From: Pelagibacteraceae bacterium AG-422-D23
Lineage (GTDB): Bacteria; Pseudomonadota; Alphaproteobacteria; Pelagibacterales; Pelagibacteraceae
Assembly: GCA_003213615.1 (NCBI GenBank)
Contig: QCMQ01000001.1
Coordinates: 337,807 to 401,806 of the forward strand
Direction: 5' to 3'
Length of the DNA stretch: 64,000 nucleotides
In this document: in pieces, positions 1 to 64,000 of the stretch
How positions within the stretch are numbered: the first letter of the stretch is position 1
How the letters are laid out: every line of letters starts with the position of its first letter
The notes under the pieces: generated by a model
Database searches by the model: none
Seen by the model: only the letters and a program-made list of their open reading frames with translations
What the model was told of the DNA's origin: nothing
Position numbers and translations under genes: made by a program

Positions 1-369
1 TCAGTTCCTGATAAATTGCTAGGAGTTGTGGCTATGTTATCTGCAATATTAATTTTAGCAGTCTTACCTTGGTTAGATACCTCAAAAATAAGATCAGCAG
101 TATTTAGACCACTGTATAAACAATTTTACTGGATATTAGTTGCAGATGTTTTGATACTTGGTTATGTGGGTGCGATGCCAGCTGAAGGACTTTACTTGTT
201 GATAGCAAGAGTTGCAACGGCATATTACTTTTTACATTTTTTAGTTATTCTTCCAGTTTTAGGGTTTAAAGAAAAAACTTTACCGGTGCCTCTAAGTATT
301 ACCGAACCTGTTCTAGGTGGTTCACCAAATTTAGCTGCCGCCAGAAATAAAGAAAGTAAAATAGAATAA
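1..369 (+). CDS. petB: cytochrome b of the bc1 complex (3' part only)
   Basis: C-terminal 122 codons of cytochrome b, the membrane subunit of complex III that oxidises ubiquinol and feeds cytochrome c1. The frame is open from base 1, so the gene begins outside the window; an internal TTG at 16 is not a real start. The first visible residues (SVPDKLLGV) match the PDKxxGV segment preceding the last helices of cytochrome b. Three hydrophobic helices follow, at roughly visible residues 8-25, 38-58 and 62-84. The stop is one base before the petC start, consistent with the usual petABC operon. The heme-binding histidines lie in the missing N-terminal part. Confidence 0.93.
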   Translation, partial: SVPDKLLGVVAMLSAILILAVLPWLDTSKIRSAVFRPLYKQFYWILVADVLILGYVGAMPAEGLYLLIARVATAYYFLHFLVILPVLGFKEKTLPVPLSITEPVLGGSPNLAAARNKESKIE

Positions 370-370
370 G

Positions 371-1150
371 GTGAAAAATTTTTATAAATTATTTTCTATA
401 ATAATCATGATTATTGTCTCAAACTCATATTCTTTTGCTGCTGAAAAAGTAGAATATTTAAAAACTGATTGGAGTTTTAAGGGTATATTTGGAAAATTTG
501 ATAGAGCTTCTCTTCAAAGAGGTTATCAAGTTTATACTGAGGTGTGTGCTTCATGTCATTCGATGAAGTATTTAAGCTATAGAAATTTAGCTGAGCCAGG
601 TGGCCCAGAATTCTCTGAAGCTCAAGCAAAAGCTATAGCAGCTTCATTTGAAGTAACTGATGGTCCAAATTCTGATGGTGAAATGTTTACAAGGCCAGGT
701 AAATTATCTGATAAATTTGTAATGCCATACGACAATGTAAAAGCAGCTCAAGCTGCAAATGGCGGTGCATACCCTCCTGACATGTCTGTTCTAGTTAAAG
801 CTAGAGGAGGTGGTGTTGACTATATCTATTCCTTATTGCAAGGATATGAAGAAGCTCCTAGCAACGTATCTTTAGATGATGGAGTTTATTATAACAAATA
901 TATGTATGGTAATAAAATTAGAATGGCTGCTCCATTATCAGATGGATTAGTAGAGTATGGTGACGGAACAAATGCAACAGTAGAACAGATGTCAAAAGAT
1001 GTAACGACCTTCTTAATGTGGTCTGCTGAACCTCATTTAGAATCTCGACATCAAATGGGCTTTAAAGCGATTGTCTATTTGATTATTCTGACAATATTAG
1101 TTTACTTTAGCATGAAAAAAATCTGGTCACGTGTTGAATCTGAAGTTTAA
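371..1150 (+). CDS. petC: cytochrome c1 of the bc1 complex
   Basis: Heme-binding subunit of complex III, 259 residues, which carries electrons from the Rieske protein to soluble cytochrome c. It begins with a signal sequence (residues 1-24, cleavage probably after SFAA), so the heme domain is periplasmic. The covalent heme motif CASCH is at residues 59-63 and the Met ligand is probably in the MAAPL segment near residue 185. A C-terminal transmembrane anchor lies at about 230-250. The GTG start one base after petB is supported by the signal peptide. The last 24 bases overlap the 3' end of ychF on the other strand. Confidence 0.95.
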   Translation: MKNFYKLFSIIIMIIVSNSYSFAAEKVEYLKTDWSFKGIFGKFDRASLQRGYQVYTEVCASCHSMKYLSYRNLAEPGGPEFSEAQAKAIAASFEVTDGPNSDGEMFTRPGKLSDKFVMPYDNVKAAQAANGGAYPPDMSVLVKARGGGVDYIYSLLQGYEEAPSNVSLDDGVYYNKYMYGNKIRMAAPLSDGLVEYGDGTNATVEQMSKDVTTFLMWSAEPHLESRHQMGFKAIVYLIILTILVYFSMKKIWSRVESEV

Positions 1151-2200
1151 TACGTCTCCATCTTTCACAATATAGTCTTTACCTTCTAATCTCATTTTTC
1201 CATTAGCTTTGGAATTTACCCATCCATTATTAGCGACAAAATCTTCATAAGATACAGTTTCAGCTCTAATGAAACCTTTTTCAAAATCTGTATGAATTTC
1301 TCCTGCAGCTTTAGGAGCAGTACAGTTTTTTTGTATAGTCCAAGCCCTTGTTTCTTCAGGTCCAGAGGTAAAATACGTATCAAGTTCTAATATTTTATAG
1401 CCTTTTTGAATTAACATACTTAGACCTGTGTCTTTTAAACCAATCATATCCATATAATTTTTTTTTTCATCTTTTGCCAATTCATTAATTTGGTTTTCTA
1501 TGTCTGCAGAAACAATCAGAGTGTTATCTTTTCCAAATTTTTCAATAAAGTTTTTAGTATATTTATTTCCATCCTGTACGCTTTGCTCATCTACATTGCA
1601 AACAAAAATCTTTGGTTTTATTGATAAAAGTCCACTTTGATTAAGTTGTTTCGTGTCAAATTTAGAATTTAATGTTGATATATCTTTATCATTATTAATG
1701 CAGTCTAATGCAATCTCTAAAATCTTAAGCTGATCTTCGTCTATATTTTTCTTATTATTTTTTTCAAGTCTTTTTTGGACGGATTCTAGGTCAGCTAACA
1801 TCATTTCAGTTTCAATGATCTCAAGATCTCTAATAGGGTCAACGTCTGGATTAACATTTTGAATATCATCTGAGTCAAAGCATCTAATCATATGAATAAC
1901 TGCATCAACTTCTCTTATGTGAGACAGAAATTTATTACCTAATCCTTCACCTTTAGATGCACCTTTCACAAGACCAGCTATATCCACAAATGAAATAGTT
2001 GTATTTATCGTTTTTTTTGATTTTGAAACTTCTGTTAATTTGTTCAATCTTTCATCTGGAACGGGGACTACTCCCACATTAGGGTCTATCGTACAAAATG
2101 GAAAATTTGCAGCTTGGGCTTTGCTTGAATTTGTAAGAGCATTGAAGAGTGTAGATTTACCCACATTAGGCAAACCAACAATTCCACATTTAAAACTCAT
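1127..2200 (-). CDS. ychF: YchF family ATPase (OBG-type, TGS domain)
   Basis: Universally conserved P-loop NTPase of the Obg/Era branch, 357 residues against about 363 in the family. Members bind ribosomes and usually prefer ATP; the family is linked to oxidative-stress control. P-loop GLPNVGKST is near residues 9-17 and the DIAGLVKGASKGEGLGN switch region lies around 73-90. A coiled-coil insert occupies the middle and a TGS domain the last ~85 residues (ending DGDVLNFRF). The ATG directly follows the pth stop, the classic pth-ychF pair. The 3' end overlaps petC by 24 bp in convergent orientation. Confidence 0.96.
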   Translation of the reverse strand: MSFKCGIVGLPNVGKSTLFNALTNSSKAQAANFPFCTIDPNVGVVPVPDERLNKLTEVSKSKKTINTTISFVDIAGLVKGASKGEGLGNKFLSHIREVDAVIHMIRCFDSDDIQNVNPDVDPIRDLEIIETEMMLADLESVQKRLEKNNKKNIDEDQLKILEIALDCINNDKDISTLNSKFDTKQLNQSGLLSIKPKIFVCNVDEQSVQDGNKYTKNFIEKFGKDNTLIVSADIENQINELAKDEKKNYMDMIGLKDTGLSMLIQKGYKILELDTYFTSGPEETRAWTIQKNCTAPKAAGEIHTDFEKGFIRAETVSYEDFVANNGWVNSKANGKMRLEGKDYIVKDGDVLNFRFNT

Positions 2201-2760
2201 TATTTATTATTAACGGTACTAGAAAATAAATCTAATTTTTTGTCGATAAGTATTGAAATAGAATCTGTGATGTTATTTGTAATTTTTTCCAATCCAAGCA
2301 TTTCATCCTCATCAAAATTTTGAAGAACAAAATCACTTACTTCCATTTTATCTTTTGGCTTACCAATTCCTATTCGTACTCTTGAATAATCTTTACCAAT
2401 AAATTTATCTATCGATGCAATTCCATTATGTCCTGCATCAGATCCACCAAATTTTGCTTTTATCTTTCCAAATTCTACATCTAGATCGTCATGAAAAACG
2501 ATAACATCCTCAGCATCTATTTTGAAATATTCAATTAATTCTCTAATACAAATTCCAGAATTATTCATAAATGTTAAAGGTTTAATAGCGTAAACTTTTT
2601 GGTCTCCTACATTACCAGTTGTAAGAAGTCCTTTAAATTTTGGTTTTTGTTTTGATAGTCCAAATTTTTTATTTAATGCATCTATAATCTTGAAACCAAT
2701 ATTGTGTCTATTGTTTTCACTGTCTGGGGTTGGATTGCCTAATCCTACAAGTAGAAGCAT
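2200..2760 (-). CDS. pth: peptidyl-tRNA hydrolase
   Basis: Cleaves the ester bond of peptidyl-tRNA released from stalled ribosomes, recycling tRNA; cytoplasmic and usually essential. 186 residues, normal length. The substrate-binding Asn (VGLGNP), catalytic His (NRHNIGF, about residue 20) and Asp (HDDLD, about residue 92) are present, as is the glycine-rich GGSDAGHNGI segment. It sits between rplY and ychF, a common alphaproteobacterial order, and its stop shares a base with the ychF start, which suggests translational coupling. Confidence 0.96.
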   Translation of the reverse strand: MLLLVGLGNPTPDSENNRHNIGFKIIDALNKKFGLSKQKPKFKGLLTTGNVGDQKVYAIKPLTFMNNSGICIRELIEYFKIDAEDVIVFHDDLDVEFGKIKAKFGGSDAGHNGIASIDKFIGKDYSRVRIGIGKPKDKMEVSDFVLQNFDEDEMLGLEKITNNITDSISILIDKKLDLFSSTVNNK

Positions 2761-2801
2761 AAAATATTAATATTGGAGGATAAAATTCAATTTTAATTAA
2801 C

Positions 2802-3515
2802 TTATTTTTTTTCTTCAGCAGGTTTTTTATCTTCACCTTCTTTTTTATCACCATCAGCTGCTGGCTTATCTCCACCTTCAGCTGCCGCTGCTTCTGCTCC
2901 TTCAGCACCTTCTCCCTCAGCTGCTTCAGCTTCAGCAGGTTTTTCAGGTTCTTTCATAACAGTCGGAGCTGCTAGAGTTGCAATTACGAAATCTCTTCCT
3001 TGAATGGTAGGAGTAACGTCACTATCAAGATTTATTGAAGAAATTTTAAAACTTTCTCCAATATCAACCCCATCAAGATCTATAACAAGATTTTCAGGAA
3101 TCTTTTCGCTTGGACATTTTAGTTCAACTTTTCTCCTTACTATGTTTAAAACTCCACCTCTTTTTAATCCAGGAGACTTTTCATGATTTAAAAATTTCAC
3201 TGGTACTTCTATTCTGACTTTTATCCCTGCTACTATTCTTAAAAAGTCCACATGAATTGGTTCGTCTGAAATAATGTCGTATTTTATTTCTCTTGGAAGA
3301 GCTTTTTGAGGCTTACCATCAACATTTAAATTTATGATACTTGATAAAAAATTTTCTTTTTCAATTAGAGATTTAAGTACTTTTTTAGATATAGTAATCT
3401 TTTCATTTTGAGCTTCACCACCATAAATTATTGCAGGTACATTACCTTTATCCCTAAGCGAATTAAGCTCACCTTTAGTTTTTGTATTCCTGATGTTGGC
3501 GTCTAATGAATTCAT
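2802..3515 (-). CDS. rplY: ribosomal protein bL25, CTC-type with acidic/alanine tail
   Basis: 5S rRNA-binding protein of the large subunit in the long CTC form, 237 residues. The N-terminal 5S-binding domain (about 1-95, with RDKGNVPAIIYGG) is followed by the TL5/CTC beta domain (about 96-185). The last ~50 residues are a low-complexity tail of Glu, Ala, Gly, Lys and Asp, encoded by DNA visibly richer in G+C than its surroundings. It lies between prs and pth. The ATG at 3515 starts a conventional L25 N-terminus. The tail is probably disordered; its role is unknown. Confidence 0.94.
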   Translation of the reverse strand: MNSLDANIRNTKTKGELNSLRDKGNVPAIIYGGEAQNEKITISKKVLKSLIEKENFLSSIINLNVDGKPQKALPREIKYDIISDEPIHVDFLRIVAGIKVRIEVPVKFLNHEKSPGLKRGGVLNIVRRKVELKCPSEKIPENLVIDLDGVDIGESFKISSINLDSDVTPTIQGRDFVIATLAAPTVMKEPEKPAEAEAAEGEGAEGAEAAAAEGGDKPAADGDKKEGEDKKPAEEKK

Positions 3516-3560
3516 AAAAACAAGGGTTTTTAGCTTAAGTTCCCTAATAACTCAAGGTAT

Positions 3561-4493
3561 TTATTTGAATAAATCTGATACTGAGGTTGAATTAGATATT
3601 CTTTTAATTGCTTCTCCCATAAGTCCTGAAATTGACAGAACCTCAATGTTTTTAACACCTTTAGTTCTGCTCATATTATCGATTGTATCAGTTATCACTA
3701 AATTCTTAATTACAGAATTTTTAATTTTTTTTACGGCTTCACCACTAAGTACACCATGGGTTATATAAACATAAACTTCTTTAGCTCCTCTGTCTTTAAG
3801 AGCTTTAGCTGCATTTACTATTGTTCCACCAGAATCGATTATATCATCAACAATTATACAAGTTTTACCTTTTACATCTCCTATCACATTCATTACTTGA
3901 GATTGACCTGGTTTTGGTCTTCTTTTATCTACAATTGCTAATCCAACATTTAAGAGTTTACCCAGCGCTCTTGCTCGCTCAGTTCCACCAACATCAGGAG
4001 CAACACAAATTAGATTTTTACTTTTTATCTTTTTTTTTGCATGTCTTGCAAAAATAGGTGTTGCAAACAAGTTGTCTACCGGAATATCAAAGAAACCTTG
4101 AATTTGACCCGCATGTAAATCAACAGTAACTACTCTGTCAGCACCCGCTTTTGTAATTAAGTTTGATACTAATTTTGCAGAAATTGAAGTTCTTGGTACT
4201 ACTTTTCTGTCTTGTCTAGCATAACCAAAATATGGAATTACTGCAGTTATATTTTTTGCAGAAGATCTTTTTAGTGCATCAATACACAACAAAAGCTCCA
4301 TCAAATTATCATTAGCAGGCGAAGATACAGATTGAATTATAAAAATACTGTTTCCTCTGATATTCTCATTTATTTCAACATAAATTTCTCCATCAGAAAA
4401 ATTTCTAATACTAGAGTTAACCAATTTAGATTTTAGATATTTAGCAATATTCTTGCTTAATGGTTTGTTGCTATTTCCGGATAATAATTTCAT
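3561..4493 (-). CDS. prs: ribose-phosphate pyrophosphokinase (PRPP synthetase)
   Basis: Makes 5-phosphoribosyl diphosphate from ribose 5-phosphate and ATP for purine, pyrimidine, His, Trp and NAD synthesis. 310 residues, the usual class I length. Visible motifs are the FSDGE segment near residue 34, the flexible loop RQDRK near 92-96, the [14 protein letters not shown] region and the PRPP loop [10 protein letters not shown] near 212-221. It lies upstream of rplY-pth-ychF on the same strand. The 3' end of nadA and nadC, which consume PRPP products, are also in this window but far away. Confidence 0.96.
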
Positions 4494-4502
4494 TAAAAAA
4501 GC

Positions 4503-5261
4503 CTAATTAAGCATAATTATTGAAATATTTCTACCATAATCATCATGATTTAGTTTTAACGCTCTTCTCGCACTAAAAAAATTATTATTAATATCAAATG
4601 TATCAATATTCATAGTCTCAATATTTTTTATTTTATTCTTTAAAAGACATGATTTTACATATTTAGGTAAATCAAAATAAAGCTTTTTGTACTTAATTTT
4701 AAAAAATTTATTATTTTTTTTATCTTTTTTTATAAATTTTCTTTTAAAATCTTGTTTGACTTCATAATTCTTAGCCGAAATAGCAGGTCCGATAGCTGCA
4801 GTAATATTTTTAGGATTAGATCCTTTTTTGATCATAAACTGGATTACCTTGCTAATTATATCTTTGTATGCACCTTTCCACCCTGCATGAATTGCTGCAA
4901 CTAATTTTGTTCTTTCATCACAGATTAAAATCGGCACACAGTCAGCAGTTAAAACACCAATTGGTATGTTTTTTTGGTTTGTAATTACTGCGTCAGCTTT
5001 TGGTTTTGATTTAAATATATTTTTCTTATTAATATAAACAAACTTATTACTATGTATTTGATGAAGTAAAAAAATACTTTTAGCGGTGCTTTTTATTTTT
5101 TTTTTAACTATTTGTAAATTTTTTTTAACATATGAGGGATTATCTTTAGAACCAGGACCACAGTTTAAACTTTTATAAATTTTTTTTGATTTACCACCAG
5201 TTTTATTAAAAAAACCATGTTTAATTGATTTAATTTTTGAGAGTTTTTTTGATTTTATCAA
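4503..5261 (-). CDS. pgeF: PgeF/YfiH family protein (laccase-domain, purine nucleoside phosphorylase-like)
   Basis: Member of the DUF152 / multicopper polyphenol oxidoreductase family, 252 residues. Characterised relatives act as purine nucleoside phosphorylase/adenosine deaminase or edit peptidoglycan precursors (removing L-Ser-containing UDP-MurNAc). The family metal site is visible: a His in LHQIHS, Cys in TADCVP and His in AIHAGWKG. It is very Lys-rich, especially near the N-terminus. It overlaps midA by 4 bp and precedes prs by 9 bp. The lgt-midA-pgeF order is common in alphaproteobacteria; the envelope-facing role is therefore plausible but inferred. Confidence 0.88.
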   Translation of the reverse strand: MIKSKKLSKIKSIKHGFFNKTGGKSKKIYKSLNCGPGSKDNPSYVKKNLQIVKKKIKSTAKSIFLLHQIHSNKFVYINKKNIFKSKPKADAVITNQKNIPIGVLTADCVPILICDERTKLVAAIHAGWKGAYKDIISKVIQFMIKKGSNPKNITAAIGPAISAKNYEVKQDFKRKFIKKDKKNNKFFKIKYKKLYFDLPKYVKSCLLKNKIKNIETMNIDTFDINNNFFSARRALKLNHDDYGRNISIIMLN

Positions 5262-6310
5262 TTTTGAAAACCTGTTTTAAAATTATTTATCTTATTTTTT
5301 ACAAGCATGACTTTGAACAATTCACCCATTTGTTTTTCATCTATCAAACGTCTTACTCGATAAAATAAATCTGCTTTTTTAGAAAATGCTATATTTTTGC
5401 TGATTATTTCTGCTCTTTGAAGAATACCCATACTTGTTAAAAATTTTTTTTGATTTGTAAAAATTGAATTAATTTCTTTAAATTGATTTATAAATTTTTC
5501 AAAAGAATGAAAGTTTATATTATAAGTAATATCAGAGTCTCCAATATTTTCTAAAATGTTAGAATATTTGTGATTATTAACTGCCTGAAGAGTCTCATGC
5601 ATTTTGCTGTCTGCATAACCATAATCAATGACCAACATTCCTCCATCATTTTTTTTTATTAAATCACAAATTGCTCTTAAATATTTAAATGTATCTGGTG
5701 AATATTCTATAACTTTCTGATTTTTTGATATTTCAAAATTTAGATATTTCTCAATATTTTCTATATCAGTTTTTTCATCTTTAAACTCAGCTTTATTTGG
5801 ATCATTCAAATTCACAAATCTTTCAAACCAACCATCTTTTTTTTTAAAAAATTGTTTGATTGGTATTGCATCAAAGAATTCATTAGCTAAAAAAATTGTT
5901 GGGTTTGAGTTTATTTTTCCAATATCTTTTAACCATGAAAATTTTTTAGAATTTAAATTTTTCTTTTGTTCACTTATTAAAAAATCACTTTTTTCATGAA
6001 TTACAAAACTACAGGCATTGTAACATTCAGGAAAATTCATAAGTGTCTCATCTATGACTTTCATCATTTCGCCATTTCCAGCTCCTAGTTCTAGTAAATT
6101 AAATTTTTTTGGAGAGCCTATACTTTTCCAAAAAGTAATTGTCCAAATTGCAATTATCTCTGAAAATAATCTTGTGATATTGGGAGCAGTAATAAAGTCT
6201 CCATCTTCACCAAAAGGATTCTTTTTCATATAATAACCTTTATCCTTATCGTAAAGGGCTAAATTTATAAATTGATCTAATGGTAAATTATTTTTCTTAG
6301 CGAGTTTCAT
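5258..6310 (-). CDS. MidA/NDUFAF7-family class I SAM-dependent methyltransferase
   Basis: 350-residue member of the SAM-dependent MidA family; the mitochondrial relative NDUFAF7 dimethylates an arginine of a complex I subunit. The family start pattern (DKDKGYYMKKNPFGEDGDFITAP, here about residues 22-45) is intact, as is the SAM-binding loop LLELGAGNGEMM near residues 71-82. The C-terminal half is Lys/Asn-rich and less conserved. It overlaps lgt by 14 bp and pgeF by 4 bp, so all three are probably one transcript. The target in this organism cannot be read from the sequence; complex I assembly is the family-based guess. Confidence 0.85.
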   Translation of the reverse strand: MKLAKKNNLPLDQFINLALYDKDKGYYMKKNPFGEDGDFITAPNITRLFSEIIAIWTITFWKSIGSPKKFNLLELGAGNGEMMKVIDETLMNFPECYNACSFVIHEKSDFLISEQKKNLNSKKFSWLKDIGKINSNPTIFLANEFFDAIPIKQFFKKKDGWFERFVNLNDPNKAEFKDEKTDIENIEKYLNFEISKNQKVIEYSPDTFKYLRAICDLIKKNDGGMLVIDYGYADSKMHETLQAVNNHKYSNILENIGDSDITYNINFHSFEKFINQFKEINSIFTNQKKFLTSMGILQRAEIISKNIAFSKKADLFYRVRRLIDEKQMGELFKVMLVKNKINNFKTGFQN

Positions 6311-7067
6311 ATTTTAAATAAAATAATATTACTCCTGACAATATAAATATTAAACTTACTACTTGCCCCATCGTTAAGTTTAAAAATATATAACCTAGCT
6401 GTTCATCTGGTACTCTATAAAATTCAACAATAAATCTGAAGATTGAGTAAATTATTAAAAATAATCCTGAAATTATACCGGGTTTGTTTGAAAATTTATT
6501 TCTAAAATAAATTAATAATAAAAATAGAAATAAACCCTCTAATAGCGCTTCGTATAATTGTGAGGGATGCCTGGGAAGATTATCTACCTGAATAAATGTT
6601 ACAGCCCAAGGTACATTAGTTATAGTTCCATATAACTCTGAATTTATAAAGTTTGCTATTCGTCCAAAAAATAATCCGACTGGAGCTACTAAAGCCACAA
6701 TATCCATATATAAAAATGGGTTTTGATTATTTTTTTTAGCAAAAAATATAGACGCAAAAATAACTCCAATTAAACCACCATGGAATGACATCCCACCTTG
6801 CCAAATTTTAAATATATCTAATGGATTATTTATATAAAAACTTAAATTATAAATAAAAATATAACCAAGTCTTCCACCTAAAATTATACCTATAATTAAA
6901 TAAGTTAAATAATCATCAAATTTATTTTTAACTTCTATGTCTTGGATAAATAATTTTTTAGCGAGAATCCATCCTAATATAATTCCAAATATATAAGCCA
7001 AGGAATACCATCTGATTTCTAAAGAAAATATTTCTAAGGCTACTGGGTCAAAATTATTAATGAACAT
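6297..7067 (-). CDS. lgt: prolipoprotein diacylglyceryl transferase
   Basis: Transfers diacylglycerol from phosphatidylglycerol to the lipobox cysteine of prolipoproteins; inner-membrane protein with about seven helices, 256 residues. The catalytic His is in GMSFHGG, and the Arg and Asn of the family signature are present in FGRIANFINSELYG. The usual signature is GRxGNFINGE; here two glycines are Ala and Ser, a mild departure. A substrate in this window is BamD, which has a clear lipobox. First gene of the lgt-midA-pgeF run; its start is only 17 bp from the divergent ubiK-like gene. Confidence 0.94.
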   Translation of the reverse strand: MFINNFDPVALEIFSLEIRWYSLAYIFGIILGWILAKKLFIQDIEVKNKFDDYLTYLIIGIILGGRLGYIFIYNLSFYINNPLDIFKIWQGGMSFHGGLIGVIFASIFFAKKNNQNPFLYMDIVALVAPVGLFFGRIANFINSELYGTITNVPWAVTFIQVDNLPRHPSQLYEALLEGLFLFLLLIYFRNKFSNKPGIISGLFLIIYSIFRFIVEFYRVPDEQLGYIFLNLTMGQVVSLIFILSGVILFYLKYETR

Positions 7068-7084
7068 TTTTAATAATACTTATA

Positions 7085-7351
7085 ATGTATATCTTAAATA
7101 TGAAAAATTCTAAATTTATAATTGATAAGTTTGCTAAATTAATAGAGCAGGGACTAGTATCTTCAAAAGACTTAACTACTGAATTATTTAATATATTAAA
7201 ATCGAAAAGAGATGAGTTTGTTTTTAAAATGAAACTTACAAGCAAAGATGAGTTTGAAGTACTCTCAAAACGTGTTGAGAATCTTGAAAATAAAATAAAT
7301 AAACTTGAGAAAAAAAAAAATAAAAAAGTTAAACTGGCAAGAAAACCTTAA
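7085..7351 (+). CDS. UbiK-like BMFP-domain accessory factor
   Basis: Small protein of at most 88 residues matching the BMFP (membrane fusogenic/UbiK/YqiC) family: a helical N-terminus (FIIDKFAKLIEQG), a short amphipathic stretch, the TSKDEFEVLSKRVENLE segment typical of the family and a C-terminal coiled coil that ends in Lys-rich sequence. In E. coli UbiK assists aerobic ubiquinone synthesis; that role here is inferred. An in-frame ATG at 7100 (codon 6) is an equally good start. It is divergent from lgt, and its 3' end overlaps the histidine kinase gene by 23 bp. Confidence 0.72.
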   Translation: MYILNMKNSKFIIDKFAKLIEQGLVSSKDLTTELFNILKSKRDEFVFKMKLTSKDEFEVLSKRVENLENKINKLEKKKNKKVKLARKP

Positions 7352-8657
7352 CTCTTAAACCATCCATTTTTGATTTTTCTAACATTATATTTCCTCCATG
7401 AGATTTGATAATGTCTGATGAAATTGACAAGCCAAGACCAACACTTGATTTAGAGTCTGCTCGACCCTTATCTATTTTATAGAAAGGTTTAAATACATTT
7501 TCATACTCATTTTTCGGTATTCCGGGACCATCATCATCAATAATAATGAATAAGTTTGTATTTTTTTTACTTAAGCTAATTTCTACTTTATTTGCATATT
7601 TCAGTGAATTATCAATTAGATTATTTAGACATCTATTAATTAAGTTTTTCCTGCCATTAAAGTAAATTCTTGGTGTTGAGTTTTGTGAAATATTTTCATT
7701 ATTATATTTTTCAATAACTTCTGAAATTAATTCAGATAGATTAAACATTTCATCTTTTTCAACATATGATGAGCTGGTAAATTGTAAATATTCATTTAAC
7801 ATTTTCTCCATTTCATTGATGTCTTCAGTTAATTTATTAACAGTTTCTTTATCTTTTATAAAAGCTAATTGTAGTTTCATCCTTGTTAAAGGCGTCCTTA
7901 AATCATGACTTATTCCAGATAACATTTCAGTTCTTTGATTTATGTGTCTTTCAATTCTCTTTCTCATTTTATCAAATTCATGTCCTGCTTGTCTTATTTC
8001 AAGTGCTCCAGAAGGTTTGAACTCCTCAATATTTTCTCCCTTACCAAACCTTTCAGCTGCACGAGCTAGGTTTGTGATTGGTCTAGTTTGATTTTTTAAA
8101 AATATTAGAGAAATGATCACCATTATAATTGCAGGTACTGTGATCCAAAGTGCAAATATTCTTGCTGATGAACTTGCAACTCTATCTTTAGGCACTAAAA
8201 ATTTAAAATAACCATCTTCATATTTAATTCTTAAATCAATTAATTCTTTATAACTTGTTGTATCAAACCAGTATTCATTTAATCCAAATTTAGATTTTAG
8301 CTCTCTTCTTAAAGTTCTATCTATAGGACTAAACCATCTTTCAGTGTCTACATTTTGCAATTTCTCATTATTGGTGAATTCAATATTTAAATCTAAAAAT
8401 ATAGAAAAAAGATCTAGCAACTCTTGTTTATTTTCTCGCTCACTTCCATAAGCTTCAACAAATGTACTTATTTCATTTACCAAAGTTCTTGTCATACCTT
8501 TGTTTGTTTTGATCCAAAGGCTATCAAAAAAAACAATTGTAATTACTAGTTGCAGAACCAAAACTGGAATAGCAACAATAAGGAGCGCTCTATAAAATAA
8601 CCTTTTTGGTAATATTTTTTTAAAGTAATCACTCAATCCAGAGAACATATCCTGCAC
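7329..8657 (-). CDS. EnvZ-type sensor histidine kinase
   Basis: Inner-membrane sensor kinase, 442 residues. TM1 about 22-45, periplasmic sensor domain about 46-165, TM2 about 166-188, HAMP about 188-240, then HisKA with the phosphorylated His at residue 251 (GISHDLRTPLTR). The ATPase domain has the N box (NLIDNSLKYA), G1 (DDDGPGIP) and G2 (VGLGLS) motifs. It overlaps its cognate response regulator by 29 bp. The ligand is unknown; EnvZ-like domain order and the tiny number of two-component systems in SAR11-type genomes suggest a general envelope or osmotic role, which is inference. Confidence 0.92.
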   Translation of the reverse strand: MQDMFSGLSDYFKKILPKRLFYRALLIVAIPVLVLQLVITIVFFDSLWIKTNKGMTRTLVNEISTFVEAYGSERENKQELLDLFSIFLDLNIEFTNNEKLQNVDTERWFSPIDRTLRRELKSKFGLNEYWFDTTSYKELIDLRIKYEDGYFKFLVPKDRVASSSARIFALWITVPAIIMVIISLIFLKNQTRPITNLARAAERFGKGENIEEFKPSGALEIRQAGHEFDKMRKRIERHINQRTEMLSGISHDLRTPLTRMKLQLAFIKDKETVNKLTEDINEMEKMLNEYLQFTSSSYVEKDEMFNLSELISEVIEKYNNENISQNSTPRIYFNGRKNLINRCLNNLIDNSLKYANKVEISLSKKNTNLFIIIDDDGPGIPKNEYENVFKPFYKIDKGRADSKSSVGLGLSISSDIIKSHGGNIMLEKSKMDGLRVKVFLPV

Positions 8658-9306
8658 CTCTTATTGTCTGTAAAAATTTTGGATTTTTTGGATCAATTTC
8701 AATTTTTTTTCTAAGCCGAGTAATAATAACATCTATTGATCTCTCTTTGTTTAGATTTATCAATTGACCAATATCTTCCCTAGAAAATGTTTTACCTGGG
8801 TTATTAATCATTTTTTCTAAAATTGTCTTCTCAGTTGCATTAATCTTAAATTCTTTATCACTTTTAAATATTAAAAGTTTATTCAAATCAATTTTCACAT
8901 TTTCAAATTCTATAACCCTTTTTTGATCGGTTTTAATAGTTTTATTTAATATGTTTTGTATCCTTAGAATTAATTCTTTTGGCTCAAATGGTTTTGGTAA
9001 ATAATCATCAGCACCAATCTCTAACCCTTCAACTCTTTCATTGGCTTCGCCTTTAGCTGTCAGAAGTATAACGGGTGTATTTAATTTTTTTTTATTTTCT
9101 TTTAAAAATTCAAGCCCACTTTTACCAGGCATCATGATATCCAATACTATTAAATCAAACTTAATTATTTTTACATTCTGTAATGCATTTTCTGCATTTT
9201 CAGCAGTAGTGACTAAGAATTTATTTTCATTTAAATACTTTTTTACAAGAGATCTAATTCCATCATCATCATCAACCACTAGTATATGAGCAATAAACTT
9301 ATCCAT
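8629..9306 (-). CDS. OmpR-family response regulator
   Basis: 225-residue DNA-binding response regulator. Receiver domain 1-125 with the acidic pocket VDDDD at 11-15, phospho-acceptor Asp56 (VLDIMMPG), Thr in LLTAKG and Lys in PKPFEP. The C-terminal winged-helix (Trans_reg_C) domain ends RTIRGAGYVL. It lies between a MarR gene (8 bp overlap upstream) and the histidine kinase (29 bp overlap downstream), so all three should be translated from one message. Residues match OmpR more closely than PhoB in arrangement, but I do not assign a specific symbol. Confidence 0.93.
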   Translation of the reverse strand: MDKFIAHILVVDDDDGIRSLVKKYLNENKFLVTTAENAENALQNVKIIKFDLIVLDIMMPGKSGLEFLKENKKKLNTPVILLTAKGEANERVEGLEIGADDYLPKPFEPKELILRIQNILNKTIKTDQKRVIEFENVKIDLNKLLIFKSDKEFKINATEKTILEKMINNPGKTFSREDIGQLINLNKERSIDVIITRLRKKIEIDPKNPKFLQTIRGAGYVLWIE

Positions 9307-9784
9307 TAATTATTTTACTTAGTACATTATCAAAATTTATAACTTCTTCAGAACTTGAATTTAATAAAGCATTATAAATTCTCTTTTTTTGTAAATTGAA
9401 AATTTCATTAAATATTCTTTTACCTTTATCATTAAGAAAAACATGCTTAACTCTAGTATCTTGGTTATCTTTTTTAAACATGACGATTTCAAGTTTAATC
9501 AAATCTTTGAGAACACGATTTAAGCTTTGTTTTGTGACTTTTAATCTCTTAAGTAGCTCAGAAATTGAGATCCCTTCATACATTGATAGTAAATGAATTA
9601 CTTTATGGTGTGCTAAACCAATTGAATATCTATCTAATATTTTTTTAGAGTCAGAAAAGGTTTCTCTATAGCTTACGAATAGTTTTTCAATTAGATCTTT
9701 AAGCTGGTCATCTTTTAAATATAAAAGTTCTTTCATAATAGGTAAGTTATATTGACATATTAAAGATACAAAGATATTTTTCAT
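9299..9784 (-). CDS. MarR-family transcriptional regulator
   Basis: 161-residue winged-helix regulator. The recognition region (ISISELLKRLKVTKQSLNRVLKDL, about residues 73-96) and the wing (KKDNQDTRVKHVFLNDKGKRI) are typical of MarR proteins, which are dimers that usually repress their own or a neighbouring promoter. It is the first gene of an operon with a two-component system and faces ilvE across only 23 bp, so any operator would affect both promoters. Ligand unknown. An ATG at codon 17 (near 9736) is an alternative start, which would leave more promoter space. Confidence 0.85.
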   Translation of the reverse strand: MKNIFVSLICQYNLPIMKELLYLKDDQLKDLIEKLFVSYRETFSDSKKILDRYSIGLAHHKVIHLLSMYEGISISELLKRLKVTKQSLNRVLKDLIKLEIVMFKKDNQDTRVKHVFLNDKGKRIFNEIFNLQKKRIYNALLNSSSEEVINFDNVLSKIING

Positions 9785-9807
9785 TTATAAAATAAAAATT
9801 TTCACAC

Positions 9808-10689
9808 ATGATACCTTACGATAAGCGATCTGGAAAAATATGGTACAATAATGAATTAGTTGATTGGGCTGACGTTAAACTGCACGTTTTAAGCCATGGT
9901 ATGCACTATGCAAGTTGTGTATTTGAAGGTGAGAGAGTTTATGATGGTTCTATTTTCAAATTAGAAGAGCACACAGCTAGATTTTTTCATTCTGCAAGAA
10001 GAATGGGATTTAAAATTCCATATACAGAAGAAGAAATCAATAATGCATCAATTAAAATTATAGCAACTCAAAAAGTAGAAAATGGCTATGTAAGACCTGT
10101 AGCTTGGAGGGGTAGCGAGATGATGGCTATTTCTGCGCAACAAACAAAAATACATGTTGCAATTGCAACATGGGAATGGGGATCATATTTCGATCCCAAA
10201 CTTAAAGTAGAAGGAATTAGATTAAATATTTCAAATTGGAGAAGACCAGCGCCTAATACAATCCCGTGGGATACTAAGGCATCAGGTCTTTACATGATTT
10301 GTACTCTCTCAAAACATGAGGCAGAAAAGCAAGGATATACAGATTCTTTAATGCTTGATCACGAAGGGAATATTGCTGAAGCAACTGGAGCAAATATTTT
10401 TTTCAAAGATAAAAATGGCGAAATTCACACTCCAATACCAGATTCTTTTTTAGATGGTATTACAAGAAGGACCGTAATTGGAATTGCAAAATCAAAAAAT
10501 ATTAAAGTACATGAAAGAAAAATTAGTCCAACTGAATTACCTAATTTCGTTGGATGTTTTTTAACTGGAACAGCAGCAGAAGTAACACCAGTATCTTGTA
10601 TTGCTGAAAATCAATTTAAAGTTTGTGATACTATTATTGCTTTAAATGAAAGTTATCAGGCATTAGTTAGGAAGAAAAAAGCAGCCTAG
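9808..10689 (+). CDS. ilvE: branched-chain amino acid aminotransferase
   Basis: Class IV PLP aminotransferase, 293 residues, catalysing the last step of Val, Leu and Ile synthesis with glutamate as donor. Visible: the HYASCVFEGER segment, the PLP lysine in WDTKASG (about residue 155) and the EATGANIFF motif after it. Its DNA is less A/T-skewed than many neighbours, consistent with good expression. It is transcribed alone, divergent from marR. Its stop shares the palindrome CTAG with the pgsA stop on the other strand. Confidence 0.95.
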   Translation: MIPYDKRSGKIWYNNELVDWADVKLHVLSHGMHYASCVFEGERVYDGSIFKLEEHTARFFHSARRMGFKIPYTEEEINNASIKIIATQKVENGYVRPVAWRGSEMMAISAQQTKIHVAIATWEWGSYFDPKLKVEGIRLNISNWRRPAPNTIPWDTKASGLYMICTLSKHEAEKQGYTDSLMLDHEGNIAEATGANIFFKDKNGEIHTPIPDSFLDGITRRTVIGIAKSKNIKVHERKISPTELPNFVGCFLTGTAAEVTPVSCIAENQFKVCDTIIALNESYQALVRKKKAA

Positions 10690-11270
10690 TCTTTACTATC
10701 TTCAGACATAGCGTGATCAATACCTTTTCGCATATAATCATATGCAGTAAAAAGTGTTAAAGCAGCTGATAACCATAAAAGAATTATACCTATTGTTTGA
10801 GCGTTATAATCTTGTAAATTTATTATTTTATTTCCTGTATCTCCAGATAATAAAAGAGCTATCGATACCATTTGTAATACTGTTTTAAGCTTAGCAAGGT
10901 TTGAAACAGGAAGTTTAATTTTTCCCTTTGCTAAAAATTCTCTCAAACCTGAAATTAAAATTTCTCTTGTAAGAATTATTATTGCTGCAATTACTTCATA
11001 ATTTCTGATCGTTCCATCCATAACCAGAAGTATTAATGCTGTAGCAACAATGATTTTATCAGCAATTGGATCTAACAACTCACCCAGTTTTGACTCTACT
11101 CCAAACATTCTTGCCAACATTCCATCTAAGAAATCAGTAAATGACGCAACTATAAATAATATTAATGCGGTTAGATCACCATAAAAACCTGGAAGATAAA
11201 AAGCTAGAACAAAAAAAGGAACAATTATAATTCGTCCAATAGTTAATATGTTTGGAATTTTTTTAAGCAT
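10686..11270 (-). CDS. pgsA: CDP-diacylglycerol--glycerol-3-phosphate 3-phosphatidyltransferase
   Basis: Commits CDP-diacylglycerol to phosphatidylglycerol synthesis in the inner membrane; 194 residues with about five helices. The CDP-alcohol phosphotransferase motif D-x2-D-G-x2-A-R-x8-G-x3-D-x3-D is complete (DFLDGMLAR, then G, D and D at correct spacing, about residues 46-72). It follows uvrC by 2 bp, a long-conserved proteobacterial neighbour pair. Phosphatidylglycerol made here is the lipid donor for Lgt. Confidence 0.95.
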   Translation of the reverse strand: MLKKIPNILTIGRIIIVPFFVLAFYLPGFYGDLTALILFIVASFTDFLDGMLARMFGVESKLGELLDPIADKIIVATALILLVMDGTIRNYEVIAAIIILTREILISGLREFLAKGKIKLPVSNLAKLKTVLQMVSIALLLSGDTGNKIINLQDYNAQTIGIILLWLSAALTLFTAYDYMRKGIDHAMSEDSKD

Positions 11271-11272
11271 AA

Positions 11273-13138
11273 TTATTCATGAAAAAAGTTATATATCTTT
11301 TTTGCTACTTTTTCCTCAACACCCTCTACAGATTTTATTTCATCTAAACTAGCAGATTCAACAGATCTTGCAGATCCAAAATGGTTCAATAAAGCTCTTT
11401 TTCTTATAGCTCCAATACCATCTATCTGATCTAGCAAAGACTTACTTATTCCTTTTTTTCTTTTTGCTCTATGAGCACTTATAGCAAATCTATGTGATTC
11501 ATCTCTAATTCTTTGTAGGAAAAAAAGGGTAGGGTCATTTCTTGAAAATTTATATTCTTTACCATTGTGAAAAAAGGTTTCATTTCCACTATTTCTAAAC
11601 TTACCTTTTGCTATTGCAATAATTGGAATTTCGTGAAGCCCTAATTCATTAAGGCTCTCTCTAGCTACTGAATATTGACCTTTTCCCCCATCTACTAGAA
11701 CTAAATCAGGAAAAGCAAGGTAGTTGTCTTTTTCTTGAACTGCTCTTTTGAACCTTCTGTTTAATACTTCTCTCATCATTCCATAGTCATCTTGCTCATT
11801 TTTTTTATGCTTAATATTAAATTTTCTATATCTTTTTTTAATAAATCCTTCATCACCATATGCTATTAAAGCACCAACACTATTTGTACCTTGAATATGA
11901 CTATTATCGTAAACTTCAATTAAATTTATATTAGTTTCTAAATTAAATTTTTGAGCTACTGCATCAAATAATTCTTTATTATTCTGACTTTCGTAAAGTT
12001 TTCTATTTAGACTATCTTTTGCATTTTTAATTGCTTGATTAATCACTTTTAGTTTTGATCCTTTTTTTGCAACTGAAATATTTATTTGTTTACCTTCTTT
12101 TTGTGTCAATGTTTTTTCAATTAGTGCTTTTTCTTTTATCTCTTCTGAAAGAATAACTGATGAAGGAACACTTTTATTTTCATAAAACTGAGAAACAAAT
12201 GAATTCAAAATTTCACTAAACTTTTCATCGGGGTCGTGTTTTGGAAAAAAAGCTTGATTACCCCAATTTTGTTTTGATCTATAAAAAAATACTTGAATAC
12301 AAGTTTTTCCAGATTCTTTGTAACCAGCAATAACATCTGCCTCAATTAAGTTTGCTTCATTAATTCTCTGTGAGGATTGAATTATATTTAATGCTTTGAT
12401 TCTATCTCTTAAAATTACAGCTTTTTCAAAATCAAGACCCTCACTTGCCTTTTCCATTTGATTAGAAAGATTTTTTTGAATTTTCCTAGATTTGCCTGAA
12501 ACAAATTCAATAGCATCCTCTACAGTTTGACTATAATCCTCTTTTTTTATGTATCCTACACAAGGTGCAGAACATCTTTTTATTTGATATAAAATACATG
12601 GTCTTTCTCTGTTTTTGAAAACAGTGTCATCACAAACCCTTAGATGGAAAATCTTTTGGATCATTTTGATTGTCCAATTAGCTGAACCAGCAGAGGCAAA
12701 AGGTCCAAAGTAAAAACCTTCTTTTGTTTTTTTTCCTCTATGTCTTTTTATTTGAGGCCACTTATCTTTATTACCAATAAATATAAATGGAAATGACTTA
12801 TCATCACGTAATAGGATATTAAATTTTGGTTTATGTTTCTTAATTAAATTTGCTTCTAGTAGTAAAGCTTCACTCTCATTGGAAGTTGTTGTAATCTCTA
12901 ATTTTCTTGTTTGTGAAAGCATCCTCTCTGTTCGAATGATATGATTTTTTTCGGAAACATAACTCTTTAATCTATTAGGTAAGTTTTTGGCTTTACCAAC
13001 GTAAAGAATTTCATTCTTCTCATTAAGCATCCTGTATACGCCAGGAAGTTTTGGTACCAGGGGTAACTCTTTTTTTATTACTTCTTTTCCTATTTCAGAG
13101 CTTATCATGGCTTCTCTTTTTGGTAATTTGAATACCAA
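11273..13138 (-). CDS. uvrC: excinuclease ABC subunit C
   Basis: Dual-incision nuclease of nucleotide excision repair, 621 residues. GIY-YIG domain at the N-terminus (PGVYRML ... [10 protein letters not shown]), a Cys-rich segment with [13 protein letters not shown], the UVR UvrB-contact motif (about 205-240), the RNase H-like UvrC domain ([26 protein letters not shown]) and C-terminal helix-hairpin-helix repeats ([22 protein letters not shown]). An ATG at 13108 (codon 11) is an alternative start. It overlaps folB by 44 bp with the longer start, 14 bp with the shorter. uvrB heads the same operon. Confidence 0.95.
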
Positions 13139-13520
13139 CCGATGAACACTGTTTTAAAATTTCTAATTTTTCAATTTTTAACATTATTTTAGCAATTCTT
13201 TTGTCTTTAAATAGTTCATCAAAAACAGCTTCTGCCAAGGTTTCTAAAAAGTTATAATGTTTCTTTTTTACAAGTTTAGTAATTAATTTTACAATTGTTC
13301 CGTAATTTACAATAGATTTTATATCTTTATCGCTAGAAGGTTTTTTATCCTCATAGTCTATTTCAAGACTAAATTTTACTTTTTGTGATTTTTCTTTTTC
13401 TGAGTCATAATAACCAAGTTTTAAATCTAAAATTAACTCATTAATTAGTATTTTTTTCTCATAATTAAATAAAGTTTTATTTTTATCTATTTTGACAATT
13501 TTAAAATTATTTTTTTTCAT
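13095..13520 (-). CDS. folB: dihydroneopterin aldolase family protein
   Basis: Folate pathway enzyme splitting dihydroneopterin into 6-hydroxymethyl-dihydropterin and glycolaldehyde; 141 residues including a ~20-residue N-terminal extension. Family features: [11 protein letters not shown] (catalytic Glu), NYGTIV (Tyr), [10 protein letters not shown] helix and the IEKL ... SSVGIQI end, where the Lys is kept though the usual Pro of the KP pair is Leu. The ATG shares its A with the stop of the 48-codon ORF upstream. The SDR two genes upstream looks like a pteridine reductase, supporting a folate role. Confidence 0.83.
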
Positions 13521-13666
13521 TATTTAGTTCCAAAAATAGTAAGATTCCAACATGCATTCCCATCCTCAATACGAACGTAGCAACCAAAGAATGACATTAT
13601 TTTAAATGCAAAAAAACCACCAATCAAAATTATTACTGCTGCAAGAAAAGGATTAATTTTTTTCAT
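13520..13666 (-). CDS. 48-residue single-span membrane protein, unknown
   Basis: Short ORF that I translated by hand. It begins with MKKINPFL, has one hydrophobic helix (about residues 6-27) and a short tail with two cysteines (Cys29 and Cys39) ending IFGTK. The ATG uses the last A of the upstream hydrolase stop, and its own TAA shares its last A with the folB ATG, so it fills exactly the gap between two genes with TAATG junctions at both ends. That exact fit is the main evidence that it is real. No family recognised. With an N-in topology the cysteines would face the periplasm. Confidence 0.68.
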   Translation of the reverse strand: MKKINPFLAAVIILIGGFFAFKIMSFFGCYVRIEDGNACWNLTIFGTK

Positions 13667-14799
13667 TACATTAAATTTTCTTTAAAGAAATTTATAAATT
13701 GTGGCATATACTCGTCCATGTGGTCTCCACCAACTGTTACTCCTCTTTTAAGACATTTTTCTTTTTTTAAAATTTTAAATGTTTTCTTCCATAATTTTTT
13801 TGGTTCAACTTGAGCTGCTTCATAAAAAGCATCCATAGATGGAAAAAGTTTATATTTAGTTAACACCATATCAGGCCATTCATTTCCAACAACAAAACCA
13901 TCATTATCAACAAAAAAAGCGGGACAATTATGAACTGTCATTGCTTTATATTTTTTAGGTTTTTGACTGTAATGGAATCCATGATACCAACCTTGTTTCA
14001 TATCAATTTCAATTTGACCAGGTTGAGATTTAATTTTTTTTACATAATTTTCGCAATGATTTGGCAATGTGTAGTCATCTGCTGCACCATGAACATAAAG
14101 TAATTTAGTATTTGATGTTAGTTCTGGCTTATCAAAGAAACCTGCAAGCTTACATTCTGCCGCCTCAGGTAATATTGCATCAAATCCATTAACACCTTCC
14201 AAAAACAAGGATGTAAATTTCACATCTGCTAAAAAAAGACTGTTGTTTCCACCTCTTGAATGTCCAGTAGTTCCAAATTTACCATTAGATCTTGGATGAG
14301 ATTGTAATAACTTATATGCCATAATAGCATCTATCGCTCCATTAATAAGCGGAACTTTCGATTGATCTCTCCAAGTTTGTTTTGCTCCTCTTTGACAAAA
14401 ATTATCTACATACATTACTCCTATTCCTGCTTCTAAAAGGTTTTTAGTGCCATGGTAGACAAAGTCATTCCATGCATATTCTCCAGGACCTCCGCTACTG
14501 TGAGTCCAAATTACTATTGGCACTTTATCTGAACCTTTTGGTAATTGTAGATATCCTGTTATTTCAATAGGATTATTTTTGTGACCACCGATAATAACAG
14601 TTCTTTGGTCAAAACCAGTATATGACTGAAATTTAATTAATTCGCCACCTTTAGTGTTTTTATTTTTTGAAACCCAGTTGAGAGCAGATTTTTTTTTCGT
14701 ACACTGCGCCTTGAGGTCAAAATTAATATTTTTTGTGGAATGAGCATGCACTCCCGTAGTAAAGAAAATTGTTACTAATATTATAATTATTTTTCTCAT
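13666..14799 (-). CDS. secreted alpha/beta hydrolase (dienelactone hydrolase-like)
   Basis: 377-residue protein with a signal peptide (about 1-19, [13 protein letters not shown]... VHA), so probably periplasmic. The nucleophile elbow GHSRGG places Ser181 as nucleophile; the acid is probably Asp in VHGAADDY and the His in YHGFHYS. An oxyanion-type segment WTHSSGGPGEY is near 99-108. Several cysteines suggest disulfides. The substrate cannot be told. It overlaps the SDR by 4 bp and is coupled to the 48-codon ORF, inside a repair/folate operon to which it has no obvious functional link. Confidence 0.8.
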   Translation of the reverse strand: MRKIIIILVTIFFTTGVHAHSTKNINFDLKAQCTKKKSALNWVSKNKNTKGGELIKFQSYTGFDQRTVIIGGHKNNPIEITGYLQLPKGSDKVPIVIWTHSSGGPGEYAWNDFVYHGTKNLLEAGIGVMYVDNFCQRGAKQTWRDQSKVPLINGAIDAIMAYKLLQSHPRSNGKFGTTGHSRGGNNSLFLADVKFTSLFLEGVNGFDAILPEAAECKLAGFFDKPELTSNTKLLYVHGAADDYTLPNHCENYVKKIKSQPGQIEIDMKQGWYHGFHYSQKPKKYKAMTVHNCPAFFVDNDGFVVGNEWPDMVLTKYKLFPSMDAFYEAAQVEPKKLWKKTFKILKKEKCLKRGVTVGGDHMDEYMPQFINFFKENLM

Positions 14800-15532
14800 T
14801 CTTTTCCTCCCATTATATCAGGGGTTTGCCAGTTCAAACTTTGACCACTATCAACAGAAATTACTTGCCCTGTAATAGATCTATTCTTTATAAAAAAGTC
14901 AACAGCATTACAAATTTGTTCGACATCAACTTGTCTTTTAAGTGGGGTTGCCATGTATTGTTTTTTAAAATGTTTCTCAGATTGTCTACTATTTCTTATT
15001 GTAGGGCCTGGAGCAATTCCATTTACTCTTATATTTGGTGCTAAGCTCATAGCGCTAGTTTTTGTCAAAGTATAAAGACCAGTTTTGCTTATAGTATAAG
15101 AAAAAAAATATGGAGTTAATTTAAAAACTCTTTGATCTATAATATTAATAATATTGTTATTTCCTTTCCTTACATTTTTTGCGAATTCTTTAGATAATAA
15201 TGCTGGTGTTCTTAAATTAGTTCTAAGATGTTGCCCCCAGCTATCTGTTGTAAAATTTTCTAATTTATCATTTTCAAATAAAGAAGCATTGTTAATTAAA
15301 CAATCAAAATATTTAAGTTTAGATTTTGCAAATTTTACAATTTTATTTACATCATTTTCTTTACTTAAATCTCCTTTGACTAAGTAAACTTTTGTACCTT
15401 CATTAGATAACTCTTTTTTTAATTTTTCTGCTTTTAATTTTGATTTATTATAATGGATTAAGATTTCTTTATTAGGACCAGATAATTTTCTTGCAATCGC
15501 AGCACCCATTCGAGTTGCTCCACCAGTAATAA

Positions 15533-15551
<19 letters not shown>
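14796..15551 (-). CDS. SDR oxidoreductase, pteridine reductase-like
   Basis: Classical short-chain dehydrogenase, 251 residues: cofactor loop [12 protein letters not shown] (9-20), NNAS at 87-90, active-site Tyr152 and Lys156 (YTISK). At the usual catalytic Ser position there is Asp139 (INIIDQRV). Asp here, together with an Arg in the cofactor loop, is a mark of the PTR1/FolM pteridine reductase group. With folB three genes downstream, reduction of dihydrobiopterin-, dihydromonapterin- or dihydrofolate-type substrates is a reasonable inference. It overlaps uvrB by 19 bp and the hydrolase by 4 bp. It could instead be another SDR. Confidence 0.82.
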
Positions 15552-18942
<3,391 letters not shown>

Positions 18943-18943
<1 letters not shown>

Positions 18944-19599
18944 TGAAGACAGCCTTAGTCTTTGGTTCTACAGGTTTAGTTGGTAGTCATCTTCTTGATC
19001 AATTAATTAAAAATGAGAACTATAATAAAATTAAACTTTTTGTACGTTCAGAAATTATTATTAATGACCTTAAAGTTGAGATTGTTAAAACTGATTTTAA
19101 TAATATGGAAAAGCATAAAGAAGAGATGACAGGTGACCACTGTTATTTTTGCATTGGTACTACAAAGCAAAATTCACCTGATAAAGATGAATATAGAAGA
19201 GTTGAACTTGATTTACCAAAACAAATCGCACAAATAACAAAATCTAACTCAGTAAATTCTTTCGTTTTTGTCTCTTCAGGCTATGCAGATCCTAATAGTT
19301 CAGGAGATTATTTAAAATTTAAAGGATTAGTAGAGGAAGAGTTAAAAAGATTGAGTTTTAATAAACTTGGAATAATGAGACCTTCTTTTTTAATTGGAGA
19401 TAGAAAAGAAAAAAGATTAGGAGAGAAATTAGGTATTTTTGTATTTAAATTATTATCACCTTTATTTTTAGGTCCATTAAAAAAAATGAAACCAATTCAA
19501 TCTGAAAAAGTTGCAAAAGCAATGATTAAAATTTCTAATGGTGACTTTAGACAACAAGTATTCGAGTCTAATGAAATAGTGGAAATTAGTAATAATTAA
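18943..19599 (+). CDS. NAD(P)-binding Rossmann-fold protein, HTATIP2/TIP30-like
   Basis: 218 residues with an N-terminal nucleotide-binding loop (FGSTGLVGSHLLDQL, about residues 7-21), SSGYADPNSSGDYLKFKG with a possible Tyr-x3-Lys pair, and LGIMRPSFLIGDR. This arrangement fits the atypical SDR group around oxidoreductase HTATIP2 rather than sugar epimerases. Substrate unknown. It is coupled to aspC through a TAATG junction, and its stop is 3 bp from the convergent membrane protein gene. Confidence 0.78.
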
Positions 19600-19602
19600 T
19601 TT

Positions 19603-20016
19603 TTAAAATTTAAAATATTCTTTTATGTCTTTTTGAAACAATAAGTAAATACAAGAAATCTGAAATAATGTATTCAAACTTAAAATAAATCTTACAACTA
19701 ATTCATTAAATCCTATTTCTGGTATAGGTCCATAAGGAGCGGCAAAACTTACATTTATTGCCCCAATTAAATCTAACAAACCAATCACATTCCAAGACAG
19801 CAAAAGACCCCATAGTATAGTGCTTGGTTTTTTTATAATGTGGTAAACTAAAAATAAAGCAGTTATCCCAATAAAAAAGTCACCCACAAAAGGAATTATC
19901 CATTCGGATGGTGCTGAACGTTCATTTTCGGTAAAAATCCAAAACAAAAACAAACCTGATCCAACTGCTCTGAATGACATCCATCCAGTTACAAAAATAA
20001 TCCAATTTAATTTCAT
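19603..20016 (-). CDS. hypothetical four-helix membrane protein
   Basis: 137 residues with about four hydrophobic helices (roughly 5-28, 40-60, 66-90 and 108-128), a short acidic loop after helix 1 (TENERSAPSE) and a charged C-terminus (QKDIKEYFKF). I do not recognise a family or catalytic motif. It lies 3 bp downstream of trxB on the same strand, so it is probably cotranscribed with thioredoxin reductase, but no redox-active Cys pair is visible. Confidence 0.72.
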   Translation of the reverse strand: MKLNWIIFVTGWMSFRAVGSGLFLFWIFTENERSAPSEWIIPFVGDFFIGITALFLVYHIIKKPSTILWGLLLSWNVIGLLDLIGAINVSFAAPYGPIPEIGFNELVVRFILSLNTLFQISCIYLLFQKDIKEYFKF

Positions 20017-20019
20017 TTT

Positions 20020-20964
20020 TTAGTGAGATAAAAATTTTTCTGCCTCAAGTGCAGCCATACATCCCATACCTGCAGCGGTTACAGCTTGTCTAAATGTTTT
20101 GTCTTTTACGTCTCCAGCTGCATAAACACCAGGAACATTTGTCTCTGTAGAATCTGGTTTAGTAACTAAATAACCCTCATTGTCCATTTCCAACTGATCT
20201 TTAAAAAGTTTAGTTGCAGGATCGTGACCAATTGCAATGAATACGCCATCAAGTTTCAATTCTTGTATTTTATTTGTTTTAACATTTTTAATCTTTATTC
20301 CTTTGACATTTTTAGGATCTTTATCACCTAACACATCTTCAACTACAGAGTCCCAAATTATTTCTATTTTTTTATTTTCCATTAATTTTTTTTGAAGCAT
20401 CTTTTCAGCCCTTAGACTATCTCTTCTGTGAATTAATTTTACTTTTGAAGCAAACTTTGTAAGAAACATTGCTTCCTCTACAGCAGCATTTCCTCCACCG
20501 ACTACAGCAACTTCTTTATCTTTAAAAAAGAAACCATCGCATGTAGCACATGCTGAAACTCCAAAACCTCTAAATTCTTGTTCTGATTTTATATTTAACC
20601 ATCTAGCTTGTGCCCCAGTAGATATAATAATACTATCAGCAGTATATTTCTGGCCACTATCACCAATTGCTTCAAATGGTGAACTTTTTAAATTTACAGA
20701 TCCAATATGGTCTTCAATCATTTCAGTTCCAACTGCTTTTGCTTGTTCTTTCATTTGATCCATTAACCATGGCCCCTGAATAACTTCAGAAAATCCTGGA
20801 TAATTTTCAACATCAGTTGTCGTTGTTAATTGTCCTCCTGGCTCAGATCCATAAACTAAAATAGGATTTAACATTGCACGAGCAGCATAAACTGCTGCAG
20901 TGTATCCAGCTGGACCTGATCCAATTATTAACACTTTTGTGTGTTTAGTTGGATTTTGACTCAT
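20020..20964 (-). CDS. trxB: thioredoxin reductase (NADPH)
   Basis: FAD enzyme that reduces thioredoxin with NADPH; 314 residues, the low-molecular-weight bacterial type. FAD-binding GSGPAGYTAAVYAARA (15-30), NADPH-binding GGGNAAVEEA, the redox pair Cys139/Cys142 in ACATCDG, and the C-terminal FAD motif AAGDVKDKTFRQAVTAAG are all intact. Its start lies 21 bp from the divergent ELM1-family gene. Confidence 0.96.
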   Translation of the reverse strand: MSQNPTKHTKVLIIGSGPAGYTAAVYAARAMLNPILVYGSEPGGQLTTTTDVENYPGFSEVIQGPWLMDQMKEQAKAVGTEMIEDHIGSVNLKSSPFEAIGDSGQKYTADSIIISTGAQARWLNIKSEQEFRGFGVSACATCDGFFFKDKEVAVVGGGNAAVEEAMFLTKFASKVKLIHRRDSLRAEKMLQKKLMENKKIEIIWDSVVEDVLGDKDPKNVKGIKIKNVKTNKIQELKLDGVFIAIGHDPATKLFKDQLEMDNEGYLVTKPDSTETNVPGVYAAGDVKDKTFRQAVTAAGMGCMAALEAEKFLSH

Positions 20965-20985
20965 ATGAAAGCTATATAGTGATTA

Positions 20986-21930
20986 ATGACTAAATTAAAA
21001 GGTATTTTATTAACTCAAGGTATGCATGGCATGATAAGCCAGGTAGAAGGTTTAGCAAAAGCCTTAGATATAGATTTTACTCACCACAAGGTTGAACTAA
21101 ATAATTTTTGGAAAATTGTTCCACCAAGATTAACACCAATATCACAAAATGTTTATAAAAAAATAAACGAGTCTGATTTTGATGTAATTATTTCATGTGG
21201 AAGAAAAAGTGTGATTCCCTCAATTCACTTAAAAAGTATCTCAAAAAAAAAAGTTTCAAATATTCATATTCAAGATCCAAAGGTAGATTTTAATCATTTT
21301 GATTTTATTGTTGCTCCTGAACATGATGGGATAAGCGGTACAAATATAATTAAAACAAAAGGTGCAATTCACTACTTAACGGAAAATGAAATTGAAGAAA
21401 ATAGAAGTTATTTAAATTCATATATCAAACAGGATAATAGAAAAGTTTGGTGTTTGATAATGGGTGGTCCTACAAAATATTATGACTACTCAACAAAAAA
21501 TATGAAGCATATCTTCTCAATTTTTTACAAATTATTGAAAAAACATGATTTTCAACTTGTGGTGATACCTTCAATGAGAACACCATTAAATACTATACAT
21601 TATGCAAAAGAGTTTTTTGGAGAAAATCACACAGTGATTATGAATGTTGATAAAAAAGCTTATCTTTCAGCTTTGGCTATTTCGGAAAATATAGTTGTTA
21701 CATGTGATTCTAGCTCAATGATATCTGAAGCTGCTTTGACTGGAAAACCAATTTATGTTGCTAATATTTTACCAAAAAGAAAAGACGTCAGATTTCAAAA
21801 TTTTAGAAATTTATTCAGAGAATTAAATATTACTAGAAACTTAGGTGAAGAAATTGAAAATTGGAACTATCAAAAATTAGATGAAACGAATAGAGTAGCA
21901 AAAATTATTAAAGAAAAAATTCAATCATAA
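20986..21930 (+). CDS. ELM1-family protein (DUF1022, glycosyltransferase-like)
   Basis: 314-residue member of the family named after plant mitochondrial fission factor ELM1, present in many alphaproteobacteria. Recognised by the pattern SCGRKSVIPSIHLK, then IQDPKVDFNHFDFIVAPEHDG and the C-terminal CDSSSMISEAALTGKPIYV segment, which resembles the nucleotide-sugar end of GT-B glycosyltransferases. The bacterial function is not established. It shares a base (TAATG) with the 2OG oxygenase that follows, so the two are probably coexpressed. Confidence 0.83.
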   Translation: MTKLKGILLTQGMHGMISQVEGLAKALDIDFTHHKVELNNFWKIVPPRLTPISQNVYKKINESDFDVIISCGRKSVIPSIHLKSISKKKVSNIHIQDPKVDFNHFDFIVAPEHDGISGTNIIKTKGAIHYLTENEIEENRSYLNSYIKQDNRKVWCLIMGGPTKYYDYSTKNMKHIFSIFYKLLKKHDFQLVVIPSMRTPLNTIHYAKEFFGENHTVIMNVDKKAYLSALAISENIVVTCDSSSMISEAALTGKPIYVANILPKRKDVRFQNFRNLFRELNITRNLGEEIENWNYQKLDETNRVAKIIKEKIQS

Positions 21931-22595
21931 TGTCATTTTTAAATTCAATTAAAAATAATTCAAAACAACATCATTTCCCTTTTGATCATTGGGAGTATAG
22001 TGATGCTTTGTCCGAAGGGGCAATTGATGAAATAGTTAAAGCTGACATTCCTGATGTCAGTAAACATAATCTTAATTATGATGGAACAAGAGCAATAGAT
22101 GGTGGAGCTGCAGAATTTAGAAATGGTATAGCCTCAGGTGGACAAGCAATGAAGTTTAGATGTTTTATTAATAAAGAAAACTCATCTGAATTTCCAAATT
22201 TAGTAAAATTTATAAATGAACTTCAGTCTAAAGAAATTTATGAAACAATTTCTAAAATGATAAATAAAGATTTATCAAATTCCCATGTTAGGGTTGAGGT
22301 TATATGTGACCGAGAGGGTTTTTGGTTAAAACCTCATTGCGATATAAAAGAAAAACTTATGTCAGGCTTAATATTTGTTAATAAAACAAATGAATCTGAA
22401 GATTTAGGAACCGATTTTTACAATGAAAAATTAGAGAAGGTTAAGACTCTTCCTTACAAACATAATTATGGCTATCTTTTTACCAGCGGACCAAACACAT
22501 GGCATGGTATGGAGAAGAAAAAGATCGTTAAAGAAAGACGATGTATTCAAGTAAATTATGTTACCTTTGAAACTGATTGGAAAGTTAATTCTTAA
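21930..22595 (+). CDS. 2OG-Fe(II) oxygenase family protein
   Basis: 221 residues with the jelly-roll facial triad of 2-oxoglutarate/iron oxygenases: H-x-D in KPHCDIKEK, a distal His in NTWHGMEKK and a 2OG-binding Arg in KERRCIQ. Strand motifs such as [10 protein letters not shown] and YGYLFTSGP fit the fold. Relatives hydroxylate proteins, amino acids or envelope components; the substrate here is unknown. It is coupled to the ELM1-family gene and ends on a TTAA shared with the carB stop. Confidence 0.8.
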
Positions 22596-25500
22596 ACTTC
22601 CTGAAGAGAAGTCACTTCTAATTTTTTTGTTTTTAGCGATCTAATTGCCTCTAAACATGCTTGAGCAGTAGACATATTAGTACAATAAGGAACTTTATTT
22701 TTTAGTGTTGCTCTTCTTAAAGCTATTGCATCACTTAATCGATGTTCACTATTTCCACCTCCAGTATTTATTACTAAAGCGATTTTTTTAGAGTCCAAAA
22801 CATCTACTATGTGAGGCGAACCAGTGCTTACTTTATTTATAATTTTACATTTCATCCTATGCTTTCGAATATATTCTGCAGTTCCTTTAGTTGCGCATAA
22901 TGTAAACTTAAGTTTAAGAAGTTCTTTAGCTAAATCTATTCCTTCATCTTTGTGACTATCTTTGAGAGATATAAAAGCTAATCCTTGTTTTGGTAATGAG
23001 TTAGCTGCTGCGATTTGACTTTTGGCAAAAGCCATTCCAAAATTTTTATCAAATCCCATAACTTCTCCTGTCGACTTCATCTCAGGCCCTAACAATAAGT
23101 CACTGTTGGGAAATTTATTAAATGGAAATACAGCTTCTTTAACTGCGTACATACCTTTAGATTTATCTTTTAAATTAAACTTAGATAACTTTTCACCAGC
23201 CATTACTCTTGATGCAATTTTAGCTAGGGGCAATCCTTTTGCTTTTGAAACAAAAGGTACTGTTCGACTTGCTCTAGGATTTACTTCAATCACATAAATT
23301 TCATCTTTTTTAATTGCAAACTGTATATTCATGAAACCTTTAACTTTTAAAGCTATAGCTAATTTTTTTGTTTGATTTTCAATTTCTTTAAGAAGATATG
23401 GTTTAATTGATACAGGGGGTAGGCTACACGCCGAGTCTCCTGAGTGAATTCCAGCTTCTTCGATATGTTGCATAATACCTGCAACGTGAACCTGTTTTCC
23501 ATCTGATATAGCATCAACATCTACTTCCATTGCATGATTGATAAATTTATCAATCAAAATTGGATTTTCTTCTGCAGCTTTAAACGCTTCTTCAACAAAC
23601 TTTTTAAGCTGATTTTTTTCATGAACGATTTCCATTGCTCTTCCACCCAAAACATAAGATGGTCTCACCATTAATGGTAATCCTATTTTATCTGCAATTT
23701 TTATTGCCTGATTAAATGTCTTTGCAATCCCACTCTCTGCTTGTTTTAGTTTTAATTTATTTAATAAATTTCTAAATCGGTCTCTATCCTCTGCTAAATC
23801 AATAGAGGTATATTGGGTTCCTAAAATTGGAAGCTTGTTGTCGTGTAAAAATTTAGCAAGCTTAATCGGAGTTTGGCCACCAAACTGGGCTATTACACCT
23901 ATCAGATTTCCTTTTTCTTGCTCTTTTTTAATTATATTAAAGACGTATTCTTCTTTTAAAGGTTCAAAGTATAATCGATCACTCGTATCATAGTCTGTTG
24001 ATACTGTTTCAGGGTTACAATTAACCATGATAGTCTCAAAACCTGCGTCTTTTAACGAAAAACTTGCCTGACAACAGCAATAATCAAACTCAATTCCTTG
24101 ACCAATTCTATTTGGTCCACCTCCAAGAATAATTATTTTTTTCCTATTTGATGGATCAGCTTCACATTGAGAGTTAATTGAAAAATTTCTTTGATAAGTT
24201 GAGTACATATATGGGGTAAAAGATTTGAATTCAGCCGCACAAGTATCTACTTTTTTATAAACTGGAAGTATTTTAAGAGCTGATCTTTTTCTTCTAACAA
24301 CGTCTTCAGAAGTTTTAGTTAATTCCGAAAGTTTTTTATCTGAAAATCCTATTGATTTTATTCTATTAAATTCTGCAAAATCTCTAGGAAGTCCTTTAGT
24401 TTTTATCTGTATTTCACAATCAACTATCTCTTTAATTTGTTCTAAAAACCAAGGATCAATTTTGGATAAATTATATATTTTCTTTAAGTTTATTTTTTTT
24501 CTAATTGCTTCAGCAACTAGTAATATCTTATTTGGAATAGTTTCTTTAAGCTTCTTTTCAATTTGCTTTTTATTTAAATCAAAAATTCTATCTAAACCTG
24601 AAAAACCAGTTTCAAGAGATACCAAAGCCTTTTGTAAAGATTCTTTAAAGTTTCTTCCAATAGCCATTGCTTCACCTACTGATTTCATTGATGTCCCTAA
24701 AGTTGCAGGAGAAGTAGAAAATTTTTCAAATGTAAATCTTGGAATTTTAGTCACCACATAATCTATACTTGGTTCAAATGATGCAGGAGTAACTTTAGTT
24801 ATTTCATTTTTTAATTCATCCAGAGTATAACCAACTGCTAATTTTGCAGCTACTTTCGCAATTGGAAATCCAGTTGCTTTTGATGCAAGTGCTGATGATC
24901 TTGATACACGTGGATTCATTTCAATTACAACCATTCGACCGTTTTTAGGATTGATAGCAAACTGAACATTTGATCCTCCAGTTTCAACTCCAATTTTTCT
25001 TAAACATGCAATAGATGCATTTCTCATTACTTGGTATTCTTTATCTGTAAGTGTAAGAGCTGGTGCAATTGTTACTGAGTCACCCGTATGAATTCCCATT
25101 GGATCTATATTTTCAATCGAGCAAATGATGATACAGTTATCTTTCTTATCTCTTACCACCTCCATCTCAAATTCTTTCCACCCCTCTAAACATTCCTCTA
25201 CAAGAACTTGGCTAACAGGAGACTCGTGCAACCCATTTTTAACAATCTTAAAATAATCTTTTTTAGTTTTAGCTATTCCTCCACCAAGTCCACCAAGTGT
25301 GAAGGCAGGTCTTATGATTGCTGGTAATCCAATTTTTTTTAATACTTTTGATGCTTGATTATTGTTATTAACAATTTCAGATTTTGGTAAATCCAAACCA
25401 ATATCAATCATATTTTTTCTAAATTTCTTTCTGTCCTCAGCGTTAGAAATTGCTTTAGAGTTTGCTCCTATCAATTCAATTTTGTATTTTTTTAAAACTC

Positions 25501-25816
25501 CTTTTTTCTCAGCTTCCATTGCAAGGTTAAGTGCGGTTTGACCACCCATTGTCGGTAGAATTGCATCTGGTTTTTCTTTTTTGAGAATTTTTTCCAATAC
25601 ATCAAGTGTAATTGGCTCAATATAAGTTTTATCTGCAACATCTGGATCTGTCATAATTGTTGCAGGATTTGAGTTTATTAAAACTACTTTATAACCCTCA
25701 TCTTTAAGAGCTTTACATGCTTGTGTGCCTGAATAATCAAATTCACATGCTTGTCCTATAATTATTGGACCAGCTCCTACAACTAATATTTTTTTAATAT
25801 CTTTTCTTTTTGGCAT
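22592..25816 (-). CDS. carB: carbamoyl-phosphate synthase large subunit
   Basis: Makes carbamoyl phosphate from bicarbonate, ATP and CarA-derived ammonia for pyrimidines and arginine. 1074 residues, full length: two ATP-grasp halves (N-terminal [20 protein letters not shown]; second half [20 protein letters not shown]) and a C-terminal MGS-like allosteric domain ([26 protein letters not shown]). It overlaps carA by 23 bp. Cysteine and lysine content is normal and no domain is missing. Confidence 0.97.
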
Positions 25817-26990
25817 TTTTTTTCATGTTGTTAATAAATTCTTGAAACAAATAAACACTATCTTGAGGTCCTGGATTAGACTCTGGATGATATTGAACTG
25901 AAAAAACTGGTTTATTTTTTAGCTTGATACCTTCAATACTATTATCAAAAAGAGATTTATGAGTTACTTCAATTTTTTTTGGTAAAGTTTCTTCAACTAC
26001 TACAAATCCATGATTTTGACTGGTAATTTCAACTTTGTCATGAATTAAATTTTTAACAGGGTGATTTGCCCCTCTATGACCAAGTTTCATTTTTTTTGTT
26101 TTACCACCTAATGCTAATGCCAAAATCTGATGACCTAAACAAATACCAAATATAGGTAAATTATTTTTTATAAGTTCATTAATTATATCGATTGAATATT
26201 TTCCAGTTGCAGCCGGGTCTCCTGGTCCATTAGATAAAAAAATTCCATTTGGTTTCAAACCTAGTATTTTTTGTGCATTAGTTTTGCAAGAAACAACAGT
26301 AACCTTGCAGTTGAAGTCGGAGAAATATCTTAATATATTTTTTTTTATCCCATAATCAACCGCAACTATATGAAATAAATTTTTATTATTTTTTTTATAT
26401 CCTGTCTCTTTTTTCCAGGTTTGAAGACCTCTCCAAGTATAATTTTTCTTAGTTGAAACTACTTGTGCAAGATCTAAATTTTTTAATCCACTCCATTTAA
26501 TTGTGTTATTAGTTAGTTTACTAATATTAAACTTTCCATTTTTTGAATAAGATATTGTTCCCTTAGGTGCCCCGTTATCTCTTATAAAGTTTGTAAGGCT
26601 TCTGGTGTCTAAGCCAGTAATTCCAACAATTTTGTTTTTCTTTAGCCAAGCGTCTAAATGTAGAAAAGATCTATAGTTTGAGGGCGAGGTTATTTCCGAG
26701 TTAATTATTACTCCTTTTGCCCATATTTTATCAGACTCATGATCTTCTTTATTGGTCCCAACATTTCCTATATGAGGAAAGGTAAAGTTGATAATTTGAC
26801 CCGCATATGAAGGATCAGAAATGATTTCCTGATATCCTGTTAATGATGTATTAAAGCAAACTTCGCCTGTAGCCTCTCCTTGGTATCCAATTCCTATTCC
26901 TTTAAATACCTTTTTATTTTCAAGAACTAAAACGCCTGTATTGATTTGTGATTTTGTTTTTGAGTTAGTTTTTTTTGCTTTTTTCTTCAA
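25794..26990 (-). CDS. carA: carbamoyl-phosphate synthase small subunit (glutaminase)
   Basis: Class I glutamine amidotransferase subunit that hydrolyses glutamine and channels ammonia to CarB; 398 residues. N-terminal CPSase domain ([24 protein letters not shown]) and C-terminal GATase with the nucleophile Cys in FGICLGHQ and the His/Glu in [10 protein letters not shown]. About 18 Lys/Thr-rich residues precede the conserved start, so the true start may be internal (next start-like codons lie in the first 20 codons). The 126 bp upstream separate it from yqeY. Confidence 0.95.
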
Positions 26991-27023
26991 TTACAACTCA
27001 TGAGTTAAAGGTTAATACAATAA

Positions 27024-27052
27024 TTGCTTTATTATCGCAACAGAGATGTAAT
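27024..27052 (+). promoter_or_regulatory. candidate sigma-70 promoter for yqeY-dnaG
   Basis: TTGCTT at 27024-27029 and TGTAAT at 27047-27052 with a 17 bp spacer; transcription would start near 27059 and leave a leader of about 58 nt. The -10 matches consensus in five of six bases but the -35 is weak. In DNA this A/T-rich, such matches arise often by chance. The carA promoter should lie in the same 126 bp gap on the other strand. Confidence 0.28.
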
Positions 27053-27116
27053 ATAAAAATGTAAAAAAACAATTTTTCTTTTGAAGAATTTTTTCTTTAA
27101 AGTAGATTAAAAAATT

Positions 27117-27578
27117 ATGTCATTAAAACAGACTATCGAAAACGAATATAAAAATGCTCTAAAATCTAAAGATAAAAATAAAATATCAACCTATAGGTTA
27201 ATATTATCTTCTATTAAGGATTTGGATATTGTTAACAGATCAGGCCCCAATAAAAAGGAGACTGATGATGAGGATATTAAGAAACTTTTGAAAAAAATGG
27301 TTAAGCAGAGGGCCGAATCGATCGATATTTACAAAAAAAATAACAGAACAGATCTTTTAGAGGTTGAACAAAATGAATATGATATTTTAACAAGTTTCTT
27401 GCCAAAGCAGCTTAGTGAAGACGAGACTAAGAAAATTTGTGCAGATGTTATTTCGAAAATTGGAGCAAATTCATTAAAAGATATGGGAAAAGTTATGGGC
27501 GAACTTAAAAAAACTCATGCAGATGAAATTGATTTTTCTAAAGCAGGATCGATGATCAAAGAATTGTTGAACAAATAA
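27117..27578 (+). CDS. yqeY: GatB/YqeY domain protein
   Basis: 153 residues covering the YqeY fold, related to the tRNA-binding tail domain of GatB. It opens with the family pattern (IENEYKNALKSKDKNKISTYRLILSSIKD) and ends with the helical KDMGKVMGELKK tail domain. The exact function of free YqeY is unknown; a tRNA- or amidotransferase-associated role is inferred. The stop shares a base with the dnaG ATG (TAATG), and yqeY-dnaG-rpoD next to carAB is a common alphaproteobacterial order. Confidence 0.9.
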   Translation: MSLKQTIENEYKNALKSKDKNKISTYRLILSSIKDLDIVNRSGPNKKETDDEDIKKLLKKMVKQRAESIDIYKKNNRTDLLEVEQNEYDILTSFLPKQLSEDETKKICADVISKIGANSLKDMGKVMGELKKTHADEIDFSKAGSMIKELLNK

Positions 27579-29353
27579 TGAAATACCCAAAAGAGTATCT
27601 TGATGAAATTAAAAATAGGTTGAAAGTTTCAACGGTAGTATCAAAAAATGTTTCCTTAAAAAAAAGAGGTAAAGAGTTTGTTGGTCTATCGCCTTTTAAA
27701 AATGAAAAGACACCCTCATTTACTGTAAATGATGAAAAAGAATTTTATCATTGTTTTGCAACTTCAGAGCACGGTAATATTTTTGATTTTGTGATGAAAA
27801 CTCAAAATTTAAAATTTGGAGAGGCGGTTAAATATCTAGCTCAATTAGCAGGGATGCAGCCATATATGTTTTCAAAACAAGACGAAGAAAGAGAAAAAAA
27901 GTGGAATGAGTATAAATCCATTTTTAGTGATTATGTTGAATTTTATCACAATGAACTTTTAAAAAATGAAAATTATTCAATTGCTAGAGATTATTTAAAA
28001 AATAGATCACTAGGCAAAGATGAAGTAAAAAAATTTAAAATTGGATATATAGAGAAAAATCCAAATTTTTTTGAAAAATTAAAAAAAGATTATAATGAAC
28101 AAACTCTTTTAGAAACTGGTTTATTCTATTTAGACGAAAAAAAAAAAATTTATTTAGAAAGATTTAGAGGTCGATTAATATTTCCAATCAATAATATTTC
28201 AGGTCAACCAATTGCTTTAGGAGGGAGAATTATAGAAAATTTAGATTACTTAGCTAAATATATAAATTCACCTGAAACAAATTTTTTTAAAAAGGGATCA
28301 AATTTATATAATTTAGATTTAGCAAGAAAGCTTTCTAATAAGATCGATCATATTTATCTGGTTGAAGGATACATGGATGTAGTAGGTCTAAGTAAAAATG
28401 GAATAGATAATGCAGTAGCAAATCTTGGAACCTCTCTAACTGATAAACAAATTTTAACCTTAAACCAATTTTTTGATGATATCATAATTTGTTTTGATGG
28501 TGATGAAAGTGGATATAAAGCTGCTGTTAGAGCTGCCGAAAATTCAATCAAAGAACTAAAACCAGAAAAACAAATTTCATTTTTATTTCTACCAGATAAA
28601 GAAGATCCAGATAGCTATGTGAATAAAAATGGTAAAGTTAATTTTATAGATTTTACAAAGCAGAGTAAATTATCAATTCATCAATTTATTTTTAGTCATT
28701 ATAAAAAACAAACTAAAAATAATCCTTCATCGATGGCTACTTTTGAAAAAAAACTTAGAGTAATTGCAAATACAATTAAAGATGATTTTATAAAAAAATA
28801 TGTTTTAGAATATTTTTTAGAAAAAATTGCTGAGTTAACGCCACATTCAAATCAAAATAAAAAAAGAATTTATTCTAAAAAAATAAAATCTTTAGAAAGC
28901 ACAAAGAAACACTTTAAAGAAAGCCAGGCTTTAACGGGAGTTGAGCTTAAAGAATTTTCTTTATTATACTTAGTTTTAAATAATTTGAATTTATTGCAAG
29001 CAAATGTTCATTTAATTGAAAATATTAAATTATTTACTGAGTTTAATAAAAAAATATTTTCAATGATAATTGAAAAATTAAAATCAGGTGCACAAATTAC
29101 TGTTCAAGATCTAAATATAGATCTTCAATTAATTGAAAAAATAAACAAATTTGCTCCAATCAAACACATCCTAAAAAATCAATCTGGCGATGATCAAAAA
29201 ATAATAGAATTATTAGAGGATATCTCTAGAGACTTAATGAATTACGATCTTGAGTTTAGAATCCAAGAACTAGAATCGAAGTTTTCAGTAGATATGAGCG
29301 AGAGTACTTTTAATGAGCTAAAAGAGCTCAAAAAAAAGCAGAATCTCAATTAA
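27578..29353 (+). CDS. dnaG: DNA primase with degenerate zinc site
   Basis: Synthesises RNA primers at the replication fork; 591 residues. N-terminal CHC2-type domain about 1-95, catalytic TOPRIM core with EGYMDV and FDGDESG (about 265-315), and a poorly conserved Lys-rich C-terminal DnaB-contact region. In the zinc domain only Cys59 of the four usual ligands remains; the C-P-F-H pair reads S38-P-F-K41 and the second CxxC cysteine is Thr62. The domain is otherwise well conserved (EKTPSFTV, FYHCF), so it is not random decay. Lies between yqeY and rpoD. Confidence 0.95.
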   Translation: MKYPKEYLDEIKNRLKVSTVVSKNVSLKKRGKEFVGLSPFKNEKTPSFTVNDEKEFYHCFATSEHGNIFDFVMKTQNLKFGEAVKYLAQLAGMQPYMFSKQDEEREKKWNEYKSIFSDYVEFYHNELLKNENYSIARDYLKNRSLGKDEVKKFKIGYIEKNPNFFEKLKKDYNEQTLLETGLFYLDEKKKIYLERFRGRLIFPINNISGQPIALGGRIIENLDYLAKYINSPETNFFKKGSNLYNLDLARKLSNKIDHIYLVEGYMDVVGLSKNGIDNAVANLGTSLTDKQILTLNQFFDDIIICFDGDESGYKAAVRAAENSIKELKPEKQISFLFLPDKEDPDSYVNKNGKVNFIDFTKQSKLSIHQFIFSHYKKQTKNNPSSMATFEKKLRVIANTIKDDFIKKYVLEYFLEKIAELTPHSNQNKKRIYSKKIKSLESTKKHFKESQALTGVELKEFSLLYLVLNNLNLLQANVHLIENIKLFTEFNKKIFSMIIEKLKSGAQITVQDLNIDLQLIEKINKFAPIKHILKNQSGDDQKIIELLEDISRDLMNYDLEFRIQELESKFSVDMSESTFNELKELKKKQNLN

Positions 29354-29380
29354 ACTGACTAAATTAGTAATAGATTTTTA

Positions 29381-29391
29381 TATAATTGACA
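29381..29391 (+). promoter_or_regulatory. candidate promoter elements before rpoD
   Basis: The 67 bp dnaG-rpoD gap contains a perfect TATAAT (29381-29386) running directly into a perfect TTGACA (29386-29391). TATAAT has no convincing -35 at 16-18 bp, and TTGACA has no good -10 at 16-18 bp, so which one acts is unclear. They may mark an rpoD promoter separate from the dnaG message. Confidence 0.3.
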
Positions 29392-29420
29392 TTATATAAG
29401 TCTTCTAAACTCAAATTATC

Positions 29421-31241
29421 GTGGAAAGAATTATTACAAAATCATTCGCTAGACTTATGGGTCGAGGTACCCATAGAGGCTTTATAACTTATGAAGAATT
29501 AAATAAATCTCTAGGAAAGAGAAATTTATCTGACCAAAACCTAGCACAAGCTTTTATTCATATATTAGATGAAAGCATAGCTTTAGTAGAAAAAAAATCA
29601 GATTTCAAAGTTTTAAGGAAAAAAGAAAATTCTAATAAAGAAGAAGGCAAGACAATTGAAAAAAGTGATGATCCTATAAGAATGTATTTGCGTGAGATGG
29701 GTGGTGTCGAACTTTTATCAAGAGAAGGTGAAATAGCAATTGCAAAAAGAATTGAGGCTGGGAAGGATGTAATGTTGATTGCACTTTCTCAGAGTCCAAT
29801 TACAGCAAAACAATTTTTTGAATGGAATGAAAAATTACAAAAAGATGAAATATTAGTTAGAGAAATAATTGATATAGATACGAATTATATGGAAGATGAG
29901 TCAACTGGTCCAAGTGCAAAACAAAAAAATTCAGGTGAAGCTGAAAAAGATGAAAATTCTTCTGATGATGATGATTTTAATCCTACATTGGCTGCAATGG
30001 AAACAGAAATTAAGCCTAAGGTATTAAAAACTATAAGTGTACTAACCAAAGAATATAACAAACTTATGAAATACCAAAGAGAAAAACTTGAATATGTTTT
30101 AAGTTCAAAAAGTTTTTCATCAGCAAAAGAAAAAGGGTATGAAAAAATAGTTGGAGGTATACTTGAAAATATAAAGTCATTACAACTTTCACCGTCAGTT
30201 TTAGAGGAGCTTGTTCAAAAGCACTATGTAGAAAATAAAAAAATTATTTCTCTTGAAGGCAATCTACTTAGACTTGCGATGGATCATAATATACCTAGAA
30301 ATGAATTTATAAAATTCTACGTTGGAAATGAAATTAATCCAAATTTAAAGAAATTTTTGGATACTAATAGTGTTTGGAAACAATTTTTTTCAAAAAATAA
30401 AGAGGAATTTAAAAATATCAGGGAGAGATTGGTTGAAATAAGCTATAAGCTTGGAATCTCTGTAACTGATTTTAAAAAATTAGTCAGTAGAGTTCAAAAA
30501 GGTGAAAAAGAATCAAGAATAGCAAAAAAAGAAATGGTCGAAGCTAATTTGAGATTAGTTATTTCAATTGCTAAAAAATATACAAATAGAGGACTTCAAT
30601 TTTTAGATTTAATCCAAGAGGGGAATATTGGCTTAATGAAAGCTGTAGATAAATTTGAATATAGAAGAGGATACAAATTTTCCACTTATGCAACTTGGTG
30701 GATTAGACAAGCAATAACAAGATCAATTGCCGATCAAGCTAGAACAATTAGAATTCCTGTTCATATGATTGAAACAATTAATAAAATTGTAAGAACTCAA
30801 AGGTTAATTTTAAGTGAATTTGGAAGAGAGGCAACACCAGAAGAATTAGCTCAAAAGCTCAGAATGCCTTTGGATAAAGTTAGAAAAGTGCTAAAAATTT
30901 CTAAGGAACCTGTTTCATTAGAAAAACCAGTAGGAGATGAAGAAGATAGTAGTTTAGGAGATTTTATAGAGGACACAAAAGCCTTAGCACCACTAGAGCA
31001 AGCGATCAAATCTAATCTTGGTGAAGCAACAACTAAAATATTATCAACACTTACTCCTAGGGAAGAGAGAGTCTTGAGAATGAGATTTGGTGTAGGTATG
31101 AATACAGACCATACTTTGGAAGAAGTTGGATTGCAATTTTCAGTTACAAGAGAAAGAATTAGACAAATCGAAGCTAAAGCTCTTAGAAAATTAAAACACC
31201 CTAGCAGATCTAAACAGTTAAAAAGTTTCCTAGAAAGTTAA
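29421..31241 (+). CDS. rpoD: primary sigma factor (sigma-70)
   Basis: Housekeeping sigma factor, 606 residues. Region 1.1-like N-terminus, region 1.2 ([22 protein letters not shown]), a non-conserved acidic insert (~residues 155-200, with a Ser/Asp run), region 2 ([40 protein letters not shown]), region 3, and region 4.2 helix-turn-helix ([26 protein letters not shown]). GTG start at 29421; an in-frame ATG at codon 13 is a weaker alternative because the N-terminal helix before it is conserved. A tRNA begins 4 nt after the stop. Confidence 0.96.
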
Positions 31242-31245
31242 TACT

Positions 31246-31320
31246 GGGCCGTTAGCTCAATAGTAGAGTACTGCATTGACATTGCAGGGGTAGTTGGAGC
31301 GTAACCAACACGGCCCACCA
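31246..31320 (+). tRNA. tRNA-Val (GAC), atypical T loop, CCA encoded
   Basis: Folds as a cloverleaf: 7-bp acceptor GGGCCGT/ACGGCCC, D stem GCTC/GAGT, anticodon stem CTGCA/TGCAG with loop TTGACAT (anticodon GAC, Val), T stem GTTGG/CCAAC, then A and CCA. All stems pair. The T loop is AGCGTAA instead of the usual TTCRANN, and the D loop (AATAGTA) has a single G where G18-G19 is expected. It starts 4 nt after the rpoD stop, so it is probably cut from the rpoD message. Confidence 0.85.
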
Positions 31321-31330
31321 TAGTCAATAT

Positions 31331-31732
31331 TTAAATAATTTTATTTGATATTTTTATGTAAATTAATGGAAGCAATAAAATACTTAAAATATGAAATAAA
31401 AGCCAAACAATAAAAATTATTATACCACTTAAACCCCCATAATCCTCAATAAAATTAGCTATATAAAATTTGTTTATCAAAAAGATAAGTTTAAAAAATA
31501 AATAAATTAAACAAAAATCATAAATTGTTTTAATAGGAAATAGAATTTTTAAATATATTTTTTTTTTAAAGTGTAAAAATGAATTTATTATTGAAAATGA
31601 TAAAATATAAATAACAATTAATATGAATAAAATATCTTCAATAGCCAATAATAGACAAAAATCGATAAAATGTTTGAGCCAAATATTACTTATTAGATTT
31701 AACTCATAATCGAAATTAATCAAATTTATCAT
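31331..31732 (-). CDS. hypothetical integral membrane protein
   Basis: 133 residues, extremely rich in Ile, Leu and Phe, with about four predicted helices (roughly 18-50, 60-88 and 100-130, the first probably double). No family or motif recognised. It lies alone between two tRNA genes, convergent with tRNA-Val (10 bp gap). In a 30% GC genome a membrane-like ORF can arise by chance, but 133 uninterrupted codons starting with ATG in otherwise filled sequence favour a real gene. Confidence 0.5.
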   Translation of the reverse strand: MINLINFDYELNLISNIWLKHFIDFCLLLAIEDILFILIVIYILSFSIINSFLHFKKKIYLKILFPIKTIYDFCLIYLFFKLIFLINKFYIANFIEDYGGLSGIIIFIVWLLFHILSILLLPLIYIKISNKII

Positions 31733-31855
31733 TATAAATTTAATATTAATTTTTTAGTTCGCTTTTTTATTTGTTTTTAAATTTATTTCAATTTTATATA
31801 TTATTAGAAACTTGAAAGAATTATAAAAGTGAAGTAAAACTAGCAGAATTATTAA

Positions 31856-31932
31856 GGGCCTGTAGCTCAGTTGGTTAGAGCAGTACACTCATAATGTATT
31901 GGTCCCAGGTTCGAGTCCTGGCGGGCCCACCA
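31856..31932 (+). tRNA. tRNA with CAT anticodon, probably tRNA-Ile2
   Basis: Canonical cloverleaf: acceptor GGGCCTG/CGGGCCC, D arm GCTC-AGTTGGTTA-GAGC, anticodon stem GTACA/TGTAT with loop CTCATAA (anticodon CAT), T arm CCAGG-TTCGAGT-CCTGG, CCA encoded. G1 pairs with C72, so it is not initiator tRNA. C4-G69 and C5-G68 pairs and the TTGGTC variable region resemble the lysidine-modified Ile2 tRNA; elongator Met is the alternative. Its 3' end is 4 bp from the convergent mlaC stop. Confidence 0.88.
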
Positions 31933-31936
31933 ATTG

Positions 31937-32521
31937 TTAATTAGTTGAAAATTCCTCTAATACTATAAATAATGCATTTATATTACCATCATTGGAGTTT
32001 AAGATTGATGCAAATTCTTCTTTTTGTGTTCTTGCCAAGCTCAGTCCCTCAATAATTAAATCTCGTATTAAAGGATTGTCGGGGTTTTTTGTATAAATTC
32101 TCCAATCTATTTTTATCTCAGGTCTTTCAGATGTACTTATCAGCAAACTGTTAACAATTGTGTAATTTTCATTAATTTTATTTTTTCCATATACTTCAAT
32201 CTTAGGATTGGTGTATTCAGACAATCTACTTGAAAAACTTTTTAAAAAATAATTCTCAAATAGTTCAAGGTACCTTTTTTTTTGGCTAATATTTAAATTT
32301 TTTCTTGCTTGACCTAAAGAATAGAAACCCACACCTTTAATGTCAACAGTGTCTTTGGCAATAGATTTTAATTCTAATATTTTTTGTTCTTTTGATATAG
32401 ATTTTGATAAAATTTGAGAAGCTCTGTTAACAGTAGATTGAACAAAGATATCAGGTTCTATTGAATAGACAGAGTTATGATTTAAACCTAAAATAAAAAA
32501 AAGAATTAAAAATTTTTTCAT
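31937..32521 (-). CDS. mlaC: MlaC-type phospholipid-binding ABC transport protein
   Basis: 194-residue periplasmic shuttle (Tol_Tol_Ttg2 / MlaC family) carrying phospholipids between outer and inner membrane. Signal peptide about 1-20. The family core is visible: ILELKSIAKDTVDIKGVGFYSLGQ, LFENYFLKSFSSRLSEY and DWRIYTKNPDNPLIRDLIIEGLSL. It follows mlaA by 22 bp on the same strand; the MlaFED permease genes are not in this window. Confidence 0.88.
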   Translation of the reverse strand: MKKFLILFFILGLNHNSVYSIEPDIFVQSTVNRASQILSKSISKEQKILELKSIAKDTVDIKGVGFYSLGQARKNLNISQKKRYLELFENYFLKSFSSRLSEYTNPKIEVYGKNKINENYTIVNSLLISTSERPEIKIDWRIYTKNPDNPLIRDLIIEGLSLARTQKEEFASILNSNDGNINALFIVLEEFSTN

Positions 32522-32543
32522 ATTTATTCATTTATTATGTAAT

Positions 32544-33341
32544 TTATTTGCTATCTATCTCTTCCCAATCATCATCTTTATATATAACTTCTATATTTCC
32601 TCTTTGATTGTTCTTAATTTTGTTTTCTCTGTCTTGTAAATACAAACTTCTTATAGATGCATAGAAGTCAACTGAATTCGTTTCAAGATTATCAAGTGAC
32701 TCTATGTTGTTTGCCCTGAAATCTATACCACTTAAAGCTTTTGATGCAATATAAACACGTTCACTTAAAAACTCATTATTTCCATGAACTGATGCATTAT
32801 ACCAAGGATCTCCACCTATTATATTTGCAAAAGAACCAGCAGTATCTCTAATTGTTGAAGGTCCCAACACAGGGATAACAATGTAACAGCCTGGTCCAAC
32901 TCCCCAAGATCCTAAAGTTTGACCATAGTCTTCTTTTTCATATTTAGGAAATCCCATTTTGTTTGCAACATCAATAGTACCAAATATTCCTAAAGTAGTA
33001 TTTACAGCTAATCTAGCTGTATTTATGATTGCTGTTTTAATATCTCCTTGCAAAATATTATTTGGTATTGTTACAAGGTTGGATAAATTTTTAACAGCAT
33101 TGCCTGTACCTTTTTGAATTGGCTCTGGTAGATTTCTGTAACTTTTTGCAATAGGTTTAATAATTGATCTATCTAGACCTTGGTTGAATGCAAATGTTGC
33201 TCTGTTTAATTTTTCAAAACAATCTTTTATTTCTTCAGATTGCTCCTCTTTACTTAATGATAATTCGCCATTAGATCCTGCATTTACACTAGACCCTAAC
33301 AAAATAATTGAAAGTGTTATTATTAATAGTTTTTTGAACAT
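32544..33341 (-). CDS. mlaA: MlaA/VacJ-family protein, no lipobox cysteine
   Basis: 265 residues of the outer-membrane MlaA (VacJ) family, which removes mislocalised phospholipid from the outer leaflet with MlaC. Core features: EKLNRATFAFNQGLD, LPEPIQKGTGNAVKNL, DYGQTLGSWGVGPG, VIPVLGPSTIRDTAG. The N-terminal signal sequence reads ...IILLGS17S where lipoproteins have LLGC, so it probably is not lipidated by Lgt; a signal peptidase I site (VNA-G) follows. Operon partner mlaC is downstream. Confidence 0.9.
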   Translation of the reverse strand: MFKKLLIITLSIILLGSSVNAGSNGELSLSKEEQSEEIKDCFEKLNRATFAFNQGLDRSIIKPIAKSYRNLPEPIQKGTGNAVKNLSNLVTIPNNILQGDIKTAIINTARLAVNTTLGIFGTIDVANKMGFPKYEKEDYGQTLGSWGVGPGCYIVIPVLGPSTIRDTAGSFANIIGGDPWYNASVHGNNEFLSERVYIASKALSGIDFRANNIESLDNLETNSVDFYASIRSLYLQDRENKIKNNQRGNIEVIYKDDDWEEIDSK

Positions 33342-33438
33342 AGTTAATTATATAATATATATTTCATTTTTTAAAATAACATTTATCTATAAATAATGTC
33401 TATAAAGTGTTTATAAAAAGCCAAAATTTATCTCTTAA

Positions 33439-34176
33439 ATGATTATGGATACAACTTATAATTACTCCTTAAATTTTGATATTAAAAAAAGAAAATCAAA
33501 AGAAATTAAATTTATTATTTTTCATTACACAGGTATGCAAAAAGAAATTGAAGCAATTAAAAAATTAACTCAATTCAAGTCTAAGGTAAGTTGCCATTAC
33601 TTTGTAAAAAAAAATGGTGAAATATTAACAATGGTGCCTGATTTATATACAGCTTGGCATGCCGGGGTTTCGAAATGGAAAAATATTAAATCAATAAATA
33701 AAAATTCTATTGGTATTGAAATAAGCAATTCTGGACATAATTATAAATATACAAATTTTACAAAAAAACAAATTAAGTCAGTCTTAAAGTTAAGCAGGTA
33801 TTTAATTGATAAATATAAAATAAATTCTAAATTTATTCTTGGACACTCAGATATTGCTCCTGATAGAAAAATTGATCCAGGAGAAAAATTTCCGTGGGAA
33901 TATTTATCTAAAAGAAAAATAGGGCATTGGCATAATTTAAATCAAAAAATTCTCCTACAAAATAGAAATCAAAAAGTATCTAAAGTGAATAGAAAAATTT
34001 TTTTTAAAAATTTAAAAAAAATTGGTTACTCACAAAATTTTATAAAGAGAAATACTAAATTTTCTAAGATAATTACAAGTGCATTTCAAAGAAGATTTAG
34101 GCAAGATTTAATTAATGGTATAATTGATAAAGAATGTCTAATAATTAGTGAAAATCTCATAAAAAAATTTAAATAA
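33439..34176 (+). CDS. N-acetylmuramoyl-L-alanine amidase (Amidase_2, AmpD/AmiD type)
   Basis: 245-residue zinc amidase that cleaves the MurNAc-L-Ala bond. Zinc ligands are visible: His in FHYTGMQ (about residue 29), His in LGHSDIAPDRK and Asp in IDPG. A Lys-rich C-terminal part (about 175-245) follows and contains a possible peptidoglycan-binding helical repeat. No signal peptide is evident, which favours a cytoplasmic AmpD-like recycling role, but AmiD-like is possible. Second in-frame ATG at 33445. Divergent from mlaA across 97 bp. Confidence 0.85.
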   Translation: MIMDTTYNYSLNFDIKKRKSKEIKFIIFHYTGMQKEIEAIKKLTQFKSKVSCHYFVKKNGEILTMVPDLYTAWHAGVSKWKNIKSINKNSIGIEISNSGHNYKYTNFTKKQIKSVLKLSRYLIDKYKINSKFILGHSDIAPDRKIDPGEKFPWEYLSKRKIGHWHNLNQKILLQNRNQKVSKVNRKIFFKNLKKIGYSQNFIKRNTKFSKIITSAFQRRFRQDLINGIIDKECLIISENLIKKFK

Positions 34177-34182
34177 TTTTTC

Positions 34183-34210
34183 TTGAAAAAAAAAACTTTA
34201 GTAATAAGTT
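34183..34210 (+). promoter_or_regulatory. candidate promoter of rnpB
   Basis: TTGAAA (34183-34188) and TAAGTT (34205-34210) with a 16 bp spacer. The predicted start near 34217 coincides with the first bases of the P1 helix of RNase P RNA, which supports the call beyond the hexamer match alone. Confidence 0.45.
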
Positions 34211-34215
34211 ATATA

Positions 34216-34572
34216 TGCCAGATAAATGACTTATCGCTTTAATTTATTTTAAAGAGGAAAGTCCGGGCTCTACAAGGACACAGTGCCAGGTAATACCTGG
34301 CGGGGGAAACCCTAGGGACAGTGCCACAGAAAATAAACCGCCATAACATGGCAAGGGTGAAAAGGTGTGGTAAGAGCACACCGGTTCTATTGGTAACAAT
34401 GAACGCTGGAAAACCCCACTGGGAGCAAGACTAAGTAGAGATGACATTGTTTAAAAACTAAAAGCCGTCCTTGGCTAGTCATCAGGGTTAGTTGCTTGAG
34501 CTTAAGAGTGATCTTGAGCCTAGACAAATGATAAGTTTAAATGACAGAACCCGGCTTATAGTTTATCTGGCA
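34216..34572 (+). ncRNA. rnpB: RNase P RNA, bacterial type A
   Basis: Catalytic RNA that trims the 5' leader of tRNA precursors, here about 357 nt. The ends pair as P1 (TGCCAGATAAA with TTTATCTGGCA). The two universal cores are present: GAGGAAAGTCCGGGCTC at 34254-34270 and ACAGAACCCGGCTTATAG at 34544-34561, which form P4 with each other. GGGGGAAACCCTAG-type P-loop sequence lies between. Location just before mraZ is common in alphaproteobacteria. Ends are set by the helix and are good to a few bases. Confidence 0.95.
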
Positions 34573-34619
34573 ATCTTATTAACATTCTCACGTTTTTAAA
34601 TTAACAAATGTTCTGATTT

Positions 34620-34637
34620 TGATTCAATATTGAGTCA
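34620..34637. other. 18-bp near-palindrome with two GANTC sites
   Basis: Half-sites TGATTCAAT and ATTGAGTCA are inverted repeats with eight of nine positions matching. It contains GATTC (34621-34625) and GAGTC (34632-34636), the recognition sequence of CcrM-type cell-cycle methyltransferases; a third GANTC (GAATC, 34750-34754) lies just before the mraZ -35 box. It could be a regulator-binding site or a weak hairpin. The rest of the ~200 bp from rnpB to the mraZ promoter shows no gene. Confidence 0.35.
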
Positions 34638-34759
34638 CTTATGTTCTTTTTTTTCACTTTTTCATTTTAAACCAATAATCATAAAAAAAAGGATCTTCTT
34701 ATAATCACTGGTATTAAAAAGACCAATATGTATATGGAAAATCTGTATAGAATCATAGT

Positions 34760-34788
34760 TTGACTATTATTTTAAATACCCATATATT
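34760..34788 (+). promoter_or_regulatory. promoter of the mraZ-ftsZ dcw cluster
   Basis: TTGACT (34760-34765), 17 bp spacer, TATATT (34783-34788). Both hexamers match the sigma-70 consensus in five of six bases with ideal spacing; transcription would begin near 34795, 36 nt before the mraZ ATG. The -10 lies between and within the MraZ operator repeats, a layout expected for repression. Confidence 0.68.
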
Positions 34789-34802
34789 CCCATATATTCC
34801 CA
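34778..34802 (-). promoter_or_regulatory. MraZ operator: three TGGGN repeats at 10-bp spacing
   Basis: On the minus strand the site reads TGGGA-ATATA-TGGGA-ATATA-TGGGT: three TGGGN units separated by 5-bp spacers, so they sit one helical turn apart. This is the direct-repeat arrangement known for MraZ binding upstream of E. coli mraZ. It covers the -10 box and start region of the mraZ promoter, implying autorepression of mraZ and of the downstream division genes. Confidence 0.75.
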
Positions 34803-34830
34803 ATTATGGAATTAATAAATTTAAAAATAT

Positions 34831-35298
34831 ATGTTTTTATCAACTTACGAGAACAAATTGGACAAAAAAGGGAGAGTATCTGTGCCTGCTAGTTTCAGAT
34901 CACATTTGTCAAATCTAGGTTACAACGGAGTTATTTGTTATCCATCTTTTAATAATTCTTCAATAGAAGCTTGTTCTCAAGATAGAATTGAAAAAATTTC
35001 TTCAGCAATAGACTCTTTAAATCCTTTTGAAGAAAAAAGAGATTATTTTGGAACCTCAATTTTAGCAGAAAGTACAAATTTACAGTTTGATAGTGAAGGT
35101 AGAATTTCACTATCATCTAAATTATTAAAACATGCGAAAATAAAAAATAGCATGTTATTTGTTGGTCAAGGTCAAACTTTCCAAATATGGGAACCATCAG
35201 CATTTGAAAAATTTAAGACATCAGCAAGAAAAAAAGCAAATATAAATAGAGCAAGTCTTAAATGGGAAAAACACTTAAACAACAACGAGGGGAAATAA
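34831..35298 (+). CDS. mraZ: MraZ transcriptional regulator
   Basis: 155-residue DNA-binding protein with two AbrB/SpoVT-like MraZ domains: the first has [17 protein letters not shown] (about 7-23), the second [23 protein letters not shown] (about 80-102). Known family members form rings that bind TGGGN direct repeats and repress the dcw promoter; exactly such repeats lie 29 bp upstream. It is followed by ftsZ after one base rather than by rsmH, unlike the common order. Confidence 0.95.
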
Positions 35299-35299
35299 G

Positions 35300-36781
35300 A
35301 TGACAATTAACTTTAAAGCACCAGAAATTAAAGAGCTACAGCCACGATTGCTAGTACTAGGCGTAGGTGGAGCAGGCGGAAATGCAATTAATGAAATGAT
35401 AGAAAATAATCTTCAAGGAGTAGAATTTATTGCAGTTAATACGGATGCACAGGATTTGAAGCTTAGTAAAGCGAAAACAAGAATTCAAATTGGCTTAAAT
35501 TTAACAAAAGGTTTAGGGGCTGGTGCAAAACTTGATATTGGTCAGGCAGCTGCTGATGAATCTTTAAATGAAATTGTAAATACACTTCAAGGTGCAAACA
35601 TGGTTTTTATTGCAGCTGGTATGGGTGGTGGAACGGGCACTGGTGCTGCTCATGTCATCGCAAGAGCTGCTAAAGAATTAAATATCTTAACCGTAGGTGT
35701 TGTGACTCTTCCATTTTTATATGAAGGCCCCTCTAGAATGAGAAGAGCTCAACAAGGTTTGGAAGAGTTAAGAAAACATGTCGATACCATTATTGTTATT
35801 CCTAATCAAAATCTATTTAAAATAGCAAATGAACAGACAACCTTTGAAGAGTCATTTAATTTATCAAACAATGTATTGATGCATGGTGTTCAAAGTATCA
35901 CTGATTTGATGGTTAGACCTGGTTTAATTAACTTAGATTTTGCCGATGTTGAAACTGTTATGGCAGCAATGGGTAAAGCTATGATGGGAACAGGTGAGGC
36001 TGAAGGAGAAGGTAGAGCTCTTAAAGCAGCAGAGATGGCAATTAGTAATCCGTTAATAGATGACTATACTTTAAAAGGTGCAAAAGGATTACTAGTAAAT
36101 ATTACTGGCGGTAAAGATCTTAAACTTTTTGAGGTTGATGAGGCTGTAAATAAAGTTAGAGCTGAAGTTGATCCTGAAGCAGAATTAATTATTGGTGCAA
36201 TCACTGATACAGAACTTGATGGAAAAATGAGAGTTTCAATTGTTGCAACCTCATTAGATGGTCAGCAACCAGAGTCAAAATCTGTTGTAAATATGGTTCA
36301 TCGAATTCAAAATCGTAACCCTGGTTACTCTGATTTTTCAAATATGGAATCCTCTCAATCCTTTAATTTTTCAAATACAACAGCATCAAACCCAATTACA
36401 CATGGTGCCAATGCTTTAAAGCTTGAAAATGAGATTATCCAAGAACAACAAAATGAAAGCTCTCACAATCAAATGATGAATGAAGAAGTTGTTCAAAATA
36501 CTAGCATGGAAAGTGAAAGTATAGTTGAAGATAATTCAGTTAATGAAATGGAAAAATCTTTTGCACAAGAGGCTATGGAAACTAATCATGAAGAAACTCT
36601 GGAGAGCAATGTTGATGAGGAAGCCTCTAATGATCTCAAAGAGTTTGGAGTTGATTCTGATGCTCCAGATTTATTCAGTTCAGAAACTGAAATCACAAGT
36701 TCAGATGAACTTTTATCTTCTGACCAAGAGGAAGAAGATGATCTTGAGATACCAGCATTCTTAAGAAGACAAAAAAATTAA
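35300..36781 (+). CDS. ftsZ: cell division tubulin homologue FtsZ
   Basis: GTPase that assembles the division ring; 493 residues. GTP-binding GVGGAGGNA (21-29) and tubulin signature GMGGGTGTG (107-115), synergy T7 loop NLDFAD (211-216), globular core to about 320. A long acidic, Asn/Gln/Ser-rich linker of ~160 residues follows, then the conserved C-terminal peptide [10 protein letters not shown] that normally docks FtsA and other partners. A strong Shine-Dalgarno (GAGGGG at 35287-35292) precedes the ATG. It lies second in the cluster, far from its usual position after ftsA. Confidence 0.97.
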
Positions 36782-36799
36782 TGGTCTTCCAAGAAATAA

Positions 36800-37810
36800 A
36801 TGGACGCCACCATAGTTCCGAAAATGCAAAAGCATTATCCGGTACTGCTAAAAGAAATTATTAGTGTTATTTCCCCTCAACATGGTGGCACATTTATTGA
36901 TTGTACGTTTGGTCAAGGCGGCTATACCAAAAAAATATTAGATTTTAAAAATACAAACGTAATAGCTATTGATAGAGATATAGAGAGTGAAAAAATTGCT
37001 AATAAATTAAAGCAAAACTTTGAAGATAGATTTATATTTAAAAATATTAAATTTAGTCAATTAAATAATTTAAAGCTTAAAAATCAAAACATAAGAGGTG
37101 TAATTTTTGATCTTGGTTATTCCTATACACAAATAAAAGACCCACAAAAAGGATTATCATTTGATGCTGGTGGTAAATTAAATATGCAACTGGGATTAAA
37201 CAGTTATTCAGCAGAAGATGCAATCAATAAACTAGATGAAAAAGAATTAGAAAAAATTTTTAAATTTTTTGGAGACGAAAAAGAAGCAAAATACATTGCA
37301 CGTAATATTATAAAAGCAAGATCTAAAAACATAATTGATACTAAAGTTTTGGTCGAAATTATTGACAAATCAAAAAAAAGAAAAAATTTTAAAGTTCATA
37401 ATGCAACCAAGGTTTTTCAAGCCCTTAGAATATTTGTAAACAAAGAGATAAGTGAATTAATTTTTGGACTTATTAATGCTGCTAAAGTTTTAAAAAAGGG
37501 TGGTGTTTTAGGGGTAGTTACATTTCACTCTATAGAGGATAAAATAGTAAAATATTTTTTTAAAAGTCTTTCTGAAAATAAAAGTATTTCACGATATAGC
37601 CCTGTTGTAAAACAATCAGAAACATTATTTAATTTAATTCAAAAAAAACCAATAACTCCTTCACATGAAGAGGTAAGTGAAAATCCACCATCTAGATCTG
37701 CTAAATTTAGATATGCAATAAAAAAAACTGATTTTTATGATTTTGATACTGATATAGAGGAGCAATTCAGGAATTATATTGAAATTGAAAATTACGGAGA
37801 CAAACTGTGA
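36800..37810 (+). CDS. rsmH: 16S rRNA m4C1402 methyltransferase
   Basis: Formerly MraW; N4-methylates C1402 of 16S rRNA using SAM. 336 residues. Opening [32 protein letters not shown] contains the SAM-binding strand and loop; also [33 protein letters not shown] and [16 protein letters not shown], then the C-terminal [12 protein letters not shown] signature. It overlaps ftsL by 4 bp. Confidence 0.96.
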
Positions 37811-38112
37811 AAAACTTTACTTTAGCAGTAGTGATTTTTTTTTTGATCCTATCAACTGCAATAATAAAAAATACGACTAAACAGATTGAAGATGAAATAT
37901 TTACAGCAAAAGAGAATATTAGAGTTTTAAAGTCTGAACTTGAAAACGTATCTTTGGAGCATGATTATTTAAGTTCTGCAGAAAGATTACTTGAATATCA
38001 ATCTCAGTATTTTGAGGATGATTTAATCCAAAAAAATATAAATGACATAAAAATCTACAATACTTCAGATGATAAAAATAAAATCCAAAATTTTAAAATT
38101 ATTAAAGAGTAA
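37807..38112 (+). CDS. ftsL: FtsL-like division protein
   Basis: 101 residues in the ftsL position between rsmH and ftsI. Short N-terminus, one transmembrane helix (about 4-20), then a heptad-rich coiled coil (about 25-70) with the [13 protein letters not shown] segment. FtsL sequences diverge strongly, so identification rests mainly on topology and position. GTG start overlaps the rsmH stop (GTGA), and its stop shares a base with the ftsI ATG. Role: bitopic scaffold of the FtsQLB complex; FtsB is not seen here. Confidence 0.82.
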
Positions 38113-39800
38113 TGGCTGATAAATCGAAATTAATCATAGAAGACTACAAAAGTGATTTTATATTTAAGAAAAAAGATAATGGATTAAATATTCAATTTAA
38201 TCGTGTAGCATTTATTTTCTTTGTTTTTTTTATTATATATTTAATTTACACAATTCACCTAGTCCACTTAGGTTCAAGAAAGAGTAAATTAGAAAAAATA
38301 AATAATCTTCCTGTATCTAAAAATCAGCTTTATCGAGCAGACATCATAGATATTAATGGAAATTATTTAGCTAAGACAGTTAAATCGATTGATATTGGTT
38401 TAAAAACTTCAGATATAATCAATGAAAAAAAATTACTTCTAAGTTTAAATATTATTTTTCCTGATAAAAATTTTGATGAAATTAAAAAAAAAATAAAAAC
38501 TAAGAAATTTTTTTATTTAGAGAAGAAAATCTCAGAGGAAAATTATGAAAAAATAATGCAATTAGGAGACAAATCTTTAGTTCCAGAAGAAAGAGTTTTA
38601 AGAATGTATCCACAAAAAAATCTTTTTAGTCATGTTTTAGGTCAGATAGATGATGATAATAATGGTATTTCTGGATTAGAAAAATCGTTAAATGATGAAC
38701 TTAGAAAATCTAAAGAGTCAATTAAACTTACATTAGATAAAGATATTCAATTTTTAATTAGAAAAGAATTAATTAAATATCAGGAAATTTTTAAAAGCAA
38801 AGGTAGTGCAGCCATTTTAATGGATGTTAATAATGGCAATATTTTATCATTAGTTTCTTTGCCAGATTTTAATCCAAATGAAAGACAAAATATTACAGAT
38901 GTAAATTATATTAACAGGGTAACCAAAGGAACATATGAACTTGGGTCTGTATTTAAAGCATTTACTTTTGCTAGCGCGTTAAATGAAAAGGTAATTAAAC
39001 CAGAGACTGAATTTTTAGATTTACCCAAATCAATTAAATGTGACAAATACAGAATAGGTGAGTACGACAATGAAATACCATCAGATTTAACTGCAGAGCA
39101 AATTTTAGTTAGATCTGGAAATATAGGATCAGTAAAAATTGCCCAAAAAGTTGGCTCAGAAAAATTTAAATTATTTTTAGAAAAAGTTGGGGTGTTAAGT
39201 GATATTGATTTTGATATTGAAGAAGTTGCTCCTCAAAAAAATTATGATTTTGGAAAATGCAGATTAGCTACAGCTTCTTTTGGACATGGAATAGCAACTA
39301 CAATTCTTCAATTAGCAAAAGGTTATTCTGTTTTATCAAATGGTGGGTATGAAATTAAGCCAACATTAATTTATAAAGAAAATAATTTTAATGAAAAAAA
39401 TAAAAGAATATTAAACAAAGGTATTTCAGAACAAGTCGTTAGCGCTTTAAGAAAAATTGTAAATACTGAGGAAGGGACAGCTAAATTTGCAGATGTTAAA
39501 AATTATGAAATTGGTGGAAAAACAGGAACCGCTGATCAACCTGAGGGAGGAGCATATTCTGAGGCAAAAATAAATACTTTTGCTTCTATTTTTCCTACAT
39601 CAAATCCACAATTTGTTTTTGTTGTAATGTTAGACACTCCAAAAAAATCTAAAGATTATTATTATAAGTATAGACATCGAAAAGGAGGGTGGAAGGGTAC
39701 ACTTTATAATACTGCTGGTTGGACCTCAGTAGAGGTGGCTGGAAAAGTCATAGATAAAATTGGGCCTATTTTAGCCACAAAATATATAGAGGTTAATTAA
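38112..39800 (+). CDS. ftsI: septal peptidoglycan transpeptidase (PBP3)
   Basis: Class B penicillin-binding protein that crosslinks septal murein; 562 residues. N-terminal TM helix about 32-52, pedestal domain with LYRADIIDINGNYLAKT, and a transpeptidase domain with S-x-x-K as SVFK (GTYELGSVFKAF), SxN as SGN (VRSGNIGS) and KTGT (GGKTGTADQ). All three active-site motifs are intact. Partner FtsW is encoded five genes on. Confidence 0.95.
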   Translation: MADKSKLIIEDYKSDFIFKKKDNGLNIQFNRVAFIFFVFFIIYLIYTIHLVHLGSRKSKLEKINNLPVSKNQLYRADIIDINGNYLAKTVKSIDIGLKTSDIINEKKLLLSLNIIFPDKNFDEIKKKIKTKKFFYLEKKISEENYEKIMQLGDKSLVPEERVLRMYPQKNLFSHVLGQIDDDNNGISGLEKSLNDELRKSKESIKLTLDKDIQFLIRKELIKYQEIFKSKGSAAILMDVNNGNILSLVSLPDFNPNERQNITDVNYINRVTKGTYELGSVFKAFTFASALNEKVIKPETEFLDLPKSIKCDKYRIGEYDNEIPSDLTAEQILVRSGNIGSVKIAQKVGSEKFKLFLEKVGVLSDIDFDIEEVAPQKNYDFGKCRLATASFGHGIATTILQLAKGYSVLSNGGYEIKPTLIYKENNFNEKNKRILNKGISEQVVSALRKIVNTEEGTAKFADVKNYEIGGKTGTADQPEGGAYSEAKINTFASIFPTSNPQFVFVVMLDTPKKSKDYYYKYRHRKGGWKGTLYNTAGWTSVEVAGKVIDKIGPILATKYIEVN

Positions 39801-39802
39801 TT

Positions 39803-42646
39803 ATGCTTCTAGGAAACTATTTTCATAACATAAATAAAAACTATAGAAATTTTTCTTTTTCAGGAATTTCATTTGACACGAAGAGTATTAAAAAAAATAA
39901 TATTTTTTTTGCAATCAAAGGAAATAATATTGATGGTAATAAATTTATTCCTAAAGCAATTAAAAAAGGATCTAAAATTATTGTAACTGAAAAAAAAGTA
40001 AATTTATTCCAAAATGGAATTTTATATATTCATACAAAGAATATAAGAAAATTATTAGCTGAAACTGCTTTTAAAATTTATGATAAAAAACCAAAAAATT
40101 TAATCGCAGTTACAGGTACAAATGGAAAATCATCAGTTGCAGATTTTTATTATCAAATATTAAAATTAAATAATAAAAAAGGTGCTTCAATTGGCACATT
40201 AGGTGTTAAATCAAAAAGTATTAATTTGAATTTATCTAATACCACAATAGATCCAATAAAATTGGCTAAAATATTAAGCAAGTTAAAAAATCAAAAAATA
40301 GAAAATGTAATTATGGAAGCCTCAAGCCATGGTTTAAAGCAAAATAGATTAGATGGTTTAAAGTTTAATTCAGGTATATTTACTAATCTATCCCAGGATC
40401 ATCTTGATTATCATAAAAATTTAAAAAACTATTTAAATGCAAAACTTTATTTATTTGAAAACCTAATCTTAAAAAGAGGAAATGTAATTACAGATCAATT
40501 AATACCTGAGTTTAAAAACATAAAAAAAATTGCAATTAATAAGAAATTAAAATTGCATACACTAAATGGTAAGAAAAATAATCTAGAGCTTTTGTCTCAT
40601 AATTTTAAAGGAGAGGGTCAATTCCTTAGAATTAAATTAAATAGCTTAATAAGGGATATAAATTTAAATTTAGTTGGAAAAATACAATTAAAAAATGTTT
40701 TGATGGCAATAATTGCAGCAAAATATAGCGGCGTTAGTTTAAATAAAATTTTGAGTACAATTCCAAAATTGAAACCAGTTGAAGGAAGATTTGAAAAAAT
40801 AGGTAAAATTAAAAATCAATCAACAGTAATTCTAGATTATGCTCATACGCCTGATGCTTTAAAAACGTGTCTTTTAAATCTTAGAGAACAATTTCCTAAT
40901 AAAGCACTCATAGTGCTATTTGGTTGTGGCGGAAATAGAGATCAAAATAAAAGATCAAAAATGGGGAAAATAGCTAGTGATTTTGCAGATAATATCATTC
41001 TTACAAATGATAACCCTAGATTTGAAAATCCTCAAAAAATAAGAAGAGATATAAAAAAAGGTATTAAAAAAAAAATAATTACTGAAATTGCTAATAGAGA
41101 AATAGCAATAAAACAAGCTATTCATAATTTGAATTCAGGTGATATTTTGTTGGTCGCTGGAAAGGGTCATGAGAAAACACAAGATATTGGAAATAAGAAA
41201 ATCATCTTTTCAGATAGAAAAATAATTTTAAATGCTATTAAGAGTAAAAATAATAATTTATCAAATAATTTAAAATTAAATGTGATTAAAGAGGCAGTTA
41301 AAATAAAAAAATTATCTCCCTTCACATCTTTAAAAACAGCAAGAATTAATTCTCAAGAAGTTACTAAAAACGATATTTTTTTTGCTATTAGAGGAAAAAA
41401 AAATGACGGCAATAAATATGTTGCACAATCATTTAAGAGAAAAGCATCGTTAGCTGTAGTAAACAAAATCCAAAATAAATTAAATAAAAGTCGTCAGATT
41501 AAAGTAAAAAATACTTTAAAATTCCTAACAGATATTTCAAAAACTTTTAGGAAAAGCATTGATACAAATATTGTAGCTATTACAGGTAGTTGTGGCAAAA
41601 CTACACTTAAAGAATTGTTAGGTAATGTATTAAGTAAAATTTCAAAAGTAAGTATTTCTCCAAAATCTTATAACAATAAATTTGGAGTACCTTTGAGTCT
41701 TTTTAATTTAAAACAAAATGATGAATTTGGAATTTTAGAAGTTGGAATGGATAAAAAAGGTGAAATTGATTATTTATCAAAAATAATTGAACCAGATGTT
41801 GGAGTAATAACAAATATAAATTATGCGCATGCTAAAAATTTTAAAAATATTAAACAAATCGCTTTGGCAAAATCTGAAATTATTAACAATATAAAACCTA
41901 ATGGATATGTTGTATTGAATGCAGATGATAGTTTTTTTCAATTACATAAAAAAATTGCTAAAGAAAAGAAAATTAAAATTGTTTCTTTTGGTATTAAAAG
42001 TCAGAAAGCAGACATTAAATTAATTAACACAAAGGCTTTTGGAAAAAAATTTAGAATTAATATTAGATTAAATAATAAAAAAAAGCATTTAATATTATCA
42101 AACGATTTTCAAAACAATATATACAATACACTTGCTGCTTTAGCAGTTATTAGTATTTATAAAAATATATTTAAACTAAATGAAAATATTTTTCTCAATT
42201 TCAAAATTCCTGGGGGAAGAGGGGATCATTCTATAGTAAAATTTAAAGATAAAAAAATTAATTTAATTGATCAAAGTTATAATTCGAATCCCCTATCATT
42301 AAAATCAGCAATAAATAATTTTGACAAAATAAACTCCAAAAAATCAAATAAATATTTATTAATTGGTGACATGTTAGAGCTGGGTAATCATTCAAAAAAA
42401 CTTCATAAATCTATTGCTCCAATAATTAATCAAACCAAGATAGATAAGGTATTTGTTAAAGGTAAAATGGCTTCTCTAATATTTAAAAATATCTCAAAGG
42501 CAAAAAAAGGTAGGATTTTATTAAACAAATCTCAAATTATTAAATTGATTAGAAAAGATTTAAATAATAATGATTATTTAATGATTAAGGCCTCACTTGC
42601 GACAGGTTTCAACGACATAGTAAAAGATCTGAAAGGATTGCATTAA
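39803..42646 (+). CDS. murE-murF: MurE-MurF fusion ligase
   Basis: 947 residues joining two successive ligases of the UDP-MurNAc pathway. MurE half (about 1-480): P-loop TGTNGKS (104-110), HLDYHKN, and DNPR (403-406), the motif for meso-diaminopimelate. MurF half (about 492-947): P-loop TGSCGKTT (594-601), FGVPLSLFN, GDMLELG. Both halves open with a related binding motif (IFFAIKG at 34-40, IFFAIRG at 525-531). The linker is only ~10 Asn/Ser residues (483-492). The product is UDP-MurNAc-pentapeptide for MraY. Confidence 0.95.
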   Translation: MLLGNYFHNINKNYRNFSFSGISFDTKSIKKNNIFFAIKGNNIDGNKFIPKAIKKGSKIIVTEKKVNLFQNGILYIHTKNIRKLLAETAFKIYDKKPKNLIAVTGTNGKSSVADFYYQILKLNNKKGASIGTLGVKSKSINLNLSNTTIDPIKLAKILSKLKNQKIENVIMEASSHGLKQNRLDGLKFNSGIFTNLSQDHLDYHKNLKNYLNAKLYLFENLILKRGNVITDQLIPEFKNIKKIAINKKLKLHTLNGKKNNLELLSHNFKGEGQFLRIKLNSLIRDINLNLVGKIQLKNVLMAIIAAKYSGVSLNKILSTIPKLKPVEGRFEKIGKIKNQSTVILDYAHTPDALKTCLLNLREQFPNKALIVLFGCGGNRDQNKRSKMGKIASDFADNIILTNDNPRFENPQKIRRDIKKGIKKKIITEIANREIAIKQAIHNLNSGDILLVAGKGHEKTQDIGNKKIIFSDRKIILNAIKSKNNNLSNNLKLNVIKEAVKIKKLSPFTSLKTARINSQEVTKNDIFFAIRGKKNDGNKYVAQSFKRKASLAVVNKIQNKLNKSRQIKVKNTLKFLTDISKTFRKSIDTNIVAITGSCGKTTLKELLGNVLSKISKVSISPKSYNNKFGVPLSLFNLKQNDEFGILEVGMDKKGEIDYLSKIIEPDVGVITNINYAHAKNFKNIKQIALAKSEIINNIKPNGYVVLNADDSFFQLHKKIAKEKKIKIVSFGIKSQKADIKLINTKAFGKKFRINIRLNNKKKHLILSNDFQNNIYNTLAALAVISIYKNIFKLNENIFLNFKIPGGRGDHSIVKFKDKKINLIDQSYNSNPLSLKSAINNFDKINSKKSNKYLLIGDMLELGNHSKKLHKSIAPIINQTKIDKVFVKGKMASLIFKNISKAKKGRILLNKSQIIKLIRKDLNNNDYLMIKASLATGFNDIVKDLKGLH

Positions 42647-43732
42647 ATGCTTTATCAATTTTTATTAAATTTTGTTGATACTTTTAGTTTTTTAAATGTA
42701 TTTAAATATTTAACTTTTAGAACAGGTTTATCTTTTTTCACCTCATTGGTTATTGTGTTGATTATTGGAGGTCCTTTTATTAAATTTTTTTCAAAACAAA
42801 AAATTTTAAATCCAATCCGGGACGATGGACCTGAAGATCATATAGTTAAAAAAATTGGTACACCAACAATGGGAGGTTTGATAATTTTATTCGGCTTATT
42901 AATATCGGTATTATTTTGGGCAGATTTATCAAATATTAATATTTTATTTTGTATCTACATAGCAATTACTTTTGGTTTATTGGGAGCATATGATGACTTT
43001 AAGAAGATTAAATATAGCAACTCATCAGGAATTTCTTCAAAGTTTAAAATAACTTCACAAATAATTTTAGCAATTATTGGTGTAAGTTTTTTTGTTTATT
43101 TAAACGATTATCAAGATTTAAATAATTTATACTTTCCATTCTTTAAAAATTTAATCATAAACCTTGGGTGGTTTTTTATACCATTTGCAATATTTGTAAT
43201 CATTGGTTCATCAAATGCTGTTAACCTTACGGATGGATTAGATGGTCTGGCAACAGTGCCTGTAATATTAGTTGCAGCATGTTTTGCCTTTATAAGTTAT
43301 GTTACTGGAAACATAGTATTTTCAAATTATTTACAAATACCCTACATAGAAGGAACTGGTGAAGTATCAATTTTTTGTGGTGCAATTATTGGCTCTTGTT
43401 TAGGTTTCTTATGGTTTAATGCTCCACCTGCTAAAATTTTTATGGGTGACACAGGCTCATTATCTCTTGGAGGATCTTTAGGTGCAGTAGGAATTATTAC
43501 AAAGCATGAAATTGTTTTAGCTATTACTGGTGGTCTTTTTGTACTAGAGGCAGTTTCAGTAATGGTTCAAGTAATTTCGTTTAAACTTACAGGTAAAAGA
43601 ATTTTTAAAATGGCACCCATTCATCATCATTTTGAGAAAAAAGGGTGGCCAGAGTCTACAGTTGTGATTAGGTTTTGGATTATCTCTATCATTTTGGCAA
43701 TGATTGGTTTAGCTACCTTAAAATTAAGATAA
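42647..43732 (+). CDS. mraY: phospho-MurNAc-pentapeptide translocase
   Basis: Forms lipid I from UDP-MurNAc-pentapeptide and undecaprenyl phosphate in the inner membrane; 361 residues with about ten helices. Signature residues are present: KKIGTPTMGGL, GAYDDFKKI (Asp-Asp pair), NAVNLTDGLDGLA and FMGDTGSLSLGG, then APIHHHFEKKGWPE with the His triad. It abuts the murE-murF fusion with no gap and shares a base with the murD start. Confidence 0.96.
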   Translation: MLYQFLLNFVDTFSFLNVFKYLTFRTGLSFFTSLVIVLIIGGPFIKFFSKQKILNPIRDDGPEDHIVKKIGTPTMGGLIILFGLLISVLFWADLSNINILFCIYIAITFGLLGAYDDFKKIKYSNSSGISSKFKITSQIILAIIGVSFFVYLNDYQDLNNLYFPFFKNLIINLGWFFIPFAIFVIIGSSNAVNLTDGLDGLATVPVILVAACFAFISYVTGNIVFSNYLQIPYIEGTGEVSIFCGAIIGSCLGFLWFNAPPAKIFMGDTGSLSLGGSLGAVGIITKHEIVLAITGGLFVLEAVSVMVQVISFKLTGKRIFKMAPIHHHFEKKGWPESTVVIRFWIISIILAMIGLATLKLR

Positions 43733-45030
43733 TGAAAATAATTAATAATATTTTTTTAAGAAAAAAAATATTAATTTATGGTTTAGGAAAGAGTGGTATT
43801 TCATCTTATAAGTTTTTAAAAAACAAGTCTGATGTATATTTGTTTGATGACAATCAAAAAATTAAATTAAAACTTAAAAAAAAAATAATTAGATTCGAAC
43901 AAATTCAAAAAATAAATTTTGATAGAATTATTATTAGTCCTGGAATTGATATTTCAAATTGTAAATTATCAAAATTTTTAAAGAAAAATTTTAAAAAAAT
44001 TCATACCGACCTTGATGTGTTGTTTTCATTTTATAACAATGAAAGTATTACGATTACGGGAACTAATGGTAAATCTACGACTGCAAAAATTTTACATGAT
44101 GCTTTAATCGATCAAAAAAGAGACTCAAGACTTATTGGAAATATTGGTAATCCAGCATTATCAGAAAAAAATATTACAAAAAAAACAATCTTTGTAATTG
44201 AGGCTTCTTCTTATCAGCTAGATTACAGTAGCGTATTTAGATCAAAATATGCGTTAATTTTAAACATAACTGCAGACCACATTGAAAGACATAAAAGTTT
44301 AAAGAAATATGTAAATGCAAAATTTAAATTATTAAAATCTCAAATAAGAGGATCTTTTGCATATGTAAAAAAAGAGGATGAATTAATAACTAAAAAATTA
44401 AATAAAAATAAATATAATTCAAAAATCTATAGAGTACAGACCTCAAGTATAGATAAAAAGTTTAATAAAATTACTAATAAATATTTTATATCTGATGGTA
44501 ATAAAGAAAATTTATCATTTATATTAAAAATTGCTCCACGATTAAAACTTAATAATAAAAAATTAATTAAAACCATTAATAAATTTAGAGGTCTAGATTT
44601 TAGACAACAAATTATATTTGATAAAAAAAATCTCACAATAATTAACGACTCAAAATCTACAAGCTTTGCTTCCTCGGAAAATATATTAAAAAATTTAAAT
44701 TATGCTTATTGGATCTTAGGAGGAATTCCCAAAAAAGGAGATAAATTTAAACTATCAAAAATAAAGTGTAAAAATATCAAAGCTTATATTTTTGGATCAC
44801 ATCATAAAGAATTTATAAAAATTTTAAAAAATAGATTAAAAATTAAAAATTTTAAAAATTTAAACGAAACTCTTAAAGTTATTTTTTCAGAAATTAATAT
44901 TCAAAAATCTAAAAAAAATATTATTTTTTTCAGTCCAGCTGGAGCTTCATTTGATAATTTTAAAAATTTTGAAGATAGAGGACATTATTTTAATCAAATA
45001 ATTAAAAAGTATATAAATGCAAAGCGATAG
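43732..45030 (+). CDS. murD: UDP-MurNAc-L-Ala--D-Glu ligase
   Basis: Adds D-glutamate to UDP-MurNAc-L-Ala; 432 residues. I start at the ATG at 43732, which shares a base with the mraY stop; a further upstream in-frame ATG at 43675 lies inside mraY. N-terminal Rossmann-like YGLGKSGISSYKFL, P-loop TGTNGKST, ASSYQLDY, then INDSKSTS and a C-terminal FFSPAGASFDNFKNFEDRG signature. Rich in Lys and Ile, like its neighbours. Overlaps ftsW by 14 bp. Confidence 0.94.
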   Translation: MKIINNIFLRKKILIYGLGKSGISSYKFLKNKSDVYLFDDNQKIKLKLKKKIIRFEQIQKINFDRIIISPGIDISNCKLSKFLKKNFKKIHTDLDVLFSFYNNESITITGTNGKSTTAKILHDALIDQKRDSRLIGNIGNPALSEKNITKKTIFVIEASSYQLDYSSVFRSKYALILNITADHIERHKSLKKYVNAKFKLLKSQIRGSFAYVKKEDELITKKLNKNKYNSKIYRVQTSSIDKKFNKITNKYFISDGNKENLSFILKIAPRLKLNNKKLIKTINKFRGLDFRQQIIFDKKNLTIINDSKSTSFASSENILKNLNYAYWILGGIPKKGDKFKLSKIKCKNIKAYIFGSHHKEFIKILKNRLKIKNFKNLNETLKVIFSEINIQKSKKNIIFFSPAGASFDNFKNFEDRGHYFNQIIKKYINAKR

Positions 45031-46138
45031 TATTGTTTACAAATTTTATTATCAATGGTGGAAAAACATAGATAAATCTATTTTTTTACTAATAAGTTTA
45101 TTATTTATTATTGGATTATTTTTTTCTTTAGTTTCAACTTCTCTAATAGCCTCTGATAAGTTAGATACCAACAGTTATTTCTTCTTTTTTAAACATTTGA
45201 TTTATGTGATAATTGGAATATCTCTTATTTTTATATTTTCCTCTTTAAATTCAGATCAATTATTTAAATACTCTATTTTTCTTTTTTTAATTTCACTTAT
45301 TTCATTATTTTTGGTGCCATTCGTTGGTGTTGAAGTTAAAGGGTCTAAAAGATGGATAGACTTATTTTTTTTACCAAGATTTCAACCCATAGAGGTTCTA
45401 AAACCATTTTTGGTAATAATTTTAGCAACTATTTTATGTGATATTAGATCAAATATTTTATTTAAGTATTTGATATCTATTATTTTAATATCTATCATTT
45501 CTTTACTTTTAATAGCCCAACCAGATATTGGCCAAACTTTATTAGTGGTATTTTCTTGGGCAGTTCTAATCTTCACATCAGGAATTAATATATACATTCT
45601 TTTGGCGATAATTTTTATTGGCGCATTTTTGCTTGCTTATCTAATTATTTTTGTACCTAAGTTTGATTATATACAAGAACGAATATTTTCTTTTTTTAAC
45701 AGAGAAACAGGTACTCATAATTTTCAATCCGATAAAGCATTAGAGTCAATTACAAGCGGAGGCTTCTTTGGAAAAGGCATAGGTGAAGGAGTTCTGAAAA
45801 ATAGAGTTCCAGAAGCCCACACTGATTACATTATTTCGGTAATTTCTGAAGAGTTTGGTGTTGTTGCCATAATGTTAATATTATTATTGTTTTTGATCTT
45901 AATTTATATGGTTTTTAAAAAAATAAGTTTTGAGACAAATGATAAAGCTAAACTTATTTTAATTGGATCTATTAGTTTAATATTAATGCAGGCTACTATT
46001 CATATTGGGGTTAATATAAGATTATTTCCAACCACCGGAATGACATTACCTTTTTTAAGTTATGGTGGTTCATCAATAATAAGTACATCTATATTAGCTG
46101 GGATAATTTTAAATTTAACAAAAAGAAAAATAAATTAA
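45017..46138 (+). CDS. ftsW: peptidoglycan glycosyltransferase FtsW
   Basis: SEDS-family polymerase that works with FtsI at the septum; 373 residues with about ten helices. Characteristic segments are KGSKRWIDLFFLPRFQPIEVLKPF, LLIAQPDIGQTLLV and the long periplasmic loop with SGGFFGKGIGEGVLKNRVPEAHTDYI, then LFPTTGMTLPFLSYGGSS. The conserved catalytic Asp of SEDS proteins is probably in AHTDYI or QPDIGQ. Flanked by murD and murG as usual. Confidence 0.95.
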   Translation: MQSDSIVYKFYYQWWKNIDKSIFLLISLLFIIGLFFSLVSTSLIASDKLDTNSYFFFFKHLIYVIIGISLIFIFSSLNSDQLFKYSIFLFLISLISLFLVPFVGVEVKGSKRWIDLFFLPRFQPIEVLKPFLVIILATILCDIRSNILFKYLISIILISIISLLLIAQPDIGQTLLVVFSWAVLIFTSGINIYILLAIIFIGAFLLAYLIIFVPKFDYIQERIFSFFNRETGTHNFQSDKALESITSGGFFGKGIGEGVLKNRVPEAHTDYIISVISEEFGVVAIMLILLLFLILIYMVFKKISFETNDKAKLILIGSISLILMQATIHIGVNIRLFPTTGMTLPFLSYGGSSIISTSILAGIILNLTKRKIN

Positions 46139-46141
46139 AAA

Positions 46142-47206
46142 ATGATAAAAAAGATTTTAATTTCCACAGGTGGATCTGGAGGTCATGTGATACCAGCAAT
46201 TACAATTTACAATCATTTAAAGAATACTCATCAAGCTTTGATTTCTACTGATATAAGAGGTCTTGCATATTTAGATAAGAATTACAAAGTAATTATAATT
46301 AATACCCCAAAATTAAATAATTATTTCCTACTTCCTTTTTCATTTTTAAAAATATTATTTCTTACTATTAAATCTTTTTTTCTTTTAAAAAAAAATAATA
46401 TTTCAATTTTAATTTCTACTGGTGGCTATATGTCTTTACCACTATGTTTAGCAGCAAAAATATTAGGCATTAATATTTTTTTAATTGAACCAAATATGGT
46501 TCTTGGAAGAGCAAATAAATTTTTTTTAAATTTTTCAAGAAAACTAATATGTTATTCAAAGGATTTAATTAATCTACCATCTGGAATTAATCACAAATTA
46601 ACTACAATTAAACCTTTGATAAGAAAAGAATATTATGAAACCAGTACGTATCAAAAAAATGATAATTTATTCACAATTATAATAATAGGGGGTAGTCAGG
46701 GTGCAAAAATCTTTGATGAGATTTTAAATAAAGCTTTTGTAAGTATAGCAAAACAAGTTTCTATAAAAATTATTCATCAAACAAGCGAGAAAAATATTGA
46801 TTTTTTAAAAAATTTTTATTCTCAAAATAATATTGAAAGTAGTGTTTTCAGTTTTGATCACAATCTTAATGAAGTTTTAAAACAGGGAGATTTATGCATA
46901 ACAAGAGCTGGTGCCTCAAGTTTAGCCGAACTATCCATATTGAATATTCCATTTGTAGCAATACCACTTCCGTCATCAAAAGATGATCATCAGTATGAAA
47001 ATGCTAAATACTACAAGGAACAGGATTGTTGTTGGATAATTGATCAAAAAAATTTTGATGACCAAAAATTTGAGAAATTTTTACTGGAATTGATAAATAA
47101 AAGTCAGGATTACATTACAAAAAAAAACAATTTACAGAAATTAAATTATCAAAATACATGGAATAATGTTAATCAAAAAATATTAAAAATTATTAATGAA
47201 AATTAA
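46142..47206 (+). CDS. murG: UDP-GlcNAc:lipid I GlcNAc transferase
   Basis: GT-B (family 28) enzyme making lipid II on the cytoplasmic face; 354 residues. G-loop 1 STGGSGGHVIPA (about 8-19), ISTGGYMSLP, G-loop 3 IIGGSQGAKIFDE and the donor-binding TRAGASSLAELSILNIPFVAIPLP region. The start is 3 bp after ftsW and the end overlaps murC by 11 bp. Confidence 0.95.
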   Translation: MIKKILISTGGSGGHVIPAITIYNHLKNTHQALISTDIRGLAYLDKNYKVIIINTPKLNNYFLLPFSFLKILFLTIKSFFLLKKNNISILISTGGYMSLPLCLAAKILGINIFLIEPNMVLGRANKFFLNFSRKLICYSKDLINLPSGINHKLTTIKPLIRKEYYETSTYQKNDNLFTIIIIGGSQGAKIFDEILNKAFVSIAKQVSIKIIHQTSEKNIDFLKNFYSQNNIESSVFSFDHNLNEVLKQGDLCITRAGASSLAELSILNIPFVAIPLPSSKDDHQYENAKYYKEQDCCWIIDQKNFDDQKFEKFLLELINKSQDYITKKNNLQKLNYQNTWNNVNQKILKIINEN

Positions 47207-48593
47207 ATTAGCAAAAACAGAACTGATACATTTTGTTGGAATAGGTGGAATAGGTATGAGTGGCTTAGCACTAATAATGAAAGGTAAAGGTTTTAAAGTT
47301 CAAGGAAGCGATATAGCAAATAATAAAAATATTGAAAGGTTAAGAAAAGAAAAAATAAAAGTTTTCATTGGACATAAGAAACAAAATATACAAAAGGGGA
47401 CTATCATAGTTATATCTTCAGCTATTAAAAAAAATAACCCAGAGCTTGCCGCAGCTAAAAAAAAACAATTGCCCATTTATAAAAGAGGAGAAATGCTTGC
47501 AAATATTGTTTCTTTAACAAAAAATATTGTGGTAGTTGGATCTCACGGTAAAACCACAACAACATCTTTGATAGCATCTATATTTCAAGAAACAAAAATT
47601 GATCCTACAATAATTAATGGTGGAGTAATAAATTCAATTAATAATTCTGCAAAACTTGGAAAAAGTGATTGGTCTATATTAGAGGCAGACGAGTCAGATG
47701 GAAGTTTTATTTTTATACCTCCAACATATTCAATCATCACTAATATAGATCGAGAGCATATGGATTATTACGGCACTATGGATAAATTAAATAAATATTT
47801 TGAAAATTTTGTAAATAAGGTTCCTTCATTTGGAAAATCATTTATTTGTTTAGATGACAAAAATAACAAAAATTTAATTAAAAATATCAAAAATAAAAAC
47901 TTTTACACATATGGTTTGGATACTAAATCAAATTTTTGTATTAAAAATATAAAACAATTAAAAGAGTACTCTGAGTTTGACTTAAATATAAAATTACCTA
48001 ATAAAAAAAATCAATTAATTAAAAAATTTAAAATTCCTTTATTGGGAACACATAATATTAAAAATTCTGTAGCTGCAGCAGCATTAGCATTAACAGTGGG
48101 CCTACCAATAAATAATATAAAAAAAGGACTTAAAAATTTTAAGGGAGTTCAAAGAAGATTTAATAAAATTTTCAATTTTAATAATGTAGATTTTTATGAT
48201 GATTATGCCCACCATCCTACAGAAATCAAAGAAGTACTGGATGGTGTAAAAAAAGTTTATAAAGATTATGAAAAAATATGCATTTTCCAACCTCATAGAA
48301 TATCAAGATTAAAAGATTTAAAAAAAGAATTTACTTTTGCTTTTAAAAATGCAGATAAATTAATTTTGTTTCCAATTTATACTGCTGGAGAAAAATTAAA
48401 GCTTGGATTTAGTTATATAAATTTTGCTAGAGAGATTATTAAAAACTCAAGAGTCCAGCTATTTTTAGTAGATGATAAACTTCAATTAGCAAAATTTATT
48501 AAAGCAAACATATATGGAAAAAAAATAGTTATAGGAATGGGCGCGGGGACTATTTCGAGTTGGATGCGAGAATTACCTAAATTGTTATTATGA
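47196..48593 (+). CDS. murC: UDP-MurNAc--L-alanine ligase
   Basis: First amino-acid ligase of the murein pathway; 465 residues. N-terminal FVGIGGIGMSGLA, P-loop GSHGKTTTT (about residues 115-123), EADESDGSF, DDYAHHPTEIKE and C-terminal QPHRISRLKDL. Start overlaps murG and the stop overlaps murB by 4 bp. Lys/Asn-rich surface expected for this AT bias. Confidence 0.96.
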   Translation: MKIKLAKTELIHFVGIGGIGMSGLALIMKGKGFKVQGSDIANNKNIERLRKEKIKVFIGHKKQNIQKGTIIVISSAIKKNNPELAAAKKKQLPIYKRGEMLANIVSLTKNIVVVGSHGKTTTTSLIASIFQETKIDPTIINGGVINSINNSAKLGKSDWSILEADESDGSFIFIPPTYSIITNIDREHMDYYGTMDKLNKYFENFVNKVPSFGKSFICLDDKNNKNLIKNIKNKNFYTYGLDTKSNFCIKNIKQLKEYSEFDLNIKLPNKKNQLIKKFKIPLLGTHNIKNSVAAAALALTVGLPINNIKKGLKNFKGVQRRFNKIFNFNNVDFYDDYAHHPTEIKEVLDGVKKVYKDYEKICIFQPHRISRLKDLKKEFTFAFKNADKLILFPIYTAGEKLKLGFSYINFAREIIKNSRVQLFLVDDKLQLAKFIKANIYGKKIVIGMGAGTISSWMRELPKLLL

Positions 48594-49495
48594 AAATTGA
48601 TTTAAAAGAGTTGATTCCTGAATTTAGTAATAATTTAAAATTAGATTATGATCTAAAAAAAAAAAATTGGTTTAACATAGGAGGCAAAACTAAAGCTTTT
48701 TATAAGGCAGGTGATTTAAAAGAATTAATTAAGTTTCTTAAAAAAATTCAAGATAAAGAAAAAATATTTATATTAGGAGCTGGTTCTAATACACTTATAT
48801 CCGATAATAAATTTGATGGAGTTGTAATAAAACTTACTCAAAATTTTAATAATATTTCTTTACATTCTGAAGAAATCATAGTCGCTGGTAGTGCTGTTAC
48901 AGATAAATCTTTATCTGAATTTGCAATGGAAAGTGGTTTGGGTGGTTTTGAGTTTCTCTCTTGTATACCTGGAACAATAGGTGGTGGCATTAAAATGAAC
49001 GCAGGTTGTTTTCAAAGGGAGTTCAAAGATATTCTTATTTCTATTCAAGCAGTAAATAAATCAGGTCAAGTAATTACTATACCTGCAAAAGATATTAATT
49101 TTAAATATAGAGACAGTGGATTATCTGAAGATCTTATTTTTTTAAGTGCATCATTTAAAGGTTTTAAGAAAGATAAGAATAAAATAGAGAATGAAATAAG
49201 GCTGCTTAAAGAAAAAAAAGAGCAAGCACAACCAACAAAAATTAGAACCAGTGGTAGTACATTTAAAAATCCCATAGATCAATCTGATAAAAAAGTTTGG
49301 CAACTAATCAAAGAGTCTGTGCCGTTAGAAAAATCATTTGGAGATGCATCAATTTCTAAAAAACACTGTAATTTTTTTGTAAACAAAGGTAATGCTAAGT
49401 TTGAGGATATGAAAAAATTGATAAATTTTGTGTCTGAAAGTGTATTTAAGAAAACAGGAATTAAACTAGAAACTGAAATAAAAATATTAGAATAA
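48590..49495 (+). CDS. murB: UDP-N-acetylenolpyruvoylglucosamine reductase
   Basis: FAD/NADPH enzyme forming UDP-MurNAc; 301 residues, the type without the E. coli insert (type II-like). FAD-binding FILGAGSNTLISDNKFDGVVI, FLSCIPGTIGGGIKMNAG, and the active-site Ser in TSGSTFKNP. C-terminal Glu in KLETEIKIL. It overlaps murC and is followed by ddl after one base. murA is not in the window. Confidence 0.95.
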   Translation: MKIDLKELIPEFSNNLKLDYDLKKKNWFNIGGKTKAFYKAGDLKELIKFLKKIQDKEKIFILGAGSNTLISDNKFDGVVIKLTQNFNNISLHSEEIIVAGSAVTDKSLSEFAMESGLGGFEFLSCIPGTIGGGIKMNAGCFQREFKDILISIQAVNKSGQVITIPAKDINFKYRDSGLSEDLIFLSASFKGFKKDKNKIENEIRLLKEKKEQAQPTKIRTSGSTFKNPIDQSDKKVWQLIKESVPLEKSFGDASISKKHCNFFVNKGNAKFEDMKKLINFVSESVFKKTGIKLETEIKILE

Positions 49496-49496
49496 G

Positions 49497-50411
49497 TTGA
49501 AAAAAAAAATATTAATAATATCAGGTGGGATATCGAAAGAGAGAATAATTAGTCTTGATACAGGGCAACAGGTTGCTAATGAGCTTAAAAAAAATGGTTA
49601 TAGAGTTAAAATCACTGAACCAGATAATAATTTAGAAAAAAACATAAAATTTTTTAAACCAAACATAATTTTTAATGCGTTGCATGGTCAGTTTGGTGAG
49701 GATGGTTATATTCAGACTATTCTAGAAAGATTTAAAATTCCTTATACTCATTCAGGTGCAATAGCATCATCAATTGCAATGGACAAGGAAATTTCAAAAA
49801 AACTTTTTATTAAAAATAAAATTAAAACCCCAAAATTTTTTACTTATTCATTTGATTTAACAAAATCTAATTTAATTAACAAAATAAACAAGGAACTAAA
49901 ATTTCCAGTTGTGATTAAACCTTTGAATGAAGGCTCAAGTGTAAATGTTTATATATGTGATAAGAGAAGTTTAAATAAAATTCTTTACAAACTTAAACCT
50001 TATAAAAAAGTAATGTTTGAGCAATTTATTGGAGGAAGAGAAATACAAGTTGCGATTATGGGCGATAAAAAATTAGGAGCAATTGAGCTAAAACCAAAAA
50101 GAAAATTTTATGATTATCAGGCAAAATATGATTCAAAAGCTAAAACCCAACATATTATACCTGTAGACCTAGCTAAATCTAAATTTAATCTACTAATGGA
50201 TATTGCATACAAAGCTCATAAAATTATAGGCTGTAGAGGAGTCACGAGATCAGATTTTAAGTTTTTTAATGGTGATTTTTATTTGTTAGAACTTAATACT
50301 CAACCTGGAATGACCAAATTGTCACTTGTACCAGAGATAGCATTATATAGAGGTTTAACCTTTATAAAATTAATTGAATGGATGTTGAAAGATGCATCAA
50401 AGAAAAAGTAA
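49497..50411 (+). CDS. ddl: D-alanine--D-alanine ligase
   Basis: ATP-grasp enzyme making D-Ala-D-Ala for MurF; 304 residues. The TTG start at 49497 is forced: the conserved first strand (KILIISGGISKER) begins three codons later and no ATG or GTG is available before it. Other landmarks: NALHGQFGEDG, KPLNEGSSVNV, and ELNTQPGMTKLSLVPE with the metal-binding Glu/Asn. It overlaps ftsQ by 20 bp. Confidence 0.93.
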   Translation: MKKKILIISGGISKERIISLDTGQQVANELKKNGYRVKITEPDNNLEKNIKFFKPNIIFNALHGQFGEDGYIQTILERFKIPYTHSGAIASSIAMDKEISKKLFIKNKIKTPKFFTYSFDLTKSNLINKINKELKFPVVIKPLNEGSSVNVYICDKRSLNKILYKLKPYKKVMFEQFIGGREIQVAIMGDKKLGAIELKPKRKFYDYQAKYDSKAKTQHIIPVDLAKSKFNLLMDIAYKAHKIIGCRGVTRSDFKFFNGDFYLLELNTQPGMTKLSLVPEIALYRGLTFIKLIEWMLKDASKKK

Positions 50412-51063
50412 AAAAGTTTTAATTTATTTTCTTTTACTAATAGTTGTTTCTTCAATTGGTAATTATTCAATCAATAATTTGAATTTTCATAAAATACAAA
50501 ACATTAATATCTCTGGTTTAGATGAAAAAAATAATCAAATTTTGCTGAATAAAATAAAAAATTTAAATTTAAAAAATATATTTTTTCTTAATGAATATGA
50601 AATTATTAAAATACTTAATTCTAATAATTTAATTGAAAGTTATGAAGTTTTTAAAAAATATCCATTTGAATTAGATGTTGATATAAAGAAAACAACATTC
50701 TTAGCCAAAATAAATATAGAAGGAAAAGAATATTTAATTGGTTCTAATAGAAAATTTTCAAACAGTAATTATTCAAATAAAAATCTTCCTTATATTTTTG
50801 GAAATCCTAAAATTAGTGAATTTCTTGATTTTAAAAATACTTTAGATCAATCCTCAATAGCTTACGATGAAATTAAAAATTTCTATTTTTTCCAATCAAA
50901 GCGTTGGGATTTAGAGATGAAAAATGGTTTATTAATTAAATTACCAGCTGGTTCTATTCAAAATATATTAAGCGATGTATCTTTTTTTTTAAATCAAAAT
51001 AATTCAAATCAGTTGAAAATAATTGATGTGAGAGTAAAAAATCAAATAATTGTAAATGACTAA
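50392..51063 (+). CDS. ftsQ: division protein FtsQ
   Basis: 223 residues: short basic cytoplasmic end, one TM helix (about 7-25), a POTRA domain (about 30-100, IQNINISGLDEKNNQILLNKI ...), then the beta domain ending LKIIDVRVKNQIIVND. Bitopic scaffold linking FtsA/FtsK to FtsL. Sequence similarity is low as typical for FtsQ; identity is fixed by topology and the ddl-ftsQ-ftsA order. It overlaps the following ftsA-like gene by 8 bp. Confidence 0.88.
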   Translation: MHQRKSKKVLIYFLLLIVVSSIGNYSINNLNFHKIQNINISGLDEKNNQILLNKIKNLNLKNIFFLNEYEIIKILNSNNLIESYEVFKKYPFELDVDIKKTTFLAKINIEGKEYLIGSNRKFSNSNYSNKNLPYIFGNPKISEFLDFKNTLDQSSIAYDEIKNFYFFQSKRWDLEMKNGLLIKLPAGSIQNILSDVSFFLNQNNSNQLKIIDVRVKNQIIVND

Positions 51064-51760
51064 AGAGTTAGAATTTGAAACATATCTAATTATATCACCT
51101 TATGAATTTGAAATTTATTTATTAGATAAAAAAAACTTAAATAATTTATATGAAAATAAACTAACAATTAAAAATCCAAATAACTTTATTGATTTTAATC
51201 TTTTAACTGAATTTTTAGATAAAAATATTTTTAAGATAGAAAAAATGATCGGTATGTTTATAAAAAATATCGTATTAATTATTGATAATAATAAAGTTGT
51301 CAATTTAAATTTTAGTATAAAAAAAAAAAATTACCAAAACAATATTACTAAAAACTTTTTAGAAAGTATGCTTATAGACGCTAAAGACCTATTTGCAGAA
51401 AACTATCATAATCAAAAAATTATGCATTTGATTATAAAAAAATATATAATTGATGGAAATCAATATTTACTATTTAACGAGAAATTAAATGGAGATAAGT
51501 TTTGTATAGAACTGCAATTTATTTCAATTTCAAACAAATTTTTATTTGAAATTGACAAAGTATTAGAGAAGTATCAAATAAAAATAACTCAATATTTTGA
51601 GGGTAATTACATCAGAAATCTTTTTGAAGATAAGGACATACACTTTGCAGAAATGATATATAAGGTTCAAAATGGTTTTATCGAAAATGAAGTAAAATTA
51701 ATTCCTAAAAGCCCTAAAAATTTAGGTTTTTTTGAAAAATTTTTTCAACTATTTAGTTAA
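51056..51760 (+). CDS. reduced FtsA-like protein (SHS2 domain plus terminal amphipathic helix)
   Basis: 234 residues in the exact position of ftsA, which is normally ~420. Residues 6-38 resemble the first FtsA beta strands; 67-190 resemble the FtsA-specific 1C/SHS2 domain (KIMHLIIKKYIIDGN at 121-135 matches the family pattern ILHxIPxxYxLDG; 160-187 matches the following helix and strand). The IDIGGGTTD-type phosphate loop and the 2A/2B actin lobes are absent. The end, GFFEKFFQLFS (224-234), resembles the membrane-targeting helix. No frameshift remnant fits in the 64 bp before lpxC. Identification is by position plus pattern. Confidence 0.62.
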   Translation: MTKELEFETYLIISPYEFEIYLLDKKNLNNLYENKLTIKNPNNFIDFNLLTEFLDKNIFKIEKMIGMFIKNIVLIIDNNKVVNLNFSIKKKNYQNNITKNFLESMLIDAKDLFAENYHNQKIMHLIIKKYIIDGNQYLLFNEKLNGDKFCIELQFISISNKFLFEIDKVLEKYQIKITQYFEGNYIRNLFEDKDIHFAEMIYKVQNGFIENEVKLIPKSPKNLGFFEKFFQLFS

Positions 51761-51824
51761 TATTGTTTTTTCTGGTAACATTTATTGTTTTCTAATTATG
51801 TGAAAATCAATTTAAAAACTTTCT

Positions 51825-52745
51825 GTGTCTTATTTAACTCAGAAAACAGTAAAAAAAAATGTTACTTTCAGTGGGATTGCGCTTCACAATGGTTTTAATG
51901 TCAATGTATGTATTAAACCAGCTGAACCTAATTTTGGCATAGTATTTAAAAGAGTAGATTTGAAAACTAACAACTTAGTTTATCCAAATTTTATGAATGT
52001 CTGTAATACTTCACTTAACACAACCATACAAAATCAATTTGGAGTTAAAGTTTCAACCATAGAACATTTAATGGGTGCATTATTTGGTTTGGGTGTGGAT
52101 AACGCATTGATTGAAATTGATAATGAGGAAGTGCCAATTTTAGATGGTTCAGCAAAAGTATTTATTGAAAAAATTCTTTCGTCTGGAATAGATGTAAGTA
52201 ATCAACCAATTAAGATTATAAAAATAAAAAAAGAGATTATGTATTCTGATGGAGAAAGATTTATATCAATTAAGCCGTCAACCTTAAGTTTGGATATTGA
52301 TTTTCGATTAAAATATAAAAATCCTATAATTGGGAATCAAAGTAATAAATTTAAAGTTTACGAAGATGATTTAACTGATGTTTATAATTCTAGAACTTTT
52401 TGTCTGTTTGAAGATGTTGAGATAATAAAAAAAATGGGCTTGGCAAAAGGTGGCAGTCTAGAAAATGCTGTAGTAGTTAAAGATAAAGAAGTTTTAAATC
52501 CTGAGGGATTAAGAAATAATAAAGAATTTGTAAATCATAAAATACTTGATTGTATTGGTGATTTGTATACATCGGGATACAGAATTGTAGCTAGCATTGT
52601 ATGTTCGCAAGGTGGCCATTATTTAACAAATCAACTACTACGAAAAGTATTTCAAAATAAAGAAAATTTTTCAATTATAGAAATTAAAGAAAAAAACTTA
52701 CCTCACACACTAATAAATAGAAATTTACTTAGATCTATAGCATAA
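51825..52745 (+). CDS. lpxC: UDP-3-O-acyl-GlcNAc deacetylase
   Basis: Committed, zinc-dependent step of lipid A synthesis; 306 residues. Zinc and catalytic motifs are visible: STIEHLMGALFGLGVDN (His), PILDGSA, and HKILDCIGDL (His and Asp), plus the late GGHYLTN His. GTG start, preceded by a 64 bp gap that may hold its own promoter. Its presence means the cell makes lipid A. Its place after the ftsA position matches many proteobacteria, but ftsZ is missing between them. Confidence 0.95.
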   Translation: MSYLTQKTVKKNVTFSGIALHNGFNVNVCIKPAEPNFGIVFKRVDLKTNNLVYPNFMNVCNTSLNTTIQNQFGVKVSTIEHLMGALFGLGVDNALIEIDNEEVPILDGSAKVFIEKILSSGIDVSNQPIKIIKIKKEIMYSDGERFISIKPSTLSLDIDFRLKYKNPIIGNQSNKFKVYEDDLTDVYNSRTFCLFEDVEIIKKMGLAKGGSLENAVVVKDKEVLNPEGLRNNKEFVNHKILDCIGDLYTSGYRIVASIVCSQGGHYLTNQLLRKVFQNKENFSIIEIKEKNLPHTLINRNLLRSIA

Positions 52746-52793
52746 ATATAAAGATAACTTTTAAATACCTTTTTTAAAAAGTATAAATCTAAG

Positions 52794-53633
52794 ATGAAAA
52801 TAAAAATAATATTATTTTTTTTGATATCAATTTTTTTGACTGTTTCTTGTTCAAAAGATGAAAATAAAATATCTACAATTACTGAAAAAAGTCAGGAGCT
52901 CCAAGTATTGGAGGCTTATCAAGAAGGCATGAAGTCTCTTGAGGGAGGTGATGTTTTATACGCAGCTAAAAAATTTAATGAAGCTGAAATTTTATTCCCA
53001 CAATCTGAGTGGGCACCTAAATCAGCTTTAATGGCTGCATATTCTTATTATGTTCAAGATTATTATGGAGATACAATTGCTGAATTAAATAGATTTCTCA
53101 AAATATATCCTTCAAATAAAAATATTGATTATGCATTTTATCTTTTAGCAATTTCATACTATGAACAGATAGTTGATGAAAAAAAAGACCTTGAGTCAAT
53201 TCTTAAATCCAAAAAATATTTTGAAATCATAATTAAAGAATTCCCCAATACAGATTATGCATTGGATGCAGAATTTAAAATAAATTTAATAAATGATATA
53301 CTTGCATCTAAGGAAATGTATGTAGGGAGATATTATTTTGATAAAAAAAAATGGATACCTGCTATAAATAGATTTAAAACAGTTATTAACGAATATGAAA
53401 CAACAGTTTATACGGAAGAAGCTCTTCATAGATTAGTAGAAGTTCATTATACTATCGGCCTAATTCAAGAGGCTAAAAAATATGCAAATTTATTAGGCTA
53501 TAATTATCAATCCTCTAAATGGTATGAAAACAGTTACACTATATTTAACAAAAAATATGAAATACAAAAAAAAGAAAAAATTAATAAAAAAGATAATATT
53601 CTTATAAAAAAATTTAAATCTCTTCTTGATTGA
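52794..53633 (+). CDS. bamD: outer membrane assembly lipoprotein BamD
   Basis: Essential part of the BAM complex with BamA; 279 residues. Signal peptide with lipobox LTVSC (Cys19 lipidated), then TPR-type helix pairs (for example AYQEGMKSLEGGDVLYAAKKFNEAE, SALMAAYSYYVQDYYGDTIAELNRFL) up to about residue 240, and a Lys-rich tail. In related genomes recN usually separates bamD and ligA; here ligA follows after one base. Confidence 0.93.
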   Translation: MKIKIILFFLISIFLTVSCSKDENKISTITEKSQELQVLEAYQEGMKSLEGGDVLYAAKKFNEAEILFPQSEWAPKSALMAAYSYYVQDYYGDTIAELNRFLKIYPSNKNIDYAFYLLAISYYEQIVDEKKDLESILKSKKYFEIIIKEFPNTDYALDAEFKINLINDILASKEMYVGRYYFDKKKWIPAINRFKTVINEYETTVYTEEALHRLVEVHYTIGLIQEAKKYANLLGYNYQSSKWYENSYTIFNKKYEIQKKEKINKKDNILIKKFKSLLD

Positions 53634-53634
53634 G

Positions 53635-55665
53635 ATGAAAAAAAAAGAAATTCAAAAAAAATATAATAATAAAATCAAATTAATTAATAAATATAATGAT
53701 AATTATTATAATAAAAGTAATCCAATTGTTGATGATAAAACTTACGATAATTTAAAAAAAGAAATTTTACAACTTGAAATTGATTATAATTTCTTAAAAT
53801 CTGAAAATTCACCTTCGAAAGTTGTTGGGCATAAACCGTCTAAAAATTTTAAAAAGTCATCGCATAAAGTACCTATGCTGTCATTAGGAAATGCTTTTTC
53901 CGAGGAAGATTTAGACAATTTTGAAAAAAAAATTAAAAATTTTTTATCGTTAAATGAAAAAAAAGTAATTTACTATAATGCAGAACCTAAAATTGACGGG
54001 ATATCTGCTTCATTAACTTATAAAAAGGGAAAGTTTTATAAGGGACTTTCTAGAGGAGATGGAAAAGAAGGAGAGGACATAACAGAAAATCTTGCAACTA
54101 TAAATGATATTCCAAAAGTTATTTCATCAAAAGATTTTCCCGATGAAATAGATATTAGAGGAGAGGTGTTTATTCAAAATAGTGACTTTAAAAATTTAAA
54201 TGACAAATTTGCAAATCCCAGAAATGCAGCTTCTGGATCTTTAAGACAAAAAAATCCAAATGATACACAAAAAATCCCATTAAAATTTATTGCATATACA
54301 TTTGGATACGAAAAGGGATTGTCAGTAAAAAATCAGTCTGATTTTATTAATAAATTAAGTGAATGGGGATTTAAAATAAATCCATTAAATAAATTAATTT
54401 CTGGCGTTAAAAATTTAATTGAAAATTATAATGATATTGAAAAAAAAAGAGTAAAACTAGATTTTGATATAGATGGTATTGTTTATAAAGTTAATGATTT
54501 TGCAATGCAAAAGAGATTGGGTAATGTAGCTAATGCTCCAAGATGGGCAATAGCTCATAAGTTTTCATCTAATAAAGCAATTTCTAAAATACTAGATATT
54601 GAAATCCAGGTTGGTAGAACTGGGGCATTAACTCCAGTAGCAAAAATTAAACCAATAAATATCGGCGGGGTAGTTGTCTCGAATGCAACACTGCATAATG
54701 AAGACGAGATAAATAGAAAGGATATAAGAATTGGTGATACAGCTGTTATAGAGCGTGCGGGCGATGTAATACCCCATATACTTTCTATTGATATAAAAAA
54801 AAGATCAAAAGATAGTAAAAAATTTGTTTTTCCAAAAAAATGTCCTTCGTGCGGATCTGAAACTATTAAGGAATTTAATATTTTAACAAAAAAAACTGAT
54901 GCTGTTAGAAGGTGTTCTAGCGAAGGTTATTATTGTGAAAAAATTTCAATTGAAAAATTAAAACACTTTGTCTCAAAAGAAGCATTTAATATAGATGGTT
55001 TAGGAAAAAAAATAATTGAAGATTTTTGGAAATTAAAATTTATAAAATTTCCTCAAGATATATTCCAATTAGAGTATGATAAAATTGAAAAACTTGAGGG
55101 ATGGGGAAAATTATCTGTTGAAAATTTAAAGTATTCTATAAATCAAAAAAAAAATATATCTTTAGAAAAATTAATATATTCTTTAGGTATTAGACATATA
55201 GGTTTAGAAAACGCAAAATTATTGTCTAAACATTTTGTATCATTTTTAAAATTTAAAAACCTATTTAAAACAAATAAGTATGGGGATTTATTAAATATCG
55301 ATGGAATTGGTGAGACACAAGTAAACTCGATAAAAAGATTTTTTGGAAATGAAATAAATTTAAAAGTTTTAGATGAATTAGAAAAAGTTTTAATTGTAAA
55401 AAATGCTTCACCTATAAAAATTGATGGTCTTCTTAATAATAAATCTTTCTTAGTAACTGGAAAATTAAACGGTATTAGCAGAGCAGAAGTAAAATCGCTA
55501 ATTGAAGAAAATTCAGGTACAACAGTAAGTACTGTTTCAAAAAAATTAAATTATTTAATAATAGGTGAAAAACCAACTAAGAAAAAAGTAGATAATGCTA
55601 GACAGTTAAAAATAAAAATTATAGATCAAGTTGAATTTTTGAAGATGCTAAATAAAATTAGCTAG
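53635..55665 (+). CDS. ligA: NAD-dependent DNA ligase
   Basis: Seals nicks in replication and repair using NAD+; 676 residues. I start at the ATG at 53635, one base after the bamD stop. Domain Ia and adenylation domain with the KIDG nucleophile motif (AEPKIDGISAS), SRGDGKEGEDITEN, OB domain, a Cys4 zinc finger (CPSCGS ... RCSSEGYYC, spacing slightly longer than usual), helix-hairpin-helix repeats and a C-terminal BRCT domain (NNKSFLVTGKLNG...). Its last 18 bp overlap the convergent peptidase gene. Confidence 0.96.
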   Translation: MKKKEIQKKYNNKIKLINKYNDNYYNKSNPIVDDKTYDNLKKEILQLEIDYNFLKSENSPSKVVGHKPSKNFKKSSHKVPMLSLGNAFSEEDLDNFEKKIKNFLSLNEKKVIYYNAEPKIDGISASLTYKKGKFYKGLSRGDGKEGEDITENLATINDIPKVISSKDFPDEIDIRGEVFIQNSDFKNLNDKFANPRNAASGSLRQKNPNDTQKIPLKFIAYTFGYEKGLSVKNQSDFINKLSEWGFKINPLNKLISGVKNLIENYNDIEKKRVKLDFDIDGIVYKVNDFAMQKRLGNVANAPRWAIAHKFSSNKAISKILDIEIQVGRTGALTPVAKIKPINIGGVVVSNATLHNEDEINRKDIRIGDTAVIERAGDVIPHILSIDIKKRSKDSKKFVFPKKCPSCGSETIKEFNILTKKTDAVRRCSSEGYYCEKISIEKLKHFVSKEAFNIDGLGKKIIEDFWKLKFIKFPQDIFQLEYDKIEKLEGWGKLSVENLKYSINQKKNISLEKLIYSLGIRHIGLENAKLLSKHFVSFLKFKNLFKTNKYGDLLNIDGIGETQVNSIKRFFGNEINLKVLDELEKVLIVKNASPIKIDGLLNNKSFLVTGKLNGISRAEVKSLIEENSGTTVSTVSKKLNYLIIGEKPTKKKVDNARQLKIKIIDQVEFLKMLNKIS

Positions 55666-57339
55666 CCATTTCCTCTCGTTTAAACTCAAATAGTTTGATA
55701 TTTTTGAATAAACTTCCAAATGATATTTAAATAGATAATTTTTTTCATTTAGGGTTAATAAGTTAAAATTTATTAAATCTTTTTCGATAGGTGCCAAAGT
55801 TAAATTTTTAAAAAACAATTTTTGATCTTTTTTATCCACATAAACTAAATTTTCTATACGAATTCCAAAATGGTTCTCCTTATAATAGCCAGGCTCATTA
55901 CTCAAAATCATTCCTGGTTCTATTTTAACTTTGTTTTGTTTAGTTATTGATTGCGGCCCTTCATGAACATTTAGAAAAAATCCTACCCCGTGGCCAGTAC
56001 CATGTGCATAATCTAAATTGCTCTCTCTTAAAAATTTTCTTGCTCTTTTATCAATTTTTTTTCCAGTGTTGTCCTTATTAATATTAGTTGTAGCAACAGC
56101 AATATGTCCTTTTAAAACTTTAGTAAAAATGTTTTTTATGTTTTGGCCTTGATTGGTAAAGCAGATTGTTCTTGTTACATCTGTTGTGCCATATTTATAT
56201 TGTCCACCTGAATCACAAAGAAAAAGATCCTTTTTATTTATTTTTCTACAATTTTCTTTTTGTGCACGATAATGAACAATTGCACCATTTTTACCTGAAC
56301 CTGCAATTGTATCAAAACTAGGATAAAGAAAATTTTTATTCATTTTTCTAAATCTTTCTAATTTTTTAGCTGCATCCACTTCACTAATTTTATTTTTATT
56401 AATTTCTTTAATCCAATAAATAAATTTTGTTAAGGCTACTCCATCTAAGATATGTGCGTTAATCATATTATTAATTTCTACTTTATTTTTTATTGCTTTT
56501 AAAAAATAAGAAGGGTCTTCTCTACTAACAATTTTAAATTTTGAATTAATTAGATTTTCATAAAATATTGAACATGATTTATCATCAATAATAAATTTTT
56601 TTCCTTCAAGTTTAAATAATTTATTTGGCAACTCATTTATATTCAAAAACTGATTTAATTTAATTGTTTTGTTTTTTATTAATTTTTCACATTTTTTCAT
56701 TTCACTGATTAATAATATTTTTTTTGTTTTGCTTATTATTAATCTTGAATTGGGAACTGGGCTATTTGGACAATCTCCTCCTCTAATATTTAATATCCAT
56801 GCAACATTTTCAGGAGCACTTATAAAAATATAATCTGATTTATTTTTTTTTAGATATTTTGAAATTTTGTTAATTTTAGAACTGGCACTTTCACCGACTA
56901 TATTTTTTTTTAACGAAAAAAAAGGGATTTTAAAGTCGTCTCTTTGTTTTTTAATCTCATCAACTAAATTTTTATTTATGCATTTGATTTTATTGTTTTT
57001 TAAAAAAAATTTTTTAATTTGAGAATTTGTAAATAATTTTGGATCAATGCCTAAGGTTAAATTTTTGAATAAATTACAGTTTATTAATTTTTCAAACCCA
57101 AGAATTTTAAAATTTTTTCCACTTTCAGATTGACTTTGAATCGTATATCTTCCATCAGTAAAGAGATAGTTTTTCTTTTTTAATATTATAGCTAATCCTG
57201 CTGAGCCACTAAAATTTGAGATAATTTGTAATCTATTAATTTTTGAATATTCAGTAAAATATTCATCATTTTTTGGAATTACATATCCGTCAATTTTATA
57301 TTTCTCAAATTTTTTTCTTAATATATGAATTTTTTTCAT
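55648..57339 (-). CDS. M24 metallopeptidase, Xaa-Pro aminopeptidase type
   Basis: 563 residues, the large type with two creatinase-like N-terminal domains and a C-terminal pita-bread catalytic domain. Metal ligands: Asp in LCDSGGQY and DVTRTI, His in GHGVGFFLNVHEGPQ, Glu in LSNEPGYY and in GIRIENLVYV. Cleaves N-terminal residues before proline and may help amino-acid recycling. Its start is directly next to the helicase stop (57339 is shared), so the pair is coupled on one message. Confidence 0.92.
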   Translation of the reverse strand: MKKIHILRKKFEKYKIDGYVIPKNDEYFTEYSKINRLQIISNFSGSAGLAIILKKKNYLFTDGRYTIQSQSESGKNFKILGFEKLINCNLFKNLTLGIDPKLFTNSQIKKFFLKNNKIKCINKNLVDEIKKQRDDFKIPFFSLKKNIVGESASSKINKISKYLKKNKSDYIFISAPENVAWILNIRGGDCPNSPVPNSRLIISKTKKILLISEMKKCEKLIKNKTIKLNQFLNINELPNKLFKLEGKKFIIDDKSCSIFYENLINSKFKIVSREDPSYFLKAIKNKVEINNMINAHILDGVALTKFIYWIKEINKNKISEVDAAKKLERFRKMNKNFLYPSFDTIAGSGKNGAIVHYRAQKENCRKINKKDLFLCDSGGQYKYGTTDVTRTICFTNQGQNIKNIFTKVLKGHIAVATTNINKDNTGKKIDKRARKFLRESNLDYAHGTGHGVGFFLNVHEGPQSITKQNKVKIEPGMILSNEPGYYKENHFGIRIENLVYVDKKDQKLFFKNLTLAPIEKDLINFNLLTLNEKNYLFKYHLEVYSKISNYLSLNERKWLANFI

Positions 57340-59375
57340 TATTTAATTCTCTTCTGGTATCTTATCCACCCAGGACTTCTAGTACCTTCCTCAATTTCAA
57401 AATCTTGATTAAAGTCGAAATCTTCATCATTATTTATTTCTTCATCAAAAAAAGAATTTTTCTCAATATTTTTTTCAGGTAATTCGTCTATAAACCTTGA
57501 GGCCATACTGTCTATCCAGTCTCCTTGATAAAATCTATTCATAGAAAAAGATATTATAGCTTTTTTCTTAGCTCTAGTAATTCCTACATAAGCCAAACGT
57601 CTTTCTTCCTCTAAACCACTTTGTCCTTTTTCCTCAATAGATTTTTGATGAGGAAACAAACCTTCTTCCCAGCCTGGAAGAAAAACAACATCAAACTCTA
57701 ATCCTTTAGCAGCATGCATCGTCATCATATTTATTTTTTCACCATCCCATTCTTGATCTACTGAGGTTGCTAAAGATACATGTTCTAAAAAACTTTCTAA
57801 GTTATCAAATTCTTTCATGGCACTTAATAATTCTTTAATATTTTCCAATCTATTTTCGTTATCTATATCTTTTTTATTTTTTAACATTGCTGAGTATCCA
57901 GACTCGTCTAAGACAATTTGTAATAACTTAATGTGGTTTGTTTTTTTTATTATTATATCATTTCTCCATTTAATAAGAGAATTTATGAATAAATTTAAAC
58001 CAATTTTAGCTTTTGGTTTAATCAAATTTCGTTCAAGCATTTTTATAGATGCTCTTTCTAAATTTAAATTATTTTCCTTTGCAAATTCATGAATATTTTT
58101 TAAAGTACTATTGCCTATTGATCTTTTTGGGTTATTAACAATTCTTTCAAAAGCAAGATCGTCTTTTTCTTGGTGAATCAATCTCAGATAAGCCACACAG
58201 TCTTTTACTTCAGCCCTTTCATAAAATTTTGTTCCACCTAAAATTCTATAAGGCATACCAATTTTTAAGAAACGTTCTTCAAACTCACGAGTTTGAAAAA
58301 TAGCTCTTACTAGAATTGCAATATTATTAAATGAAAATTTTTTCTTGATATTTTTTTCTATTTCATCTGAAATTCCAACAGCTTCATCTTTACCATTTTT
58401 AAAGCAGTTTAATTTAACCAAGTCACCTTCATCCATATTAGTAATTAATGTTTTGCCTACTCTATTTTGATTATTGGAAATAAGATTTGAAGCCACAGAT
58501 AAAATATTTTGTGAAGATCTATAATTTTGTTCTAATCTTATTACTTTTGTATTTTCATAAACTTGGTCGAATTCTAAAAAATTTTTTATCTCAGCACCTC
58601 TCCAGCTATAAATCGATTGATCATCATCTCCAACACAGCAAATATTTTTATATTTTTCTGATAAGAGATTAAGCCACTTACTTTGAATAAAGTTTGTATC
58701 TTGATATTCATCAACAAGTATATATTTAAAATTTTTTGAATATATTTCTCTAATATCTGAATTAAATTCTAAAATTTTTACAGCATGTAATATGAGATCA
58801 CCAAAGTCACAAGAATTTAAGTCAGTCAATTTTTGTTGATAAATTTTATAAAGTGGAAGAATTGTTTTTTCATAAAGATCTTTTTTGTTTATTAATACTT
58901 CGTTAGGATAAAATCCTTTATTTTTCCAACGATCAATTATTGCCAGTATAAATCGAGGAGATAGTTGTTTAATGTCAATATTTTCAGCTTTGCAAATATT
59001 TTTTATAAGTCTAATCTGATCATCTGTATCAATAATTGTGAAATTAGAATTAAGGTTTGCCGCGGATGCATGTTTTCTCAAAAATTTTGCACAAATTGAG
59101 TGAAATGTGCCAAGCCAAGCAAGTCCTATAGCTGAAGAACCTAGTATTTTGCTTACTCTATTTTGCATTTCTTTAGCAGCCTTGTTGGTAAATGTGACTG
59201 CTAAGATTTGACTTGGAAACGCCTTTTTTTCTTTAATAATGTTAGCAATTCTGGAGGTTAAAACTTTTGTTTTTCCAGATCCAGCCCCAGCCACAATTAG
59301 AAGAGGACCATCCATATGTAGAACAGCCTCTTTTTGAGGATCATTTAAATTTTTTAAATAATCTTTGTTTATCAT
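57339..59375 (-). CDS. UvrD/PcrA-type ATP-dependent helicase
   Basis: Superfamily 1A 3'-5' helicase of 678 residues, shorter than E. coli UvrD (720). Motif I GAGSGKTKVL, motif II VDEYQDTN, motif III DDDQSIYSWRGA, motif IV/V region and motif VI LAYVGITRAKKKA are all present. The C-terminus is acidic with a short GTRSPGWIRYQKRIK end. Probably acts with UvrB/UvrC in excision repair and in mismatch repair; Rep-like roles are possible. Sits upstream of the peptidase and divergent from the AsmA-like gene. Confidence 0.93.
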   Translation of the reverse strand: MINKDYLKNLNDPQKEAVLHMDGPLLIVAGAGSGKTKVLTSRIANIIKEKKAFPSQILAVTFTNKAAKEMQNRVSKILGSSAIGLAWLGTFHSICAKFLRKHASAANLNSNFTIIDTDDQIRLIKNICKAENIDIKQLSPRFILAIIDRWKNKGFYPNEVLINKKDLYEKTILPLYKIYQQKLTDLNSCDFGDLILHAVKILEFNSDIREIYSKNFKYILVDEYQDTNFIQSKWLNLLSEKYKNICCVGDDDQSIYSWRGAEIKNFLEFDQVYENTKVIRLEQNYRSSQNILSVASNLISNNQNRVGKTLITNMDEGDLVKLNCFKNGKDEAVGISDEIEKNIKKKFSFNNIAILVRAIFQTREFEERFLKIGMPYRILGGTKFYERAEVKDCVAYLRLIHQEKDDLAFERIVNNPKRSIGNSTLKNIHEFAKENNLNLERASIKMLERNLIKPKAKIGLNLFINSLIKWRNDIIIKKTNHIKLLQIVLDESGYSAMLKNKKDIDNENRLENIKELLSAMKEFDNLESFLEHVSLATSVDQEWDGEKINMMTMHAAKGLEFDVVFLPGWEEGLFPHQKSIEEKGQSGLEEERRLAYVGITRAKKKAIISFSMNRFYQGDWIDSMASRFIDELPEKNIEKNSFFDEEINNDEDFDFNQDFEIEEGTRSPGWIRYQKRIK

Positions 59376-59409
59376 TTAAAATAATACTTTATAAGCTTTC
59401 TTGATTGTT

Positions 59410-60900
59410 ATGAGCAAAACTAATTTTTTTGTAAAATATCTAAAAAACATAAGCAATTTAATTAATAATCTTTTAGAAAAAAATTTAAACAAGTTAAATT
59501 TTAAAAATCTAAGCTTTTTATTTAAAAATAATAAAATAATTTTAACTTTTGTCGCACTTTTTGTTATTTTTATATCCTACTTATTATTACCTACTTTTTA
59601 TAATCAAAACGATATTTCTAAAGAATTGAAAAATGGTCTTCAAAGTAAATTTGATTTAGATTTTAAATTTTCACAAAATATAAAATATAATTTTTTTCCA
59701 CGACCAAATTTTACAATTTTAGACTCATCAATTTTTGATAATCAAACTGAAATTTCAAAAATTAATAAACTAAAAATTTTTATATCATTCGATAATCTCT
59801 TTTCAATAAAAAATATTAAAATAGGAGATCTTATTATAGAAAATGCCAATTTTAATCTTAATACAAAAAATTATAATTTCTTTGTAGAACTGTTAAGTAA
59901 AAATTTCAAAAGTGGAAATTTAAAAATTAAAGATAGTAATGTCTTTTTTAGACATAGTGAAAGTGAAGTTTTATTTATAAACAAAATTTTTAAAATGAAA
60001 TATTATCATGAACCAAAAGAATTTAAAAATATTATATATTCAGAAAATGAAATGTTTAATATGCCTTTTTCAATAAAAACTTTTTTTGGTGAAGATAATA
60101 ATAAGATTTTTTCTCAATTTAATTTCAATTTACTTAATCTAAAAATTGAAAATGAATTAAGCTTTGAAAATGAAAAAAAAATTGGCAAATCACAGTTTAC
60201 TCTAAATAAATTAAAAAGAATTGGTGAATATAGTATTGAAAAAAATTCTTTTAATTTTCATTTGTTTGATAAAATAGATGAACCAAATGTTACTTATAAA
60301 GGAAATTTAAATTTTAAGCCCTTTTTTGCAAATATAGAGGGAAATTTAGATGAAATAAATTTAAATCACCTGTTCGGTTCCAATGCAATTATTGCTCAAC
60401 TTTTGAAAACTGAAATATTTAATAATAAAAATATTGACTTTAAATTAAAGCTAAATGCAGTCAATGTTTACAATAATTCCAATTTTAAAAATATAAACTT
60501 AAATTCAAAAATTCAAGAAGGTTTAGTCGATACAGACAATACTAAATTTGAATGGAGAGATGTTGCAGATTTTGAACTATTAGAAAGTCTAATTTTTGTT
60601 AGAGACGGAGAATTAGTTTTGGATGGAAAAATAAAAATAAATGTTAATGATTTTAATAAGATATATAAATTTCTTTTAACTCCAAAGAATTATAGAAATG
60701 AAATTAAACAAGTTGATTTTAATTTTACATATAATTTCGATCAAAAAATAGCTGAATTAAAAGATATTAAAATTGATAAGAAAATTAATCAGAATGTTAA
60801 TAAAATTTTAAACAATGTAATTTTAAAAAAAGACGATTTACAAAACAAAATTTATTTTAAAAATTTATTAAATGAAGCAATTAAAAGTTACTCTGGATAA
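59410..60900 (+). CDS. AsmA-family-like envelope protein
   Basis: About 496 residues from the ATG at 59410 (a TTG lies three codons upstream). A TM helix at about 44-65 follows a Lys/Asn-rich cytoplasmic start; the rest is predicted periplasmic beta-sheet with the AsmA pattern ([41 protein letters not shown]). AsmA-like proteins bridge membranes for phospholipid transport or affect outer-membrane assembly. Similarity is weak, so the family call is moderate. Ends with a 13 bp overlap on fumC. Confidence 0.72.
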
Positions 60901-62276
60901 ATCATTTTTTTAGGATCAACAATTTTATTATAATCTCTTTCGTTTATTAATCCTGTTTTTAAAGTCTCATATTTTAAAGTAGTATTATTTTTAAGAGCAG
61001 TTTTTGCAATTTTTGCTGCATTGTCATAACCAATATGTGGAGCTAGCGCTGTAACAAGCATTAATGAATTATCTAAATGTTCTTGTATTTTCTTTTTATT
61101 GGCTTTTATCCCCTTAACACAATAAAGAGCAAAATTTTTTGTACTATCAGCGATCAAGTCAATTGACTGTAAGATATTATGAGCAATTAAAGGTTTAAAA
61201 ACATTAAGTTCAAAATGACCATGAGATCCTGCCATAGTTATACCATTGTGATTTCCAATTACTTTAACACAAACCATGGTTACAGCCTCACATTGCGTTG
61301 GATTTACTTTTCCTGGCATAATAGATGAACCTGGCTCGTTTTCAGGCAAAATTAGTTCTCCATATCCAGCCCTAGGACCTGAACCTAAAAATCGAATATC
61401 ATTTGATATTTTCATCAATGCCACCGCACAAGTATTTAATGCACCAGAAAAATTTACAATTGCATCATGAGCCGCAAGCTCAGCAAATTTATTTGGAGCT
61501 GGTTTGAATTTAATTTTTGTAAATTTAGAAATTTCTTTTACAATTTTTTTATCAAAATTTTTCTTAGAATTTATTCCTGTACCTACAGCTGTACCACCTT
61601 GTGCAAGAAATAGTATTTCTTTTAAAGCATACTCTATTCTCTCAATACTTTTTTTAATTTGAAAATGATATCCTGAAAACTCTTGTCCAAGAGAAATTGG
61701 TGTAGCATCTTGTAAATGGGTTCTTCCGATTTTTACTATACTTTTAAATTCATTGGATTTTCTTTTTAATTCTTTTTCTAAAATTTTTAAGCTAGGTAGC
61801 ATTTTACTTATTGTTTCTTTAGCCACTGAAATATGCATTGCGGTTGGAAACACATCGTTGGTAGATTGAGATTTGTTTACGTGATCGTTTGGATGAACAG
61901 GTTTTTTAGCTCCTTTTTTTCCACCTAAAATCTCTATTGCTCTATTAGCAATAACCTCATTTACATTCATATTTGTCTGTGTACCCGAACCTGTTTGCCA
62001 GACTTTCAAGGGAAAATTTTCATCTAATTTACCTTTAATCACTTCATCGGATGCTTTCATAATAGCTTTAGAAATTTTACTATCTATAAGTTTATCTTTT
62101 GCATGTACAATCGCAGCCGATCTCTTTATGATTGCAATTGATTTTATTATTGAAATATTGACTAAAATTTTACCAATATTAAAAAATTTATTAGATCTTT
62201 GAGTAGATGCGCCCCAATATTTATCATTAGGAACGTTTATGTCACCAATGCTGTCAAATTCTTTTCTTAATTTCAT
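60888..62276 (-). CDS. fumC: fumarate hydratase, class II
   Basis: TCA-cycle enzyme interconverting fumarate and malate; 462 residues, iron-free type. Signature [13 protein letters not shown] (about 316-328), [13 protein letters not shown] near the start of the active site, [14 protein letters not shown] and [10 protein letters not shown] are all intact. It is single on the minus strand, 67 bp from the divergent pyrophosphohydrolase gene. Confidence 0.97.
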
Positions 62277-62343
62277 TGATTAATTTTTAAGTAACAAATA
62301 ATTATTAACATACAATAAATTTTTAAAAACATATAGGAGCATT

Positions 62344-62715
62344 ATGTCGAATTTTAGCAAAGTAGGCACTTTCATGAAAACTTTTGGTCAAGAAGTTAAA
62401 ACCAAACCATCTTTAAGTACTGAAAAAATAAACAATTTAAGGATAGATCTAATTAAAGAGGAATTGGAGGAACTTACAGAAGCAATGAATAACAAGGATT
62501 TATTGGAAGTAGCTGATGCGCTTACAGATATATTATATGTAACTTATGGGGCAGGGCATGCATTTGGAATAGATTTAGATAAATGTTTTGACGAGGTCCA
62601 AAACTCAAATATGAGTAAGTTAGATGAAAACGGCAAACCAATTTACAATGAATCAGGAAAAGTCATGAAAGGCCCAAACTATTTTAAGCCAAATCTTTCC
62701 AAATTCGTAAACTAG
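62344..62715 (+). CDS. MazG-like nucleoside triphosphate pyrophosphohydrolase
   Basis: 123-residue protein of the all-alpha NTP-PPase superfamily (MazG / phosphoribosyl-ATP pyrophosphohydrolase-like). The metal-binding pattern is visible: RIDLIKEELEELTEA (EExxE, about 29-43) and LEVADALTDILYV (ExxD, about 54-66), then the sequence AGHAFGIDLDKCFDEVQNSNMSK typical of small MazG-like enzymes. Likely hydrolyses aberrant or regulatory nucleotides. Good Shine-Dalgarno (AGGAG) before the ATG. Shares a CTAG with nadC stop. Confidence 0.83.
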   Translation: MSNFSKVGTFMKTFGQEVKTKPSLSTEKINNLRIDLIKEELEELTEAMNNKDLLEVADALTDILYVTYGAGHAFGIDLDKCFDEVQNSNMSKLDENGKPIYNESGKVMKGPNYFKPNLSKFVN

Positions 62716-63545
62716 ATCTCTAACTTAAAGTCTACTGCAGGAGCACTATGAGTAATACTACCAACAGAAATTCTATTTACCCCAGTAGATGCAATAGCTT
62801 TAACAGTTTTTAAGCTGACATTTCCAGAGGCCTCAGTCTCATAATACTTTTTAGCAATTTTAACACTATCTCTTAAATTTTTTATATTCATATTATCAAG
62901 TAGAACAGTATTAAATTTTAGTCCTAAAATTGATTTAAGTTGTTTAGCTGTATCCACTTCAACAGTAATTTTTTTTCCTTTTTTATTTTTAATTGCTTCA
63001 AGGACTAAAGATTTTAAATCTGAGCTAGCAATATGATTATCTTTAATTAAATATTCATCACTTAAATTAAATCTATGATTTGTACCACCTCCTAATTTGA
63101 CAGCATATTTTTGGATAACTCTTAAATTTGGAATAGTTTTTCTAGTGCAACAAATTTTAGTTTTTTTTCCAGCTAATTTAACAAATTTATTTGTTTTAGT
63201 AGCTATTCCTGAAATATGAGACAAAAAGTTAAGCGCAACCCTTTCAGCAATTAGAATATTTTTTGCTTTACCTTTAATAATAGCAACCAAATTTCCCTTT
63301 TTTACACTAGAACCATCTTTTTTCTTAATTATAAATTTTATTTTATTATCAATTAATGAAAAAGTATGTTTAGCAAATAATAATCCTCCAACAATTGCAT
63401 TTTGATTTGATATTAGTTTAACTATTGCCATTTTATTATTATTGATTAGACTTGAAGTGATATCTCCCGAAGGATAAAGATCTTCATTTAATGCTAGCTT
63501 AACAGTACTTTTGATAAATTCTTTGCTTAATTTAATTTTTGACAC
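62712..63545 (-). CDS. nadC: nicotinate-nucleotide pyrophosphorylase (quinolinate PRTase)
   Basis: Converts quinolinate and PRPP to nicotinate mononucleotide; 277 residues. Landmarks: LNEDLYPSGDITSSL, LNFLSHISGIATKT, CTRKTIPNLRVIQKYAV, GGGTNHRFNLSDEYLIKDNH, TVEVDTAKQL and EASGNVSLKTVKAIASTGVNRISVG. It follows nadA after 5 bp, so the two form an NAD-synthesis operon; nadB is not in view. Confidence 0.95.
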   Translation of the reverse strand: MSKIKLSKEFIKSTVKLALNEDLYPSGDITSSLINNNKMAIVKLISNQNAIVGGLLFAKHTFSLIDNKIKFIIKKKDGSSVKKGNLVAIIKGKAKNILIAERVALNFLSHISGIATKTNKFVKLAGKKTKICCTRKTIPNLRVIQKYAVKLGGGTNHRFNLSDEYLIKDNHIASSDLKSLVLEAIKNKKGKKITVEVDTAKQLKSILGLKFNTVLLDNMNIKNLRDSVKIAKKYYETEASGNVSLKTVKAIASTGVNRISVGSITHSAPAVDFKLEI

Positions 63546-63550
63546 TTAAA

Positions 63551-64000
63551 TTATCTGCCAATGGCTGCCATTCTCTCAACAGATATTCTGGCTTTCTCAA
63601 TTGTTTCTTTGTCCATAATAATTTCACCAGTCTCATTTTCTAAACAATCTAATATTTTTGGAAGTGTAATTTTTTTCATATGAGGACACATATTACATGG
63701 TTTAACAAAGTCTACATTTGGATTTTCTATCTGGATATTGTCACTCATTGAGCATTCAGTAACCATCATTACTTTTTTTGGTTGATTATCTTTTACATAT
63801 TTAATCATTCCAGAAGTAGATCCTGCAAAATCACTTGCTTTAATAACATCTGGAGGACATTCGGGGTGAGCTATGATTTTAATCCCTGGATTATTTTTTC
63901 TAATGTCATCTATTTCTTTTTTATTAAATTGATCATGAACAATGCAAATTCCTTTCCAGGAAATAATTTCAACATCAGTTTGAGAAGCAACATATTTTGC
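63551..64000 (-). CDS. nadA: quinolinate synthase A (3' part; 5' end beyond window)
   Basis: 150 C-terminal codons of NadA, the 4Fe-4S enzyme that condenses iminoaspartate with dihydroxyacetone phosphate. The frame stays open to base 64000, so the start lies past the window edge. Visible landmarks: ICIVHDQF (first cluster Cys region), AHPECPPDVIKASDFAGSTSGMI, TECSMSDN (second Cys) and CNMCPHMKKI (third Cys). It precedes nadC on the same strand with 5 bp between them. Confidence 0.95.
   Translation of the reverse strand, partial: AKYVASQTDVEIISWKGICIVHDQFNKKEIDDIRKNNPGIKIIAHPECPPDVIKASDFAGSTSGMIKYVKDNQPKKVMMVTECSMSDNIQIENPNVDFVKPCNMCPHMKKITLPKILDCLENETGEIIMDKETIEKARISVERMAAIGR

Follow-up and report, generated by a model that had tools for sequence, protein, structure and literature searches.

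A short FtsA-derived protein lacking the second actin half at the ftsA locus of SAR11 bacteria

The ftsA locus and the predicted fold of its product

The window analysed here, a whole stretch of 64,000 nucleotides from Pelagibacteraceae bacterium AG-422-D23, carries a division gene cluster. In this cluster ftsQ (50392..51063, +) was recognised by POTRA_1 with an E-value of 7.3e-5, slightly above the cut-off, and by FtsQ_DivIB_C with an E-value of 0.002, slightly below it. The 3′ end of ftsQ and the start of the following gene share 8 bases, and this gene (51056..51760, +), which begins with ATG and consists of 234 codons and a stop, is directly followed by lpxC (51825..52745, +; LpxC, E 6.8e-92). 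This arrangement bears out the statement of an earlier note, made from the letters of the window, that an open reading frame of only 234 residues lies at the place of ftsA between ftsQ and lpxC. The order ftsQ-ftsA, which is the canonical one, is present at the short-form locus, ftsA is followed by lpxC in the loci examined, and ftsZ is not the next gene in this group. The earlier note had put ftsZ and ftsA into one operon. They do belong to the same cluster, but ftsZ (35300..36781, +; 493 aa, assigned by open reading frame and Pfam) stands 14 kb upstream of ftsA at the head of the cluster, not after ftsA, between two genes which we take from their sequences to be MraZ-like and MraW-like. Elsewhere in the window, a frame of 947 aa (39803-42646) is an apparent murE-murF fusion, as judged by its sequence and position.

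How is the 234-residue protein related to FtsA? The NCBIfam model TIGR01174 (ftsA) matches its residues 51-180 with E 9.5e-8 and 31.5 bits; because this is far under the naming cut-off of 175.85, the short FtsA is probably left unnamed by automatic annotation. Pfam SHS2_FTSA matches residues 87-137 below its cut-off (E 0.016). When a profile built solely from 12 short forms was searched against 177,635 distinct PDB sequences, FtsA of E. coli, Xenorhabdus and Vibrio came first (E 6.5e-4, 1e-3 and 8.7e-3, respectively), the match reaching position 189. The PilM and GspL families are not among the Pfam and NCBIfam matches of the short FtsA, and the locus is a division cluster. Together with the structural search described below, whose top matches are FtsA, these results uphold the FtsA-like character of the protein and, with the orthologues and the model, its assignment as an FtsA of domain 1 only. 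A second ftsA was not found in the source assembly, which is 94.7% complete. PF02491 had no match there, and the sole match of PF14450, considered as a candidate, turned out to be a frame that is presumably MreB-like, followed by a presumably MreC-like one. A complete ftsA elsewhere in the genome, which would have spoken against the earlier proposal, was thus not encountered in this assembly with either model.

The AlphaFold2 model of the short FtsA, for which 69 distinct short forms were aligned, has a pLDDT of 85.8 and a pTM of 0.80, with values under 50 at residues 1-3, 219-224 and 226-234. The best 19 Foldseek matches (E 1.8e-13 to 5.6e-9) consist of 16 chains titled FtsA and three chains of 3wt0, which is titled 'Cell Division Protein' and which we take to be FtsA as well; PilM, GspL/EpsL and others come after FtsA in the list. 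Against the eleven best FtsA entries, VIA-align gave Z 12.0-14.4 over 195-204 residues. The next-best folds, the cytoplasmic domain of GspL/EpsL (1yf5, 1w97, 4pht) and PilM, gave Z 8.9-11.1. GspL is a small FtsA/PilM-like membrane adaptor that is held in the membrane by a transmembrane helix; both GspL and PilM belong to a different machine and to different genes from the short FtsA, and PilM is of full length. In the alignment with E. coli FtsA, residues 4..207 of the model cover FtsA 6..388, with 202 residues aligned and about 180 FtsA residues skipped, and the structural alignments to FtsA stop at FtsA residues 371-392.

Subdomains were assigned by our own reading of the secondary-structure elements of the model. 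The N-terminal part of subdomain 1A (residues 6-76; 51071..51283, +) is predicted to comprise strands 7-13, 17-24 and 29-37, helix 47-65 and strand 71-76, and contains at residues 12-17 (IISPYE; 51089..51106, +) the site of the lost phosphate-1 motif, located through the D.G counts given below. Then comes subdomain 1C, or SHS2 (residues 82-159; 51299..51532, +), whose strand 82-91, helix 99-116 and strands 120-132 and 148-159 follow the strand-helix-strand-strand order and which includes the sub-threshold SHS2_FTSA match. The second part of 1A (residues 160-189; 51533..51622, +), with helix 160-171, strand 176-182 and helix 183-189 in the model, is also reached by the FtsA profile match in PDB. 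A junction loop (residues 190-196; 51623..51643, +), where the alignment gap places 2A and 2B of the long forms, leads to the C-terminal helix of subdomain 1A (residues 197-205; 51644..51670, +), which appears in the model and in the structural alignments to FtsA. The remainder is a linker (residues 206-223; 51671..51724, +), mostly of low model confidence and with conserved positions 207, 209 and E212, and the aromatic amphipathic tail GFFEKFFQLFS (51725..51757, +), which is present as first noticed. Conservation and hydrophobic moment (top 7.7% of 3056 11-mers from eight window proteins) suggest that this tail is a membrane-targeting helix, and the model has a helix at 225-232 with low pLDDT. 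The predicted fold is therefore not one unrelated to SHS2, but subdomain 1A of FtsA with a 1C insert in SHS2 order. The 1C domain, first delimited around residues 67-190, is narrower in the model, and more of FtsA is kept than the N-terminal strands and 1C that had been proposed, namely subdomain 1A including its C-terminal helix.

Absence of domain 2 and of the nucleotide motifs

Within the genus, long orthologues can be aligned to the short FtsA on either side of one main gap (columns 213-390), which is filled mainly in long forms; where it was measured, in 19 long forms, the 2A and 2B segment amounts to 141-172 residues. The phosphate-1 motif D.G is found in 31/32 long forms of the genus and in 0/50 short forms, and the P2 and adenosine motifs fall within the part that is missing. 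Could domain 2 be encoded elsewhere? A domain-2 profile had no convincing match in any of ten short-form genomes, one of which (G078) has a broken short copy. Weak matches of 31-32 residues (E 0.008-0.03) occurred in three of the ten, each in a 358-aa frame, as against E 1.6e-41 to 6.8e-53 in four of four long-form genomes used as positive controls. Both the second actin half (2A/2B) and the glycine-rich phosphate loop are thus absent, as had been read from the window.

D.G is also lacking in 10/20 long forms of other genera. Eight full-length FtsA proteins, from G001, G081, G138, G052, G027, G004, G008 and G233 (loci L104, L105, L108, L109, L119, L120, L111 and L216), are in addition without both glycines at the GxG adenosine-type columns, a result that depends on the alignment; seven of them come from other genera and one is labelled as the same genus. 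The nucleotide site therefore seems to be eroded in some full-length FtsA of the family too, and these proteins are possibly nucleotide-free with all lobes kept. The locus labelled as the same genus, L216 (G233), has a division cluster that the tree places with another genus (g4), and is mislabelled, chimeric or recombined.

Compared with canonical FtsA (E. coli 7q6d, T. maritima 1e4g/4a2a and V. maritimus 7q6i), the short form shares 1A, 1C, the C-terminal helix of 1A, the linker, the amphipathic tail and the order ftsQ-ftsA, and its E62, K63 and H124 are common to all 17 rows of a mixed FtsA alignment. In contrast, 2A, 2B, the phosphate-1 motif, the known site for the FtsZ peptide and half of the nucleotide cleft are missing, and 234 residues stand against 396-419 in the solved FtsA chains. 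Long FtsA proteins of the same genus (for example 369 aa in G026, 378 aa in G170 and 388 aa in G341) are orthologues at the syntenic position and carry a tail of the same type, but they retain 2A/2B and nearly always D.G. Since homology to FtsA holds while 2A/2B and the nucleotide motifs were looked for and are absent, the protein should be termed FtsA-derived rather than a standard FtsA. Sequence, predicted fold, synteny and orthologues all speak strongly for an FtsA-derived protein that lacks the nucleotide site and has a membrane-type tail. Among the matches listed from the open-licence PMC literature, no title or beginning of an abstract had a half FtsA or SAR11 FtsA as its subject, and the short FtsA is a variant for which we found no earlier description.

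Short and long forms in the genus

In total 107 loci around lpxC, which are not a random sample, were examined. Five were dropped, two (L072 and L234) for a frameshift or stops and three (L117, L118 and L246) because the gene is cut or missing near a contig end. The lengths of the others are bimodal, with 50 short loci at 220-244 residues and 52 long ones at 368-419, and none of the 107 falls within 245-367. Among the family genomes, 84/147 match the 234-aa protein at E <= 0.01. With a mixed profile, 138/201 genomes of the genus matched and 63 did not; the 138 comprise 70 short frames (207-246), 47 long ones (319-402, one with an internal stop) and 21 that are fragments, broken or very weak, and as this profile, at 234 positions, is no longer than a short form, the number of long forms in this survey may be too low. 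When 17 genomes were rechecked by lpxC, five were without lpxC as well, so that the absence of FtsA there is explained by missing sequence. In a survey of the class with PF02491, 258/289 genomes matched and 31 did not, and among the matches listed the frames are at least 340 residues long, apart from a 228-residue frame close to the start of a contig (G577); as PF02491 misses G000 and G003, undetected short FtsA elsewhere in the class is possible.

The records of short forms include Pelagibacteraceae isolates, Ca. Pelagibacter ubique SCGC AAA795-O19 and a Lake Baikal MAG. A single-protein search of the genome contigs with the 234-aa FtsA gave no relatives, and an alignment-based search gave 267; the best 80 of these were retained. 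One set (A3) was gathered by peptide patterns over the tail and one helix, which biases conservation at these places, and all conservation values quoted here come from the short-form set found without patterns (n=50). All 69 short proteins of A3 differ from one another, and so do the 50 of the other set. Broken short copies also exist: one is frameshifted at a T7A8 run (L016, about 1660-1680) in the single-contig genome G078, and one has several stops (G282, L234). They come from sequencing error, slippage or real loss.

How did the short form arise within the genus? In a tree of ten neighbour genes, which holds 99 of the 107 loci (eight had too few genes; the two broken copies were counted as short), short forms occupy six places, with seven long forms in one clade, and the long L209 as well, nested among them. 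Two of the six placements are on weaker branches (L229, 0.86; L238 beside L209, 0.77), and well-supported branches force at least four changes among 45 chosen rows. A single clade of short forms is rejected by the ten-gene tree (p-AU 5e-74; 45 of the 99 loci), also without clade A (p 3e-59). One clean origin was accordingly discarded on this tree, although a single clade is not rejected by FtsA domain 1 alone (p 0.61, support 57/96). FtsA domain 1 in turn rejects the neighbour-gene tree (p 1.5e-5 and 1.8e-4 in two tests), but this rejection is not specific because ftsQ, lpxC and ddl reject it too. The grouping of the main short clade with the nearest long clade is rejected by FtsA (p 0.009), while ftsQ (0.72), ddl (0.59) and lpxC (0.08) do not reject it; two other groupings tested were not rejected by FtsA (0.096 and 0.248). 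In the short group of L071, L237 and L238 the C-terminal part is nearer to the long L209 (0.67) than to the window's group (0.35), and L238 stands at 0.54 to L209 versus 0.52 to its nearest short form.

In three close pairs, chosen for strongly differing ftsA, divergence is greater in the block ftsQ-ftsA-lpxC-bamD-ligA-pepP (0.42-0.80) than in its flanks (ddl and upstream 0.80-0.99, uvrD 0.88-0.92, fumC 0.86-0.95). The edge of the block is not clean, since asmA, located between it and uvrD/fumC, is low again (0.66) in the single pair that gave a match for it. Four other pairs (L065/L067, L083/L096, L226/L227 and L068/L069) have no such drop at ftsQ (0.89-0.99). The diverged block corresponds to 50392-57339 of the window (ftsQ to pepP) and is also seen in L242/L243 and L251-L256. 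This pattern of identities points to block exchange between lineages, in some lineages. From the conflict of trees and the block exchange, the half-actin deletion may have happened several times, and one deletion spread horizontally or by recombination is also possible.

Contact with FtsZ and function of the short form

The FtsZ-peptide site of known FtsA is lobe 2B, and the structure 4a2a is titled FtsA:FtsZ(336-351). FtsZ of the window keeps its C-terminal docking peptide (13 residues; 36740..36778, +), as had been pointed out, and a ten-residue peptide is intact in 38/38 short-form genomes, the other 12 of 50 having no ftsZ in the fetched stretch. EIPAFLR[RK]Q is found in 38/38 long-form genomes (in the other 14 of 52, ftsZ is not in the fetched stretch). 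What else could hold FtsZ? The family models of ZipA and SepF each matched 0/9 genomes. FtsX_ECD matched 0/12 genomes, and this absence is weak because the Caulobacter control was silent too. ZapA was found in 12/12 genomes. SPOR-domain proteins, considered as candidates for FtsN, were matched in 4/9 genomes (L247, L248, L249 and L250), but all four loci are flanked by presumably MltB-like and DacC-like genes and resemble RlpA; FtsN was not recognised by the SPOR search in the nine genomes. FtsN is reported to contact the 1C domain of FtsA in E. coli (PMC9426451), a published interactome places the contacts of gonococcal FtsA with FtsQ, FtsZ and FtsN in 2A/2B and that with FtsW in 2A (PMC5727935), and residues close to the nucleotide site of E. 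coli FtsA are described as critical (PMC10213515).

The short gene, the only FtsA found in the genome, would have arisen from a full-length FtsA by loss of 2A and 2B, with retention of 1A and its 1C (SHS2) insert, the closing C-terminal helix of 1A, the linker and the amphipathic membrane-type helix. The tail would seat the protein on the inner membrane, ATP would be neither bound nor hydrolysed, and actin-type filaments would be impossible. The protein might then serve the divisome as a permanently active adaptor that meets its partners through 1A/1C and the conserved positions of the linker. Such a tail-anchored adaptor without a nucleotide switch is favoured because the site for the FtsZ peptide is on 2B and because 1C is kept but FtsN was not recognised. 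As the known site for the FtsZ peptide is lost with 2B, the half-FtsA would need a new contact to be the anchor of FtsZ; FtsZ would be tethered by such a new site or by a tether missed by the family models searched. We consider it fairly probable that the half-FtsA is a membrane-bound divisome adaptor without ATP binding or classical FtsA filaments, FtsZ being held in one of these two ways. The earlier note had suggested, as putative functions, a membrane anchor of the Z-ring or an adaptor facing FtsQ/FtsN.

It might be, on the other hand, that the short FtsA no longer contacts FtsZ and that an unrecognised protein anchors the Z-ring, so that the half-FtsA would be retained solely as an adaptor at the membrane, with FtsQ, FtsW or other late proteins as its partners. 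The FtsZ-binding lobe is indeed missing in all 50 aligned short forms, yet the FtsZ peptide is unchanged where ftsZ was fetched, and a peptide that is unchanged though its known lobe has gone must still have a partner. A candidate for the separate tether was, however, not found among ZipA, SepF and FtsX_ECD, and we judge this arrangement rather unlikely. A split FtsA, with domain 2 encoded by another gene and joining in trans, would also account for the conserved peptide, but the few short matches of the domain-2 profile, set against the strong ones in all control genomes, make it very improbable.

Is the short gene just a functionless remnant decaying on its way to loss? ftsA evolves fast, with 48-66% identity against 87-96% for ftsZ in the pairs window/L062, L243/L242 and L061/L079, and two short copies (G078 and G282) are broken. 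But fast evolution is shared by the long forms (47-93% identity, dN/dS 0.119-0.401 in seven pairs), the 50 complete short frames keep to their narrow length range with an empty gap above it, and the short ftsA is under purifying selection, with dN/dS 0.154-0.292 in 13/13 pairs. E62, E212 and F230 are found in 50/50 short forms and K63 in 49/50, and in the linker position 207 is G in 44/50 and position 209 is N in 44/50 (Ile in the window). The tail has the top conservation among the segments measured (0.76 versus 0.45 overall in the 50 short forms), and linker 206-218 reaches 0.54 in short forms versus 0.37 in 31 long forms. Decay is therefore improbable. An artefact of assembly or sequencing, for instance a stretch lost inside the gene during assembly, is hardly conceivable, because genomes consisting of a single contig (G003, G035, G063 and G017) and many separately named isolates carry short forms, with proteins all distinct from one another.

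The ATP site and filaments of FtsA are thought to control the onset of constriction. If the short form works alone, as the reading of a membrane-bound adaptor would have it, models requiring FtsA polymers or the 2B contact do not hold generally, and a Z-ring can be tethered with a smaller minimal set. Short and long relatives within one genus and at one locus make up a natural domain-deletion experiment. In SAR11 bacteria with the short form, division probably relies on an FtsA whose mode of action departs from that of the textbook protein. That much of the SAR11 genus relies for division on a half-actin FtsA that neither carries nucleotide nor forms filaments, for which ATP-driven polymerisation and the contact of 2B with FtsZ are dispensable and the tether of FtsZ is of an undescribed kind, is a more tentative proposal, to which we give a little less than an even chance. 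SAR11 bacteria are among the most abundant in the sea, and division with a half-FtsA may therefore be common.
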